DNA of 58,854 nucleotides. Origin: Methanoculleus sp. MH98A (lineage in GTDB: Archaea; Halobacteriota; Methanomicrobia; Methanomicrobiales; Methanoculleaceae). The DNA lies in contig NZ_JMIO01000013.1 in assembly GCF_000691865.1 (NCBI RefSeq), positions 1 through 58,854 on the forward strand. Direction: 5' to 3'. The position numbers and the translations under genes were made by a program. This document shows positions 1 to 58,854 of the stretch, piece by piece (positions within the stretch are counted from its first letter, which is position 1; the number at the start of each line of letters is the position of its first letter). The notes beneath the pieces are model-generated. The model made no database searches. It was not told the DNA's origin and saw only the letters and a list, made by a program, of their open reading frames with translations.

Positions 1-53
1 AGGAAGGATTTGTTGAGCGGTTCGCCCGCGCACTATTCAGGAGAGAACCATGA
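1..53 (+). CDS. 3' end of an upstream gene (partial, unidentified)
   Basis: One frame is open from the window edge (codons begin at base 3) to a TGA at 51-53 and ends in a basic helix-like tail, FVERFARALFRREP. Its stop overlaps the ATG of the next gene (ATGA, 50-53), the usual arrangement of translationally coupled archaeal genes, which is the main reason to treat it as a real C-terminus. Sixteen residues are too few to identify the product. Confidence 0.45.
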   Translation, partial: EGFVERFARALFRREP

Positions 54-256
54 TGACTATGGATATTAACGCAATCATGATAGTCCTGCTCTCGGTAACC
101 ATCGTTTGCCTGCTGTTTATTATGTACGTGATGTACGTGCGCATCCAGCAGCTTCTCAAAGAGGTCGAGTCATTGACCGGCAGAATGGAGATCACCGGCA
201 GCGAACTGGAACAACTGACAAGAAGCGTCGAGGAGTATAAGAACGCCCGCGGATAG
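50..256 (+). CDS. small single-pass membrane protein with coiled-coil tail
   Basis: A 68-residue protein. Residues about 8-30 form one strongly hydrophobic segment (IMIVLLSVTIVCLLFIMYVM), followed by a charged heptad-like region (residues about 32-65, QQLLKEVESL...LEQLTRSVEEY) typical of a short coiled coil. It should be an N-terminally anchored membrane protein with a cytoplasmic helix, but I do not recognise a family. The start at 50 is supported by AGGAG about 5 nt upstream and by overlap with the stop of the preceding frame. It lies just before a tRNA promoter and appears to be the last gene of an operon entering from the left. Confidence 0.7.
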   Translation: MMTMDINAIMIVLLSVTIVCLLFIMYVMYVRIQQLLKEVESLTGRMEITGSELEQLTRSVEEYKNARG

Positions 257-283
257 AGGTTCTACTCCGGCTCCGCAAAGCGA

Positions 284-292
284 AGATATATG
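284..292 (+). promoter_or_regulatory. TATA box for tRNA-Pro
   Basis: AGATATATG lies about 30 nt before the first base of the tRNA, the expected position of an archaeal TBP site, in otherwise GC-rich sequence. The A-rich stretch before it (GCAAAGCGAAG) could act as a BRE. Assignment is by position and sequence only. Confidence 0.55.
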
Positions 293-319
293 TGTAATTC
301 GAACCTAGCTAATAGGGAA

Positions 320-393
320 GGGGCCATAGGGTAGCCTGGCCATCCTAGGAGACTGGGGGTCTTCTGACCTGCGTTCAAATCGCAGTGGCCCCA
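320..393 (+). tRNA. tRNA-Pro (anticodon GGG)
   Basis: A full cloverleaf can be drawn. The acceptor stem is GGGGCCA (320-326) with TGGCCCC (386-392) and discriminator A393. The D arm is AGGG/TCCT. The anticodon stem GGAGA/TCTTC holds loop CTGGGGG, giving anticodon GGG for proline. The T arm is CTGCG-TTCAAAT-CGCAG. The 3' CCA is not encoded and there is no intron. A TATA box sits at the right distance upstream. Confidence 0.95.
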
Positions 394-435
394 TCAGACC
401 ATTTTTTCTCTGTCCCCGACAGAGTTATCCGCAGC

Positions 436-1293
436 ATGAAGTTGACTGCAGGCTGCACGGATTGCCTGATGAGCCGGGTCGAGTACGAGAGCCGGCTCTG
501 CATCGACGATTCCCTGCGCGTCTCCGAGATCGTCGATGCGTGCCGGGACCTTCTTGGGCGCACCATCGCCGACCCGGTGCCCGCACCCGTCATCGCGAGC
601 CGGGTGCATCGGCTCGCCTACCGGATGATCGGCGACGACGACCCCTACCGGTCATTGAAGAAGGGCAACAACGAGGACGCGGCGGCGGTCTGCCGGGAGG
701 TGCGCGGCGATCTTTCGACGTTCCGCGACCTGGCGCTTGCATCGGTCATCGGGAATACCCTGGACTACGGGGCGATGGCGCATACCGTCACCGATAACTT
801 CGTCGAGTTCTTCCGCCGGGAGTTTGCGGCGGGGCTGACCGTCGACGACACCGCCGCGATCGAGAGGCACACCTCCCGGGTGGTCTACCTCGCCGACAAC
901 TGCGGGGAGATCGTCTTTGACACCCTTTTTGCCGATTACCTCAAGAAAAGCGGGTCGCACGTCACGTTCGCCGTCCGGGGAGCCCCGATCTTAAACGACG
1001 CAACGATGGAGGATGCCGTGGCGCTCGGGCTCGACCGCCGGGTCGACCTGCTCACCCCCACCACGGACGGCATCGCCGAACTCGGGCTCAACCGCGACCT
1101 CACCCCCCCGGCGCTCGCCGATGCTCTCGATCGCGCGACGCTCGTCATCGCAAAGGGCATGGCCAACTACGAGTCGCTCTCCGACGATCGCGACCTCCCC
1201 CCCGTCGCCTACCTGATGTCGGTGAAATGTGGCCCGATCGGTGCGGATATCGGCATCCCGGTCGGTTCCCGGGTCGCCCTCCTCCGTGAGTGA
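436..1293 (+). CDS. DUF89 / ARMT1-like damage-control metal phosphatase
   Basis: A 285-residue protein. Family hallmarks are an N-terminal Cys pair (GCTDCL, residues about 8-11), the metal-binding motif YLADNCGEIVFD near the middle, and a C-terminal KGMANYESL motif. DUF89 proteins are metal-dependent phosphatases thought to remove damaged or over-reactive phosphometabolites; the substrate here is unknown. I place the start at ATG 436. An in-frame GTG at 385 would lie inside the upstream tRNA and add an unrelated leader. No strong Shine-Dalgarno precedes 436. It stands alone, followed by a long non-coding region. Confidence 0.85.
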   Translation: MKLTAGCTDCLMSRVEYESRLCIDDSLRVSEIVDACRDLLGRTIADPVPAPVIASRVHRLAYRMIGDDDPYRSLKKGNNEDAAAVCREVRGDLSTFRDLALASVIGNTLDYGAMAHTVTDNFVEFFRREFAAGLTVDDTAAIERHTSRVVYLADNCGEIVFDTLFADYLKKSGSHVTFAVRGAPILNDATMEDAVALGLDRRVDLLTPTTDGIAELGLNRDLTPPALADALDRATLVIAKGMANYESLSDDRDLPPVAYLMSVKCGPIGADIGIPVGSRVALLRE

Positions 1294-1984
1294 TCCGGCG
1301 CGGGGGCCTGAGTTCCCCCGGGAAGTGCCGCCCGACGGTCGGGGACATATAACCTTTGCGGCAACATTTTTCCGGGATATGAATCGTTCTCCCGGTTAAC
1401 GACAGTGTGTGAATCTCCTGTTTGGTATTTTGAAAGATATATTCATTTAGTTATTTATTGGAAACTAATATATAATTGGTAGAATAGATACTGGAGCGGG
1501 GAACTACCACACCCAGCAATCACCAGTCATTCAATTCCATCAGCAATCACCAGTCATTCAATTCCATCAGCAATCACCACAACCGACTACACCCCCAACG
1601 ATGTAAGGATTCGGTTCGGGAGCACCCAACTGCCCCCGAACCAGCGCTCAGCAACCACAAGCGAGATTACACCGGACTATGAAGCCTTCGGGTGTGGCCC
1701 CCCCACCTCATTCCATAAGGCCAACCCCACCTCACTTTTCTTAGCCCCCGGGTCGCAAAAAACTCGAACCGCTGCTATTGTACCGGAAACGCTCCCTGTC
1801 CGGCGCAGCATTCGCGGCTTTGCATGCCTCTGACGGAATCGGAGGCATACAACCTCACGTGACGATGCAACGGCTTTGTTGAAACCCTGTTCCGATCTTC
1901 ATCCTGTCCCTGATGAGGCTGGTGCCAGATCAGGCTGTCCCCGGGGACGACCTTTTTCTCGGGCATGTCCTCATGCAGGGGACC
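1294..1984. other. intergenic region, no recognisable gene
   Basis: About 690 bases without a credible reading frame. An AT-rich island around 1436-1485 holds promoter-like runs (TAATATATAATTGG at 1466-1479). It is followed by a 27-nt tandem repeat and then GC-rich sequence. From about 1775 to 1965 several frames are open, but none has a family signature or a supported start. It may hold the remains of a decayed gene, but I cannot identify one. Confidence 0.6.
1514..1579 (+). repeat. 27-nt direct tandem repeat, 2.4 copies
   Basis: The unit starts CAGCAATCACCAGTCATT and ends CAATTCCAT. Copies are at 1514-1540 and 1541-1567, identical, with a partial third copy at 1568-1579. Twenty-seven is a multiple of three and the unit reads QQSPVIQFH, but that frame has no start codon upstream (TAA at 1466) and ends at a TAA near 1605, so I do not call a gene. 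An AT-rich promoter-like stretch lies just upstream. Confidence 0.9.
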
Positions 1985-2785
1985 ATGGTGGCCTGCGCTC
2001 CTCGAAGCCTCACGGCTTCTCGTGCTCCACTCCCCGGAGTATCGCATTTCGCACCTAACGGTGCTCAAACTCTCCTTCTTCGGAGCATCGCACTTCGCAC
2101 CTACGGTGCTCAAACTCCGTTCCCGAAACCCTCCCGGGTTTCTCCAGCTTCGATTCTGACGAACCGTCGCATCCTGAAGGAACGTCGTTCTTTGGTGCTC
2201 GTGCTCCTGCCCCCGCACCTAACGGTGCTCCAGCTCCGTTCCAGAGGAACGTCGCACCTTCGGCCAGTCGCATATCGCCATTGGGGGAACGACTGTCCAC
2301 AGGACAGGAGTTCGAGAAACCCAAAGGGTTTCGCTGTGGGGCTCGCGGGGAGGGGGGTCTCCCCCTCCCCTGTCTCCACGTTGTCATGGACCTCTGTAAC
2401 CCCCACCACCCGCGCTTCGCGCTCCTCCCGCCCCCAGGGGGGCGGGCAGTGCGTGGCGATTGCGATGGTTCGTTACGCGACTGGCCAGAGGCCGGGAGCG
2501 TGAGCACCGTGAGGTGCGAAGAACCGGAGCAGGAGAAGACCGAAGGTCCTGGACGTGCGATGGACGGAATGCGACCGGCCGCCAGGGCGGGAACATGAGC
2601 ACCGAAGGTGCCCAACCCGGTGCAAAGCCGTGCCCCTGAGTACCCCTGATTGCGGCCGTCTGGAGCAAGCAGGAGGTTCAACAGAGCCGATGCAACGGAA
2701 GCATAGCGGAAAAATCGGAGAGAAAGAAGAGGGGGATCGCACCTCCGGGGCTCCAGCCCCTGCCCTAACGGGCAGTCGCACAGTG
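1985..2785. repeat. mosaic of short hairpin repeats (block A)
   Basis: Dense short inverted repeats separated by CGAG- or CTC-type linkers. Examples: GAAGCC-TCAC-GGCTTC near 2005, GCACC-TAC-GGTGC near 2100, GAAACCC-TCCC-GGGTTTC near 2125, CTGTCC-ACA-GGACAG at 2293-2307, GAAACCC-AAA-GGGTTTC at 2316-2332, and GCACC-GAA-GGTGC near 2600. A 41-nt segment at 2258-2298 is nearly identical to 29958-29998, and 2427-2460 matches a module found twice in the block at 29.9-30.8 kb. Frames that stay open here are by-products of base composition. It lies between two gene 3' ends (DUF89 and pgk). Confidence 0.8.
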
Positions 2786-2791
2786 CTCCTC

Positions 2792-4006
2792 TCAGCCGAA
2801 GGTCTTGCGGGACATCTCCAGCGCTTCGATGGCGGGCATCTTCTTCCCGGTCAGGAACTCGATTGCCGCCCCTCCGCCGGTGGAGATGTGCGTAAACTCG
2901 CTCTCGAGGCCGAGCCGCTCGATGGCCGCGCCGGAATGCCCGCCGCCCACCACCGAGAACTCCACGGCAGAGGCCGCCCGCAGGAGTTCGAAGGTGCCGA
3001 CGGCGAACGGCTCCTCCTCGAAGAGCCCCGCCGGACCGTTCACCACGACCGTTCCCGAGCCCGAGATCGTCTCCGTAAGACTCTCGATCGAATCGCTCCC
3101 GATGTCGAGCACCTGGGCGTCCTCCGGGACGGTGTCCAGGGGGTACTCGACGCGCTCGCCGTCTTCGCGGACGGCGACCGAGTGCGGCAGAGAGAGCCGG
3201 TCGGCGTAGGATTCCAGGAGGGCTTTCGCCTTATCGATCTCTGCCCGGTAGCCGAGGTCGTCGATCAGCCGGGCCGACGGCCGCCCGATCTCGTGGCCCG
3301 CCGCAAGCAGGAAGACGTTTCCCACCACGCCGACGACGATCACGCGGTCGGCCGTTCCCCGTTCGAGGACATTCTGCGCGACCGCGATCGAGTCGTCCAC
3401 CTTCGTCCCGCCGAGCACGAAGGTGACGGGACGTGGGGCGCCGGAAAAGACCCGGGAGAGGTTCGCGACCTCCTTCTCCATCAGGAGGCCGGCCACCGAC
3501 GGGAGCACGAGCGGCAGCCCCACGATCGACGGCTGCGACCGGTGCGCCGTACCGAACGCGTCGTTGACGTACACATCGGCCATCGACGCCAGCCTCCGGA
3601 CGAGGAGGGTCTTCTTCGCCTCCTCCGGTTTCAGGGTCAGGTTCTCCTCGGCGGCAAACCGGAGGTTCTCGAGCATCAGGACGTCCCCGCGCTTTGCGCT
3701 CCGGATGGCATCCCGGGCGCACCGCCCGAAGATGTCCTCCACATACGTCACCGGGCGACCGAGCAGCCGCTCCAGTTTCGCCGCATGCGCCTCAAGCGTC
3801 GTGAAATCCTTCTTGCCGGGCCTGCTCTGGTGCGTGAGGACGACAAGCCGCGCGTCCTCGAGCGCCTGCACCGTCGGCAGGTGTTCCCGGAACCGTTTGT
3901 CGTCTAAAATCTGGTTTGAGGAAGGATCGATGGGCGAGTTGAAATCAACCCGCAGCATCACCGTTCCCGTCAACTTCCCAGTATCTGCGAGCGTACCGAT
4001 CTCCAC
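2792..4006 (-). CDS. pgk: phosphoglycerate kinase
   Basis: A 404-residue glycolytic/gluconeogenic kinase that interconverts 3-phosphoglycerate + ATP and 1,3-bisphosphoglycerate + ADP. Visible signatures are LRVDFNSP near residue 19, HQSRPG near 60, LENLRF near 115, GTAHRSQPSIVG, GPAGLFEEEPFAVGT near 325, and the C-terminal nucleotide loop VVGGGHSGAA...ISTGGGAAIE. Length is normal for archaeal Pgk. The start is a GTG preceded by GGTGAT at good spacing. It lies only 22 nt after atpD on the same strand, so it is probably read through as the last gene of the ATP synthase operon. Confidence 0.95.
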   Translation of the reverse strand: MEIGTLADTGKLTGTVMLRVDFNSPIDPSSNQILDDKRFREHLPTVQALEDARLVVLTHQSRPGKKDFTTLEAHAAKLERLLGRPVTYVEDIFGRCARDAIRSAKRGDVLMLENLRFAAEENLTLKPEEAKKTLLVRRLASMADVYVNDAFGTAHRSQPSIVGLPLVLPSVAGLLMEKEVANLSRVFSGAPRPVTFVLGGTKVDDSIAVAQNVLERGTADRVIVVGVVGNVFLLAAGHEIGRPSARLIDDLGYRAEIDKAKALLESYADRLSLPHSVAVREDGERVEYPLDTVPEDAQVLDIGSDSIESLTETISGSGTVVVNGPAGLFEEEPFAVGTFELLRAASAVEFSVVGGGHSGAAIERLGLESEFTHISTGGGAAIEFLTGKKMPAIEALEMSRKTFG

Positions 4007-4028
4007 CGGGTATCACCAGTCTCTCTCT

Positions 4029-4655
4029 TCAGGTGCTCCGTGCCTTAATCTTTTTCAGGCGGAAGAGCTCCTCACGCTCCATCTCATCGAGCCGCATCTT
4101 GATGAAGTCTCTGGCCTCGGAGAGTTCCGGGATCACCTTGAACTCGAGCGCGTTCACGCGCCGCTTGGTGCTCTCGATCTCGTCGAGCAGCCTCTTCATG
4201 GTCGTCTCGATCTCGGCGGCCTCGATGATGGCCTCGAGCAGATCCTCGAACGCCTCCGCGGTCTCGTCGATGACGGCGGACGTGCCGAGCATCCCGTAGC
4301 CGCGGTCGAGCACGCCTTTCCGAACCGAAGACGCATCGATCTCGGGGACGACGACGCCCATGATGTTTTTGCTTTTAAGGGAGATGGCGGGGGCGTCCGC
4401 CGTCGAGAAGGCGGCGGCCTTTACCCCAATCGCGCCCTCGACGGTCTCCGCAAGGGCGATCATCTCCATTGCACGCTCGTAGCGCTCCAGCAGTGCGCCG
4501 CGGCTGTCTTTCGCCTGCTGCAGCACCTTGAAGAACTCCAGGATCAGCCCATCGCGCTTCATCTTGAGGATGTTATAGCCGCGCTCCGAGAGCTTGATCC
4601 TCCTCTTGATGTTGATCAGCTCCGATCGGGTCGGCTTGATATCTCGCAGCGCCAT
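4029..4655 (-). CDS. atpD: A-type ATP synthase subunit D
   Basis: A 208-residue central-stalk subunit that forms the rotating shaft inside the A3B3 head. The N-terminus (RDIKPTRSELINIKRRIKLSERGYNILKMKRDGL) is the family signature, and the rest is almost all long amphipathic helix with a short central domain containing SLKSKNIMGVVVPEI, typical of subunit D. It starts 6 nt after the atpB stop and lies upstream of pgk. Its size fits the family. Confidence 0.95.
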   Translation of the reverse strand: MALRDIKPTRSELINIKRRIKLSERGYNILKMKRDGLILEFFKVLQQAKDSRGALLERYERAMEMIALAETVEGAIGVKAAAFSTADAPAISLKSKNIMGVVVPEIDASSVRKGVLDRGYGMLGTSAVIDETAEAFEDLLEAIIEAAEIETTMKRLLDEIESTKRRVNALEFKVIPELSEARDFIKMRLDEMEREELFRLKKIKARST

Positions 4656-4661
4656 GGACGT

Positions 4662-6052
4662 TTACCCCTGTGCCTTCTTCCGGTACTTCGGGTGGTATTT
4701 CTGGATCAGTTCGCGGTCGATACGGACGAGCTGCTCTTCGGGCAGCGTCGAGAGGAGTTCCCAGCCAAGGTCGAGCGTCTCCTCGATCGACCGGTCTTCG
4801 TAGAGGCCCTGCCTGACGAACCGGTCCTCGAAGAGGTCGGCGAACTCGAGGAACATCCGGTCGCGCTCCGAGAGCGCGTCCTTGCCGACGATGGCCACGA
4901 GACCCCGGAGATCGTTACCCTCCGCGTATGCCGCGTAGAGCTGGTCCGAGACCTTCTTGTGGTCCTCGCGGGTGTGGCCTTCACCGATACCGAGGTTCAT
5001 CAGACGCGACAGCGAGGGCAGCACGTTGATCGGCGGGTAGATACCCTTCCGGTGCAGCTCACGGTTGACCACGATCTGGCCTTCGGTGATGTAACCGGTC
5101 AGGTCCGGGATCGGGTGAGTGATATCGTCGCCCGGCATCGTCAGGATCGGGATCTGGGTCACCGAGCCCTTGACACCCTTGATGATACCCGCACGCTCGT
5201 AGATGCTTGCAAGATCGGTATACATGTAGCCGGGGTAACCGCGCCGGCCGGGCACTTCCTCACGGGCCGCGCCGATCTGACGGAGCGCCTCGCAGTAGTT
5301 GGTCATATCCGTCAGGATGACCAGCACGTGGTAGCCGAGGTCGAACGCCAGGTACTCGGCTGTGGTGAGCGCGAGACGCGGCGTGATCGTCCGCTCGACG
5401 GCCGGGTCGTCGGCAAGGTTCAGGAACACGACCGAGCGCTCGAGAGCGCCGGTCTTCTCGAAGTCGGCCATGAAGTAGTTGGCCTCTTCCCGGGTGATGC
5501 CCATCGCAGCGAAGACCACGGCGAACTCTTCGGTCGAGCCGGGCACCTTTGCCTGGCGGGCGATCTGGAGCGCCACGTCGTTGTGGGGCAGACCCGATGC
5601 GAGAAGATCGGGAGCTTCTGGCCGCGGACGAGGGTGTTCGTCCCGTCGATCGTCGAGATACCCGTCTGGATGAAATCCTCAGGCGAGGAGCGGGCGTAGG
5701 GGTTGATGGCCGCACCGGTGATCTCGAGCCTCTTTTCGGGCACGATATCCGGGCCGCCGTCGATCGGCTTGCCGCCTCCGGAGAGGATACGGCCGAGCAT
5801 GTCTTTCCCCACCGGCATCTTGATTGTCTCGCCGGTGAACCGGATGCCCGAGTCCCTGCCGATACCCGCGGTGGTCTCGAAGACCTGGACGACCACGATC
5901 TCGTCACTCGTATCCAGCACCTGGCCGCGCTTGACCGTGCCGTCGGCGGTCACGATGTTGACGAGTTCGCTGTAGCCGACCGGCTCAGTCTTCTCGACGA
6001 ATACCAGCGGCCCTGCAATCTGTGCAACCGTTCTGTATTCCTTCATGGTCAC
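4662..6052 (-). CDS. atpB: A-type ATP synthase subunit B, one-base frameshift
   Basis: The regulatory, non-catalytic B subunit of the A3B3 head. The N-terminal part ([21 protein letters not shown]... to RGQKLPIFS) and the rest ([14 protein letters not shown]... to [10 protein letters not shown]) lie in different frames that meet at about base 5600. There the plus strand reads CGATGCGAGAAG; one extra C (CGATGCCGAG) would restore the family sequence [15 protein letters not shown]. Repaired, it is about 463 residues, a normal length. Every other operon gene but this one is intact and the enzyme is essential for a methanogen, so I favour a sequencing or assembly deletion over a pseudogene. Confidence 0.9.
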
Positions 6053-7803
6053 ACCGTCCTCATCGCGTCAAATTCAGCTTCCATATCCTTCATGATCTTC
6101 TCAAGCTCGGGCTCGTAGTCCCTGATGAACTTGATCTGCGGAAGCTCGTTCTTGCTCTTGATGGCGATGACCTGCTGCGGCGTCGCGCCGCCCGCCTGGG
6201 CGGTATGCGCGAGGTCGGCGAAGTGCTTGATCGCCTTCATCATGTCGTACTGCTTGGACATCGGGCAGAACGTGTCCACCGCATCGTAGGCGTTCTGCTG
6301 CAGGAAGATCTCACGGATCATCCTGGCCACCTCGATGGTGACCTGCTCCTCGTCGGGCAGGGCATCGGAACCGACCAGCTGGACGATCTCCTGGAGTTCG
6401 GCCTCTTTCTGGAGGACGCCCATCGCCCACGCCCGGAGCGGGTTCCACTCGGGCGAGACCTCTTTGTCGTACCACTCGTTGAGCGCGTCGAGGTAGAGCG
6501 AGTAGGAGTTCAGCCAGTTGATCGCCGGGAAATGCCGGCGCTGCGAGAGCTTCGCGTCCAGTGCCCAGAAGACCTTGACGATACGCAGGGTGTTCTGGGT
6601 GACCGGCTCGGAGAAGTCGCCGCCCGGCGGCGAAACCGCGCCGATGACGGAGACGGAACCGCCCTCTCCGTTCAGGGAGATGACACGGCCCGCACGCTCG
6701 TAGAACTCCGAGAGACGTGCCGCAAGGTACGCGGGGTAGCCTTCCTCACCGGGCATCTCCTCGAGACGGCTCGAGATCTCACGCATGGCTTCGGCCCACC
6801 GGGAGGTGGAGTCGGCCATCAGCGAGACGTCGTAGCCCATGTCACGGAAGTACTCGGCGATCGTGATGCCGGTGTAAACCGACGCTTCACGGGCCGCGAC
6901 AGGCATGTTCGAGGTGTTCGCGATCAGCACCGTCCGCTCCATCAGCGGCTTGCCGGTCTTCGGGTCCTCGAGTTCCGGGAACTCCGTCAGAACCTCGGTC
7001 ATCTCGTTGCCGCGCTCGCCGCAGCCGATGTAGACGACGATCTCGGCATCCGACCACTTCGCAAGCTGCTGCTGGGTGACCGTCTTGCCGCTGCCGAACG
7101 GGCCGGGGATGGCTGCCGTTCCGCCCTTCGCGATGGGGAAGAGACCGTCCAGGATCCGCTGACCGGTGATCAGCGGGATGTCCGGGTTCAGTTTTTCCGT
7201 CACCGGGCGGGGCACACGGACCGGCCAGCGCTGGAGCATCGCGATCTCGGTGCCGTCCTCGAGGACGCAGACGGTCTCGTCGACCGTGAAACTGCCGCCC
7301 GAGATCTCCTTGATCTTGCCGCCCTTCGCTTTGGGCGGAACCATGACCTTATGGACGATGTTCGTCTCCTGGACCGTGCCGATGATGTCGCCGGCCTTGA
7401 CTTCGTCGCCCTTCTTCACCGTGGGCACGAACTCCCACTTCTTCTCGTGGGAGAGGCCGGGTGCCGAGACGCCGCGCTCGATGAAGTTGCCCATCTTGTC
7501 CACAAGCACCTCGAGCGGCCGCTGGATCCCATCGTAGATGCTGGTCAGCAGCCCGGGCCCGAGTTCAACAGCAAGCGAGAGACCGGTGTTCCCCACCGGC
7601 TCACCGGGTCTGATGCCGGCGGTGTCTTCATAGACCTGGATGATGATGTTCTCACCCTGGATCTTGATGACCTCCCCCATCAGTTCTTCATTGCCGACCT
7701 TCACCACGTCGTACATGTGTGCGTCGAGACCGACAGCAGTGACGACCGGCCCTGAAATCCGCTTCAGGACTCCCTGAGTCCTGTTCTCTTTTCCTTTCTC
7801 CAT
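6049..7803 (-). CDS. atpA: A-type ATP synthase catalytic subunit A
   Basis: The 584-residue catalytic subunit. The P-loop [12 protein letters not shown] lies near residue 235, followed by [15 protein letters not shown], the [12 protein letters not shown] motif and [15 protein letters not shown]. The non-homologous region unique to A/V-type A subunits is present between the N-terminal barrel and the P-loop. I use ATG 7803, which overlaps the atpF stop (TAATG) for coupled translation; an in-frame GTG at 7812 is the alternative. The end overlaps the start of atpB by 4 nt. Confidence 0.96.
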
Positions 7804-8105
7804 TACTTCCACAGATCAACACCCACCGATCTCTTGATTCTCTCTCTCATCGACAGGCCGCCCTCTTCTCCGCCGATCGCGATCACCGTCGGCTTGACGG
7901 AATTTTCGAGGGTGGTGCGAAGCCGCAGGGGAATCCGCTCCATGTCGCTGCCCTTCAGCACGAGGATGCCGACGTCTCTGTCATCCAGCACCTGGTTGAT
8001 ATGCTCGACCAGCCGCTCGTCGGTCTCGGCCGCGTAGGTCTTTCTGACACCCGCGAGCCTGAAACCAAGGATGAATTCACCGGTACCGACAACTGCGATC
8101 TCCAT
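7803..8105 (-). CDS. atpF: A-type ATP synthase subunit F
   Basis: A 100-residue small stalk subunit. The family pattern is clear: an N-terminal [19 protein letters not shown], a central [16 protein letters not shown] and a C-terminal [12 protein letters not shown], which together form the Rossmann-like F domain that contacts subunit D. It lies directly after atpC (one base apart), and its stop overlaps the atpA start codon. Confidence 0.93.
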
Positions 8106-8106
8106 T

Positions 8107-9162
8107 CTACATCACCAGGTAGCCCTGTAATCGCTCACCGGGGAGGCCGGCTTCCTTGCCCCGGGCAAGGGCGCGAAGATTCGCGACCTCGTACTTTTTC
8201 TTCTCCAGGTAGACGAGGATCGGAAGGATCGAAAACGCGTACCGCTTCGACATCCGCTCCATCTGGTCCAGCTGGACCCGGGTCAGCGCAACCTCGATCT
8301 CGTGGAGTGCGGTCTTGCCCCGGATCTCCTCAAGCGCGTTTAAGAGCGGGATCATCTTCACCTGCCTCTTCAAGGCGTCGATGAACTCATCCGGGCTCTC
8401 AAGTCCCGAGAGCCGCTGCAACTCGTCCACCGTGAACGAACCGCCACCGATCATCAGTTCCCTGACATCCTCCCGGACCTGCCCGGCCCGCAGCCGGAAG
8501 AGGTTCTGGATGTTCCGGATATCGATCTCGAGCTGGATATACTTGAGGAAGATATCCCCGCCCTTGACGCCTCCTTTCGCGTCCGCGATGAGCCGCGCGT
8601 AGTAGCCCTTGTAGAGCTCGTTTTCCAGGTGAGCAAACGATCCGGTCTCCATCGCGCGAGGCAGTTCTCTCTCGATGACCGGGTAGAACCGCTCGCCCTT
8701 GAGCGACTCGGCGACCCGCTCCGGCGACTCTTCCGCGACAAGGCGGTCGAGAGCGACCCGATCGAGTCTGCCGGCCGGGACCAGGACCTCTTTGATCTTG
8801 CCCGGCTGCATCTTCTGCATCTTCCCGCGCAGGACGGTGACGACGTTCTGGATATCCCAGCGGCGCAGGTAACTGGCGGTAAAGTGCTTCAGATCTCCCG
8901 GAACCAGTTCCAGGATGCTCTGGTACTCCTTGGCGAGGTTCCAGCTCAGGGCCACCTCGACGAGGTTGATCCCGGAGAAGGAGGTGCCGAGTTCATCGAT
9001 CTCCGACCGGTAGATGGTCTCGCCGATGAACCGGGTGATCTCAGGCAGGCTCATATTCAGCATGCGGAGATAATCCTCGCGCGGTATCAGCAGCGATTTA
9101 CGCACCCGCATGCGGGTGCAGGCGTAAATGTACTGGGCCGATCCGCTACTTACCCCTGCCAT
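8107..9162 (-). CDS. atpC: A-type ATP synthase subunit C
   Basis: A 351-residue socket subunit that links the central stalk to the proteolipid ring, homologous to V-ATPase subunit d. It is mostly helical with the repeated family pattern ([23 protein letters not shown] near residue 21; [19 protein letters not shown] in the middle; [24 protein letters not shown] near the C-terminus). Length is usual for the family. It sits 13 nt after atpE and one base before atpF. Confidence 0.93.
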
Positions 9163-9175
9163 TTATGAACCCTCC

Positions 9176-9754
9176 TCATGTAAACAGAATATCCGACGCA
9201 TCCTTCAAACCGGATTCCCAGATCTCGTCCAGGAACGTGCGGTAACTGTAATCGATCTGCAGTTCGCCGTCGTTGCTCTCAACGATGATGCCGCCGGGAA
9301 TGTCGGCCGGGGCGCCCACGGTGTAGCCCGAGAACATCTTCAACTGGGAGAGGATCTCTTCGACAACCGGGGTATCCCGCTCGTTTGCATGGACGACGCC
9401 CTTCTTGATCTCCTTTACCGCTCTCTTCAGCAGGGCTGTGAGCGCCTTCTCCTGGAACTCGGCGGGCAGATCACCGACAGCGGCAAGCGAGGCCGAATAG
9501 ACCTGATCGAGGAGCGTCTTCTGGGCGTTCAGGACCTGCCGCTTGACGACGAGGTTCGCCGCCGAGGCTTCCTGGTTGATGATGTGGGTGGCTGCCCGGT
9601 CCGCTTCCTCCTGTGCCGACGCCTTGATCCCGGCGGCGCGAGTCTGTGCGTCCACCAGGATCTCCTCAACGTCGGTCCGGGTCTCTGCCCGGATCGCCTC
9701 GACCTCCTTTCGCCCTTTCTCCCGGATCTCGTTCACTACTGCTTCGAGTCCCAT
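9176..9754 (-). CDS. atpE: A-type ATP synthase subunit E
   Basis: A 192-residue peripheral-stalk subunit that pairs with subunit H. The N-terminal half is a long Ala/Glu-rich coiled coil (VVNEIREKGRKEVEAIRAE...), and the C-terminal half is the globular domain that binds the A3B3 head, including GGIIVESNDGELQIDYSYRT near residue 153. It lies between the proteolipid gene and atpC. Confidence 0.93.
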   Translation of the reverse strand: MGLEAVVNEIREKGRKEVEAIRAETRTDVEEILVDAQTRAAGIKASAQEEADRAATHIINQEASAANLVVKRQVLNAQKTLLDQVYSASLAAVGDLPAEFQEKALTALLKRAVKEIKKGVVHANERDTPVVEEILSQLKMFSGYTVGAPADIPGGIIVESNDGELQIDYSYRTFLDEIWESGLKDASDILFT

Positions 9755-9765
9755 GGTTCACTCCA

Positions 9766-10023
9766 TCAGAACAGAAGCAGCAGTGCAACCACAAGACCGA
9801 AGATGACGATGGTTTCCGGAATGACCGTAAAGAGCAGTGCGAGACCAAACATGTCCCTGTTTTCTGCGGTTGCGCCGACGGCCGCCGCACCGATACCCAT
9901 CTCGGCAAGGCCGGTGCCGACGCCGGTGAGACCTACTGCGAGACCTGCGCCGACTGCGCTCATTCCTACCTGCGATGCCTGGATCATTTCAAGAGTCAGT
10001 TCTGCTGTGCCAAAATCTACCAT
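9766..10023 (-). CDS. atpK: A-type ATP synthase proteolipid subunit K (c ring)
   Basis: An 85-residue double-hairpin membrane protein. Helix 1 is Gly/Ala-rich (AVGAGLAVGLTGVGTGLAEMGIG), a polar loop ATAENRDMF follows, and helix 2 carries the ion-binding glutamate in IPETIVIFGLV (residue about 71). With one glutamate per two-helix unit, the ring keeps full ATP-synthesis coupling. Whether it uses H+ or Na+ cannot be settled by eye. It is the third gene of the operon, between atpI and atpE. Confidence 0.94.
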   Translation of the reverse strand: MVDFGTAELTLEMIQASQVGMSAVGAGLAVGLTGVGTGLAEMGIGAAAVGATAENRDMFGLALLFTVIPETIVIFGLVVALLLLF

Positions 10024-10027
10024 TTTC

Positions 10028-11968
10028 TTATTCCTCCGTAAACTTTGATATCATACCGAATGGATTGTACTTTTTGCCTCCACCTTTGTAGAACTTGGTG
10101 AAGAACTCAACATAGTGAAGACGAATCGAATGCAGACCGCCGCCGAGGAGGCCAAGTGCCGTGTTCAGCACGTGCCCCATCAGGAAGACGAGAATGCCGA
10201 CGATGATGAGGATCACACCGACCGGTGTGATTGCTTCAAGTTGGGGCTCTATCATCATGCCGATCGAGATGTAGTTGACCACCATCGCGATTGCGACCGA
10301 CGAGAGGCCCACCGCCACAAGACGGGCATACGACAATACGTGGCTGACGATCGTCGGAAGTTCGACGATCTCGAGCGCGTTCTCCTGCGCGATACCGATG
10401 ACTCCCGCCACCAGCAGGACGACGCCTACCGCGATGGCCACGGGGAAGCCCGTAAGGTCGAGCATCATCGGGATGGGGAAGAACGACCATATGATGAGGA
10501 GTATGCCCCACATGACCCCGAGCCAGCCGGCGTGGGAGATAACCGCTTTTGTCGCGTGCCTGCCGTGGTAAAGTCTCCGTGCATTGAGTATGCCAAGGAT
10601 GCGCCCGAGCGTGATGTGCAGGATACCGATCCAGATCGCAATGACCATCAGTTCGACTACCTGCGGGCCGTGTCCTCCCGCATGCCCTCCGATATTGAGG
10701 TGTCGGGAGAAGACCAGCGGCTCCCACGGGAGCGAGAATCCCAGAAATTCACTGTAGAGCACGCCGAAGACGATACTCGAGATGCTTGCGTAACTGAGCA
10801 CCTTGAGCAGGTTTCTTCCGCCTTCGCCCTTCAGGAACTTGCGTAAGCCAAGACTCAGAGCGAGCAGGACGGCTCCGTAACCCACGTCACCGAGGATCAT
10901 ACCGAAGAAGATGGGAAACACAATGGCTACCATCAGCGTCGGGTCGATCTCGGAGTAGCGGGGCCGCGCGTAGATGTCCATGAGCATCTGTGTCGGCGAA
11001 GCGAACGACGGGTTTTCGTATTCCACCGGGACACTGGTGTCTTCTTCGATCTCCAGTTCCTCGATGTAGATCTTCCCGTTGGTCGCTTTCTCCAGCGCGT
11101 CCAGAATCCTGTCCGCCCGGTCTTCGGGCACCCAGCCTTCGGTGATGAAGGTCTCCTCCGTGGTAGCAAACCGCAACGGGGCTTCCGCCCGCTCTACGTC
11201 AGCCGTGAGTAGTTCATCGCATGCTACCAGGAAGTCGGCGTGCCTCTCCCGGATCCCTGCAATCTTTCCGTTGATTGCAGATATCTCGCCTTCGATCCCC
11301 CGGGCCTCTTCCAGGTGGGCCTTCATGCGGTCGGCCGGCGCCCCGGTCTCCTCAGGGACGGGGATCGCCTGGAACCCGGCATCGAGGAGAGTCCGCTCGA
11401 CCTGCTCGCGGTGCTCGTTCTGCACCACGACGACGATCATGTTGCCGACCACCTTATCGGAGAAATACTTCTCGTTCGGGACGTCGATCTCGACGTCGTG
11501 GGTTATGTGCCCGGTAAAGACGGTAAACCGCGTATATCCGCGATAGAATTCCAGATCCAGGGGAACCGCAGCAAACGGTTCAAGTTCCCTCGCGCGTTGC
11601 TCGTGCTCCTTCTGCCGCGCCTCCAGCCTCGAGCGTGAACCGACAAGATCTTCCGCCTCCTTCTGGATAACGGGCAGATCCGTCCGGATCATCTCCCTGA
11701 CCTTCGACGCGGGGAGCTTCGTTTTGACGTCTACGTTCTCGGGGTCTATCCCGCACGCATTCTCGATTGCCCTGACCTTGATGAGCGCCGAAGCTGCGTC
11801 GCTCGCCTCCGGAAGCGGGTGGCCGATCGACAGCGCTTCAGACGAACTCTCGGGCACGAAGTCTTCGATGTGGTAGACGTTGTGCCGGTAGAGTTCCCTG
11901 ATGATGGCGTCGATCTCACCTTTCGGGGCTGCGATGAGCAACCGGCGCATCCGTTCAGGCCTTAACAT
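10028..11968 (-). CDS. atpI: A-type ATP synthase membrane subunit I (a subunit)
   Basis: A 646-residue stator. The N-terminal half is cytoplasmic and partly coiled coil; the C-terminal half has about seven membrane helices starting near residue 335 (LMVAIVFPIFFGMILGDVGYG). It contains the conserved LPTIVSHVLSYARLVAVGLSS stretch, whose arginine faces the c-ring glutamate. I choose ATG 11968 because AAGGAG lies about 8 nt upstream; a longer frame to 11995 lacks such a site. The start overlaps the end of atpH by 14 nt. Confidence 0.95.
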   Translation of the reverse strand: MLRPERMRRLLIAAPKGEIDAIIRELYRHNVYHIEDFVPESSSEALSIGHPLPEASDAASALIKVRAIENACGIDPENVDVKTKLPASKVREMIRTDLPVIQKEAEDLVGSRSRLEARQKEHEQRARELEPFAAVPLDLEFYRGYTRFTVFTGHITHDVEIDVPNEKYFSDKVVGNMIVVVVQNEHREQVERTLLDAGFQAIPVPEETGAPADRMKAHLEEARGIEGEISAINGKIAGIRERHADFLVACDELLTADVERAEAPLRFATTEETFITEGWVPEDRADRILDALEKATNGKIYIEELEIEEDTSVPVEYENPSFASPTQMLMDIYARPRYSEIDPTLMVAIVFPIFFGMILGDVGYGAVLLALSLGLRKFLKGEGGRNLLKVLSYASISSIVFGVLYSEFLGFSLPWEPLVFSRHLNIGGHAGGHGPQVVELMVIAIWIGILHITLGRILGILNARRLYHGRHATKAVISHAGWLGVMWGILLIIWSFFPIPMMLDLTGFPVAIAVGVVLLVAGVIGIAQENALEIVELPTIVSHVLSYARLVAVGLSSVAIAMVVNYISIGMMIEPQLEAITPVGVILIIVGILVFLMGHVLNTALGLLGGGLHSIRLHYVEFFTKFYKGGGKKYNPFGMISKFTEE

Positions 11969-12284
11969 GCAGCTGCTCCTTAAACCGTGTAACAATAAAG
12001 TCTACAGCTTCTGCAAGGTTTTCGTTCCCGGATGCACTCAGCGCCTCTGCGCGCGCTTCACCCTCTTTGACAATCTCTTTGTACCTGTTCTGCGCCTGGG
12101 CCCGTGCCTCCGCCAGACGCTGATTCCTGTAGTCCTCGGCATCCTTCTGTGCCTTGACGACCAGGTTTTCAGCCTCCAGCTCGGCATCAGAGAGGCTCTT
12201 CTTCCTCTCCGCCTGCGCATCACGGATCATCGCCTGATACTCTTCTTCAGTTTCCCTGATGCTTTTCAGGACATCGGTCTTCAT
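11955..12284 (-). CDS. atpH: A-type ATP synthase subunit H
   Basis: A 109-residue peripheral-stalk subunit, almost entirely a right-handed coiled coil rich in Ala, Glu, Lys and Arg (ETEEEYQAMIRDAQAERKK...), the partner of subunit E. It is the first gene of the ATP synthase operon. Start ATG 12284 follows GGAGGG (12289-12294) at ideal spacing; the codon before it is TTG, so no longer start is likely. The operon promoter lies about 45 nt upstream. Confidence 0.92.
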   Translation of the reverse strand: MKTDVLKSIRETEEEYQAMIRDAQAERKKSLSDAELEAENLVVKAQKDAEDYRNQRLAEARAQAQNRYKEIVKEGEARAEALSASGNENLAEAVDFIVTRFKEQLHVKA

Positions 12285-12329
12285 CAAACCCTCCTTCTCA
12301 CGGCGTATGAATATTTGATGAAATTGGGC

Positions 12330-12339
12330 ATATATTTAT
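12330..12339 (-). promoter_or_regulatory. TATA box of the ATP synthase operon
   Basis: On the minus strand the sequence reads ATAAATATAT, a near-ideal archaeal TATA box. It overlaps the stop codon (TAA, 12336-12338) of the preceding gene and lies about 45 nt before the atpH ATG, leaving a short 5' leader that carries the GGAGGG ribosome site. It implies the large operon has its own start even though upstream genes run in the same direction. Confidence 0.65.
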
Positions 12340-12872
12340 TGTTGTTTGTCTGCTGAGGATTTTTCCGCATTCAGATGCACCATTTCCACCCCGGGGGGTA
12401 GGTTTTCAATCGCGACGCCCCCGGGAACCCCGGCAAGCGAGAGCCCGGAGAACTCCGCGGACGAGCAGAGCAGGTGCTGCTCGGGATGGGTTCCGCGCCG
12501 GATATCGCAGGCGAGGAGAATCGCCGGGGCGACCGAAACGACCATCGATAGCCGTTTCGAACCCGGATGGTCTTTAGGAAGGACGACAAGCGGTATATGG
12601 TAGCGCCGGACCAGCTCGAGCATCATGCGTGCCTGCTCGACGGGGCCGCCTTCCGGCATGGAGACGGCGACCAGATCGTCGGGGTCGACCGCCTGGCAGT
12701 ACTCGTCGTCCGGGGTCTCGATGCAGAGCGTGAACCGGGAGCAGGCTTTCGCAACAAGCAGAAAAGAGCGTTCTCCCCGGATGAGGAGGGGTTCGCCGCC
12801 GAGGGGGACGGTCGTCGCGCCCGCCCCGGCGGGGGAGGCCCCAAAAGCGCCGCCTTCAGATCTCTTCGACAT
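12336..12872 (-). CDS. hypothetical protein upstream of ATP synthase operon
   Basis: A 178-residue soluble protein I do not recognise. The first 25 residues are Gly/Ala-rich and probably disordered. The rest looks like an alpha/beta domain: SFLLVAKACSRFTLCIETPDDEY, a conserved-looking PEGGPVEQARMMLELVRRYHIPLVVLPKDHPGSKRL, then SVAPAILLACDIRRGTHPEQHLLC. The start at 12872 overlaps the stop of the Zn-ribbon gene by 17 nt, suggesting coupling. A longer frame reaches 13211 but would run backwards through that gene. Base composition matches its neighbours. Confidence 0.65.
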   Translation of the reverse strand: MSKRSEGGAFGASPAGAGATTVPLGGEPLLIRGERSFLLVAKACSRFTLCIETPDDEYCQAVDPDDLVAVSMPEGGPVEQARMMLELVRRYHIPLVVLPKDHPGSKRLSMVVSVAPAILLACDIRRGTHPEQHLLCSSAEFSGLSLAGVPGGVAIENLPPGVEMVHLNAEKSSADKQQ

Positions 12873-13008
12873 CTTCGGACTGGCAGCCCGGGCACATGGG
12901 CCGCTTTCCAACGCCCTTGAACTTCTCGCCGCACTCTTTGCAGCGGTAATTCTTGCCCTCCACACGCTCGTTGAACTCAATGTCGACGGGTCCACCGACT
13001 GTACACAT
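12856..13008 (-). CDS. small Zn-ribbon protein
   Basis: A 50-residue protein with two CxxC knuckles, CKECGEKFKG (residues 23-26) and CPGCQ (residues 39-42), a classic rubredoxin-like zinc ribbon of the kind common in archaea. It begins MCTVGGPVDIEF and ends DVEEI. GGTGATG lies just before the start, and a TATA-like GGTTTTATCC sits about 40 nt upstream. It overlaps and probably drives the following unknown gene. Function is unknown; such ribbons often bind nucleic acid or act as small redox or structural partners. Confidence 0.8.
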   Translation of the reverse strand: MCTVGGPVDIEFNERVEGKNYRCKECGEKFKGVGKRPMCPGCQSEDVEEI

Positions 13009-13120
13009 CTGGCATCACCAGAAGAGAGGGAGGAGGGCAGAGGATAAAACCCTATCGCGGCAGCCTTGAAAAACCCGGATCTGCGGCGCGGAATGTGTCC
13101 GCCTTCATGCACCGCCGTCC

Positions 13121-13723
13121 CTATGGGTTTGCCTTCTTTTGCATCATCCGCCAGCGCTTGAGAACGAATGCCGCGACGCTGAGGGCGAAGAGCGTGTTGA
13201 AGAGCACCCATATGATCGGGTCTTCAAAGTCCGTCCCGATCAGGTTCCCGTGGACGACGGCAAAGAGGAGCACGACGTACATCAGCCCGTGCACCCACCG
13301 CCAGTAGTTCGGGATGCTTCTTCGGAGCAGCACGCCGGCGAACGCGATATAGAGGAGATAAAGCGCGGGCCGGCCTGCGAGCGCCCAGAACCGCTCCCAC
13401 GGGGAGAAGACCGGGATGAACACGGCGGGGTTCATCGCCCCTATGGCGAGGGTCACGGGGTGCAGCGTGGGGAGGAGAAGGCCGACGGCGGCGAAGGTGT
13501 GGTGCACCGAGAGAAACGATCTCCCGAAGACCTCCATGATCTCACGGAGGAACGGGGTCAGGAGGGTCGCGATGCCGAGAGCAAGGAACCCCCACAGCGC
13601 GGCAAGGCGCGCTATGACGCTGAACAGATCCTCGTACGGTGCGGTCAGCACCACCGCGGCAACAAGCGCAAACAGGGCCAGGGTGACGGCTGCAAAGAGC
13701 GCACCCGCCCGGGTCGGGGCCAC
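13121..13723 (-). CDS. ferric-reductase-like / cytochrome b-type membrane protein
   Basis: A 200-residue protein with about six membrane helices. The order of hydrophobic segments and the histidines fit the ferric-reductase-like transmembrane domain (FRD/MsrQ family): HHTFAAVGLLLPTLHPV (residues about 75-90), WRWVHGLMYVV and FAVVHGNLIG. Those histidines would hold heme b and pass electrons across the membrane. There is no FAD/NAD(P)H domain, so it needs a partner. Start is GTG 13723; a TATA-like TTATCC about 27 nt upstream suggests a leaderless message. The donor and acceptor cannot be seen. Confidence 0.75.
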   Translation of the reverse strand: MAPTRAGALFAAVTLALFALVAAVVLTAPYEDLFSVIARLAALWGFLALGIATLLTPFLREIMEVFGRSFLSVHHTFAAVGLLLPTLHPVTLAIGAMNPAVFIPVFSPWERFWALAGRPALYLLYIAFAGVLLRRSIPNYWRWVHGLMYVVLLFAVVHGNLIGTDFEDPIIWVLFNTLFALSVAAFVLKRWRMMQKKANP

Positions 13724-13844
13724 GGTTCCAGAGAACTCACGGCAGGGGATAAGGGTTTCGGCCCGGATGTACCATCCGCCGCTCTTCGCGTGAGGTGTAT
13801 CGCTATCCTTACGGGGCTTCTACCAGCCCTGTCTTTGAGATGGT

Positions 13845-13922
13845 CTCACGCGAAGGCGCGAAGGACGCGAAATGGACGATCGACACCTGTGTGGACTTCG
13901 CGATTTCGCGGCTTCGCGTGAG
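13845..13922. repeat. imperfect inverted repeat of CGCGAAG words
   Basis: The left arm (13845-13871, starting CTCACGCGAAGG) pairs with the right arm (13896-13922, ending GGCTTCGCGTGAG). The outer 11 bases pair perfectly and most of the next 16 pair with a few mismatches, around a loop of about 24 nt. It lies between the start of the ferric-reductase-like gene and the end of the BofA-like gene. It could be a terminator, a protein site or a small dispersed repeat. Confidence 0.7.
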
Positions 13923-13966
13923 TTGACGGAGGGCATCGAAAAGCAAGAAGCGGTCGAAAACCCTCC

Positions 13967-14230
13967 TCAGATCGCGATCCCCACAAGGTGGAGTAGAACC
14001 AGGACCAGGGCGCCCGGCAGCCCTGCGAGGGCGCAGATGAGAACCGTCACCAGGTTGATCTGGATGTCGGGAGCGCCGAACCACGCGAGAACGTTGAAGT
14101 AATTCAGGAGCCAGAGCGTGATGAGCCCGGCGATGGCGTTGATGACGAGCGTCATGGCCTTCTTCATGAGGTAGTAGAGCGCCGCGGCTATCGCGACCGC
14201 GAGAAGGATGGCAAGGATCTCTTCCATCAT
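13967..14230 (-). CDS. BofA-like integral membrane protein
   Basis: An 87-residue protein with three hydrophobic segments. The pattern ALYYLMKKAMTLVINAIAGLITLWLLNYF followed by INLVTVLICALAGLPGALVLVLLHLVGI matches the pro-sigmaK processing inhibitor BofA family, including the Asn of the VINAIAG stretch and the C-terminal GLPGAL loop. In spore formers BofA holds an intramembrane protease inactive; archaea have no such pathway, so only the fold is known here. It abuts the tldE stop on the same strand and is likely in the same operon as two proteases. Starts at 14230 and 14227 are both possible. Confidence 0.75.
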   Translation of the reverse strand: MMEEILAILLAVAIAAALYYLMKKAMTLVINAIAGLITLWLLNYFNVLAWFGAPDIQINLVTVLICALAGLPGALVLVLLHLVGIAI

Positions 14231-15523
14231 CTATTTACCAATGATCTGCTGGTTATTTAACCGTATTGATGGAATCGTCAGACGTCCGACGCGCCTTGCG
14301 TCATTCCCGAGCCCCCCGATGCCCGCGAGCATTTCAAAGACGTTCCCGGAGAGCATCGCCGTCCGGATGGGTTCGGTGAGGTCCCCTCCTTCGATCCAGA
14401 AGGGGTTCGAGATCTCCACCGAGAAGTCGCCGGAGAACGGGTTCGCGGTATGGGCGCCCACGACGTCGTGGATCCAGACCGCCCGATCGTCGCCGGGCTC
14501 TTTTACCCGCGGGCCGTCGATGAAGAGGTTGTGCACGCCGATCCCGGGGCCTTCGCTCCCGGAACGGACGGCGCTCCCCGTGCTCCCCTCGCCGTAGCGG
14601 TAGCCGGTCTTGAGATCGTAGGCGAATTGCCGGAGCACTCCCTGCTCCACGAAGACCAGGCGCCGGGCCGGGGTCCCCTCCGCGTCCCAGGCGGTGCTCC
14701 CGAGGCCGGGAGCAAACGGGTCGTCGTAGACGGAGAGCCGCTCGTCAAAGACCTGTTCGCCGACTTTGTCCGCAAGGAACGACCGGCCGGCCTTCACGTT
14801 CCGCCCGGAGAGGGCCGGGAGAAGAACCTGGCCGAGGAGGCTTGCCGCAGCAACCGGGGAGAGAACGACGTCGTAGCGCCCGGTCTCGATATCGCGCCCC
14901 GATAGAGAGCGCGCAGCAAGCGAGGCGGCCCGCTCCCCGACCGACCGCGCATCGATATCGGCGAGGTACGGGGAGGCGTCGAACTCGTAACCCGTGGACT
15001 GCTCCCTGATTGCCTCGAGGGAGACCGCCGCCACCGTCCGGTCCATGCCGTAGAAGACGCCGCTCGAGTTCGCGACCGCGAGGTACGACCGGGCAAGATC
15101 CGCGCTCCCGCCCACGACCTCAACCGGGTGCTCCGCGGCACCGGCAAGGAGATCGCCGACCATCTTCGCCGCATCCTCCACCGCGACGACGAGATCCCCG
15201 TCGGCCGCGGAAGGAGTGCCCGCAAGATCGGCCGGTTTCGGGAACCCGCCCCACTGTTGCGGGGTGGCGAGTCGCCCGCTCGCGAGCGCGGCATCCAGAC
15301 ATTCCTTCCACCGGTCGGGGTCGCTCGTGGCCGAGAACCCTATTCGCCCGTCCCTGACCGTCCTGACGGCCATGTTCCAGGCTTCCGACTCCTCGGCGTT
15401 CCCGAGGATCCCTTTCTTGATCTCGGTGCCGACGCTCAGTCCCCGGGCGTAGAAGACCTCGACCTCGTCCGCCCGGCGTTCTCCTTCCCGGAGAATCCTC
15501 TCGATCAGGTCTTCGCCGTTCAT
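14231..15523 (-). CDS. pmbA: TldE/PmbA-type metalloprotease subunit
   Basis: A 430-residue protein matching PmbA/TldE: N-terminal EDLIERILREGERRADEVEVFYARG, then SGVFYGMDRTVAAVSLEA, VVLSPVAAASLLGQVLLPALSG, DDPFAPGLGSTAWDAEGTPARR, and the C-terminal GNVFEMLAGIGG block. It lacks the HEXXXH zinc motif, as expected for the E partner, which forms a heterodimer with TldD to degrade small or unfolded peptides. The ATG at 15523 overlaps the tldD stop (ATGA), so the two are coupled. Confidence 0.93.
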   Translation of the reverse strand: MNGEDLIERILREGERRADEVEVFYARGLSVGTEIKKGILGNAEESEAWNMAVRTVRDGRIGFSATSDPDRWKECLDAALASGRLATPQQWGGFPKPADLAGTPSAADGDLVVAVEDAAKMVGDLLAGAAEHPVEVVGGSADLARSYLAVANSSGVFYGMDRTVAAVSLEAIREQSTGYEFDASPYLADIDARSVGERAASLAARSLSGRDIETGRYDVVLSPVAAASLLGQVLLPALSGRNVKAGRSFLADKVGEQVFDERLSVYDDPFAPGLGSTAWDAEGTPARRLVFVEQGVLRQFAYDLKTGYRYGEGSTGSAVRSGSEGPGIGVHNLFIDGPRVKEPGDDRAVWIHDVVGAHTANPFSGDFSVEISNPFWIEGGDLTEPIRTAMLSGNVFEMLAGIGGLGNDARRVGRLTIPSIRLNNQQIIGK

Positions 15524-16847
15524 TCGCCGCGTCCCCCGATGGTTGCATTCTCGAGCAGGAGATGGGGCGCGCCGTCGCTGACCGGGACGCTCTGCCCGCC
15601 TTTCCCGCAGTATCCCGGGCTCATCTTCCGGTCGTTGCCGACCAGAGCGATGTTGTGCAGCGTCGAGAGGATCTCGCCCGAAAGCGAGACGTCCCGGACC
15701 ATACCGGCCTTCTCGCCACCCTCGATGAGGTAGCCATACTCCGCGTTGAACTGGAAGACGCCGCGGCCGGGATCGACCTGGCCGCCCCTTGACCCGATGA
15801 GGAGGATACCGTCTTTGCATTCCGCGAGGATCTCGTCGTAGGCCGCGTCGCCGTTCTCGATGAAGGTGTTGCTCATCCGGACGATCGGCGGTGCCCCGTG
15901 CTCCGACCGGGCGTGGCCGGGAACACCGTCTCCCACGGCCGCGAGGGTCTCGCGGTTGTGCAGGTAGGAGGAGAGAATGCCGTCGCGGATGATCTCCGTC
16001 CGGTGCACGGCAACGCCCTCGGCGTCGACGGGCATGAACCGAACTCGGGGAGGGAGGGATCGTCGACGATCACGAGCCCCTCGCACCCGATGCGTTCGCC
16101 GATCTTCCCGCCAAGGACCGATGCGCCTTCGCGGACGAGGTCGCCCTCGCTCGCGTGGCCGACCGCCTCGTGGGTGAAGACGCCCGCAAGCTCCGGGTCG
16201 AGCACCGCCCGTTTTGTCCCGCCTTTCGGGAGTTTCGCGTCGAGCAGGGAGACCGCGACCTCGCCCGCCTTCCGGCCGAGATCCTGCTTGTTCCGGAGGT
16301 TGAACCCGGTGGTGATGTGGTCGCGTTCGCTCCCCATCTGCATCACGCCGTTCCTGGACGCGATGGCGACGACCGAGAACCCGGACCGGACGGCCTCGTA
16401 AGAGTACTCGTTTTCACTCGAATCCAGGAACCGGACCGCATCGATCCCCTCGGTGTAGCGCGCGCGGGTGTTTCCCACCCCGGCAACCCGTGCCGCCTCC
16501 TCTATCCCGGCAAGCAGCCGGGTCTTCTCCTCGAGATCGACGTCCCGGGGATCCTCCCCAAGGGGCGGAACCGGGAGCACGCCGCGCGGCGCGTCGGCAA
16601 GGTCGAGATGATCCTCCGTGACGACCGCAAGGCGCGATGCCGCCTCGACGAGACTCTCGACCTCGCGTTTCGAATCGATATCGACGTGATCGCGGGTGAG
16701 GATCCCCCAGCCTTTCGATCCCAGCACCCGGATCACGGCTTTATCGAAAAATGAGGTGCCCGCGGACTCGATCACACCGTTGTCGATATCGACCAGGGTG
16801 ATCTCGCCCCGTACGCACCGTATATCGTAGTAACGCACTTCAGCCAT
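15520..16847 (-). CDS. tldD: TldD metalloprotease subunit, one-base frameshift
   Basis: The catalytic partner of PmbA/TldE. The first part (MAEVRYYDIRC... to DDPSLPEFG) contains the zinc motif HEAVGHASEGD; the second part (MPVDAEGVAVHRTEIIRDGILSSYLHNRETL... to ENATIGGRGE) is in another frame. The break is at about 16035, where plus-strand GGGCATGAACC would need one more base (GGGCATCGAACC) to read through EFGSMPVDAEGV. Repaired length is 442 residues, normal for TldD. Both halves are otherwise fully conserved, so a sequencing deletion is likelier than a dead gene. It starts 6 nt after lonB. Confidence 0.9.
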
Positions 16848-16853
16848 AGGGCA

Positions 16854-18791
16854 TCAGACCGGAGAACGCCCGACATTCGGGTCGAAGATGCCGGTCGGAT
16901 TGACCGCCATCTTCCGGAGCTTCGAAATAAACCCTTCGCGGTTCTCGGGCACGAGCGCGTTCTGGAGAACCTCCTTGATGTGGTCGACCGGCAAAATCTC
17001 GACCATCTCGCGATAGCGGTCCTCGATCAGCACGTCGTCGAGGTTCGACCGCGGGATGATCACCGTCTTGATCCCGGCCTTTGCCGCCGCCTCGATCTTG
17101 TAGGTGACACCGCCGATGGGGAGGACGTCGCCCCGGACAGAGAGTGACCCCGTCATCGCGACGTCCTGGCGCACCGGGATGTTCTCGATGGCGCTGATCA
17201 CCGCCGTCGCCACGGTCACGGAGGCGGAGTCGCCCTCGACACCGCCGTAGGTGCCGATGAACTGGACGTGGATGTCCATCTCCCGGACATCCTTGCCCGT
17301 GAACTTCTTGATGAAGGCGCTGACGTTCATGATCGATTCCTTGGCGATATCCTGGAGCATACCGGTCGCGACGACCGTGCCGTCCTCCCCCTGGCGCGGC
17401 GTCCACTCGGCCATGACGGGAAGCACCGAACCGGAATCGCTCCCCATCACCGCAAGCCCGTTCACCCGGCCCACCCGGGTGCCTTCCACGACGGCAAGGT
17501 CGTAGTCGCGGCTCCGCCTGATATACTCGTCGGAGATCTGGTCTTCAATCGAGCGGGAGGCCGATTTCGCGGCGAGGACGTGCTTTGCCGAGGTGAACTC
17601 CGCACCTTCCTGCCGGGCAAGGTCACCCGCCACCCGGATGAGCCCGCCCATGTCACGGAGTTTCAGGGTCAGGTGGCCCTTCCGGTTCGAGCGGCGCCGG
17701 GCCTCGCGGAGCACCTCGAGCATGGCGGCCCGGTCGAAGTGGGGGATCTTCCCGTCGTTCTTGACCTCCTGCGCGATGAACCGGAGGAACTTCTTCCGGT
17801 TCTCCGCCGTGTCCTCCATCGTCTCGCGCATGTAGACCTCGTAGCCGTAGCCCCGGATACGCGACCGGAGCGCCGGGTGCATCCCCTGGATGGCGTCGAT
17901 GTTGCCTGCCGCGATCATCACGAACCGGCAGGGAACCGGCTCCGTCCTGACCATCGCGCCGCTCGAACGCTCGCTCTGGCCGGTGATCGGGAAGGTGCCC
18001 TCCTGGAGCGCGGTCAGCAGGTTCTGCTGGGAGTGGGGGGTGAGGGTGTTGATCTCGTCGATGAAGAGCACCCCCCCGTGCGCCCGGTGGATGGCCCCTC
18101 CCTCGACACGGTCGTGGGAAGGTGTCTCGAGCCCGCCGCTCTGGAAGGGGTCGTGCCGGACGTCGCCGAGCAGGGCGCCCGCGTGCGAACCGGTGCCGTC
18201 GATAAAGGGCGCCATGGTGTTCGAGTCGTGGGATATCAGGAGCTTCGGGACCATCGCCTCCTCGCGGGGCATCGAATACTTCAACGCCATGAAGACGAAC
18301 GCGGCGGCGATGATGCCCATCAGCCACTGGTAGGTGATGATCGCGTAGCCGATGATGCCGATGATGAGGAGCATGATAAGGGTGCTCCGCATCTGGATCT
18401 TCTTCCTTGCCTCCACCTTGTGAGCGTTGACGATCTGTTTGCCGCGGCCGGCGGGGACGGTCCTGATGATGGGATTATTATTATCCTCGGGATTCGGGTA
18501 GACCAGGATATCCTGCAGTTCCTCTTTGGGGAGGAGCTCGGCCATCGCCTTCGCCAGCATCGATTTGCCGGTCCCGGGGGTGCCGATCATCATCACGTGC
18601 CTGCGCTGGACGGCGGCCTTCCGGATCACCTCGACGGCGTGCTCCTGGCCGATGACCTGGTCGATGAGATTCGGGGGTACGTCGATATCGGACGATGCGC
18701 TCAGCTCAAGACCGGAAAAGACATCGGCCTCCTCCAGTTCGTCATTCGTGAGCTCGATGTTGGGAATTTTTGTTGTTGGCGTCGAATCCAT
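16854..18791 (-). CDS. lonB: archaeal membrane-anchored Lon protease (LonB)
   Basis: A 645-residue ATP-dependent serine protease. Walker A GTPGTGKS is at residues 70-77. A hydrophobic insertion at about 136-170 gives two membrane passes, the hallmark of archaeal LonB. Walker B is GGVLFIDEIN. The C-terminal protease domain has the catalytic serine in EGDSASV and the lysine in VTYKIEAAAKAGI. It degrades damaged cytosolic and membrane proteins. Start ATG 18791 has AGAGGT upstream; the longer frame to 18839 runs through the promoter. It is the first gene of a cluster with tldD, pmbA and a BofA-like gene. Confidence 0.95.
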   Translation of the reverse strand: MDSTPTTKIPNIELTNDELEEADVFSGLELSASSDIDVPPNLIDQVIGQEHAVEVIRKAAVQRRHVMMIGTPGTGKSMLAKAMAELLPKEELQDILVYPNPEDNNNPIIRTVPAGRGKQIVNAHKVEARKKIQMRSTLIMLLIIGIIGYAIITYQWLMGIIAAAFVFMALKYSMPREEAMVPKLLISHDSNTMAPFIDGTGSHAGALLGDVRHDPFQSGGLETPSHDRVEGGAIHRAHGGVLFIDEINTLTPHSQQNLLTALQEGTFPITGQSERSSGAMVRTEPVPCRFVMIAAGNIDAIQGMHPALRSRIRGYGYEVYMRETMEDTAENRKKFLRFIAQEVKNDGKIPHFDRAAMLEVLREARRRSNRKGHLTLKLRDMGGLIRVAGDLARQEGAEFTSAKHVLAAKSASRSIEDQISDEYIRRSRDYDLAVVEGTRVGRVNGLAVMGSDSGSVLPVMAEWTPRQGEDGTVVATGMLQDIAKESIMNVSAFIKKFTGKDVREMDIHVQFIGTYGGVEGDSASVTVATAVISAIENIPVRQDVAMTGSLSVRGDVLPIGGVTYKIEAAAKAGIKTVIIPRSNLDDVLIEDRYREMVEILPVDHIKEVLQNALVPENREGFISKLRKMAVNPTGIFDPNVGRSPV

Positions 18792-18821
18792 CGTCGAGTT
18801 TACCTCTTTGCTGCACTGGTA

Positions 18822-18830
18822 CTTATATAA
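18822..18830 (-). promoter_or_regulatory. TATA box of lonB
   Basis: On the minus strand TTATATAAG sits inside an AT-rich run (GATGAATAAATTATATAAG) in the 81-nt gap between lonB and the divergent prs gene. It is about 30-40 nt before the lonB ATG. The other side of the gap should carry the prs promoter, but no clear TATA box is visible there. Confidence 0.6.
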
Positions 18831-18872
18831 TTTATTCATCCTCGTTCAAATACTTTCTAGCAAAGGTGTTTC

Positions 18873-19728
18873 ATGAGAATAATCAGCACGGAGCGGTCCC
18901 AGGTTCTTGCAGCCCGCGTTGCCGAAAAACTTGGCCCCACTGGTCGAGACAAAATTCACCCGATTTCCCGACGGGGAACTGTATCTTAAGTGCGGAGAAC
19001 TGGACGACGAGACCCTGATCGTCAGCAGCATCGTGGACAACGATATGTTCATGCAGACCCTTCTCGCGATCGATGCCGCCGATCAATCGAGGAACACGCT
19101 GGTGATTCCGTATCTCGGCTATTCCCGGCAGGACAAACGTTTCTCCCCCGGCGAGCCGATCAGCGCCCGGGCGGTCGCACGGGCGCTTTCAACCGGCATC
19201 GAGCGGGTCTACGTCGTCAACATCCACGACCCGGGCGTGCTGGGTCACTTCGGCGTCCCGGCAAAGAACGTCACCATCGCCCCGGCCGTCGGCGGCTACG
19301 TCGGCGACCTGCGCCTGAAAAACCCCCTGGTTCTCGCGCCGGACGAGGGCGCGATCGACTTCGCTTCGGACGTCGCGGCGGTCGGCGGGTGGGACTGCGA
19401 CCACCTCGAAAAGACCCGGCTCTCGGGCGAGGAGGTCAGGATCGCCCCGAAGACCATCGATGCCGCCGGACGGGACGTCGTGATCGTGGACGATATCATA
19501 TCCACCGGCGGAACCCTCGCGACCGCCGCCTGCATGCTCCGGGAGCGGGGGGCCGCGTCCATCCACGCGGCCTGCGTCCACGGGGTGCTCACGAGCGGCG
19601 CCTACACCCGCCTGCGGGCGGCGGGAGTCTCTTCGGTCGTCTCCAGCGACACCTACGAGAACGCCTCAAGTTTCATATCGGCCGCGAGCGCTATCGTCAC
19701 CGCGATCAGGGAAGATGCTCACCGTTGA
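18873..19728 (+). CDS. prs: ribose-phosphate pyrophosphokinase, disrupted near N-terminus
   Basis: Makes PRPP from ribose 5-phosphate and ATP. Family marks are FTRFPDGELYLKC, PYLGYSRQDKRFSPGEPISARAVA, HDPGVLGHFG and the PRPP loop VVIVDDIISTGGTLATAA. The natural start is ATG 18873 (MRIISTERSQVLAARVAEKLG) after AAAGGTG, but that frame is lost at about 18930-18940, and the remainder continues from APLVETKFTRF in another frame. Loss of two bases in the GGCCCC region, or gain of one A in GAAAAAC, would explain it. With two bases restored the protein is 285 residues, the usual archaeal size. A sequence error is the simplest explanation. Confidence 0.88.
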
Positions 19729-20701
19729 CGGATCACACCTCGAAGGAGGCGGGCAGATCCTCCGCCTGGCGGTCGCCTTATCGGCCATCTCCGCCACTCC
19801 GGTCACCGTGACCAGGATCCGGCAGAACCGGCCGAACCCCGGGCTTGCCCCCCAGCACATCGCTGCGGTCCGGGCGGTCGCCGGCGCCTGCGATGCGGAA
19901 TGCACGGGTCTAACGCCGGGGAGCCGGGAGATCTCGTTTGCTCCCGGCCGGGTTCGCCGGGCCGATCTGGAGATCGACCCCGGCACCGCCGGAAGCATAC
20001 CCCTCATCGTCCAGGCGTGGCTCCCGGTCGGCCTCGCCGCCGGCGGGAGCATCACGGTCTCGGGCGGGACCGAGGTGCCGTGGAGCCCGACCATCGATTA
20101 CCTGGAGCATGTCTTCGCGCCGGTGCTCCGGCGCGCCGGGGCCTCGATCGAGATTGCGGTGCGCGGGAGAGGGTATTATCCCCGCGGAGGGGGGCGGGTG
20201 CACGTCCGGGCGGAACCGTCCCGCCCGGGCCCGATCGCGGTCCCGGAAGGGGAGGAGAGGAACTGCGGGATCGTATCCTGCTCGGCGCGCCTTCCCGCGC
20301 ACGTCGCGGAGCGCCAGGCGGCGGCCGCACGCGATCTCCTTGAGGGCGAACTCGATCTTTCCTGCACCGCGACGCTCGACTCACGGGAAGGCGGGCCGAG
20401 CGTCGGGAGTTCGGTCACGGTGTGGAGCGGGGCGAAGGGTGCCGTCGCGCTCGGGAAGCGGGGGCTTCCGGCCGAGGAGGTGGGCCGGACGGCGGCACGG
20501 GCCCTCGCCGACGAATGCCGCAGCCCCGGCACGGTCGACGTCCACCTCGCCGACCAGCTCCTCGTCTACCTTGCCCTCTACGGGGGAGAGTACAGCACCC
20601 ATACCCTCTCGATGCATGCAGAGACCGCAGGCTCTCTCCTGGCGGAGTTCGGGTATCCCATAGCCTGCAAAAAGAACGATATCGTGAGGTTCTCCGCATG
20701 A
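19715..20701 (+). CDS. rtcA: RNA 3'-terminal phosphate cyclase
   Basis: A 328-residue enzyme that uses ATP to convert RNA 3'-phosphate ends to 2',3'-cyclic phosphates through an enzyme-AMP intermediate. Signatures are DGSHLEGGGQILRLAVALS at the N-terminus, RPNPGLAPQHIAAVRA, the RGRGYYPRGGGRV block near residue 150, and HLADQLL near 277, where the nucleotidylated histidine is expected. It overlaps prs by 14 nt and nob1 by 4 nt, placing RNA end chemistry beside an rRNA maturation nuclease. Confidence 0.94.
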   Translation: MLTVDGSHLEGGGQILRLAVALSAISATPVTVTRIRQNRPNPGLAPQHIAAVRAVAGACDAECTGLTPGSREISFAPGRVRRADLEIDPGTAGSIPLIVQAWLPVGLAAGGSITVSGGTEVPWSPTIDYLEHVFAPVLRRAGASIEIAVRGRGYYPRGGGRVHVRAEPSRPGPIAVPEGEERNCGIVSCSARLPAHVAERQAAAARDLLEGELDLSCTATLDSREGGPSVGSSVTVWSGAKGAVALGKRGLPAEEVGRTAARALADECRSPGTVDVHLADQLLVYLALYGGEYSTHTLSMHAETAGSLLAEFGYPIACKKNDIVRFSA

Positions 20702-21153
20702 CGCTTGTCCTCGACGCCTCGGTCTTTTTCACGGAGATCCCCGTCAACGGCCCGATCTCGACCACACCGTCGGTCGTCGAGGAACTCACCGACACCCACG
20801 CGAAGTGTCGCTTCGAGGTCCTCACGGCCGCGGGACTCACGGTCCGGGAGCCGCGCGGGGAAGATCTCGCAAGAGTGGATGCGGCCGCACTCCGGACGGG
20901 AGATAGCGGGGTGCTCTCCGGAACCGACCGGGATATCCTCGCGCTCGCGCTGGAACTCTCGGCCGTCCTCGTCACCGACGATTTCGCCATCCAGAACGTC
21001 GCCCACCGCCTCGGCATCGAGACCCGGAGCATCAGGCAGCGGCCCGCCCGGCCTATCCGGTGGCGCTACCGGTGTAGCGGGTGCGGGCGGTACTGGAGGG
21101 AGCCGGGAGACTGCCCGATCTGCGGCGCACCAATCAAAAGAAAGCTTAAATAA
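20698..21153 (+). CDS. nob1: rRNA maturation endonuclease Nob1 (PIN domain + Zn ribbon)
   Basis: A 151-residue protein. A PIN nuclease domain (residues 1-105) has the acidic residues in VLDASVF, ELTD, TDRDILALA and VTDDFAIQNVA. A C-terminal zinc ribbon has CSGCGRYW and CPICGAPIK. This is the archaeal Nob1 layout; Nob1 cleaves the 3' end of 16S rRNA during small-subunit maturation. The ATG at 20698 overlaps the rtcA stop. A much longer frame upstream is a shadow of rtcA. Confidence 0.93.
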   Translation: MTLVLDASVFFTEIPVNGPISTTPSVVEELTDTHAKCRFEVLTAAGLTVREPRGEDLARVDAAALRTGDSGVLSGTDRDILALALELSAVLVTDDFAIQNVAHRLGIETRSIRQRPARPIRWRYRCSGCGRYWREPGDCPICGAPIKRKLK

Positions 21154-21174
21154 TCAACCGGAGATCTTTTCTCC

Positions 21175-21789
21175 ATGTCCGCGCTCGAAGAGCTGATCAC
21201 GAAGGCAAAGGCGCTCCAGGCAGAAGGGCACACCCCCGGCCAGATCTCCGACGAGCTGGGTCTCTCGATGGAGACGGTCACCTGGCTGCTCACCCAGCAG
21301 AAGGGCATGGAGGCCCCCAAAGACGTCCACATCGACTGGGCGGCGGTGGGGAGCCACGGCGTGCTCTTAAACGACATGGCGATGATGATGCTCAAACGCT
21401 TCCTCTACCTGGCGGAGGGAGGAGGCGTACGTGCCGTCGACGATCTCCCCGACACGGTCGTCGGGATCGCGCCGTCGGGTGCCCCGCTCGCCACCCTCAT
21501 CGCCGCGGAGGAGGGGCTGAAACTCGCGGTCTACCTCCCGGCGAAGCACAGCCGGAGCGAAACGCCCATCGGGTCGCTCTCGGGCACCTTCTCCGCGATC
21601 GCCGCCAAGCGGTGCATCATCGTCGACGACGTCGTCACGACCGGGACGACGCTTTCCGAGACGATAACGTTTCTCCGGCAGCACGGAGCCACGCCGATGG
21701 CGGTCTGGTCGCTCTTCGACAAGCGGGGGGCGAGGGAGATCGACGGGGTCCCGGTCCATTCGCTCTTCGTGATATCGAGGCTCGGGTGA
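21175..21789 (+). CDS. gfcR: PRTase-type regulator, GfcR/orotate phosphoribosyltransferase-like
   Basis: A 204-residue protein. The N-terminus is helix-turn-helix-like (GHTPGQISDELGLSMETVTWLL, residues 18-39). Residues 65-200 are a type I phosphoribosyltransferase fold with the PRPP loop CIIVDDVVTTGTTLSETI. This architecture matches the archaeal family that includes the haloarchaeal sugar regulator GfcR; many members are mislabelled orotate phosphoribosyltransferase. It probably binds DNA in response to PRPP or a nucleotide. It lies 21 nt after nob1 in the operon headed by prs, the PRPP-making enzyme. Confidence 0.85.
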   Translation: MSALEELITKAKALQAEGHTPGQISDELGLSMETVTWLLTQQKGMEAPKDVHIDWAAVGSHGVLLNDMAMMMLKRFLYLAEGGGVRAVDDLPDTVVGIAPSGAPLATLIAAEEGLKLAVYLPAKHSRSETPIGSLSGTFSAIAAKRCIIVDDVVTTGTTLSETITFLRQHGATPMAVWSLFDKRGAREIDGVPVHSLFVISRLG

Positions 21790-21954
21790 ACGGCCCGGCA
21801 CTTTTTTTTGATACGCCCTGAACCCGCTCCGGCGGGAACGGCAAAACGGATCGCAACCGGTTCGGGGGATCCGGGCGCGTAACGGTGGCTGACGGATGAT
21901 ACAGCACCGCCGTTGGGCGGGGGCGTCCCCGGAAGGCTGAACGGCATCGACCAA

Positions 21955-21963
21955 TTTATATAG
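21955..21963 (+). promoter_or_regulatory. TATA box and ribosome site of the thermosome gene
   Basis: TTTATATAG is a strong archaeal TATA box about 41 nt before the thermosome ATG. It is followed by a strong Shine-Dalgarno, AAGGAGG (21989-21995), 8 nt before the start codon. This is the clearest promoter in the window and fits a highly expressed chaperonin. Confidence 0.75.
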
Positions 21964-22003
21964 AACCTCTGAACAAACCTAACGAGCAAAGGAGGATTAT
22001 ACA

Positions 22004-23593
22004 ATGCTTGCTGGACAGCCCATCATTATTTTGCGGGACAACGTTGAGCGCACTCGCGGATTCGAGGCGCAGCGCTCGAATATCATGGCTGCAAAGGCAA
22101 TCGCGGCCGCCGTTCGGACGACGCTCGGTCCCAGGGGAATGGACAAGATGCTGGTCAGCTCCAGCGGTGACGTGGTGATCACGAACGACGGGGCAACCAT
22201 CCTGCACGAGATGTCCGTGCAGCACCCCGGCGGCAAGTTGATCGTCGAGGTCGCGGAGACCCAGGACGACGAGGTCGGCGACGGCACCACGACTGCGACC
22301 GTGCTCGTCGGGTCCCTTATGGAAGAGGCAGAGACGCTGCTTGCCCAGGAGGTGCATCCCACCATCATCGCGCAAGGCTACCAGCTCGGCATGGAGAAGG
22401 CCCTTGCAATCCTCAAGGAACTGGCCATCTCCATCAGTGCCGACGACCAGGAAAACCTCATCAAACTCGCCGGAACCGCCATGACCGGCAAGTCCATCGA
22501 GGCAATCAAAGACCAGATCTCCACCATCGTGGTGGACGCAGTGCGGCTGGTCGCGACCGAGACCGGTCAGGGCACCTACGCCGTGGACGAGGACGACATC
22601 AAGATCAAGAAGCAGGTCGGCGACTCCATGGACGACGCCGAACTGATCCGGGGCATCGTCATCGACAAGAAGCGCGTCTTCGAGCAGATGCCCGATAAGA
22701 TCAAGGACGCCAAAGTTGCCCTGCTCGCCCAGCCGCTCGAGATCACGAAGACCCAGGTGAAGTCGAAGATCAAGATCACCTCCTCCGACCAGATGAAGGC
22801 GTTCTCCGAGCAGGAGCGCGAGTCCCTCCGGGAACTTGCCGAGCAGATCGTTGCCGCCGGCGCGAACGTCGTCCTCTGCCAGAAGGGAATCGCCGATGCG
22901 GTGCAGTACTACCTGGCCAAGCACGGTGTCTACGCCATAGAAGACGTGAAAGAAGCCGACATGAAGTTCGCCGCGAGAGCGCTCTGCGGCAGCATCGTCA
23001 ACAAGCCCGAGGAACTCACCGGGGAGACGCTCGGACACGCCGAGGCGGCCAAGGAGGTCCCCGACGCCGACCTGACGATCATCTCCGGGTGCGAAAACCC
23101 GAAGGCCGTCACGATCCTCCTGCGGGGCACCTCCCAGCTCCTGCTGGACGAACTCGAGCGGGCGGTCTACGACGCGGCCCGGGTCGTCCAGGACGCCATC
23201 GAGGACGGCAAGTTCGTCGTCGGCGGCGGATCGGTCGAGACCGAACTCCAGATGCGCATCCGCGACTACGCCGCAACCGTCGGCGGCCGGGTTCAGCTCG
23301 CTATCGAAGCGTTTGCGAACGCTTTCGAGGTCGTCCCGAGGACGCTCGCGGAGAACTCCGGATTCGACACGATCGACAAGGTTGTCGCTCTCCGAAAGGC
23401 CCACGCCGACGGCGCGAAGCATGCCGGGCTCAACGTCTACACCGGCGAGGTCGTCGACATGCAGGAGGCCGGGGTCATCGAACCCGAGCGGGTGAAGACC
23501 CAGGCGATCAAGAGCGCGACCGAGACGGCCATGCTCCTCGTCCGCGTCGACGACATGATGGTCACCCAGGCCGGACAGCCGGCCGCACAATAA
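22004..23593 (+). CDS. thsA: thermosome subunit (group II chaperonin)
   Basis: A 529-residue ATP-driven folding machine subunit (CCT/TRiC family). Signatures are [30 protein letters not shown], the catalytic GDGTTT motif near residue 90, the GGGSVETEL block near 405 and [12 protein letters not shown] near 480. The end (TQAGQPAAQ) lacks the long Gly-Met tail seen in some archaeal subunits. It is transcribed alone from a strong promoter. No second subunit gene is in the window. Confidence 0.96.
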
Positions 23594-23594
23594 G

Positions 23595-23798
23595 TCACCC
23601 GCGCGAAGAGGCCAGGAAGATCCCGGCTTCTTCTTCTGCTATTTCTTCGTCCTGCGGAACGCTCCGCCCGCGGCAAAATATCAGCGCCGTATCCGGGTTG
23701 ATCCCGAAGGAGAGGAGAGCGATCTCATACGTGTCGCCCGGCTGCCCGCGGTAGACCAGCACACGACCGTCCGGGATAAGGGTGAACCGACAGAGCAT
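23595..23798 (-). CDS. small ThiS/MoaD-like (ubiquitin-fold) protein
   Basis: A 67-residue protein. The pattern GINPDTALIFCRGRSVPQDEEI resembles the TVLVFRNGKLVPEDE-type stretch of archaeal beta-grasp sulfur carriers (ThiS/MoaD/SAMP). It ends SSRG with a single glycine, however, not the GG tail needed for thiocarboxylation or conjugation, so it may be a non-conjugating relative or a structural protein. It converges on the thermosome gene with a 1-nt gap. The family call rests on pattern only. Confidence 0.55.
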   Translation of the reverse strand: MLCRFTLIPDGRVLVYRGQPGDTYEIALLSFGINPDTALIFCRGRSVPQDEEIAEEEAGIFLASSRG

Positions 23799-23849
23799 AT
23801 CTCGATACTATTATAGCCGTAGAGCCTAAATACTCTAGGCCGATTCTGT

Positions 23850-23934
23850 GCCGAGGTAGTCTAGTCCGGGAAGGCGGTGGCCTCGAAAGCCACTGGTGTT
23901 CGGCACCTCGGGAGTTCAAATCTCCCCCTCGGCG
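23850..23934 (+). tRNA. tRNA-Ser (anticodon CGA)
   Basis: A class II tRNA with a long variable arm. The acceptor stem is GCCGAGG (23850-23856) with CCTCGGC (23927-23933) and discriminator G23934. The anticodon stem GTGGC/GCCAC holds loop CTCGAAA, anticodon CGA for serine. The variable arm is TGTTCGGCA-type, and the T arm is GGGAG-TTCAAAT-CTCCC. No CCA is encoded. An AT-rich CTAAATACT 20-25 nt upstream is a plausible TATA element. Confidence 0.95.
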
Positions 23935-24144
23935 TTTTCAGGTTCCTCATATAGGGCCCGGCACGCCCCCGGGACGGGGCGGAACCTGGTTTTCGGGACC
24001 GTTTACCGGAACCTTTTCTGCGATCCCGGTATCGGCGCGGATGCGTGCGGTTCCGGGAGAGATATTTATGGTCACGGTAAACCACAGTTGGTACGTAGCG
24101 CCTGCTGTCCGGGATCATCCCGCGCCGGCCGATGGAGATCTCCC

Positions 24145-26016
24145 GTGTACCACTGCTTTGACGAACTCGACGATGCCGTCGTCATCCTTGACCGGGATAA
24201 CACCGTTGTGCGGCTGAACCGATCGTTTTGCGAAACGTTCGGGATCGGCGATGATGCTGCCCGCGGCATGGAGATAGGCGACCTCATCGCCCGCCACCTC
24301 GCACCGCTCTTCGAGGAGAGGGACTCTGCCGACCGGATAATCGAAGCACTCCGGAACCGCGAGGAGGTGACGCACGAGACCTGCCGGATGCGAACCTCCA
24401 CCGGTGAGGTGCGTCACTTCTCCTTCTCGTGCCGGGTGATCTCCGGCGAGCCCGGCGCCGGGGAGAGGCTTGCACGGTTCCGGGAGATCACTCCCGGACG
24501 TCAGGAGGAGATGGCACGGATCAGGGCCGAGTCGGTCTTTACCGCCGTCGGAGAACTGGTGCCCTACGGCCTCTGGGTATGCGGGCCGGACGGCAACGTG
24601 CTCTATCTTTCCGCCTCGTTCCTCGAACTGGTGGGAAGGACGATCGAGGAGTGCCGGCACGCCGGGTGGCTGGAGTGCATCCCGCTCGAGGACGCGGCAG
24701 CAGTGCGTTCCGACTGGAGACGGTGCCTCGATATGGGGTGCCGTTGGGATCGCGAGTTAAGGGTTCCGGATCCCGACGGGGAGTGCCGTACCATCCTCTC
24801 CCGGGGAGCGCCGATCCGTGACAGGGACGGGCAGATCGTCCTCTGGGCCGGAATCAATCTCGACATCACCGCGAGAAAACAGGCCGAGCGGCTCACCGCC
24901 GTCCGTGCGGCGCAGCAGGCAGCCATCGCGGACCTCGGCCAGTTCGCTCTTGCAGGGGCGGAGCTTCCCGAACTGATGAACGCCGTGGTCCGGATGGTGG
25001 CGGAGTGTCTGGGAGTCGAGTACGCCAAAGTGCTCCGGTACCTGCCCAATGAATATCTTTTCATCCTCGAGGCGGCGGTGGGATTCGGCGGAGTCCGGGT
25101 CGGTACCGAGAAAGTGGATGGAGGAACCGATTCCCAGGCGGGGTACACCCTTCTCTCTCATGAGCCGGTGATCGTCGAAGACTTCGACGCCGAGACCCGG
25201 TTCCGGGGCCCGGCCCTCCTGCGAAACGAGGGGATCCTGAGCGGCATCAGCGTCATTATCCAGGGTGACGAGGCACCGTACGGGGTGCTCGGCGCCCATA
25301 CCCGGACCCTGCGCAGGTTCACCCGGGACGACATCAACTTCGTCCAGGCGGCCGCAAACGTTCTGGCACTGGGATTCAAGCGAAAGGCGGCCGAAGAGGC
25401 GCTCAGCAAGAGCGAGGAGAAGTTCCGCGAGATAGCGCAGCGGAGTTTCGACATGATCTACACCTGCTACCACGACCGGGGGATCACCTACATGTCCCCG
25501 GCCGTGACCCGCATCCTCGGCTTTACCCCCGCCGAACTCATCGGCTGCAAGTGCCGTGACTACGTCACCCCCGTATCGCTCGCCGCATGGGAGGAGGGGC
25601 AAAAGAAAATGGCGAGAGGCGAATCGATCGAAGGGCTCGAAGTCGAGTTCCGCCGAAAGGACGGAACGACGGCCTTCGTCGAGCTGAACGAATCCCCGAT
25701 CGTGGAGAACGGAAAGGTGGTCGGCGTCCAGGCGGTGGGAAGAGACATCACCGAACGGAAACAGACCGAGCAGCTTAACCAGCAGGCGTTCGAGCAGATC
25801 GAACGGAACATCGAGCAGTTCGCCGTCCTCGGCGATCACATACGCCAGCCCCTGCAGGTGATCCTCGGCATGGCCGACCTGGCCGACGATCCGAAGACGT
25901 CGGCGGTTATCCACGATCAGGTCGAGCGGATCAACGAGTATATCAGGCAGCTGGACCGGGGATGGGTGGAGTCGCGGGAAGTTCGCGCGTTCCTCCGGCG
26001 GCACGACCGGGAGTGA
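24145..26016 (+). CDS. PAS-PAS-GAF-PAS sensor protein with H-box but no ATPase domain
   Basis: A 623-residue cytoplasmic sensor. Domains in order: PAS (about 1-115), PAS (about 125-245, ending GINLDITARKQAE), GAF (about 255-415, KVLRYLPNEYLFILEAAVGFGG), PAS (about 425-545, ending VGRDITERKQTE), then a dimerisation/H-box-like helix pair, LGDHIRQPLQVILGMADLADD, with H565. The protein stops about 58 residues later, with no HATPase domain, so it cannot phosphorylate itself. Start is GTG 24145 with GGAG 7 nt upstream; longer frames run back into the tRNA. No response regulator is adjacent. Confidence 0.82.
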   Translation: MYHCFDELDDAVVILDRDNTVVRLNRSFCETFGIGDDAARGMEIGDLIARHLAPLFEERDSADRIIEALRNREEVTHETCRMRTSTGEVRHFSFSCRVISGEPGAGERLARFREITPGRQEEMARIRAESVFTAVGELVPYGLWVCGPDGNVLYLSASFLELVGRTIEECRHAGWLECIPLEDAAAVRSDWRRCLDMGCRWDRELRVPDPDGECRTILSRGAPIRDRDGQIVLWAGINLDITARKQAERLTAVRAAQQAAIADLGQFALAGAELPELMNAVVRMVAECLGVEYAKVLRYLPNEYLFILEAAVGFGGVRVGTEKVDGGTDSQAGYTLLSHEPVIVEDFDAETRFRGPALLRNEGILSGISVIIQGDEAPYGVLGAHTRTLRRFTRDDINFVQAAANVLALGFKRKAAEEALSKSEEKFREIAQRSFDMIYTCYHDRGITYMSPAVTRILGFTPAELIGCKCRDYVTPVSLAAWEEGQKKMARGESIEGLEVEFRRKDGTTAFVELNESPIVENGKVVGVQAVGRDITERKQTEQLNQQAFEQIERNIEQFAVLGDHIRQPLQVILGMADLADDPKTSAVIHDQVERINEYIRQLDRGWVESREVRAFLRRHDRE

Positions 26017-26024
26017 CGTCCGGC

Positions 26025-26216
26025 CTACCTGTAGCGCCGGGTAAGCGGTTTCTCCGTGACAGAGTCTATCCCGACGTCGCAGTCCTGTATCGCGCCGTGC
26101 CCGGAAAAGACCGAACGGATCTCCTCAAGAATCCGCTCGGCCAGTATCCGCGCGTCGCGCTCCTGGTCGGTGTCCATCTCGATGAACCCGGTCAGTTCTA
26201 TACGGAACTTTTTCAT
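26025..26216 (-). CDS. small conserved-looking hypothetical protein
   Basis: A 63-residue soluble protein (MKKFRIELTGFIEMDTDQERDARIL...) with a predicted beta-strand start, a central amphipathic helix (DARILAERILEEIRSVFSG) and a C-terminal strand region ending KPLTRRYR. I recognise no family. It is 42 nt downstream of mrp on the same strand and probably in its operon. The start has AGAGGC just upstream. Confidence 0.6.
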   Translation of the reverse strand: MKKFRIELTGFIEMDTDQERDARILAERILEEIRSVFSGHGAIQDCDVGIDSVTEKPLTRRYR

Positions 26217-26258
26217 GCCTCTGCTTGCCTCCGTCTCACTGCAGCATCCGCTTGCATC

Positions 26259-27113
26259 CTACTGTGTCTCTCCGATACTGCGGAGAACTGCCTGCATGAC
26301 CCTGTCCACATGCTCCCACGTGGGGTTATCCGCGCTCATACCCGGACGCCGGACGATGAAGGGGCGTCCTTCGTCACCGGCTTTGCGCATGTCGGGGTCC
26401 AGAGGGATATTGCCGAGATACGGCACGCCAAGGTCCTCTGCGGCCTTCTTCCCCCCGCCCTGTCCGAAGAGGTCGATCTCCTTGCCGCAGTGCGGGCAAA
26501 CCATGCCGCTCATGTTCTCGACTATCCCGAGAACCTTAATATCCATTTTCTCGACGAACTTTACGGCTTTGGTCGAGTCGAGTATGGCAACCTCCTGCGG
26601 CGTCGTAACAATAACGGCACCGGCAACGTTCGGGGCGAGCTGGATGATCGATAACGCCTCGTCTCCCGTGCCCGGGGGCAGATCCACCACGAGGTAGTCC
26701 AGGTCTCCCCAGTTGACATCCGCGAGGAACTGTTTGATGACCTGCATCTTCATGGGGCCGCGCCAGATGACAGGAGTGCTCTTATCCGGCAGGAGAAACG
26801 CCATCGAGACGACGCCGAGTGCCGGCACCACGTATACCGGTTCGATCCTCGTGCCGTTCGTCGACGTGAGTTTGGTCTCCTCGATGCCCAGCATCTTGGG
26901 GATGTTGGGGCCGTGGATATCGAGATCGAGAAGGCCCGTCTGGTAGCCGTGGTTCGCAAGCGCCATTGCAAGGTTCGCGGCCACCGTGCTCTTCCCGACG
27001 CCACCCTTTCCGCTCAGCACCAGGATGACGTGCTTGACGCTCACGGAAACCTTTTCAAACGGGTTTTTCTGCTGCTGTCCGGCATCCTTCGTTGTATTGT
27101 CTGTTTCTGCCAT
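26259..27113 (-). CDS. mrp: Mrp/NBP35-family Fe-S cluster carrier ATPase
   Basis: A 284-residue P-loop ATPase that binds and transfers [4Fe-4S] clusters to target enzymes. The deviant Walker A is GKGGVGKSTVAANLA near residue 37. DLDIHGPNIPKMLG follows, then Walker B DYLVVDLPPGTGDE, and the cluster-binding pair CPHCGKEIDLFG near residue 203. The first 25 residues are a polar, probably flexible tail. It is divergent from a Fe-S-rich redox operon, a sensible partner for cluster delivery. Confidence 0.93.
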   Translation of the reverse strand: MAETDNTTKDAGQQQKNPFEKVSVSVKHVILVLSGKGGVGKSTVAANLAMALANHGYQTGLLDLDIHGPNIPKMLGIEETKLTSTNGTRIEPVYVVPALGVVSMAFLLPDKSTPVIWRGPMKMQVIKQFLADVNWGDLDYLVVDLPPGTGDEALSIIQLAPNVAGAVIVTTPQEVAILDSTKAVKFVEKMDIKVLGIVENMSGMVCPHCGKEIDLFGQGGGKKAAEDLGVPYLGNIPLDPDMRKAGDEGRPFIVRRPGMSADNPTWEHVDRVMQAVLRSIGETQ

Positions 27114-27430
27114 AACGTACCCTCAACACCTCATCTCCAGTGGGCGGAATCGTCCGTCCACCGGTCACGAAGTGATTGTGAGCCCGCACGAGTGTTCTTC
27201 CCGAACAGGGTCATGCAACACGGCTCGCACAATAATGTTAACAACGTTAACAGAAAGTAGTATTGATACTTACATGTTCGGCCCCTCTCAGGGATCCACG
27301 GCACCCACCGGATCTACTCCCTGAACGGTTCTCCGCCGGGAAAGGGCCGGAGATCGGTTCGAAACCTGTCTTGCCGGGAACCCCACGTTAAAGTGAGGGT
27401 ATTGACACAGGGTAGAACGAGGGATATGTG
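27114..27430. other. divergent regulatory region between mrp and the redox operon
   Basis: A 317-nt gap between two divergent transcription units. It holds two adjacent perfect inverted repeats (27236-27252 and 27259-27270) and, nearer the plus-strand operon, an imperfect hairpin (about 27289-27326) with TCAGGGA pairing with TCCCTGA. No gene-like frame is present. Confidence 0.55.
27236..27252. promoter_or_regulatory. perfect palindrome, probable operator
   Basis: TGTTAAC-AAC-GTTAACA is a perfect 7-3-7 inverted repeat in GC-rich DNA. A second perfect repeat, AGTAT-TG-ATACT (27259-27270), follows 6 nt later. Both lie in the divergent region between the Fe-S carrier mrp and the Fe-S/flavin operon, so one dimeric regulator could control both sides. 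The regulator is unknown. Confidence 0.55.
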
Positions 27431-28519
27431 ATGGCATTTGATCTATCGAAATGCGACTTCTCCCGCTGCAGGGGAGAATGTCTCGCCCGCTGCCCGTACG
27501 TATCATACGACGAGGACGACGCAAAGAGAGCAATGAAGTCCCTGATAGAGGGAGAACGCCACCAGATCCTGAAAGAGTGCATCACCTGCGCAGCGTGCAA
27601 CGATTTCTGCCCGCTGGGCGCCGATCCCTGGGACCTCATCGCACGGCGGCAGGAAGAGACGGATGCTCTCGGCATCCCGGCGGACGCGAAGCCGTCGAGC
27701 GACTGGCTGACGAAACCGGCCGTAGTCATCCGGAGAGGAAAGCCGGGCGGGGCGCTGATCTCGGCCGGCGGGATCTACGAGGTGGTGCCCCAGGCGGAGT
27801 TCCTCACGGGACAGGTGTTTGAGGACGCAACCATCATCGGGGGAGGGCCGTACGCGTGCGGGTTCACCGAGACCCACCTCGGCCGGGCGTCCCGGCCGCT
27901 GAAGAACCTCCCGCAGTTCATCGAGAATCTCGCGAAAGCGGCCGAAGAGTTCGGGGTCGACGAGATCGTCTTCACCCACGACGCCTGCTACAACGTGGCG
28001 ACGACCCTCGCGATGCAGCAGGGGGTAGAGGTGCCGTTCCGGCCGGTTCATCTCCTCGAGCACATCAGGAACTGGCTGCGCGACCACCCCGACCGGATCA
28101 AAAACCCGCTCGGCATCAGCATCGCGGTGCAGGGCGGCTGCACGACGCGCTACGCCCCGAGAGGCGGGGACCGCGAGATCTGGTCGGACTGGCTCGCCGA
28201 TATCTTCGAGATGATCGGTGTAGAGTCCGTCGAGGAGAAGCGGACGTATACGGGAGATGACCGGCTCTGCTGCGGGTGCGGGATCTTCCACACCCAGCAC
28301 GAGCGAGCGGTCGATATCCAGCGTAAAAACATCGGCGATGCCGCCGAAGCCGGCGCCGAAGAACTCGTCTTCATCTGCCCGGCCTGCATCTCCGTGATGC
28401 GGGCGACCTGCCGGAAGATGGAGATCGAGCCGATCTACATCACCCAGCTCGTGAAACAGGCGCTGGGCGAGGAACTCGGCCCTGCCGGAACCGCCGCGTT
28501 CGGGTATCCGGTGAAGTAG
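27431..28519 (+). CDS. HdrB/HdrD-like CCG-domain Fe-S protein
   Basis: A 362-residue protein. The N-terminus has an unusual CX5CX3CX3CP cysteine set (CDFSRCRGECLARCPY) and a normal CITCAACNDFCP motif, so one or two [4Fe-4S] clusters. The C-terminal half has a full CCG motif: CTTRYAP, then LCCGCGIF about 38 residues on, then FICPACISV. This is the domain that binds the special [4Fe-4S] cluster in heterodisulfide reductase and related enzymes. An earlier CCG-like half (YACGFTE, HDACYN) is degenerate. Start ATG 27431 follows GAGG. It heads an operon with two flavin proteins and a ferredoxin. The substrate is unknown. Confidence 0.78.
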   Translation: MAFDLSKCDFSRCRGECLARCPYVSYDEDDAKRAMKSLIEGERHQILKECITCAACNDFCPLGADPWDLIARRQEETDALGIPADAKPSSDWLTKPAVVIRRGKPGGALISAGGIYEVVPQAEFLTGQVFEDATIIGGGPYACGFTETHLGRASRPLKNLPQFIENLAKAAEEFGVDEIVFTHDACYNVATTLAMQQGVEVPFRPVHLLEHIRNWLRDHPDRIKNPLGISIAVQGGCTTRYAPRGGDREIWSDWLADIFEMIGVESVEEKRTYTGDDRLCCGCGIFHTQHERAVDIQRKNIGDAAEAGAEELVFICPACISVMRATCRKMEIEPIYITQLVKQALGEELGPAGTAAFGYPVK

Positions 28520-28537
28520 CCAGACGAGGTGAGAAGA

Positions 28538-29029
28538 ATGGTGAAGTTTACGAAGGAGATGAAAGAAGCCCTGCGGGTTCCCGGCAAGGGAGGGAGCCTG
28601 ATCTACCTCTGCACGTCGAGCAGGGACGGCAACCCGAACATCGCCGCGATGCGGTTCGTCGCCACGCACATGGACGACAAGATCCTGATCGCCGATATGT
28701 TCCTCTTGAAGACGAAGGCGAACATCAAGGAGAACCCCGAGGTCGCGGTCACGATCTGCCACCCGCTCGACGAGGGGCGGTGGTGGGTCTTCAAAGGTAA
28801 GGCCGTGGACATGGAGTACGGGTTCCCGCGCGATTTCGACTGGTACGGCGCGAACGCGACGGATATCCTGAACGAGTGGGGGAACTGGAACAAGGCCGAA
28901 CCGCCGGATGAGGTGCCGCCGGACATCGTCTTCCCGAAAGCCGTCCAGCGCGGGGTCGTGGTCGTGCATGTCGAGGAGGCCTACTCCATCGAGCCGGGGC
29001 ACGTGGGAGAGAAGGTTCTAACGGGGTGA
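28538..29029 (+). CDS. pyridoxamine 5'-phosphate oxidase-like flavin-binding protein
   Basis: A 163-residue split-barrel protein. The pattern GGSLIYLCTSSRDGNPNIAAMRFVATHMDDKILIADMF followed by KTKANIKENPEVAVTI is typical of the FMN- or F420-binding PPOX family: strand, SRDG turn, then a helix of the kind that contacts flavin phosphate. It starts at ATG 28538 after GAGGTGA, 18 nt after the CCG protein. It overlaps the GTG-based frame of the next gene, so the genes are tightly coupled. The electron partner is probably the Fe-S proteins of the operon. Confidence 0.75.
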   Translation: MVKFTKEMKEALRVPGKGGSLIYLCTSSRDGNPNIAAMRFVATHMDDKILIADMFLLKTKANIKENPEVAVTICHPLDEGRWWVFKGKAVDMEYGFPRDFDWYGANATDILNEWGNWNKAEPPDEVPPDIVFPKAVQRGVVVVHVEEAYSIEPGHVGEKVLTG

Positions 29030-29034
29030 TCGAG

Positions 29035-29514
29035 ATGACGGTGAATCTTACAGACAGGATGAAGGCCTGGATCGAGGCGATGGGCTGCCACCTCTGCGTC
29101 GCGACGCCGGAGGGCGTGCCGTTCGTGGTGCTGGGCCGCTACGCCGAGGTGACGGGCAACGGCGAGGTGGCGTTCGCGCTTGCACAGGACGAAGCGAAGG
29201 TGATCGCGCCCGTGCTGTCGGAGAATTCCCGGGTGGCGTTCGGCGTCTCGCGCCAGGGCGGTATCCGCGCGGCGTACCAGTTCAAGGGAACCGGAGAACT
29301 CCTCCGTTCCGGATCGGTCTTCGACACGATCGCGGCACAGGCAAAAGAGGAGAAAGGGATTGACGCGGAATCGGTGCTCCTCGTCCGCCTGACCGAACTC
29401 TACTGCACGAAGCCCGGGTACGAGGCCGGGCAGCGGCTCGACGGCATGACGCCGGAGGAACTCGATGCGTGGGAGCGGCAGCGCTGGAAGGACGTGCCGA
29501 GGAAGAGGGACTGA
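29035..29514 (+). CDS. second flavin split-barrel (PPOX-like) protein
   Basis: A 159-residue protein, about the size of its neighbour but clearly diverged. It shows CHLCVATPEGVPFVVLGRYAEV, NGEVAFALAQDEAKVIAPVLSENSRVAFGVSRQG and QFKGTGELLRSG, the strand order of the PPOX fold. Start ATG 29035 has GGGTGA upstream; GTG 29026 overlaps the previous stop and is the alternative. The C-terminal tail (LDAWERQRWKDVPRK) is charged. Two different split barrels in one operon suggest a heterodimer or two steps of one pathway. Confidence 0.68.
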   Translation: MTVNLTDRMKAWIEAMGCHLCVATPEGVPFVVLGRYAEVTGNGEVAFALAQDEAKVIAPVLSENSRVAFGVSRQGGIRAAYQFKGTGELLRSGSVFDTIAAQAKEEKGIDAESVLLVRLTELYCTKPGYEAGQRLDGMTPEELDAWERQRWKDVPRKRD

Positions 29515-29520
29515 TTTCTG

Positions 29521-29793
29521 ATGAGCAGCGACGAAAAAAAGATTCCTAAACAGTTCCCCTGGATCATCCCCTTCTCGTGCGAGGGGTGCGGCGACTGCGT
29601 CGAGGTCTGTCCGACCGGCTCGATCGAGCTCGTGGATCTCGGAAAGAAGATCGACAAGGCCTGGATTACGAACCCGGAGACCTGCATCGGCTGCGGGAAG
29701 TGCGCCGATGCCTGCGTCGTGGGCGCCGTGCAGATGACGTCCTACGTCGAGAAGGCGCTCAAGCGCTACCGCGAGAAGACGAGCCCGGAGTAA
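29521..29793 (+). CDS. 2x[4Fe-4S] ferredoxin
   Basis: A 90-residue electron carrier with two classic motifs, CEGCGDCVEVCP (residues about 20-31) and CIGCGKCADACVVGA (residues about 59-73). A short N-terminal extension and a basic C-terminal helix flank the domain. It is the last gene of the four-gene redox operon, 6 nt after the second flavin protein, and probably passes electrons between that complex and central ferredoxin pools. Confidence 0.9.
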   Translation: MSSDEKKIPKQFPWIIPFSCEGCGDCVEVCPTGSIELVDLGKKIDKAWITNPETCIGCGKCADACVVGAVQMTSYVEKALKRYREKTSPE

Positions 29794-29889
29794 TTCCGGG
29801 ATCAGGCTCCTTTTTTACGTTCCATGAGTGGTGTCTCGCTGTCGATGGAAACAAGGGCATCCTGAAACACACACCTATGAGAGTGTGTT

Positions 29890-30770
29890 GGGCCACAGCA
29901 CCTACCAGTACGCTGGACCGTGGTGGCTGCGCACCTGATGGTGCTCGAGCTTCTGCCCTTCGGCCAGTCGCTTACCGCCATTGGGGGAACGACTGTCCGC
30001 AGGACGCGACAGTTCGCTAGAACTGGAGCGTGAGCACCGAAGGTGCGAGACAGGAGTTCGAGAAATCTGAAGGGGTTCGCTGTGTGAGCGAAAGCGAAAA
30101 CGAGAAGACCGAAGGTCTTCGCTGTGGGGCTGACAGGGAGTGCGAGCGAAGCGAGCTTGAGCACCGGAGGTGCGAGTGCGATGCTCCGGAGGAGCGGAGC
30201 ACGAGAAGCCGTGAGGCGTCGAGGTGCGAACGGAGTGAGCATGAGAAACTCGAAGAGTTTCGAGGGGGGAGCGAAGCGAACACGAGAAGAACGAAGTTCT
30301 TCGAGGGAGCAGCCCCCCTCCCCTGTCTCTACTCCATAAGGCTATACCTGTGACCCCCACCCCACCCGGCCTCCGGCCTCCTCCTCCGCACCTTCGGTGC
30401 TCAAACTCCTGCCGTCCGCTACGCTCCCGGCAGTCGTTCCCCGCCCCAAGGGGCGGGGGCAGTGCGTGGCGATAGCCGGTGGGAAGCCGTGTCCCGGGAG
30501 CGAGTTGGGATTCTGTTCTTTTTCGGAATCTCCCCATACTGTGGACCGTGGGGATATCGCCACGGGGGTGGGGCTGACGGGGAGGGGGCTCGCCCCCTTC
30601 CCTGTCTCTGCCTCATGTCTTCAGTGTCCAGAATCAATTTCTACAGATAACTATACGCCTGTAACCTCCACTCGAAGACCTTCGGTCTTCTCAAGCTCCG
30701 GACGTCCTGTCCGTCGTTCCCCGCCCCAAGGGGCGGGGGCAGTGCATGGCGATGCCCGGGAATATCGGTT
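29890..30770. repeat. mosaic of short hairpin repeats (block B)
   Basis: Between two convergent genes (ferredoxin and mch). Perfect stem-loops include GCACC-GAA-GGTGC (30034-30046), GAAGACC-GAA-GGTCTTC (30104-30120), GCACC-GGA-GGTGC (30161-30173), GCTCC-GGA-GGAGC (30183-30195), GAAACTC-GAA-GAGTTTC (30245-30261), GAAGAAC-GAA-GTTCTTC (30286-30302), and an inverted copy GAAGACC-TTC-GGTCTTC (30674-30690). A 41-nt module recurs at 30433-30473 and 30713-30753 with one mismatch. Bases 29794-29889 and 30771-30868 hold no gene I can support. Confidence 0.85.
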
Positions 30771-30868
30771 GATGGAGTTATGTGAGTAGAACGGAGCTGC
30801 CCTGAAATACCTCCTGAAGAAAGTAGAGGGATTCAACAAAGGCCTTGAATCCAGACTCATACCTGGTT

Positions 30869-31813
30869 CTACAGAAACCCAAACGACTCAAGCAGCACGT
30901 CGGCATTCAGGCTGCCGAAGTGATGGACTTCGCCGCTCTCCGAATCGTTCACCGTGACCTCCGCCGGCGAGAAGGCAAGCAGCGAGTCCACCTTGAGGAA
31001 GTCGTAGCCGGCATCCTTGAGCACCCGGGCAAACGGCCTCCCGTAGTCGGGGGAGGTCTGTGAGGGGAGGGTCGCAAAGACCGGGTCGTAGCCCTCCGCG
31101 ACGAGGGAGACCGAGCCGTAGTAGATGTTGCAGTCGTTGGTCGTCCCCATCGCCTCGATGCCGGTCCGCTTTACGGGCGCGATCGGCGATCGGCCCGCCG
31201 CGTGGCTGATGCGGAGGACGTCGTATCCTTTCTCCTCGAGTTTGTGGAGGGTCGCCGTGACGACCCGGCCGGAGATCTGCACCGAGCCGACCAGGCTCCG
31301 GGTCGGGGCGACGAGGACATAGAGGTTTTCGGGTTCGATGCCGCACTTCTCCGCGATGAAGCCCGTGACTTCCTCGCCCGGGAGGGTGTCCGCCTCCAGC
31401 GCGAGGATGCCGATCTCAGAGGTGTCGCGGTAGCCAAGCATTTTGTAGGTATTTTTCGGCTTTAAGGAGAGCGCCCGCGCCGGACCGGAAGCCATCGCGG
31501 AGTAGCCCCCGGCCTTGAGCACCCATCCCGCCTTCTGCGAACCGAGGCACGCGAGAGCGGGGCGGCTCACGGTGAGGTGCAGGAACGGGACGGGCACGCC
31601 GCCCACCCGGCCCATGGTTATCGCCGTCGTCGCAAGCCCCGCAAGGCAGATCTCCACGAAGAGGGCCCCCGCCCGGTAACTCCCGGCGACGTGCACGCCG
31701 CAGTCGATGCACGTCGCACCGTTCTCCTGCTCCGCGACCGCCACCCCGAGTTCGTCCCGGCGGTCGATCAGTTCTCTGACGGCGGGCATCGCCGTGCGGT
31801 TTACGCTGAGCAT
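30869..31813 (-). CDS. mch: methenyltetrahydromethanopterin cyclohydrolase
   Basis: A 314-residue methanogenesis enzyme that opens methenyl-H4MPT to formyl-H4MPT (reversibly) in the CO2-reduction pathway. Signatures are ATCIDCGVHVAGSYRAG near residue 33, GYSAMASGPARAL near 105, GIEAMGTTNDCNIYYG near 215 and the DYGRPFARVLKDAGYDFLKVD block near 260. Length is normal. I use ATG 31813, since the longer frame begins with a GTG three codons earlier. This gene, with the ATP synthase, is the best evidence for a methanogen. Confidence 0.96.
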   Translation of the reverse strand: MLSVNRTAMPAVRELIDRRDELGVAVAEQENGATCIDCGVHVAGSYRAGALFVEICLAGLATTAITMGRVGGVPVPFLHLTVSRPALACLGSQKAGWVLKAGGYSAMASGPARALSLKPKNTYKMLGYRDTSEIGILALEADTLPGEEVTGFIAEKCGIEPENLYVLVAPTRSLVGSVQISGRVVTATLHKLEEKGYDVLRISHAAGRSPIAPVKRTGIEAMGTTNDCNIYYGSVSLVAEGYDPVFATLPSQTSPDYGRPFARVLKDAGYDFLKVDSLLAFSPAEVTVNDSESGEVHHFGSLNADVLLESFGFL

Positions 31814-31942
31814 CGTCCTCACCTATCTCAGCGGTAGGGTGCAGATCGCTTTAGCAGTTCCCCTCCAGGCATGCAATCCGGTCCGACGCGCACCCGGCAA
31901 CGACCGGCTTTATGCAACTGCCCGAGAAATAGGTAAGTACCT

Positions 31943-32782
31943 ATGCCGGACAGCACGAACAACAGTTCATCGGCACGCTTCGTGGACGGCGCGATCCCCG
32001 CCGGCCTCCTTGCCGCCGTGCGGTCAGGGCGGCCGCTGGTGCATCACATCACGAACAGCGTCACGATCAACGACTGCGCGAACATAACCATCTGCGCCGG
32101 GGCCGCCCCGGTGATGGCCGAGGCCCCCGAGGAGGTCGGCGAGATGGTCGCAGCCGCCGGAGCCCTCGTCCTGAACATCGGGACGCTCTCCGCCACGCAG
32201 GTCGAGGCCATGCTGATCGCCGGGCGCCGGGCAAACGAACTCGGTATCCCGGTCGTCCTCGACCCGGTCGGCGTGGGGGCGACGGAGTTTCGGACAGCGA
32301 CCGCCCACAGACTCCTCGATGCCCTGGATATCGCCGTCCTGAAAGGGAACGCCGGGGAGATCGGCGTCCTTGCCGGGACGGGCGGGAGCGTCCGGGGGGT
32401 CGACTCGGGCGGCGTTGCGGGAGACCCCGTCGAGACTGCGCGGGAGTGCGCACGCTCGACCGGAACAGTCGTGGCGATGACGGGGGCGATCGACGTTGTG
32501 ACCGACGGTAGCAGGGTCTTCCTTGTCAGGAACGGCAACCCCGCGATGGACCGGCTCTCGGGGACGGGGTGCATGGCCTCCTCGGTCACCGCGGCGTTCG
32601 TCGCGGTCGCGGACGACTATGCGGTCGCGTCGGCCGCGGCGCTCGCGGCCTTCGGCCTTGCCGGGGAGCGGGGCGCGGCAGGGGCACGCGGCCCCTACAC
32701 GTTTCGGACGGCGCTCTTCGACGAACTTGCCGGGCTTTCACCCGATGACCTTGCCAGGCATGCACGGATCGAGGAGCGGTAA
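31943..32782 (+). CDS. thiM: hydroxyethylthiazole kinase
   Basis: A 279-residue kinase that phosphorylates 4-methyl-5-(2-hydroxyethyl)thiazole in thiamine salvage. Signatures are [25 protein letters not shown] near residue 34, [14 protein letters not shown] near 95, and [14 protein letters not shown] near 205 with the catalytic cysteine. Its stop overlaps the thiE start (TAATG). A TATA-like TTTATG about 32 nt upstream and AGGTAA before the ATG support the start. Confidence 0.95.
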
Positions 32783-33416
32783 TGGCGTATGACCTCTACG
32801 TAGTCACCGACGAAGCGATCGGGCGCGGACGCACTCACACGGAACTTGCCCGCCTCGCCGCCGCCGGCGGCGCGGACGTGATCCAGCTCCGCGACAAGAG
32901 GCTCCCGGGCCGGGACCTCCTCAGCGCGGCGGTTGCCATACGCGAGATCACCCGTGACGCCGGCGCGCTCTTCATCGTGAACGACCGCCTGGACGTGGCC
33001 CTTGCGGCCGGTGCCGACGGCGTTCACCTCGGCGCAAGCGATCTGCCGTGGGCGAGGCGCGGCGCATCGCCCCGCCGGGGTTCGTCATCGGGGCATCGGT
33101 CGGGTCCGTCGCCGCGGCTGTCCGGGCCGCCGCAGCGGGTGCCGACTACGTGGCGCTCAGCCCGACGTTTGCGACCGGGTCAAAGGACGACGCGGGGCCG
33201 GGGTGCGGGCTTATAGCGCTCTCGGAGATCAGGGCCGCGGTCTCCCTCCCGCTTGTTGCTATCGGGGGCATCACCGCCGGGAACGTCTCCGACGTCATCG
33301 CCGCGGGTGCGGACGGCGTCGCGGTGATCTCGGCGGTCGTGGGGGAGGACGACGTCACCGCCGCCGCACGCGACCTCCGCGCACGGATCGCCGCGGCGAA
33401 AGCGGGAGGGCGTTAA
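32782..33416 (+). CDS. thiE: thiamine-phosphate synthase, one-base frameshift
   Basis: Joins the thiazole and pyrimidine halves of thiamine. The first part ([19 protein letters not shown]... to [11 protein letters not shown]) and the second ([19 protein letters not shown]... to AAAKAGGR) are in different frames that meet at about 33048. There CTGCCGTGGGC lacks one G relative to the expected CTGCCGGTGGGC. Motifs [51 protein letters not shown] and AIGGITAGN are intact. Repaired length is about 211 residues, normal. A sequencing deletion is likely. Confidence 0.9.
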
Positions 33417-33781
33417 TCCGCCGGGCAGGTCGCCGGGGAAGCAGGCGTCCGCTGGTGGAAGAGCGCCCGCCACCGGCCGTCGCTCCGTGCATACACGGTC
33501 GATACAAAGATCGTCTGCCCGCCGAAGGAGACGGTATACGTGAGGACGGCTCCCTCCTCCCCGACGGAAACGACCTTCGGGTCCGTGATCGTATACGCCG
33601 GCAGCTCGTTGGGGTTCTCCACGAGATCACGAAGGATCCCTTCCCTGTCCAGGACTCCGAAAGGAGTGACGACGAGGGCTTCCGGCGCGAGATAATCACG
33701 GTAGAACTCCACGTCCCGGACATCGGCAGCCCTCCAGGCCCGCTTCTCGAGATCCAGCAGAATAGATAACAGGTCTTCCAT
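33413..33781 (-). CDS. NTF2-like / SnoaL-type (DUF4440) protein
   Basis: A 122-residue cone-fold protein (EDLLSILLDLEKRAWRAADVRDVEFYRDYLAPEALVVTPFGVLDREGILRDL...WRALFHQRTP), typical of the nuclear-transport-factor-2-like superfamily that binds small ligands or acts as hydrolase or isomerase. The function cannot be read from sequence. I start at ATG 33781: it has no Shine-Dalgarno, but ATTAATATCG lies about 28 nt upstream, fitting a leaderless message. A frame to 33850 would run through that TATA box. The end overlaps the thiE stop. Confidence 0.7.
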   Translation of the reverse strand: MEDLLSILLDLEKRAWRAADVRDVEFYRDYLAPEALVVTPFGVLDREGILRDLVENPNELPAYTITDPKVVSVGEEGAVLTYTVSFGGQTIFVSTVYARSDGRWRALFHQRTPASPATCPAD

Positions 33782-33938
33782 AAGGAGCGTCTGGACGCAC
33801 GAGTCGATATTAATCGTTTCCCCGGGTCCTGTCCACCCTGAGAACAGCAAGGTTAAACAGGGATGTTGTCAAGTAAAACATTTTAAATCAACTCAAAAGT
33901 AAAAGAAATCACTTTAATATCAGTATAGCGGGTACTGA

Positions 33939-34751
33939 ATGGTATCCATGTCAAAAAATGCCATAGCACTGGTCACGCTCGCCCTTCTCCTCTTCGCGGC
34001 GGGATGCACCACCGTCACCGGGGATAACACCGCTGCCGGCGACGACGCCACACTGCTCGTCTACTCCGGCGCCGGCCTCAAGAAGCCGATGACCGCAATA
34101 GGAGAGGCGTTCACCGAGAAGTACGGTATCGACGTCAAGTACACCTTCGCCGGTTCGGGCACGCTCATCGCCCAGATGGAACTCTCCCAAAAAGGCGACG
34201 CCTTCATTCCCGGCGGGACGCCCGACTACCGGATCGCGCAGGATAAAGGACTGGTCGGGGAGCCCGGCTACGCCGCCTACCACGTCCCGGTGATCGTCGT
34301 CGCGAAAGGAAACCCGAAGAACATCGCCTCGGTTGACGACTTTGCCCGGCCCGGACTGAAGATCGCGCTCGGCGGCGCGAACACCACCGCCATCGGCAGG
34401 GCCGGCGACAAACTCTTCCGGGCGCACGGCATCCTCGACGCCGTCGAGACAAACGTCATCCTCCGGGGGCCGACGATCAACGAGGTGGTCGTGGCGATGA
34501 ACATGGGCACCGCCGATGCCGCGCTCATCACGCTCGATATGGTGAACCCCGAGACGATGGACACGATCGCTCTGGCGCAGGAAGACAGCCTCACCCTTAT
34601 CGTCCCGATAGGGGCGACCACCTTCACGGAGCAGCCGGACGCCGCTCAGGCGTTCGTCGAGTTCGTCACCTCCGACGAGGGGAAGGCAATCTTTGTCGAC
34701 CACGGGTTCCCGGCCTACCCCGACCCGGCATACGCGGGGGTGGAGCCATGA
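33939..34751 (+). CDS. modA: molybdate/tungstate ABC transporter, substrate-binding lipoprotein
   Basis: A 270-residue binding protein. The lipoprotein signal LALLLFAAGC ends at the cysteine that is lipidated. The mature domain shows LLVYSGAGLKKPMTAIGEAF, FAGSGTLIAQMELSQKGDAFIPGG, and VVAMNMGTADAALITLDM, as in ModA/WtpA proteins that bind MoO4 or WO4. A second start at 33948 (MSKNAIAL) is equally plausible. A TATA-like TTTAATATC lies about 25 nt upstream. Methanogens need Mo or W for formylmethanofuran and formate dehydrogenases. Which metal is preferred is unclear. Confidence 0.9.
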   Translation: MVSMSKNAIALVTLALLLFAAGCTTVTGDNTAAGDDATLLVYSGAGLKKPMTAIGEAFTEKYGIDVKYTFAGSGTLIAQMELSQKGDAFIPGGTPDYRIAQDKGLVGEPGYAAYHVPVIVVAKGNPKNIASVDDFARPGLKIALGGANTTAIGRAGDKLFRAHGILDAVETNVILRGPTINEVVVAMNMGTADAALITLDMVNPETMDTIALAQEDSLTLIVPIGATTFTEQPDAAQAFVEFVTSDEGKAIFVDHGFPAYPDPAYAGVEP

Positions 34752-35239
34752 ACGGCACGGAATACACCTGCAGGGCCATCGGCGTCGCCCGGACGCCGTT
34801 CACCGACCCGGCCGCCACCCCCATCCAGGCGACCTTCGCCACCGCCCGCGGGACGGTGGAGGTCTACCCCGAATTCCGGGACGGTCTTGCGGCGCTCGCG
34901 GGGTTCTCCCACCTCATCCTCATCTACCGGTTCCACCGGGCCGCCGGTGAAGAAATCGCCGAACGACCGCTCGTCGACGGCACCGAACCGCACGGCATCT
35001 TCGCCACCCGGCACTTCAACCGCCCGAACATGCTCGGGATATCGGTCGTCAGGCTTACCGGGATTGACGGCGCCACGCTCGCCGTCGAGGGCATCGACCT
35101 CCTGGACGGGACGCCGATCCTGGACATCAAGCCCTACATCCCGGCGTTCGACAGCCTTCCCGATGCTGCCTCAGGGTGGGTGACGCCGCAGCACGTCGAG
35201 CAGATCAAAAAACAGAGCGCGTCCTTCAGGGTAGATTAA
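34748..35239 (+). CDS. trmO: tRNA m6t6A37 methyltransferase TrmO (TsaA family)
   Basis: A 163-residue protein of the UPF0066/TsaA family, which methylates N6-threonylcarbamoyl-A37 of tRNA using S-adenosylmethionine. Signatures are AIGVARTPF, GFSHLILIYRFHRA near residue 53, and HGIFATRHFNRPNMLGISVVRL, followed by DLLDGTPILDIKPYIPAFD. It overlaps modA by 4 nt (ATGA) and lies 2 nt before the permease gene, so it is part of the molybdate/tungstate operon. In that setting a role beyond tRNA, for example in cofactor biology, is possible. Confidence 0.9.
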   Translation: MNGTEYTCRAIGVARTPFTDPAATPIQATFATARGTVEVYPEFRDGLAALAGFSHLILIYRFHRAAGEEIAERPLVDGTEPHGIFATRHFNRPNMLGISVVRLTGIDGATLAVEGIDLLDGTPILDIKPYIPAFDSLPDAASGWVTPQHVEQIKKQSASFRVD

Positions 35240-35241
35240 CT

Positions 35242-36054
35242 GTGTTCCCGAACCGGGCCGCTCTCCCCCGCCCCTCCCCGTTCAAGGCGATCTTTCTCGC
35301 CGTCTCGTTTTGCCTGATCGCCTACATGCTCGTCGTCATCGCCGGCCTCGTGGTCTATCCGCCGCTCCCGGCTCTCATCGAGAGCCTGCTCTCCCCCGAG
35401 ATCCTCTTTGCCGTCGAACTCTCGCTCGTCACCTCGGCGGTCTCTACCGCCTTCTGCGTCATCGCCGCCGTGCCGGTCGCCTACTCGCTCGCCCGGTTCT
35501 CGTTTCCCGGCAGAGGGGTGGCAAACACCATCTTCAACATCCCGCTCACCCTCCCGCCGCTCGTTGCGGGCGTGGCGCTGCTCATCTTCTACGGCCCCTC
35601 GACGTTCGGGAAGATGCTCTCGGAGTGGGGACTCGATGTCATCTACACCCCGCTCGGGATCGTCGTCGCCCAATTCTTCGTCAATCTCCCTTACATGGTG
35701 AGGGTCACACGCTCGGCCTTCGAGACGATCAACCCCCGCTACGAGCATGTTGCCCGGACGCTCGGGTGCACCGAGTGGGGCGCGTTCCGCCAGGTCACCC
35801 TTCCTCTCGCCAGAAGCGGCCTCATCGCAGGTCTGGTCATCACATGGTCGAAGTCCATCGGGGAGTTCGGCGCGGTTCTCATGCTCGCGGGGGCCACCCG
35901 GATGAAGACCGAGACCCTGCCCATCGCGCTTTTCCTGAACATGTCGACCGGGGATCTCGACCTTGCCGTCGCCGCGTCCGTCATCCTGATCGCCATATCG
36001 GTGATCTCACTCGCGGTCTTTGAACGCTACACCGGCGGACGAGGGGTGTTCTAG
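35242..36054 (+). CDS. modB: molybdate/tungstate ABC transporter permease
   Basis: A 270-residue permease with about six membrane helices and the EAA loop RTLGCTEWGAFRQVTLPLARSGLIAG near residue 185, which docks to the ATPase. IPLTLPPLVAGVALL is typical of ModB/WtpB permeases. I start at GTG 35242, just after the trmO stop; a longer frame to 35176 overlaps trmO deeply. The stop abuts the GTG start of the ATPase gene. Confidence 0.9.
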   Translation: MFPNRAALPRPSPFKAIFLAVSFCLIAYMLVVIAGLVVYPPLPALIESLLSPEILFAVELSLVTSAVSTAFCVIAAVPVAYSLARFSFPGRGVANTIFNIPLTLPPLVAGVALLIFYGPSTFGKMLSEWGLDVIYTPLGIVVAQFFVNLPYMVRVTRSAFETINPRYEHVARTLGCTEWGAFRQVTLPLARSGLIAGLVITWSKSIGEFGAVLMLAGATRMKTETLPIALFLNMSTGDLDLAVAASVILIAISVISLAVFERYTGGRGVF

Positions 36055-37104
36055 GTGCTCAGGATCGCCGGGCTCGCCAAACGTCTCGGGGACTTCGCTC
36101 TCGACGGCGTGGATATGACCGTCGACGACGGCGAGTACTTCGTCGTCCTCGGCCCGACCGGCGCGGGAAAGACCATCCTCCTCGAGACCCTGGCAGGGAT
36201 ATACTCCCCGGACGCCGGAACGATCGATCTGGACGGCCTTGATATCACCCGCACCGACCCGAAAGACCGGGGGATCGGCATGGTCTACCAGGACTACATG
36301 CTCTTTCCCCACCTCACCGTCGGGGAGAACATCGGGTTCGGCCTCAAGCAGAGGAAGACCGATCCCGCCCGCATCAGGGAGAGCGTGCAGGAGACCGCGG
36401 CCCTCCTCGGGATCGGGCATCTCCTGGATCGGACGACGGGGACGCTCTCCGGCGGCGAGCAGCAGCGGGCGGCGATAGCCCGGGCGCTCGTCCTCCGGCC
36501 CCGCGTCCTGCTCCTCGACGAACCGCTCTCGGCGCTCGACACCGTCACCCGGGAACGGCTCCGGAGGGAACTGAAGGCGATCCACCGGACGACCGAAACG
36601 ACGGTCATCCACATCACCCACCATTTCGAGGATATATTCGCCCTTGCCGACCGGGTGGCGGTGATGCAGGACGGCAGGATCGTCCAGACGGGCACGCCTG
36701 ATGAGGTCTTCCGGAAACCTGCCACCGAGTTCGTCGCCGCCTTCACCGGCATGGAAAACGTCTACTGCGGGGTTTCCAGGGTCCGGGACGGGGAAGCGGC
36801 GATCGACCTCGGGGAGATCGTCGTCCGGACTGTCACCGCGATCGAGGGCGACGTCTGCGTCGGCATCCGGCCTGAGGAGGTGATCCTCTCCCGCCGGCCG
36901 TTCGAGTCGAGCGCCGCAAACACCTTCCCGGGCACGGTGATAGAGATCCGGCAGAACGGAATGTTTTCACGGGTCGTCGTGGATACGGGACTGCTTTTCG
37001 TCGCCGTCCTGACCCGGCAGAGCGTCGCTCGCCTGGGCCTCGTCGAGGGCGAGCCGGCCAACGTCACCTTCAAGGCCTCCGCGGTCCACGTCTTCAAGCG
37101 GTAG
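36055..37104 (+). CDS. modC: molybdate/tungstate ABC transporter ATP-binding protein
   Basis: A 349-residue ATPase. Walker A is GPTGAGKT near residue 33, Q-loop YQDYMLFPHLTV near 80, signature LSGGEQQRAAIARAL near 127, Walker B VLLLDEPLSALD near 148 and the switch His in HITHHFED. Residues about 230-349 form a C-terminal regulatory region with a TOBE-type stretch (ANTFPGTVIEIRQNGMFSRVVVDTGLLFVAVLT) that may sense the oxyanion. Start is GTG, immediately after the permease stop. Confidence 0.93.
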   Translation: MLRIAGLAKRLGDFALDGVDMTVDDGEYFVVLGPTGAGKTILLETLAGIYSPDAGTIDLDGLDITRTDPKDRGIGMVYQDYMLFPHLTVGENIGFGLKQRKTDPARIRESVQETAALLGIGHLLDRTTGTLSGGEQQRAAIARALVLRPRVLLLDEPLSALDTVTRERLRRELKAIHRTTETTVIHITHHFEDIFALADRVAVMQDGRIVQTGTPDEVFRKPATEFVAAFTGMENVYCGVSRVRDGEAAIDLGEIVVRTVTAIEGDVCVGIRPEEVILSRRPFESSAANTFPGTVIEIRQNGMFSRVVVDTGLLFVAVLTRQSVARLGLVEGEPANVTFKASAVHVFKR

Positions 37105-37138
37105 TATTTATCCGGTCCCCCGGCGCAGGGGCGAGCCG

Positions 37139-37660
37139 ATGAATGCCGACGATATCCGGGAAGAACTCGTCTTTGCCGCCCGGGAGGCCGCCCTCGCCGA
37201 GCGGTTCGGGATACCCGCCGACGCGCTCGTCCCCCTTCTTTTCTCGCTCCGTTACGGGGGTGACTGGAGCTACGCCGCGGAGGGGCTCACCGCGATATCG
37301 GCGGTGAAGAAAACCACGGTCTACGATGATGAACGGCTGATAGGTTACTCGCTTGAGGAGATCTTCCTCTTCGTCGACCCGGTACTCCTGCACCGGGAGG
37401 GAACCGTCTACCGGCTGGAGAAGTGCGGCAGCGCTCCCGCGCGGCTGCTCGTAAAACGGCCCTACCGGGTACGGCTCGGCGCCCGCCGGGTCATCAGGGC
37501 GACCGTTCACCCGCTCGAGAGGACGATCCGGGCCGAAGACCTCGATGCCGCAGAGATGGAGTTCTCTGGCTCCACCGCCTGCGGGATCGACCACGAGATG
37601 GAGCACCTCGCCGGGCGCGAGATCCGCGGGGAGGGGCTCCGGACCTTCCGGTTCGGGTGA
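37139..37660 (+). CDS. divergent peptide-deformylase-like metalloprotein
   Basis: A 173-residue protein, the size of peptide deformylase, with all three PDF landmarks in order. Motif 1-like SYAAEGLTAISAVKKTTVYDD (residues about 44-64, cf. GxGxAAxQ) comes first. Then FVDPVLLHREG and LEKCGSAPARLLVKRPYRV (about 94-115), corresponding to EGCLS with the metal-binding Cys. Last is CGIDHEMEHLAGREI (about 152-166), the HExxH of QHExDHLxG. The catalytic Gln of motif 1 seems replaced. Archaea do not formylate initiator Met, so the substrate must be something else. It lies 34 nt after modC on the same strand; co-transcription is possible. Confidence 0.6.
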   Translation: MNADDIREELVFAAREAALAERFGIPADALVPLLFSLRYGGDWSYAAEGLTAISAVKKTTVYDDERLIGYSLEEIFLFVDPVLLHREGTVYRLEKCGSAPARLLVKRPYRVRLGARRVIRATVHPLERTIRAEDLDAAEMEFSGSTACGIDHEMEHLAGREIRGEGLRTFRFG

Positions 37661-37765
37661 GGAAGTTTGTGCGGCCGGGAGAATAGAACGCCATATAACG
37701 CTCTCGTACGACCACACCCCTAAAAGGGAAGATGTGTTGTGGGGAGGCCGGCCCCGAACCGCCCC

Positions 37766-37924
37766 TTACACCTTCCGAAACAGGTTCTTCTCCGCACCGC
37801 ACCGGGAGCATGCCCAGGTTTCGGGCAGGTCTCCAAACTCCGTGCGGGCCTCGATCCCCTGGCCGGGCTCGCCGGCCCTGGGGTTGTAGACGTAGCCGCA
37901 GAGTCCGCACCGGTATGAATCCAT
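37766..37924 (-). CDS. rubredoxin
   Basis: A 52-residue iron-sulfur electron carrier. The two metal loops are CGLCGYVYNP (Cys6, Cys9) and CSRCGAEKNLF (Cys39, Cys42), with the expected aromatic residues (YVY, LPETWAC). Start ATG 37924 follows AGGAG; a second ATG at 37927 is adjacent. It is one of two similar rubredoxins 0.3 kb apart on the same strand. Confidence 0.9.
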   Translation of the reverse strand: MDSYRCGLCGYVYNPRAGEPGQGIEARTEFGDLPETWACSRCGAEKNLFRKV

Positions 37925-38216
37925 CATCTCCTTCACCTCACCGCCCCGACCGGCCGCAACGTCGACCGGGGCACGGCCACCATGTACCCTCTGAGTGATA
38001 AGTACTCCGGTCAGGAGATCGGGAGATGGGGTTTTCCGTCGGCAAGCCCATCGGGGACGACCGGTACGGTGAAACGGCCGGCATACTGCCCCCCGGGCGA
38101 ATCGCTCTTCGAGGCGGAGGAACCGTAGCCCTTCCGGTTCAGGCGAGAGAGCGATACGCTAAACGGCGCGCGTAACCAGAAGAAAAGACCGGATCCGGTC
38201 AGGAACGGCTCTCTCC

Positions 38217-38375
38217 TTACACCTTCTTAAACCGGCTCTTCGGCGCACCGCACCGGGGGCATTTCCAGGTCTCGGGCAGGTCTTCAAAAGCCGTGCCGGG
38301 CTTGACGCCGTGGTCGGTGTCGCCAATTGCCGGGAAGTAGACGTAGCCGCACAGAGTGCACCGGTATGAATCCAT
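38217..38375 (-). CDS. rubredoxin (paralogue)
   Basis: A 52-residue protein with the same length and start as its neighbour (both begin MDSYRC). Loops are [10 protein letters not shown] and [11 protein letters not shown], and the spacer is more acidic and His-containing ([14 protein letters not shown]). It fits canonical rubredoxin slightly better than the first copy. The upstream flanks of the two genes are also alike (CTTCACCTC, then a stretch ending GATAAG(C/T)(A/G)CTCCGGTCA), showing that a unit larger than the gene was duplicated. Rubredoxins often serve rubrerythrin or flavoprotein oxygen reductases; none is adjacent. Confidence 0.92.
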
Positions 38376-38460
38376 TGCTTCTTCACCTCTCCGCCCACCG
38401 ACCGCGAGGACGGCAGGACATACGATCCCTCATACTCCCTCGTGAGGATAAGCGCTCCGG

Positions 38461-40074
38461 TCACGACACCGGGAAGAGGAGCTCTTTCCCCGTGCAGCCG
38501 TCGAGGACGATCGAGCGTTCTCCCCGCTCCGAGGCGAACCGGATCAGGTAGACCGGGTAGTAGATCGTCTCGAACCCGACGATCTCCGCCGTTGGTTCGA
38601 GCCCTTTGAGAATCGTCCGGAGCGACGACTCCGTGACCTTCGCCTCGAGGGGCTTCTCCCGGAGCGACTCCATCGGGGGGTCCGCTCCCTGCCTGAGGGA
38701 GGAGAGCGCCGGGACATCCGCCGCAAGCAGGGGCACGTAGACCTTCGTGTCGCCCACCGTCTTCATCTCCGTGATGAGTTTCACATCGGCAAGGCTCTTC
38801 ATCGCCTTCTTCACCACGCCGGGCGCAAGGTGGGTATCGGCCTCGATCTCGGTCAGGGTCGAGCCGCCGTTCGCGAGCCCGGCAACGATCTTCACCGCGG
38901 CCTCGTCGAGTCCCAGGAGCTCCGAGAACCCCGGCCTGATCTTCATCCCCCGATCCACCTCGATGATACAGCCGGTACAGCCGTCGAGGACAAACGAAGC
39001 AGTTCTCGTCGATTTCCGGAGAAGTCCGCCGATGTAGCGGACCTCCACCCGGTGGAGCGGGCGGTAGATCCGTTCTCCCGAGACTATCCGTTCTTCGGGT
39101 TCGAGGATCCGGTACCGGCGTTTCCGTTTGGCCTTCGCGATATCGAGCGCTTCCTCGCGGAGCAGCACCGGGATCACCGCATTCTCGACCGCGGGCGGAA
39201 CCTCCGGCTCTTCCAGGGAGGTATCCTCAGGAGCGCAGGGTTCGGCGCGGACCGGTTCCGCCCGGGAAGGCCTGGCAGGCTTGACCGGCTCAACCGGTTC
39301 TGCGGGCACGAGTTTGGGCGTCAGCCCCCGGTGTTCGCACAGCCGGGCTCCAAAGCGCATCTTCGTCGCATTCTCCCTTGAGAGTTTGCCCATCACGAAG
39401 AACTCCCCCGGCTCGAGATCCGCGAGCTCTCCAGCCTCCTTCCGGGACGAGAAGAAGAGACTGACCGCTTTCAAGTCGTTCTCGATCGAGAGCTTCCCGA
39501 GGATCTGGCTGTTGCACTGCGAGAGGACGTTCTTCGTCACGAGCGACGGCCGCTGGGTCGCGACCAGGAGGCCGAGTCCGCGCTTGCGCCCCCGGCGGGA
39601 GATCTCCTCGATCTTCTTGATGGATTCCCCCGACTGGGGAATGAACTTGTCCGCCTCCTCCACGATCAGCAGGAACGGCTGCTTTAACTCGCTCTCAAGG
39701 TCGTAGAGGACTTCCGCAAGGTAGGACACCCGTTCCTGCATGTCGGCTTCCGAGACATCGAAGATCACCGCCGTCCGGGAGCAGATCGCGTTCTGCATCA
39801 GTTCCCGGAGGTTCACCTGTCCGATATCCACGTCGCAGTCGTCGGTGGAACCAATCCAGAGGAGGGGGAACCGGTCCCTGAGCGAGAAGTACTCCCCCTC
39901 CGTATCGATGAGGCAGAACCCTACCCGTGCCTGCAGGAGCTGCTCGCAGAGAACCGCGATGCCCCAGCTCTTCCCGGCACCCGACTGCGCGATGACACAG
40001 GTCCTGCCCGTGACGAGTTCCTGGGCGTCGATGGCGACGTCGCGGTCGCCGTCCTTTCCGATTACGATCTCCAT
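38461..40074 (-). CDS. HerA-like (DUF87) P-loop ATPase with winged-helix region
   Basis: A 537-residue protein. Walker A AQSGAGKSWGIAVL is near residue 30 and Walker B LLIVEEADKF near 133, followed by GRKRGLGLLVATQRPSLV, as in HerA/FtsK-type motors. A Pro/Glu/Ala-rich linker (about 250-300) joins a C-terminal half with a winged-helix-like stretch (STLTEIEADTHLAPGVVKKAMKSLADVKLI). That stretch is flanked by two copies of a motif ending LDGCTG (SFVLDGCTGCIIEV and SIVLDGCTGKELL). It may move or bind DNA or regulate repair; no NurA gene is adjacent, so it is not the standard HerA-NurA pair. Confidence 0.78.
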   Translation of the reverse strand: MEIVIGKDGDRDVAIDAQELVTGRTCVIAQSGAGKSWGIAVLCEQLLQARVGFCLIDTEGEYFSLRDRFPLLWIGSTDDCDVDIGQVNLRELMQNAICSRTAVIFDVSEADMQERVSYLAEVLYDLESELKQPFLLIVEEADKFIPQSGESIKKIEEISRRGRKRGLGLLVATQRPSLVTKNVLSQCNSQILGKLSIENDLKAVSLFFSSRKEAGELADLEPGEFFVMGKLSRENATKMRFGARLCEHRGLTPKLVPAEPVEPVKPARPSRAEPVRAEPCAPEDTSLEEPEVPPAVENAVIPVLLREEALDIAKAKRKRRYRILEPEERIVSGERIYRPLHRVEVRYIGGLLRKSTRTASFVLDGCTGCIIEVDRGMKIRPGFSELLGLDEAAVKIVAGLANGGSTLTEIEADTHLAPGVVKKAMKSLADVKLITEMKTVGDTKVYVPLLAADVPALSSLRQGADPPMESLREKPLEAKVTESSLRTILKGLEPTAEIVGFETIYYPVYLIRFASERGERSIVLDGCTGKELLFPVS

Positions 40075-40161
40075 CAGTTCAAGAAGATCACAGGACGGCG
40101 AGAGGTTTAACGCTTCCTTTTCGTTTCAGTGATATTTGTTCGGGGGATCGGGCACCTCTCG

Positions 40162-41537
40162 TCAGCATTTGTTCCTGCGGAGCGAGAGGAGGACCCCGAA
40201 AGCCGAGAGAACCGCAAAGGCGAGGAAGATCAGCCGCAGGCTCGCGAGGAACTCAGGGAATATCGCCGGGGTAACGGTCGTCGACCCCATGATGACCGCA
40301 AAGACCACGAGAACCGCCCCCATGCTCAGCATCATCCCGAGCGACCGCATCATGGCCACCATCGCCGACGCGCTTCCGTAGTAGCGTTTCTCCACGCAGC
40401 CCATGATGGCGGTGGTGTTCGGGGACGAGAAGATCCCGAGCCCCACGCCCAGCAGCACCAGGAGGGCGAGGATCGCGGCGATCGGCGTCGTCTCGCCGAG
40501 CAGCGAGAAGCCGAAGAGGCCCACGGCCGTAATCCCCATCCCCACCGAAGCGACGAGCCCGGGCTGCATCCGGTCGGCCAGGCGGCCCGCCGCCGGGGCG
40601 ACGAAGACCTGGACGATCGGCTGGAGGAGGAGGAGGGTGCCCGCGGCGACGGGTTCGTAGCCCCGGATGTACTGGAGGTAGAGGGAGAGGAGGAACCCGA
40701 CCGCGAACGTTGCGCTGTAGTTGATCAGGGCGGCGGCGTTCGAGGCGGCAAAGACCCGGTTCTTCTCGAGAAGCGTGACCGGGAGAAGCGGGTTTTGGCG
40801 GCCGCGCTCCACCCGGAAGAAGACCGCCCCGAGCACCAGGCCGCCGCGAGGAGCGTTGCGCCGGTCGGGGTGGTCACCCAGGCCAGGCCCAGGAAGAGGC
40901 AGAGGATCAGGGCGGAGGAGAGGATCAGACCCGCGACGTCGAAGTGCTCCCGCTGCCGCTCGTTTAAGAACGCCGGGAACTTTCCGGCGTAGAAGAGGAC
41001 CGGGACGGCGAGGAGCGCGGTCACGATGAAGATGCTCCGCCAGCCGAGGAACTGGGTCAGGGCGCCCCCAAGGAACGGCCCGAGCGAGAGCCCGGCGTAG
41101 ACCGCCGTCGTATTCAGCCCGATCGCGTAGCCTCGCTCGCCGGGCGGGTAGAGGTGGGTGATCAGGGCCACGCTGTTTGCGTAGATCATGGCGCCGCCCA
41201 TACCCTGGATGAACCGACAGACGAGGAGGAGATCCATCGTGGGCGTGAGGATGGTGAGGAGCGACCCGGCGGTATAGACCACGATCCCGGCTAAAAAGAC
41301 GGTGACCTTCCCCCGCGAGTCGCCGAGCCTCCCTGCCGGGAGGAGGAAGATGACCGATGCGAGGAGATAGGCGCTCGTGACCCAGGCAAGCGTGGCGGCG
41401 TCGGCGGAGAACTCCCCGCCGATGGCGGGCAGGGCGAGGTTGATGGCGGAGCCCGTGAAGGGGTTTAAAAACGTGGCGACGGTGACCAGTATGAGGATGA
41501 ACCTTCGCGAATACGATTTGCTCTCTTCCTGCTCCAC
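40162..41537 (-). CDS. MFS multidrug-type transporter (DHA2-like), one-base frameshift
   Basis: A major-facilitator exporter. The first part (MEQEESKSYSRRFILILVTVATFLNPFTGSAINLALPAIG... to TPTGATLLAAA) has the DHA2 motifs GRLGDSRGKVTVFLAG and LGLSLGPFLGGALTQFLGWRSIF. The rest (GLVLGAVFFRVERGRQNPLLPV... to LSLRRNKC) lies in another frame from about 40843, where one C seems lost from GCGGCCGGCCTGG. Repaired it is about 458 residues with 12-14 helices. Start is GTG 41537 with GAGGG upstream. It is divergent from a second MFS gene. The substrate cannot be predicted. Confidence 0.85.
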
Positions 41538-41668
41538 GGTATCCCTCGTGCCCCTGAAACATCCCGATCCTGCCCCGGGTATGCGTGATTAAGTGTTCGC
41601 GGCGAGCGCAGATAAGAGCACTGCCGCCGCCCGCGGATTACTTTAATGAGAACGGCACCGGAGAGAGT

Positions 41669-42883
41669 ATGCCCGACCCTCCCCCCGAGACCCGACAGGA
41701 TCTCCGCGATCTCTCGATCCGGCTCATCCTGCTCCTCGGCGCGGCAAGCCTCTGCGGGAGCCTCGTCTCGAACGGCGCCAGGAGCGTCACCGGCCCTTAC
41801 ATCCTCCTCCTCGGGGGAAGCGCGGCAATCGTCGGGCTGGTCGCCGGAGCCGGCGAGTTCATCGGGTATGCCCTGCGTTCGGCCACCGGCATCTACGTCG
41901 GCAAAAACCACCGATACTGGAAGGCGGCGACGGCCGGCTACGGCCTGCTCGCCGCCATCCCGCTCCTTGCCGTCGCCGGACGGTGGGAGACTGCCGCCGT
42001 TCTCATCATCGCCGAACGGATAGGAAAGGCCGTCCGGACACCGGCGCGCGACACGATCCTCTCTCACGCGACGACGGCCGTCGGGAGAGGGTGGGGATTC
42101 GGCGTCCACAAGGCGCTCGACCAGGTCGGTGCGGTCGCCGGCCCGCTGGTCATGGCCGCCGCCCTGGCCGTCACCGGCGGCTACGGCGTGGGGTTCCTCC
42201 TGCTCGGGATTCCTCTCGCCGGTGTTGCAGTCGCTCTCTTCCTCGCGCAATCGGAGGTGCCGAGACCGGGACGCCTGGAAGGAATGGGGGAAGGGGACAG
42301 GGACAACCTGCCCGGGATCGTGCCGTATGCCGCGTTCGTATTCCTCGGGATGGCCGGGTTTGCCAGTTTCCCGCTTATCTCCTTCCACTTAAAAGCCCAA
42401 TCGATCGTCCCCGACGCCGCCATCCCTCTCTTTTACGCCGCCGCGATGACGGTCTCGGTTGCCGTGGCGCTGCTCGTCGGGCGGGTCTTCGACCGCATCG
42501 GCACCCATATCCTCCTCGCCATCCCGGCCCTCAGCATCGCGACGGTCGTGCTCGCCTTCTCGCCCGAACCGGGCGCGGCAGTCGCGGGAGCGCTCGCCTG
42601 GGGAGCCGGGATCGGGATCTTCGAGCCTGTTCTCCGGGCGTCGATCGCGGAGTCCACGGCGCTCGACCGGAGGGGGAAGGTCTACGGGAACGTGAGCGCG
42701 GTCTTCGGGACGGCGTGGTTCGTGGGGAGTGCCGTGATGGGCGTCCTCTACGACGTATCGATCGGGCATATCGTCGCCTACGTCGTCGTCGTCGAGGCCG
42801 CGGCGGTCGCCGCCTATCTCTGGATGTACCGCTCCCGGATCGTGGTGAGGCTCCAGGAGGGGCTCGGGGAGATCATCCCGTAA
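41669..42883 (+). CDS. MFS transporter
   Basis: A 404-residue membrane protein with about 12 hydrophobic segments. Characteristic pieces are SVTGPYILLLGGSAAIVGLVAGAGEFIGYALRS near the N-terminus and IAERIGKAVRTPARDTILSHAT (residues about 115-135), a loop seen in a group of small-molecule exporters, plus GRVFDRIGTHILLAI between helices 8 and 9. Start ATG 41669 has GGAG 5 nt upstream; the longer frame to 41585 has no such site. The substrate is unknown. It converges on and overlaps the next gene by 11 nt. Confidence 0.85.
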   Translation: MPDPPPETRQDLRDLSIRLILLLGAASLCGSLVSNGARSVTGPYILLLGGSAAIVGLVAGAGEFIGYALRSATGIYVGKNHRYWKAATAGYGLLAAIPLLAVAGRWETAAVLIIAERIGKAVRTPARDTILSHATTAVGRGWGFGVHKALDQVGAVAGPLVMAAALAVTGGYGVGFLLLGIPLAGVAVALFLAQSEVPRPGRLEGMGEGDRDNLPGIVPYAAFVFLGMAGFASFPLISFHLKAQSIVPDAAIPLFYAAAMTVSVAVALLVGRVFDRIGTHILLAIPALSIATVVLAFSPEPGAAVAGALAWGAGIGIFEPVLRASIAESTALDRRGKVYGNVSAVFGTAWFVGSAVMGVLYDVSIGHIVAYVVVVEAAAVAAYLWMYRSRIVVRLQEGLGEIIP

Positions 42884-43247
42884 CCCTGCGCCGCGACACC
42901 ATCCACGCTTTCAGCGCCCCCCCGATCGCACCGCCGACGGCGCCGAGGATGCCGAAGTAGAGGGCGAGGGCAAAGAGGAGAACGGCAACCCCGAGGCCGA
43001 TGAGGGTGCCGAGAGGGCCGAGGAGCGCCGTCCCGCCGACGACGGCGACGACCGAGAAGATCGCGGCGACGATGAGCCCGCCGAGGAGTCCGCCGAGCGC
43101 GCCCCGAACCGCTCCCGGGGACCCGAGGTAACCGCCGACGATCCCCCCGGCGATCGGACCCCCTACCGGGAAGAACGGGCTGACAAAAAGCATGAATACG
43201 AGGCCTACGAGCGTGGAGAGCCAGAAGGGACCATTATTTTCCGCCAA
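42873..43247 (-). CDS. DUF5518 membrane protein
   Basis: A 124-residue protein with four hydrophobic segments and the glycine-rich pattern GGPIAGGIVGGYLGSPGAVRGALGGLLGGLIVAAI typical of archaeal DUF5518 proteins. Many methanogens and haloarchaea have multi-copy genes of this kind with unknown role. It is the first of two tandem copies. A short basic tail, WMVSRRRVTG, lies at the C-terminus. Confidence 0.75.
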   Translation of the reverse strand: MAENNGPFWLSTLVGLVFMLFVSPFFPVGGPIAGGIVGGYLGSPGAVRGALGGLLGGLIVAAIFSVVAVVGGTALLGPLGTLIGLGVAVLLFALALYFGILGAVGGAIGGALKAWMVSRRRVTG

Positions 43248-43304
43248 TCGCTCCTCCGAAACGAGAAGAGCCGGGGAGAAGGCCCCCCGGCGTTCGACCT
43301 CCGA

Positions 43305-43643
43305 TTACCGCCGGATTGCCCCGGCGATGACGCCGCCGATCAGGGAGAGAAGACCCTGGTAGACGAACGCCATCACGATGATGACGAGCGACGTTCCGAG
43401 GCCCGTGATGAACCCGAACGCGCCGAGGAGAACCGTGCCGCCGACGAGGAGCAGCACCGCGATAACGATGGCGCCGAGGATGCCGGCAAGCAGCCCGGCC
43501 TTTGCACCGTTCCCTATCCCGCCCCGGACCATCCAGCCGGCGACGAACCCGCCGACCAGTGGTCCGATGACCGGCAGCAGGAAGCCGAGAACAAGCCCCA
43601 CGAGCCACCCGACGATGACTCACGTCCAGAAGTTATCCGCCAT
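43305..43643 (-). CDS. DUF5518 membrane protein, in-frame stop near the start
   Basis: A second DUF5518-like protein: GPLVGGFVAGWMVRGGIGNGAKAGLLAGILGAIVIAVLLL. The natural start seems to be ATG 43643 (MADNFWT), with GGAAGG close upstream and resemblance to the paralogue's N-terminus, but codon 8 is TGA (43620-43622). After it the frame continues VIVGWLVGLVLGF without a break. The longest open piece starts at GTG 43601 (98 residues). A GGA-to-TGA change or sequence error would explain it; FWTGVIVGWLVG would be a typical DUF5518 start. Confidence 0.68.
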
Positions 43644-43704
43644 AACCTTCCATCACCGGCGGGACTTCGGGAACGTGGTATATAAGCGTTGGGGCGGGTG
43701 GCCG

Positions 43705-44649
43705 TTACGGGCGAAGCCGGGTTCCGGCCCGCCCGGCAAGCGCCGTCGATGCCTCTTCGAGCGATGCGATGATCGCCCGCTTTCCTCCGGTCTCTAGGAA
43801 CTCAATAGCCGCCTCGATCTTCGGCCCCATCGTCCCGGGAGGGAACTGCCCCGCCGCGAGGTGCTCCCGTGCCTCGCGGACCGTCATCTCGCTGATCTCC
43901 TGCCGGTCGGGCCGCCCGTAGTTCAAGGCCACACGCTCGACGTCGGTCAGGATCAGGAGGTCTTCGACACCGACGAGCCGGGCGAGGATCGCCGCGGTGT
44001 AGTCCTTATCCACGACCGCCTCGACACCCCGGAGGGCGCCTCCACCGTCCGCGACCACCGGGACGCCGCCCCCGCCCGCGGCGATCACGATAGCCCCGGC
44101 GGAGACGAGCCGGACTATCGCCCGCTCCTCCACGAGGGCGATCGGGCGCGGCGAGGGGACGACCCGCCGGTAACCCTCCCCCGGGATCCGGACCATCCGC
44201 CAGCCCTTCTCCGCTTCCAGCCTCTTCGCCTGCATCGGCGTGTAGAACGGGCCGATGGGTTTTTCGGGGCTCTCAAACGCCGGATCGTCGCCGTCCACCA
44301 GGGTCTGGGTGAGCACCGTCGCGACCGGGCGGTCGAGCCCGGCCTCCCGGAGCGCCTCCTGCATCGACTGCTGGAGCATGTAGCCGATCATCCCCTGGCT
44401 CTCCGCCCCGCAGACGTCGAGCGGCATCGGCGGGAGGGTGTCCTTCGCGAGCTCGTTTCGGAGGAGGATATCTCCCACCTGCGGCCCGTTCCCGTGGGTG
44501 ACGGCGACGGTGTAGCCTTCGGCCGCGATCTCTGCGATGCGGCGCGACGCCTTTCGGACGTTTTCGAACTGATCCTCGGCCGTCCCGGTCTCCCGGTGCT
44601 GCAGGATGGCGTTGCCGCCGAGCGCGATCACCACCGTTCTTTCCGCCAC
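43705..44649 (-). CDS. arcC: carbamate kinase
   Basis: A 314-residue kinase that makes ATP from carbamoyl phosphate and ADP in arginine fermentation, or runs in reverse. Signatures are VVIALGGNAILQ at the N-terminus, VTHGNGPQVGDILLR near residue 50, PIGPFYTPMQAKRLE near 133, IAAGGGGVPVV near 190 and AVVDKDYTAAILARLVGVEDLLILTDVE near 211. The ATG lies 4 nt after the arginine deiminase stop, so the two are co-transcribed. The ornithine carbamoyltransferase step is not in the window. Confidence 0.95.
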   Translation of the reverse strand: MAERTVVIALGGNAILQHRETGTAEDQFENVRKASRRIAEIAAEGYTVAVTHGNGPQVGDILLRNELAKDTLPPMPLDVCGAESQGMIGYMLQQSMQEALREAGLDRPVATVLTQTLVDGDDPAFESPEKPIGPFYTPMQAKRLEAEKGWRMVRIPGEGYRRVVPSPRPIALVEERAIVRLVSAGAIVIAAGGGGVPVVADGGGALRGVEAVVDKDYTAAILARLVGVEDLLILTDVERVALNYGRPDRQEISEMTVREAREHLAAGQFPPGTMGPKIEAAIEFLETGGKRAIIASLEEASTALAGRAGTRLRP

Positions 44650-44653
44650 CCCG

Positions 44654-45952
44654 TCACCCCCGCTCCAGCGTGCAGGTCATGCAATGGGGGCCGCCGTAGC
44701 CCCCCGTCAGGTTCTCCAGGTGCAGCGGGCAGACCTCGATGCCGTGCCGGGAGAACTCCGGCTTGTGCGGAAAGACGTGCCCCCCGTTCTTTATCCGGCG
44801 ATAGTCTTCTTCTGCGTGGCGTAAAAGCCGTCCATAACGCCGCGGGTCGCGGACGGCCTTCCTCTCCAGGTTCGAGAGCACCGTCCGCATCACCCGTTCC
44901 CCCTCCACCGCGAGGATGCTCCCGTCACGGACGCAGAGGACGTTCGCGGCGTAGGAGAGCTGCTCGAGAATAGAGAGATCGATCACGGAGAACCCCTTCG
45001 ATCGGATGTAGTCGTAGAGGGTCGTCGTCTCGCCCGACGGCTCGTAGCCTCCGTCCGACCGGTGCCGGACCTCGAGGCGCGCCCTCCGGAGGAGGCGCTC
45101 CGAGCCGAGCACCACCCCGCTTCCCGCGACGTTGAAGTAGGTGTCGAGATGCATGTCGACCATCGGGTCGGGCCGGTCGCCCGGGATGAGCGGGTGGCCC
45201 GGCTGGTGGACGATGCCGATCTCGTCGAACCCCGGGGCGAAGTCGAGAAACCGGGATACCCCCTCGCGGTTCGTCCGATCCCCGGTGCCGACGAGGGCGA
45301 ACTCCCCCATCGGCATGAAATCGCCGCCCTCGAACGTTCCCGGCGCCTGCACCGTCCCGGCAATCGGGATGCCGAGAATCTCCCAGAGGAACCGGGTGAT
45401 CTCGGGCTCCCTTGCCCGCTGCCGCTTTGCCGGCCGGCCGACGACGAGACCGCGGGCGGTCGCCGCCTGCTGGTCGCGCATGAAGTAGAGGTTTGCAAGA
45501 GGCGTCTGCTCAAGGATATGGACGTCCACCCCGCCGCCGGCACCCCTCCTGCCCACGTCGATGACCGGGTTCAGGAGCAGGAGGGTGAAGAAGTGCAGCG
45601 AGTCCAGGGCATCGGCGTTCTGCTCCATGCTCCGCCGGGCCTCCGCCACCTCCTTCCGACCGCCCCGGACGGCGACGGTCTCGTGCGCCCGGTCGACGAG
45701 CCGCCGACGCACCGCCGGGTCGCGATCGGCTGCATCGAGAACCGTCTCTTTGAGCCGGAGCACCCGGACCCCGAACTCGTCCCGGAGCGTGCGCTGGAGA
45801 GCGTCGTGCTCGCGCCGCGCCTCGTGGCGGCTGAACGCCCGTTCGTAGAGCGCTGCGTACGGCTCGAGCAGCCCGAAGAACATCTCGATCCCCGGGCGGT
45901 GAACGACCACCGTCTGGAGCCGCTCCCACTCCGCCCGCACGCCCGCCGCCAT
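44654..45952 (-). CDS. arcA: arginine deiminase
   Basis: A 432-residue enzyme that hydrolyses arginine to citrulline and ammonia. Guanidino-modifying-enzyme motifs are present: PLANLYFMRDQQA (catalytic Asp), FEGGDFMPMGE, VDMHLDTYFNV (catalytic His) and the C-terminal GGPHCMTC with the nucleophilic Cys near residue 425. Length is usual. Start ATG 45952 follows GAGGTGA; a frame running on to 46282 crosses the next small gene. With arcC it forms a partial ADI pathway that could give ATP or pH protection, or just recycle arginine. Confidence 0.93.
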   Translation of the reverse strand: MAAGVRAEWERLQTVVVHRPGIEMFFGLLEPYAALYERAFSRHEARREHDALQRTLRDEFGVRVLRLKETVLDAADRDPAVRRRLVDRAHETVAVRGGRKEVAEARRSMEQNADALDSLHFFTLLLLNPVIDVGRRGAGGGVDVHILEQTPLANLYFMRDQQAATARGLVVGRPAKRQRAREPEITRFLWEILGIPIAGTVQAPGTFEGGDFMPMGEFALVGTGDRTNREGVSRFLDFAPGFDEIGIVHQPGHPLIPGDRPDPMVDMHLDTYFNVAGSGVVLGSERLLRRARLEVRHRSDGGYEPSGETTTLYDYIRSKGFSVIDLSILEQLSYAANVLCVRDGSILAVEGERVMRTVLSNLERKAVRDPRRYGRLLRHAEEDYRRIKNGGHVFPHKPEFSRHGIEVCPLHLENLTGGYGGPHCMTCTLERG

Positions 45953-45957
45953 CCGGC

Positions 45958-46122
45958 TCACCTCTCTCTCCGGGGAGCCGCGAAGAAGTAAGCGATCATC
46001 ACCCCGGCCGCCGTCGCCGCCGCGAGCACCCAGTTCACCCGGCCGCCGAGGGTGAAACTGATGCCGACGAAGACGACGAACGCAAGAACGCCATAGAGAA
46101 GGAGTTTCGCATACCGATGCAT
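45958..46122 (-). CDS. small two-helix membrane protein
   Basis: A 54-residue protein with two hydrophobic segments, LLLYGVLAFVVFVGISF and VLAAATAAGVMIAYFFAA, joined by GGRVNW and ending in a basic APRRER tail. The pattern suggests a hairpin with both ends in the cytoplasm. It starts at ATG 46122 and ends 5 nt before arcA, whose ribosome site lies at its 3' end, so it is probably first in the arcA-arcC operon. A helper for arginine transport would be speculation. Confidence 0.6.
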   Translation of the reverse strand: MHRYAKLLLYGVLAFVVFVGISFTLGGRVNWVLAAATAAGVMIAYFFAAPRRER

Positions 46123-46318
46123 CAGAAGAGTGTCCTCGCCCGGAGAACGGATAAACCTGTCGCGGGTTCCGGCCCGGATCCGGAAAGCGGAGCAAAAAAC
46201 CCGGTGCCGGGGTTTCGCAAGCGGCCGTACCCTCCGGTCGGCAAACAAAACCATAAAAAATATCTACCGGAGAAACGACCAAGACTCAAAAGAGAAATTC
46301 ACACAGGGAGGTGTTCAT

Positions 46319-46519
46319 GTGAGGATCAGACGGTATAAACCCCCGATCTCGACGACCGCAAAACCGTTCAGGGTCGTGCGGAGACTGCAGTGCAACCCGA
46401 CCTACACCCCGATCAGGATCGGTCCGGTAATGAACGCCGCCGTGCTCGCGGCCCTCTCGGCGACGTCCTCGATGTCGGGGCTGACCATCGGGGCCTGTAT
46501 GCGCCTTGCAGGCCTCTAA
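46319..46519 (+). CDS. small basic protein with hydrophobic C-terminus
   Basis: A 66-residue product starting at GTG 46319 (VRIRRYKPPISTTAKPFRVVRRLQC...), very basic over the first 25 residues. The second half is hydrophobic and small-residue-rich (MNAAVLAALSATSSMSGLTIGACMRLAGL). Support comes from GGGAGG (46306-46311) 7 nt upstream, an AT-rich TATA-like ATAAAAAATATC near 46250-46261, and a clean stop in an otherwise empty gap between divergent genes. No family is recognised. It could be a small membrane-inserted peptide or a spurious frame. Confidence 0.45.
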   Translation: MRIRRYKPPISTTAKPFRVVRRLQCNPTYTPIRIGPVMNAAVLAALSATSSMSGLTIGACMRLAGL

Positions 46520-46558
46520 GAGAGGGAAAATCGTTAACACCGCTTTTTTTGGAGGGCG

Positions 46559-47053
46559 TCACATCCCGAGGATGTCCATCACCCGAAACCCGAAGAGAAC
46601 CATTCCCGTCCGCAACACCCCGAGGAGGTTGTTCCCTTCGATCGTGGCCGTGCCGTTTTGCATCGCCGCCCGGAAGGTGTCGAACGGCCGGTCGGAGACC
46701 ATGACCTCCTCCACCGTCGCGGCGTCGGTGGTCACCGTGACGATCGGGTCCGGGCAGCCTCTTGCGTCGAACTGGATGACCTTTTTGTCGTGAAACGTGA
46801 TCCCCATGACCAGCACGCCGTCGGGAGACGTGACGTAGAGGTTGACCTTCTCGTCCGCAAACGGCCCGGTCACCCACCCCGGCAGCCGGTCGGCGTACTC
46901 GTTATAGGTCAGGGTATACTCCCGCATCGCAAAGAGGAGGTTCACCTCCGCCGGGGTCAGGTCGGCGTTCTCGACCACGAGCCCCCCCGCCGGCGCGGTG
47001 AGAGCCAGCGCCGCGAGGAAAAGGACGAGGATCGTCCGGAGGCGCGGGATCAC
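46559..47053 (-). CDS. secreted protein with SCP2-like domain
   Basis: A 164-residue protein with an N-terminal signal sequence (LRTILVLFLAALALTAPAGG). The second half (DPIVTVTTDAATVEEVMVSDRPFDTFRAAMQNGTATIEGN) resembles the sterol-carrier-protein-2-like fold, which usually binds lipids or other hydrophobic ligands. It would act outside the membrane. The ligand is unknown. It is alone on its strand between two divergent or convergent gaps. Confidence 0.65.
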   Translation of the reverse strand: MIPRLRTILVLFLAALALTAPAGGLVVENADLTPAEVNLLFAMREYTLTYNEYADRLPGWVTGPFADEKVNLYVTSPDGVLVMGITFHDKKVIQFDARGCPDPIVTVTTDAATVEEVMVSDRPFDTFRAAMQNGTATIEGNNLLGVLRTGMVLFGFRVMDILGM

Positions 47054-47401
47054 CGTCCTCCTCCCGCCCGCTCTTCGCGCTCCGGTGCGCCGGCTCCGGG
47101 AGCGATGCTATACGCGGAGCAGGCCCGCTCGTCGCCTTTATTGGTCAGCAAACTGCTGCCGCACATGCCGTCTCCGAGGATGGATGGCTGGTTCTGGTAT
47201 TTCAGGATATCTATACGGCCCGGCTGCCGAAGGGTGCCGGGATGTATTTGCCGCCCCGGCCGCTACCCCTGAGAAGCGGCGGAGGGAGGAGGGGAGTAAT
47301 CGCGCGAGTCCGTGTGCGGGCTCGCGCATCCCGGGAGGGAAAAGGAGATATGACGGCACCGTGCATGGAGGTAACAAGAGCGCGGGAGCGGATGGCGATC
47401 G
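47054..47401. other. intergenic region before the ABC exporter
   Basis: A 348-nt divergent gap. It contains a strong ribosome site and start, AAAGGAGAT-ATG at 47350, that is one frame off from the downstream ABC ATPase. Reading from it gives MTAPCMEVTRARERMAIDGRG, which would join DDIIEVRDLEH if one G were removed from the GGGG run at 47408-47411. So the true start of the ATPase may be 47350 with one inserted base. Nothing else gene-like is visible. Confidence 0.45.
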
Positions 47402-48352
47402 ATGGGAGGGGACGATATCATCGAGGTACGAGACCTCGAACATGCGTTCGGCAACTTCGCGGCGGTTCGCGGCATCAGTTTCACCGTCAAAAACGGCGAA
47501 ATCTTCTCGTTCCTCGGCCCGAACGGCGCCGGCAAGAGCACCACCATCAACATCCTGACAACGCTCCTCCCCCTCCAGAAGGGCACGGTACGGGTGGCCG
47601 GTTACGACGTCGCCCGGGAGCCCGCGAAGGTCCGGGAGACGATCGGCATCGTCTTCCAGGAAGACGTGCTCGACCGCGACCTCACCGTTCGGGAGACGAT
47701 GGAGTTCCACGGCCGGCTCTACGGCATCCCGCGGGAAGAACGGCGGCGGCGTATCGACGACCTGCTCGGGATCGTCGAACTTGAGTCCAAACGGGACGAA
47801 CGGACGAAGAACCTCTCCGGCGGCATGAAACGGCGGCTCCAGATCGCACGCGGCCTGATGACCCAGCCGGAGGTGCTCTTTCTGGACGAACCGACGCAGG
47901 GGCTCGACCCCCAGACCCGGATGCGGATCTGGGACTATATCCGGCAGGTGAACGCGACCGGGACGACGATATTTTTAACGACGCACTACATGGAAGAGGC
48001 TGATATGCTCTCCGACCGGATAAGCATCATCGATCACGGCAGGATCGTCGTCTCCGGAACCCCGGCCGAACTGAAGGACGCCCTCGGCGAGGACGTCGTC
48101 TACCTGGAGACCGAAGACGACGAGAAGGCCAGGGACGCTCTTTCTGGGATCGAAGAGATCCGGTCGGTCACGGAGTCGCCCCGCGGCCTCTCGGTCACGA
48201 TATCGGCAGACGGGAGCCACTGCCTCCCGCGGATCATAGAGCGGGTGCGCGGCGCCGGGATCGCCATCTCGAACGTGAACCTGAAAAAACCGACGATGGA
48301 CGACGTCTTCGTCCACTACACGGGGAGCGAACTGCGCGACGCGGGGGCGTGA
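47402..48352 (+). CDS. ABC-2 type exporter ATP-binding protein (DrrA-like)
   Basis: A 316-residue ATPase. Walker A is GPNGAGKST near residue 40, Q-loop FQEDVLDRDLTVRETM near 86, signature LSGGMKRRLQIARGL near 138, Walker B VLFLDEPTQGLDPQTR near 160 and switch TTHYMEEAD. The C-terminal region (KKPTMDDVFVHYTG) is typical of the daunorubicin-resistance (DrrA) subfamily of exporters. ATG 47402 lacks a good ribosome site; see the preceding gap for a likely earlier start. It is followed after 4 nt by its permease. Confidence 0.92.
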   Translation: MGGDDIIEVRDLEHAFGNFAAVRGISFTVKNGEIFSFLGPNGAGKSTTINILTTLLPLQKGTVRVAGYDVAREPAKVRETIGIVFQEDVLDRDLTVRETMEFHGRLYGIPREERRRRIDDLLGIVELESKRDERTKNLSGGMKRRLQIARGLMTQPEVLFLDEPTQGLDPQTRMRIWDYIRQVNATGTTIFLTTHYMEEADMLSDRISIIDHGRIVVSGTPAELKDALGEDVVYLETEDDEKARDALSGIEEIRSVTESPRGLSVTISADGSHCLPRIIERVRGAGIAISNVNLKKPTMDDVFVHYTGSELRDAGA

Positions 48353-48356
48353 ACGG

Positions 48357-49193
48357 ATGGCATGGGAGTTCCTTACCGTCTACTGGCGGGAGATGATCCG
48401 GTTCGTCAGGTTCAGGACGCAGCTCTTCTCGTCGCTCCTGCAGCCGGCGCTCTGGATGGCCTTCTTCGGCATCGCGATGTCCTCGAACTTCGACCGGTTC
48501 ACGTCGTCGATCCCGGCTCCTGCGGGAGTCGTCCCCCTCGACTACCTCACCTTCATGGCCGCCGGGGTGATCGCGATGACGACCCTCTTTACGAGCCTTT
48601 TTGGAGGGATGAGCCTCCTCTTCGATAAGAACTGGGGGCTGATGCGGGAGATGCTTGCAAGCCCCATGCCCCGGACGCACATCATGCTCGGGGTCAGCCT
48701 CTCGGGGATGACGAAATCATTCATCCAGGCGTCCATCATCATGGCCTTCGGTCTCCTCCTCGGGGTGCAGTTCTTCCCGGGGTATTCCGCCGCCCGGATC
48801 GCCCTCTCGATCCTCGGGATATTCGTGTTCGTCGGTGTCTTCTCGCTCGGGTTCCTCCTCTTCTCCTCCACCATCTCGATGCGCCTCGAAAGCCCCGAAG
48901 GACTGCAGGGAATCATCACGCTTCTCACCCTGCCGCTCTTCTTCGTCTCGAACGCCCTCTACCCGATCCAGGCGTTCCCGCCGTTTTTACAGACGCTCTC
49001 GATCTTCAATCCGCTGACCCACCTGGTCAACGGGATCCGCTACTTCGCCCTCGGGGGCGATTTCTTCGCCGTCGGCGCCCGCTACACCTCCACCACGGCC
49101 GACGTCCTCGGATCGTTCGCGTACCTGGTGATCTTTGCGGCGGTGATGTATCTCCTTGCCCGGCGGACGTTTGAGAGGGCGGTCGTGACGTGA
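48357..49193 (+). CDS. ABC-2 type exporter permease
   Basis: A 278-residue membrane protein with six hydrophobic segments in the ABC-2 pattern, including the amphipathic N-terminal WREMIRFVRFRTQLFSSLLQPALW, the central LFGGMSLLFDKNWGLMREMLASPMPRTHIMLG loop, and LTLPLFFVSNALYPIQAFPPFLQTLSIFNPLTHLVNGIRY near residue 195, a hallmark of this exporter class. With the upstream ATPase it forms a drug, lipid or polysaccharide exporter; the cargo is unknown. Confidence 0.92.
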   Translation: MAWEFLTVYWREMIRFVRFRTQLFSSLLQPALWMAFFGIAMSSNFDRFTSSIPAPAGVVPLDYLTFMAAGVIAMTTLFTSLFGGMSLLFDKNWGLMREMLASPMPRTHIMLGVSLSGMTKSFIQASIIMAFGLLLGVQFFPGYSAARIALSILGIFVFVGVFSLGFLLFSSTISMRLESPEGLQGIITLLTLPLFFVSNALYPIQAFPPFLQTLSIFNPLTHLVNGIRYFALGGDFFAVGARYTSTTADVLGSFAYLVIFAAVMYLLARRTFERAVVT

Positions 49194-49390
49194 CTGCAGC
49201 CCCCATCTCATGATATTGATGACGCATCCTGATCGCGACCTATCTTCAACCCGGAATCGAGGCAACGGGGGCCCGACCGTCACCGTCAAAACCTCGAACG
49301 CCGGCATCGACCTCTTCGGGCCCTGACCGGCGCACCCCCCGTAACCTTTTATTCGCCCGGGACCAATCTTCGAGCATCCGATGATCCGCC

Positions 49391-50362
49391 ATGACGCATC
49401 TTCTGTCCTTTACCGTTGAGGGGATAACCTGTGCTCTCCCTCTTGCCGAGACCCGGCAGGTCGTCGGCATGGTGGACCTCCAGCCGGAAACCGGGAACCG
49501 CCGCGGGGGAGCGGGAACCATGAACCTGCACGGCAGAGCCGTCCCCGTCTACTCGCTCCGGAGACTCCTCGGGCTCGCCGACCGCCCTCCTCTCCCAAAC
49601 GACGTTCTCATCATCGCTTCCGGGGAATGCGTGGCGCTCTGGGCGGACGGGGTACGGGGGGTGCAGGAGAGCCCGGTCGAACTTCCGCCCGAACCCGACG
49701 CCACCTCCCCTCCCGGCATGCTGCTGACCGAAGAAGAGGAGATCATCATCTACGATCTCGGCGCGTTCCTTGCAACGGAAGAGACCGCGCAGTACTCCCT
49801 CCCGGGCACGGCCGGTACCGGGGAGGAGGCGCCTCCTTACGACGACGGAAAGGGCGGTGAGATCCTCGCAGAACGGGCGCGGGCGTTCGCGCGGCCGGAA
49901 GAGGAGACGGGCGGCGAGACCCCGTTCTCGGAACTCCTCACGTTCAGGCTCGCCGACCGGGAGTATGCCATCAAAACGCAGTACATCCGCGAAGTCTTCA
50001 TCATGCACGAGATCACCCCCGTGCCCGGGGTGCCCGACTTCATCGCCGGGATCTGTGCCGTCAGGGGAGAGATCATCTCCGTCGTCGATCTCCGCGCACT
50101 CTTCTCGATCCCGAAGCACGGCCTGACCGACCTCAACCGGGTCATCGTTCTCTCCGACGGAACGGTGACCTTCGGAATCCTTGCGGACTACATCACGGAC
50201 ATCTACATCAGGCCGACCGACCAGTTCTCCCCCGTAGAGCCTGAAACGACCCCTATAAAACAGCGTTACCTCCTGGGCGTCACGGACGAATCGGTGCTCG
50301 TCCTCGATGCTGCGGCGATCCTCGGCGACCCCGCAATGGTGGTCGGCCAGACCAGAAAATAA
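49391..50362 (+). CDS. cheW: tandem CheW-domain coupling protein
   Basis: A 323-residue protein with two CheW domains. The first (residues about 1-125) is degenerate (LLSFTVEGITCALPLAETRQVVGM... MNLHGRAVPVYSLRRLLG). The second (about 178-315) is canonical: LLTFRLADREYAIKTQYIREVFIMHEITPVPGVPDFIAGICAVRGEIISVVDLRALF. An acidic, Gly/Pro-rich linker separates them. It couples the adjacent receptor to the CheA-like kinase. A TATA-like TTTTATTCG lies about 40 nt upstream. It is the first gene of the chemosensory cluster. Confidence 0.9.
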   Translation: MTHLLSFTVEGITCALPLAETRQVVGMVDLQPETGNRRGGAGTMNLHGRAVPVYSLRRLLGLADRPPLPNDVLIIASGECVALWADGVRGVQESPVELPPEPDATSPPGMLLTEEEEIIIYDLGAFLATEETAQYSLPGTAGTGEEAPPYDDGKGGEILAERARAFARPEEETGGETPFSELLTFRLADREYAIKTQYIREVFIMHEITPVPGVPDFIAGICAVRGEIISVVDLRALFSIPKHGLTDLNRVIVLSDGTVTFGILADYITDIYIRPTDQFSPVEPETTPIKQRYLLGVTDESVLVLDAAAILGDPAMVVGQTRK

Positions 50363-50492
50363 ACAGATTTTATCCGCCCATTATGGGTAACGGGGACCCT
50401 GGAGCGCCATTCGCGGGACGGATCATTATTTAACCCGGGGTGTGCATCAATCTATTAAGTCGTCTTACAGGAGCGAGTGGAACGGAAGTATC

Positions 50493-52874
50493 ATGCTCAC
50501 ATTTTTTTCAGACATGAAAGTCGGGACGAAGATCCTCGTCATCTGCCTGTTTCTGGCGATCATCCCGACGCTTATGATCGGCATAGTGGCGTATACCAGT
50601 TCGAGCGGCGTGATTAACGACCAGATCGAGACGCTGCTCGAGACGCAGGTGCACGACGCACGGGGATGGACCAACGACGTCTACAAACTCACGCGCAATA
50701 AGGTGAACAGCGACCTCAACGTCCTCCACGAGAACTTTTACGCCCGGGGAACTCCCGAGATCATCGACGGGGAACTGGCCCTGGTGGACGGGACCGGCAA
50801 CCCGTACGTCATCAACGACAACTTCGAGATCGTCGACCAGGTCCAGTCGCTGGTCGGCGGCGCGGCGACGGTCTTCCAGGTCTACGACGACCACGCCATC
50901 AGGATCTCCACAAACGTCATCGGGACCGACGGGACGAGGGCGGTCGGAACCGAGCTGACCCAGAACGTCTACGACGTCGTGGTGAACCAGGGGGAGACCT
51001 ACTACGGGAGCAGGGACCTCTTCGGCAAGCGCTACGTCACCGCGTATGAGCCGATACGGGACAGCCGCGGAAACATCGTCGGCGTTCTCTTCGTCGGGAC
51101 GGAGGAGCAGGAGACACTCGACGTCGTCAAGTCGAGCCTCAAGGATACGGTCATCGGCAGAAACGGCTACATGTTCGTCGTCGACAGCAACGGCCAGCTG
51201 CTCATACACCCGTCCCAGGAGGGGGAGAGCAAGGCCGACGAGGATTATGTCCAGGAGATGATCGAGAATAAGGTCGGCATCATCCGCCACCAGGTCGACG
51301 GGACGGATATCATCGATGCATACACCTACTACGAACCGCTCGACTGGCATATCGTCTCGCGTGCCGAACTCTCCGACTTCACCGGGCCGATAGACACCAT
51401 CAGGAACACGATCGTCATCGTCGTCCTCGCATCCATCGCCATCGGCGTCGCAATCGCCATCCTCTTCGGCCGCTCGATCTCCGATCCCCTGCAGCAGGTC
51501 GTGCTGATGCTCAAAGAGCTCCGTAGCGGGCACCTCTCCGCCCGGCTCAACATCAGGCGGCAGGACGAGATCGGAGTCATGGCCAGAACAATGGACGAGT
51601 TCGCCGGCGATCTCCAGGAGAACGTCGTCGGGAACCTCAAAAAGATCGCTCTCGGCGAGTACGTCCAGGAGTTCCCGGTCGCCGACGAAGGCGACGAGAT
51701 CCGTCCCGCGCTCGCGATGATGGTCCAGTCGCTCGACCACCTCCACAAAGAGACGCTCAAACTCACCGACGCCGCCCGTGCGGGCGATCTCTCCATCCGC
51801 GGCGATGAGAAGGCGTTCCGCGGCGGCTACCGGATGATCATCGCCGGGTTCAACAAGACCCTCGAGTCGATCACCGAGCCGGTGAACGAAGCGATGCGGC
51901 TTGCGCGATTCTACGCATCCGGCGACTTCACCGCCCGGTTCGACGAAAATATCCCGGTCGCCGGGGAGTTCGTCGCCTACCGCGACGCCCTCAACACCAT
52001 CGGGATCGAACTCTCGCGGCTGATGAAACTGATCAGCGAGGAACTCTACGAAGGCGTCTCGGTTCTCTCGCTCGCTTCAAACGAGATCCTGGCGGTCACG
52101 AGCCAGCTCGCCGCAGCCAGTTCCCAGACCGCCGCGACGGTGAACGAGACCTCGGACTCGGTCGAGAGCGTCAGGAAGAAGACCGAGCTCGTGAACCTGA
52201 AGACAAAGGGAGTCTCGGAGAAGGCCATGCGGGCGCTGGAGGTCTCCAAGGGCGGCCAGAAGTCCGTGCGCGAGACCCTTGAAGGTATGAACCAGATCCA
52301 GCGCCAGATGGATATCGTCCGGATGAGCGTCATCAGGCTCTCCGAGCAGAGCCAGGCCGTCGGCGAGATCATCGCGACCGTGAACGACATCTCCGAACAG
52401 TCCAACCTGCTTGCGGTGAACGCTTCCATCGAAGCCGCGAAGGCCGGGGAGTTCGGGAAAGGGTTCGCCGTCGTCGCAAACGAGATCCATAACCTTGCCG
52501 AGCAGTCGAAGAAAGCGACCTCGAACATCCGGGCTATCCTCACCGACATCCAGCAGGGGGTCTCCTCGACCGCGGCCTCGACCGAACAGGGGATCCGGTC
52601 CGTCGCGGACGCGGCCCAGCTGACGAGCAACGCACAGGAGGTTATCGAGGTGCTCGCCCGGTCGATAGCAGACACCTCGCAGGAGGTCATCGAGATCGCC
52701 TCCTCGATCCAGACGCAGGCCTCAGGTATAGACCAGATCTCGAGCGCGATGGAGAACATCCGGGACGCGGCGCAGAAGAACCTCGAAACCACCCATAAGG
52801 CGGAGAAGACCGCCGAGGACCTGCACGAGCTCGGTGCCCGCTTAAAGAGGATCACCCAGCAGTACCGGGTCTAG
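50493..52874 (+). CDS. methyl-accepting chemotaxis protein with Cache domain
   Basis: A 793-residue receptor. The first membrane helix is about 12-34, the extracellular Cache-type sensor about 35-300 (with [32 protein letters not shown]), and the second helix about 304-325. A HAMP-type region and a second HAMP-like segment follow, then a long coiled coil with the hairpin tip [32 protein letters not shown] near residue 635. The tip should contact CheW and CheA. Start ATG 50493 has GGAAG 5 nt upstream. It probably senses a small extracellular ligand. No cheR or cheB is in the window. Confidence 0.93.
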
Positions 52875-52885
52875 CACAACCTTCC

Positions 52886-55180
52886 ATGACCGGACCGGAC
52901 GACGTATTTCGTGCCCGTCTCCTCGAGACATTCCGCGAGGAGGCGGACGAGTACCTTGAAGCAATCACCGAGGGGCTGATCGCGCTTGAGAAGGCCGGGC
53001 CGACGCCCGAGCTGGTCGAGCGGGTTTACCGGACGGTCCATAGCCTGAAAGGAGCGTCGCGCGCGGTCAATCACCGGGAGATCGAGTCGATCTGCCAGAA
53101 CCTCGAGACCGCCTTCTCCCTCATGAAGCGGGCCGAGTACGTCCCGGGAGTGGACGATTTCGACCTATTCCACCGCACAGTCGCGGTAATCAAGAGCCTT
53201 CTCCGGGGAGAGAGGCCCGATGCCTCGCCGACAGAGATCAACGGGGCGCTCCGGGCCATCCCCGGCGGGATCGGTTCTCCGGGAAGCCGTCCGGCCGAAC
53301 CTGGTCCGGCCTCCCGGGAGAACCACGCTTACGGCGCGCCAGGAGGTTATAACGGCGGCGAGCAGGGGACCGACCGGAGCACGGTGCGGATTGCCGCCCA
53401 TAAACTCGACCGGCTCACCGCCGGAGCCGACAGTCTCCTCACGACCCGGCTCTTCATCATGCAAAGGATACGCGAGCTCGAGGAGATGGTGACCCGCTTC
53501 TCCCTCTGGCAGTGGAACCATTCCCAGGTGTTCAACGACCTGCAGATGATTCGCAGGAGAGCCTTCGGGGAAGAGAAAGCGGCGATTCCCCCCGATCTCG
53601 TCCTGCCGCTCCAGCGGGCGGTCGAGTTCCTGGAGTACAACCGCGAGTTCGTGACCTACCTGCAGCACGACCTCGCCACGCACCTGCGTTTTATGGAGAT
53701 CGACCGGTCGGCGCTCGAGACGAGCACCTCCGAGATATCCGACCTCATCCACGATGCCGCGCTGCTCCCGGCTTCAACCATACTTACCCCGTTCTCCGTG
53801 TTCGTGAGAGAGTTCTCCCGCACCTCGGGGAAATCGGTCGACCTCACGATCGAGGGGGGCGAGATCGAGGTCGACCGCCGTATCCTCGACGCGTTGAAGA
53901 ACCCCATCATGCACCTCATACGGAACAGCATCGATCACGGCATCGAGAGCCCGGACGTCAGGAGGGGGCGCCAGAAACCGGCCTGCGGCTCAGTGCGTAT
54001 CCGGGTCTTCCCCCGGTCGGGGAGCAGGGTCGGCATCGAGGTGGCCGACGACGGTGCCGGCATCGACAGCAGCGCGATCCGGAGAACCGCCGTCGAGAAC
54101 GGAGTGATCACGGCGGACGAGGATGCAAGCCTCACGGGCAGCGAGGCGATCTGGCTCATCTTCCGGTCGGGGATGACCACGAGCCGGATCGTCACCGACC
54201 TCTCGGGGAGGGGGCTCGGGCTTGCAATCGTGGAAGACACCGTCTCCCGTCTCGGGGGAGAGGTGACGGTCTCCTCGACCGTCGGCAGGGGAACGGCAGT
54301 CACCCTGACCGTCCCGGTGAGGATGGCCACCCTCCGCGGGCTGCTCGTCCGGTCCGAACGGCAGGTGTACGTCCTCCCGATGCAGCAGGTGAAGCAGGTT
54401 CTCCGGGTTCGCCCGGATTCCCTGACTATCTCCAGGGGCCGGCCGACGATCTTCCTCTCGGAGGAGACGATCGAGGTCATCCGGCTCACCGACGCCCTGG
54501 GCATCCCCCTGTCCAGCGCCCCCACGGAGGTGGACCGGCCGAAACCCCTCGTCATCATCGCATACGGTGCCGGGCAGATCGCATGTATGGTCGACGAGGT
54601 GATCCGGGTGCAGGAGATCGTCGTCCGGCCGCTCGGCAGCCAGCTCACCTCCGTACGGAGGATCGACGGGGCCGTGATCCTCGGGGACGGGCGTCTGGCG
54701 CTCGTGCTCGATCCCCTCGAACTGATCCAGGACGCGATGCAGGCGGAACGGTCGGTGTCGGCATCCGCACTCCCACAGGAGGCAGAGCGGCGGGTCATGG
54801 TCGTCGAGGACTCGGTCACCTCACGTGCCCTGCTGCAGGCCGTCCTCGAGGGGGCCGGATATCAGGTAGAGACCGCTGTCAACGGGATCGACGCATTCGC
54901 AAGGCTTAAGCAGCATGAGTTTGATATGGTCGTTTCAGATGTTGATATGCCCCGGATGAACGGTTTTACGCTCACCGAGAAGATACGTGCCGAAGGCGGG
55001 CACCTTGCCGGGATCCTGGTGGTGCTGGTCACTTCGCTCGATTCGCCCGAAGACCGGGAACGGGGCAAGGCGGTCGGGGCGGATGCATATATCGTCAAGA
55101 AGAACTTCGAGGCAGACGAGTTTCTCATGATAATCCGGCGCCTGATGCGTCGCCGCGACGGAGAGACACAGGAGCGATGA
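52886..55180 (+). CDS. cheA: hybrid CheA kinase with C-terminal receiver domain
   Basis: A 764-residue CheA-REC fusion. An HPt domain carries the phospho-accepting His52 in VHSLKGASRA. A helical linker/dimerisation region runs to about 310, then HATPase (N-box HLIRNSIDHG; GLGLAIVEDTVSRLGG), then a CheW-like domain (about 485-620), then a receiver (about 636-755) with the acidic start VVEDS, the phospho-Asp in VVSDVDMP (about residue 684) and the conserved Lys in YIVKKN. This layout is common in chemosensory systems that control functions other than swimming. It starts 11 nt after the receptor gene. Confidence 0.92.
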   Translation: MTGPDDVFRARLLETFREEADEYLEAITEGLIALEKAGPTPELVERVYRTVHSLKGASRAVNHREIESICQNLETAFSLMKRAEYVPGVDDFDLFHRTVAVIKSLLRGERPDASPTEINGALRAIPGGIGSPGSRPAEPGPASRENHAYGAPGGYNGGEQGTDRSTVRIAAHKLDRLTAGADSLLTTRLFIMQRIRELEEMVTRFSLWQWNHSQVFNDLQMIRRRAFGEEKAAIPPDLVLPLQRAVEFLEYNREFVTYLQHDLATHLRFMEIDRSALETSTSEISDLIHDAALLPASTILTPFSVFVREFSRTSGKSVDLTIEGGEIEVDRRILDALKNPIMHLIRNSIDHGIESPDVRRGRQKPACGSVRIRVFPRSGSRVGIEVADDGAGIDSSAIRRTAVENGVITADEDASLTGSEAIWLIFRSGMTTSRIVTDLSGRGLGLAIVEDTVSRLGGEVTVSSTVGRGTAVTLTVPVRMATLRGLLVRSERQVYVLPMQQVKQVLRVRPDSLTISRGRPTIFLSEETIEVIRLTDALGIPLSSAPTEVDRPKPLVIIAYGAGQIACMVDEVIRVQEIVVRPLGSQLTSVRRIDGAVILGDGRLALVLDPLELIQDAMQAERSVSASALPQEAERRVMVVEDSVTSRALLQAVLEGAGYQVETAVNGIDAFARLKQHEFDMVVSDVDMPRMNGFTLTEKIRAEGGHLAGILVVLVTSLDSPEDRERGKAVGADAYIVKKNFEADEFLMIIRRLMRRRDGETQER

Positions 55181-55211
55181 TATGGAAGGGAAACACGAAG
55201 GAGGAACGAGA

Positions 55212-56504
55212 ATGAGCGTTCTGGTGGTAGAGGATAGCAGGACGCAGGCCGAGTTCATCCGTCACGTCCTCGAGACGGAAGGGTTCGACGTCACCCTGGC
55301 AGCCGACGGCACCGAGGCGATACGGCGGATGGAGGCCGTTATGCCCGATATCGTCCTGAGCGACATCGTGATGCCCGGGATGGACGGCTACGAACTCTGC
55401 CGCCGGATCAAGCAGCAGAGCCCGGACACACCCGTCATCCTGGTCACCAACCTCTTCGATCCCGCCGACGTGCTGAAAGGGCTGGCATCGGGCGCGGACA
55501 GTTTCATCGTCAAGCCCGTCGACCCCGAACACGTCCGCTCCCAGATCGAGGCCGTCATGCGAACGCGGGAGATACCGGAACCAAAAGATTCTCCCGCCGA
55601 ACTGGAGATCCCCTTCGCCGGCAGCACCTATACCATCGCCGCCGGAAGGCTCAAGATCTTAAACACCCTCCTCTCGACGTATACCATCGCGGTGACGAAG
55701 AACACCGAACTCCAGGAGGCGCAGGAGCAGCTGAACTCCTTGAACGAACAGCTCCAGGAGGCCGTCGCGGATCTCTCGCGCAGCAACGAGAGCCTTGCTG
55801 AAGAGAACCAGGAACGGCGGCGCGTGGAAAAAGCGCTTGCGGAAGCCAACAGGAAACTCCAGCTCATGGCGAGCATCACCCGCCACGATCTCTTGAACCA
55901 GCTCGCGGCGCTCTGGGGGTATCTCGACCTGGCCCAGATTCTGCGCGAGCGGGAACCGGCAAACGCGTGGCGCCACGTCGAGAGCGCTGCCGAGATGGTG
56001 AACCGGATCAACAACACCGTCCGGTTCACGGCCGAATACCAGAAGGTGGGGGCGGCGGCTCCAGCCTGGCAGGAGATCAGGAAACTTGTGGAGCGGTCGG
56101 AGAAATACGTCTCGACGGGTAACATAACCCTTGAGAACGCCATTCCGGCAGGGGTGGAGATCCTCGCCGACCCGCTCATCGAGAAGGTGTTCTCGAACCT
56201 TATCGAGAACGCGCTGCGCTACGGGGAGACGGTCACCACCATCACCTTCAGCCTCAAACAGGATGGAGATATCTACACCATCCTCTGTGAGGATGACGGC
56301 GTGGGAGTTCCTGCCGACGAGAAGGAGAAGATCTTCACCTACGCGCACGGCATGAATACCGGACTCGGCCTCTTCCTCGCGCGGGAAATCCTGGCCATCA
56401 CCGGGATCACCCTCCAGGAGACGGGGATCCCCGGGAGCGGAGCACGATTCGAACTCCTCTGCCCGGCAAAAGTGATCCGTGCTCCCGGCAGGCAGACCGA
56501 ATGA
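55212..56504 (+). CDS. receiver-histidine kinase hybrid
   Basis: A 430-residue protein. The receiver domain (1-120) has phospho-acceptor D51 in VLSDIVMPGMDG and Lys in IVKPVD. A long coiled coil (about 155-215) connects it to an H-box, MASITRHDLLNQLAALWGYL, with H225. A HATPase domain (about 315-425) has NLIENALRYG, DDGVGVPADEKEKIF and MNTGLGLFLAREI. It could take phosphate from the CheA hybrid upstream and act as an output kinase. ATG 55212 has GGAGG upstream; ATG 55182 is an alternative 10 codons earlier. Confidence 0.88.
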   Translation: MSVLVVEDSRTQAEFIRHVLETEGFDVTLAADGTEAIRRMEAVMPDIVLSDIVMPGMDGYELCRRIKQQSPDTPVILVTNLFDPADVLKGLASGADSFIVKPVDPEHVRSQIEAVMRTREIPEPKDSPAELEIPFAGSTYTIAAGRLKILNTLLSTYTIAVTKNTELQEAQEQLNSLNEQLQEAVADLSRSNESLAEENQERRRVEKALAEANRKLQLMASITRHDLLNQLAALWGYLDLAQILREREPANAWRHVESAAEMVNRINNTVRFTAEYQKVGAAAPAWQEIRKLVERSEKYVSTGNITLENAIPAGVEILADPLIEKVFSNLIENALRYGETVTTITFSLKQDGDIYTILCEDDGVGVPADEKEKIFTYAHGMNTGLGLFLAREILAITGITLQETGIPGSGARFELLCPAKVIRAPGRQTE

Positions 56505-56532
56505 ACCGAGACCATAACCGCAGGCTCCCCTC

Positions 56533-57939
56533 ATGAGCGTCACCGACATCCAGACCACGTTCGTATCCGATACGCGCAACCGTATCGCGATCATCGCCGG
56601 GCTAGCCGTGCTGACCCTCGGCGGGAACCTGCTCGCCATGGTCCTCGGCGCACCGGAAGGGCTTCTCCCCCTTCCTTCCCTCCCGCTCACCATCCCGATC
56701 ATCCTTGCGAGTTACTGGTACCCGCGCCGGGGCATCCTCTTCTCCGTCTGCTTCGCATCCATCTACGCCGTCACGACCTACCTTCTCTCCCCGCCGGCCC
56801 CCCTGCTGGCTTACGCCATCCTCCCCCGTGCGATCCTCCTCGTTCTCATCGGCGGCGTGGTTGCGTTCCTCGCAACGAAACTCCGTGAGTCAGAGCAGCA
56901 GATGAACCAGATCATCGAGTTCCTGCCCGACGCGACCTTCGCCATCGACCGCGAGGGGAAGGTCATCGCCTGGAACCGCGCGATCGAGGAGATGACCGGG
57001 GTGAAGAAAGAGGCCATGCTCGGCCGGGGGGGCTACGAGTACGCCGTGCCCTTCTACGGCGAATCGCGACCGCTGCTTGCAGACCGGATCCTCCAGGGCG
57101 ATCCCGAAGCCGGGTACCCGTCGGTCAGGAGGAGCGGCGACGTCCTCGTTGCGGAGATCTACACCCCTCTTCTCAGGGGCGGGCGGGGGGCGCACATCAG
57201 GTTCGCGGCGACCGCGCTTCTCGACCGGAGCGGAGGGGTCACCGGGGCAATCGAGTCCATCCGGGACATCAGCGACGAGATCATGACAAAGGCCGCGCTG
57301 CAGAACGCCGGCCGCCAGCTCAACACCCTCACGGGGATCCTGCGCACCGACCTTGCGAACCGGCTTGCGGTCCTGTACGGGCACCTCTCGGTGGGCGTGA
57401 TGAAGTTCGACGATCCCGAGATACTCTCCTTTATCGACGACTTAAACGATGCCGCAAACGGGATCCGGCGACAGATCGAGATCTCCCGCGAGTTCCGCGA
57501 CATCGGGACGTCGCCGCCGGCATGGATCCCCGTGCAGCAGACCATCGGGAAGGCAGCCGCCACCCTCTCTTTCGGGGACGTCTCCCTCGACGCGTGGACG
57601 GAACGGCTCGAGATCTTTGCCGACCCCCATCTCGCGACGGTCTTTACCCACCTCTTCGAGAACTCGCTCGCATTGGAGACGGAGGCGAGCAGGATCGTCG
57701 TCACCTACCAGTTGCGCCCGGAGGGGTGTGCAATCATTGTCGAGGACGACGGGACCGGTATCCCCGATGCGGAGAAGGAAGATCTTTTTGCGCAGAAGGC
57801 GGAGAGCTACGGGCACGGGCTCTTCCTCGCCCACGAGATCCTGGCTATCACCGGGATCGCGATCCGCGAGACCGGGACGTTCGGGACGGGGGCGAAATTC
57901 GAGATCCTGGTGCCGTCCGAGGGCTACAGGATTGTCTGA
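56533..57939 (+). CDS. membrane PAS sensor kinase with H-box His replaced
   Basis: A 468-residue protein. About four membrane helices occupy residues 17-112, a PAS domain 120-255 (IIEFLPDATFAIDREGKVIAWNRAIEEMTG), then the dimerisation region, LTGILRTDLANRLAVLYGHL. The neighbouring kinase has RHDLLNQL at this place; here the histidine position is Thr272. The HATPase domain (about 350-460) keeps HLFENSLALE, EDDGTGIPDAEKEDLF and YGHGLFLAHEI. So it may bind ATP but not autophosphorylate at the usual site. It follows the REC-kinase by 28 nt and has the same C-terminal architecture, probably an old duplication. Confidence 0.85.
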   Translation: MSVTDIQTTFVSDTRNRIAIIAGLAVLTLGGNLLAMVLGAPEGLLPLPSLPLTIPIILASYWYPRRGILFSVCFASIYAVTTYLLSPPAPLLAYAILPRAILLVLIGGVVAFLATKLRESEQQMNQIIEFLPDATFAIDREGKVIAWNRAIEEMTGVKKEAMLGRGGYEYAVPFYGESRPLLADRILQGDPEAGYPSVRRSGDVLVAEIYTPLLRGGRGAHIRFAATALLDRSGGVTGAIESIRDISDEIMTKAALQNAGRQLNTLTGILRTDLANRLAVLYGHLSVGVMKFDDPEILSFIDDLNDAANGIRRQIEISREFRDIGTSPPAWIPVQQTIGKAAATLSFGDVSLDAWTERLEIFADPHLATVFTHLFENSLALETEASRIVVTYQLRPEGCAIIVEDDGTGIPDAEKEDLFAQKAESYGHGLFLAHEILAITGIAIRETGTFGTGAKFEILVPSEGYRIV

Positions 57940-57949
57940 GGTAAAGGGA

Positions 57950-58432
57950 ATGATAACTGCCGTTATTCCAGAACTGGACACTATGTCGGCCGGGATCCGG
58001 CCGGAGGTTCGTGAACTGACAAGCGCGGAGTTCTCCGCCGCGGACGAGGTCTGGCGCGAGTACCACGGCACGGTCGGCGATCCCGCACGGGACCGGATCT
58101 TCGCGACCTTCCTTGCGGGGCAGATCGTCTCTCTCGCCCGGTGCAGGAGGCATCCCGACGGCCAGGAGGTCGACGGCGTCTTCACCCCCGATACCTGCCG
58201 GAAAAAGGGGTATGCCCGCACGACGATGACCGCTCTGGTCACGGCCTGCCACAACGACGACCTCTACATGTACGCGGTCGAGAGCCTCGCCGGGTTTTAC
58301 GCGGAGTTCGGGTTCATCTCGATACCGGAACGCGACCTCCCGCCCGGAATCAGGGAGCGTTACACCTGGGCCGCGGGGAACATGGAGGGCGCCGAGGTCC
58401 GGCCGATGTTCAGGAGAGCCGGGTTGTTGTAG
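57950..58432 (+). CDS. GNAT-family N-acetyltransferase
   Basis: A 160-residue protein of GNAT type. The core shows IVSLARCRRHPDGQEVDGVFTPDTCRKKGYARTTMTALVTACH, where RKKGYA replaces the usual Q/RxxGxG/A acetyl-CoA loop, followed by YAVESLAGFYAEFGFISIPERDLP, the common C-terminal FYxxxGF motif. The substrate cannot be told. ATG 57950 follows AAAGGG closely and lies 10 nt after the kinase stop, so it is probably in the same operon. Confidence 0.8.
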   Translation: MITAVIPELDTMSAGIRPEVRELTSAEFSAADEVWREYHGTVGDPARDRIFATFLAGQIVSLARCRRHPDGQEVDGVFTPDTCRKKGYARTTMTALVTACHNDDLYMYAVESLAGFYAEFGFISIPERDLPPGIRERYTWAAGNMEGAEVRPMFRRAGLL

Positions 58433-58485
58433 GCCCGGCGCCTCGCGGACTTCCGGGGCTCAGGCTCCGGCCCTCTGGCCCGTCG

Positions 58486-58854
58486 CATTCGAAGATGCTT
58501 CGCATCTTCTCGAGCTCCTGTCCTGCGGACAGTCGCATCCTACGGACAGTCGCCATTCGAAGATGCTTCGCATCTTCTCGAGCTCCTGCCGTTCCGGCAG
58601 TCGCATCCTACGGACAGTCGCCATTCGAAGATGCTTCGCATCTTCTCGAGCTCCTGCCGTTCCGGCAGTCGCATCCTGCGGACAGTCGCCATTCGAAGAT
58701 GCTTCGCATCTTCTCGAGCTCCTGCCGTTCCGGCAGTCGCATCCTACGGACAGTCGCCATTCGAAGATGCTTCGCATCTTCTCGAGCTCCTGTCCTGCGG
58801 ACAGTCGCATCCTACGGACAGTCGCCATTCGAAGATGCTTCGCACTTCTCGAGC
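58486..58854. repeat. 68-nt tandem array of hairpin repeats
   Basis: Copies begin at 58486, 58554, 58622, 58690, 58758 and 58826 (the last cut by the window end), a strict 68-nt period. Each unit has three elements: GAAGATGC-TTC-GCATCTTC; then CTGCCG-TTC-CGGCAG in units 2-4 or CTGTCC-TGC-GGACAG in units 1 and 5; then TCC-TAC-GGA or TCC-TGC-GGA. On the minus strand the order and linkers match the hairpin blocks at 2.0-2.8 and 29.9-30.8 kb. The open frames here come from the repeat and are not genes. Bases 58433-58485 hold nothing else. Confidence 0.95.

Follow-up and report, generated by a model that had tools for sequence, protein, structure and literature searches.

A methanogen protein family related to peptide deformylase retains its metal site and may act on a different substrate

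The DNA analyzed here is a 58,854-nucleotide stretch of Methanoculleus sp. MH98A (contig NZ_JMIO01000013.1), which we refer to as the window. A preliminary description, made from the letters alone, had placed at positions 37139 to 37660 a divergent archaeal protein resembling peptide deformylase (PDF). An open reading frame for 173 residues indeed occupies these positions, the closest named relatives are Methanoculleus, which confirms the archaeal source, and its start codon is backed by orthologues with the identical start position. Relative to eleven Methanoculleus relatives, dN/dS was 0.18 to 0.30; the protein therefore evolves under purifying selection, and the frame is a real gene. The gene and the features around and within it are as follows.

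33939-34751, + strand: ModA-type substrate-binding protein (domain-model match)
34748-35239, + strand: TrmO/TsaA-like protein (domain-model match)
35176-36054, + strand: ModB-type permease (domain-model match)
36055-37104, + strand: ABC transporter ATPase, WtpC-like (model score of 422 bits, just below the cut-off of 440)
37105-37113, + strand: TATTTATCC box, conserved, roughly 30 nt ahead of the ATG (comparison of upstream sequences)
37139-37660, + strand: gene for the PDF-like putative metalloprotein, 173 aa (open reading frame, homologues, AF2 model with pLDDT 93.5)
37256-37267, + strand: G40-G41-x-W43, an invariant motif of the family's own, without the PDF motif-1 Gln (alignments A1 and A2)
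37418-37426, + strand: E94-K95-C96, counterpart of PDF motif 2 (E88-G89-C90), the Cys being a putative metal ligand (alignments, hhalign register)
37592-37606, + strand: H152-E153-M-E155-H156, counterpart of PDF motif 3, HExDH (alignments, pattern search, hhalign register)

The TrmO/TsaA-like gene sits between the substrate-binding and permease genes of the Mo/W-type transporter, and it is retained in Methanoculleus relatives. The window also carries two tandem rubredoxin genes on the minus strand (37766 to 37924 and 38217 to 38375), which stem from a duplication with a spacing of 450 to 451 bp. The TATTTATCC box is probably a TATA element whose transcript would be leaderless or have a short leader. 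Similar TATA-like boxes recur across Methanoculleus, also where the upstream sequence differs, and they are also found where no transporter is adjacent.

Intact homologues of the PDF-like gene occur in Methanoculleus and other Methanomicrobiales, in Methanosarcinaceae (including Methanosarcina), in the archaeal family f36, and in Methanobacteriota. In the window's phylum, 65 of 393 sampled genomes (13 of 136 genera) gave a match, and these fall in the window's order, Methanosarcinaceae, and f36; a sample of a second phylum gave matches in 35 of 152 genomes. From the named loci and kinship labels, we infer that the family is restricted to methanogen lineages among the genomes searched, with bacteria and other archaeal phyla covered by a single contig scan reaching close relatives. 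No viral relatives were found in the search. In the tree, Methanobacteriota, Methanosarcinaceae, and the window's archaeal family (f1) each formed one side of a branch, and lineage labels changed 9 times against a minimum of 8, a pattern that fits mostly vertical descent with losses. The family is old. The gene is missing from some relatives of the window's genus and order, and it is missing, broken, or fragmentary in several Methanoculleus relatives, including one with a single-contig genome (G008); it is therefore dispensable. Partial second copies comprising the 3' part of the gene lie ~0.5 to 1 kb downstream in L036, L013/L039, L014/L029, and L012/L028/L038, and these are apparently decayed duplicates.

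When 46 diverse members of the family were aligned (alignment A2), E16, G40, G41, W43, R92, E94, C96, R102, R107, P108, H152, E153, and H156 proved to be invariant. The EKCGS and HEMEHLAG motifs reported earlier are present as claimed (the C96 codon lies at 37424 to 37426, and H152 to H156 at 37592 to 37606), and the invariance of C96, H152, E153, and H156 indicates that they are not chance matches. The preliminary description had also made its proposal depend on conservation of the metal ligands in orthologues, and they are conserved: a pattern search recovered RxE[KR]C and HExxH in 89 of 89 intact members, all of which thus keep the Cys and the HExxH that supply the metal ligands and catalytic Glu in PDF. 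The AAEG stretch that had been read as motif 1 did not hold up, since it is not conserved and the conserved block at that point is G40-G41-x-W43; GGxW was found in 88 of the 89 intact members, the sole exception being truncated. The suspected loss of the motif-1 Gln was borne out, given that no member carries Gln where that residue of PDF (Gln50) aligns, and motif 1 (GxGxAAxQ, with the oxyanion Gln) was absent from all family members aligned. Across the family, motif 2 reads E[KR]C[GS], so that the Glu and Cys of EGCxS are kept but the Gly and Leu are not, and motif 3 usually takes the form HExEH (HEMDH in one member, L169).

The window protein scored below the cut-offs of both PDF models (19.5 versus 22.8 for PF01327, and 14.2 versus a far higher 103.95 for TIGR00079). 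When the 46 family members were compared by hhalign with 11 true PDFs (ten archaeal sequences and that of Escherichia coli), the two groups matched over residues 52 to 160 with the Cys and HExxH in register (P of 1e-5, probability of ~82%), and the match was reproduced with a different alignment. The distance from the Asp/Asn-Pro dipeptide to the Cys is 15 residues both in the window protein and in E. coli PDF. Two AlphaFold models, built for different query proteins from partly overlapping alignments, were confident (pLDDT of 93.5 and 93.3). In Foldseek searches of the PDB, the top 27 matches of the first model and the top 8 of the second were all PDFs at a probability of 1.00, and the matches ranking after them were unrelated proteins of low probability. 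The divergent kinship to PDF proposed earlier is thus upheld by the profile comparison and by both models. The suggested comparison of folds gave a mixed answer, in that every confident match was a PDF but superposition on PDFs yielded TM scores of only 0.31 to 0.47 and rmsd values of 6 to 12 Å; clear sharing is therefore limited to the catalytic region. Because superposition was poor, the Gln is absent, motif 2 is changed, and the scores fall below the cut-offs, the methanogen proteins are a separate sister family within the PDF superfamily rather than PDFs. Open-access abstracts on archaeal or methanogen PDF homologues, PF05618, and COG4067 yielded no description of this family.

PF05618 would instead make these proteins putative ATP-dependent zinc proteases, RimB-like and of retropepsin fold. 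This profile matched all 46 members at E ≤ 0.1 (best, 1.6e-19), and several relatives scored 33 to 49 bits, above the gathering cut-off of 27, compared with 16.9 for the window protein. The match spans family residues 32 to 132, however, and leaves out profile positions 1 to 24, and the DTGA motif carried by the genuine PF05618 proteins of Methanosarcinaceae is absent from the PDF-like family. Aligned by hhalign with the DTGA-type proteins, the family gave a probability of 0.4%, the DTGA profile consisting of just 9 similar sequences. While that profile found structures 9g58, 9g59, and 2pma, the A2 profile matched no PF05618 structure, and the same three entries were absent among the top Foldseek matches of both family models. 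The profile-profile and structure comparisons led us to reject the protease identity, which we regard as highly improbable, and the label that Pfam puts on many of the methanogen family members is probably wrong. The likeliest reading is that PF05618 mixes two unrelated families, one DTGA retropepsin-like and the other the methanogen HExxH family, and such a mixture could account for mistaken annotations as "ATP-dependent zinc protease". RimB, a protease that trims polyglutamate (PMC7343187), is modestly similar to PF05618; its role should not be transferred to the methanogen family.

The preliminary description had reasoned that an archaeal protein of this kind should act on something other than formyl-Met. 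No formyltransferase C-domain (Formyl_trans_C) was detected in the window's own genome, making nascent formyl-Met an unlikely substrate, in line with that expectation; the domain was detected in only 2 of 61 relatives searched. The motif-1 Gln and motif-2 Leu of PDF form its oxyanion pocket. Since the oxyanion residues differ in the methanogen family, formyl-Met is probably not its substrate.

Canonical PDFs do occur in the window's order, in genus g17 of family f3 (by deduction, probably Methanocorpusculum), where the eight genomes with matches carry two each. In 23 genomes of this genus, methionyl-tRNA formyltransferase scored above its curated cut-off, and def is directly followed by fmt in the two fully examined genomes (L213:4342-5786 and L214:4361-5780). 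This arrangement suggests that an archaeon either initiates translation with a formylated residue or has borrowed a formylation system, and raises the question of whether initiator methionine is formylated in one archaeal genus. In another archaeal family (f9, genus g60), DSCYSF replaces EGCLS in PDF homologues L097 to L099, and HExDHL is intact.

We compared 95 neighborhoods of the PDF-like gene, with some genomes counted twice. ModA, ModB, and WtpC homologues lay just upstream in 13 of them; twelve belong to the window's genus or to close kin, and the thirteenth (L172) to another f1 genus. These homologues were not found in f1 loci L037 to L039, L042/L171, and L140. FdhD adjoins the gene in three Methanosarcinaceae loci, together with a SufS-like desulfurase in one of these, and SufC/SufB-like genes lie beside it in one f36 locus. 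The remaining neighbors vary by lineage, and a formate or Mo/W gene is lacking from most neighborhoods. These associations hint at enzymes of Mo/W, sulfur, or formate without establishing a partner. All 18 neighborhoods first examined in Methanobacteriota have an upstream gene of ~460 aa, possibly for cyclic 2,3-diphosphoglycerate synthetase; since neither Pfam nor NCBIfam supplied a name for it, we give it no weight. The earlier hint at formate-related chemistry from the adjacent Mo/W transporter is therefore weak: the adjacency is seen, but it is confined to f1, and the gene keeps its own TATA-like box without it. We rejected the Mo/W transporter and FdhD as general functional partners, the associations being lineage-limited and the gene having its own TATA-like box.

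The same neighborhoods bear on whether the protein functions as a deformylase that targets N-formyl amines or peptides, its substrate being drawn from methanogen C1 chemistry (formyl transfer or side products of formylmethanofuran). Formylmethanofuran is itself an N-formyl amine, and the conserved PDF metal site and Glu, the restriction of the family, within the searched genomes, to methanogen lineages, and the juxtaposition with the Mo/W importer in f1 and with FdhD in the three Methanosarcinaceae loci would all suit such an enzyme. Given that every member lacks the oxyanion Gln, that neighborhoods are lineage-specific and mostly devoid of formate or Mo/W genes, and that some methanogens of the same genus or order, likewise formylmethanofuran-dependent, do without the gene, we consider this rather unlikely. 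A narrower version, in which a PDF-superfamily deformylase or amidase specific to methanogens would act on N-formyl amines of methanogenic C1 chemistry instead of nascent proteins, appears more doubtful still, and its candidate substrates (formylmethanofuran or stray N-formyl adducts) are speculative.

The comparisons above support the shared ancestry with PDF as well as the conserved site, and we infer catalysis, metal identity, and substrate. Our preferred reading, to which we assign a probability of roughly 60%, is that a methanogen family of common descent with PDF has kept the metal site, rebuilt the pocket, and hydrolyzes a different N-acyl bond. On the strength of conserved residues and register, C96, H152, and H156 would hold one metal ion and E153 would serve as general acid/base on the metal-bound water, both as in PDF. 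The surroundings of the metal would have been rebuilt, with the motif-1 Gln and motif-2 Leu gone and GGxW, Arg92, Arg102, and Arg107-Pro108 fixed, and the enzyme would most likely hydrolyze another N-acyl (amide) bond, in a small molecule or a protein, rather than deformylate nascent formyl-Met. The weak global superposition, the scores below the PDF cut-offs, and the dispensability of the gene count against this reading. A noncatalytic metal-binding or regulatory protein whose metal site is kept for structure or sensing would also fit the lost oxyanion residues, as well as a gene that is dispensable and has decayed repeatedly. Glu153, the catalytic residue, is no less invariant than the ligands, though, and a purely structural site would not require it, which makes such a protein unlikely. 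Our best guess is a metal-dependent amidase or deformylase whose substrate has changed.

PDFs are regarded as enzymes of bacterial-type translation. A conserved PDF relative with a kept metal site and rebuilt pocket in methanogens would form a new branch of the superfamily, and it would give methanogen physiology a new candidate enzyme.

Three known groups invite comparison. The Pfam profile of the RimB-like zinc proteases (PF05618; 2pma, 9g58, and 9g59) covers family residues 32 to 132, but the methanogen family has no DTGA aspartic-protease motif and the genuine proteases resemble it neither in profile-profile comparison nor in structure. The canonical PDFs of f3/g17 (L089 to L096) are likewise archaeal, belong to the window's order, and have an identical metal site, whereas they possess all three motifs, have one copy in the def-fmt pair, and are not orthologous to the window gene. 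PDF at large (PF01327 and TIGR00079) differs from the methanogen family in having the GxGxAAxQ motif 1, EGCLS instead of EKCG, HExDH instead of HExEH, and 42 residues (in E. coli) instead of 56 between the Cys and the HExxH, and the family falls below its model cut-offs and superposes poorly overall. Nevertheless, both have the Cys and HExxH metal site in identical order and register and conserve an Asn/Asp-Pro, a Glu, and an Arg around motif 2, and PDFs are the sole confident structural matches of the methanogen family.
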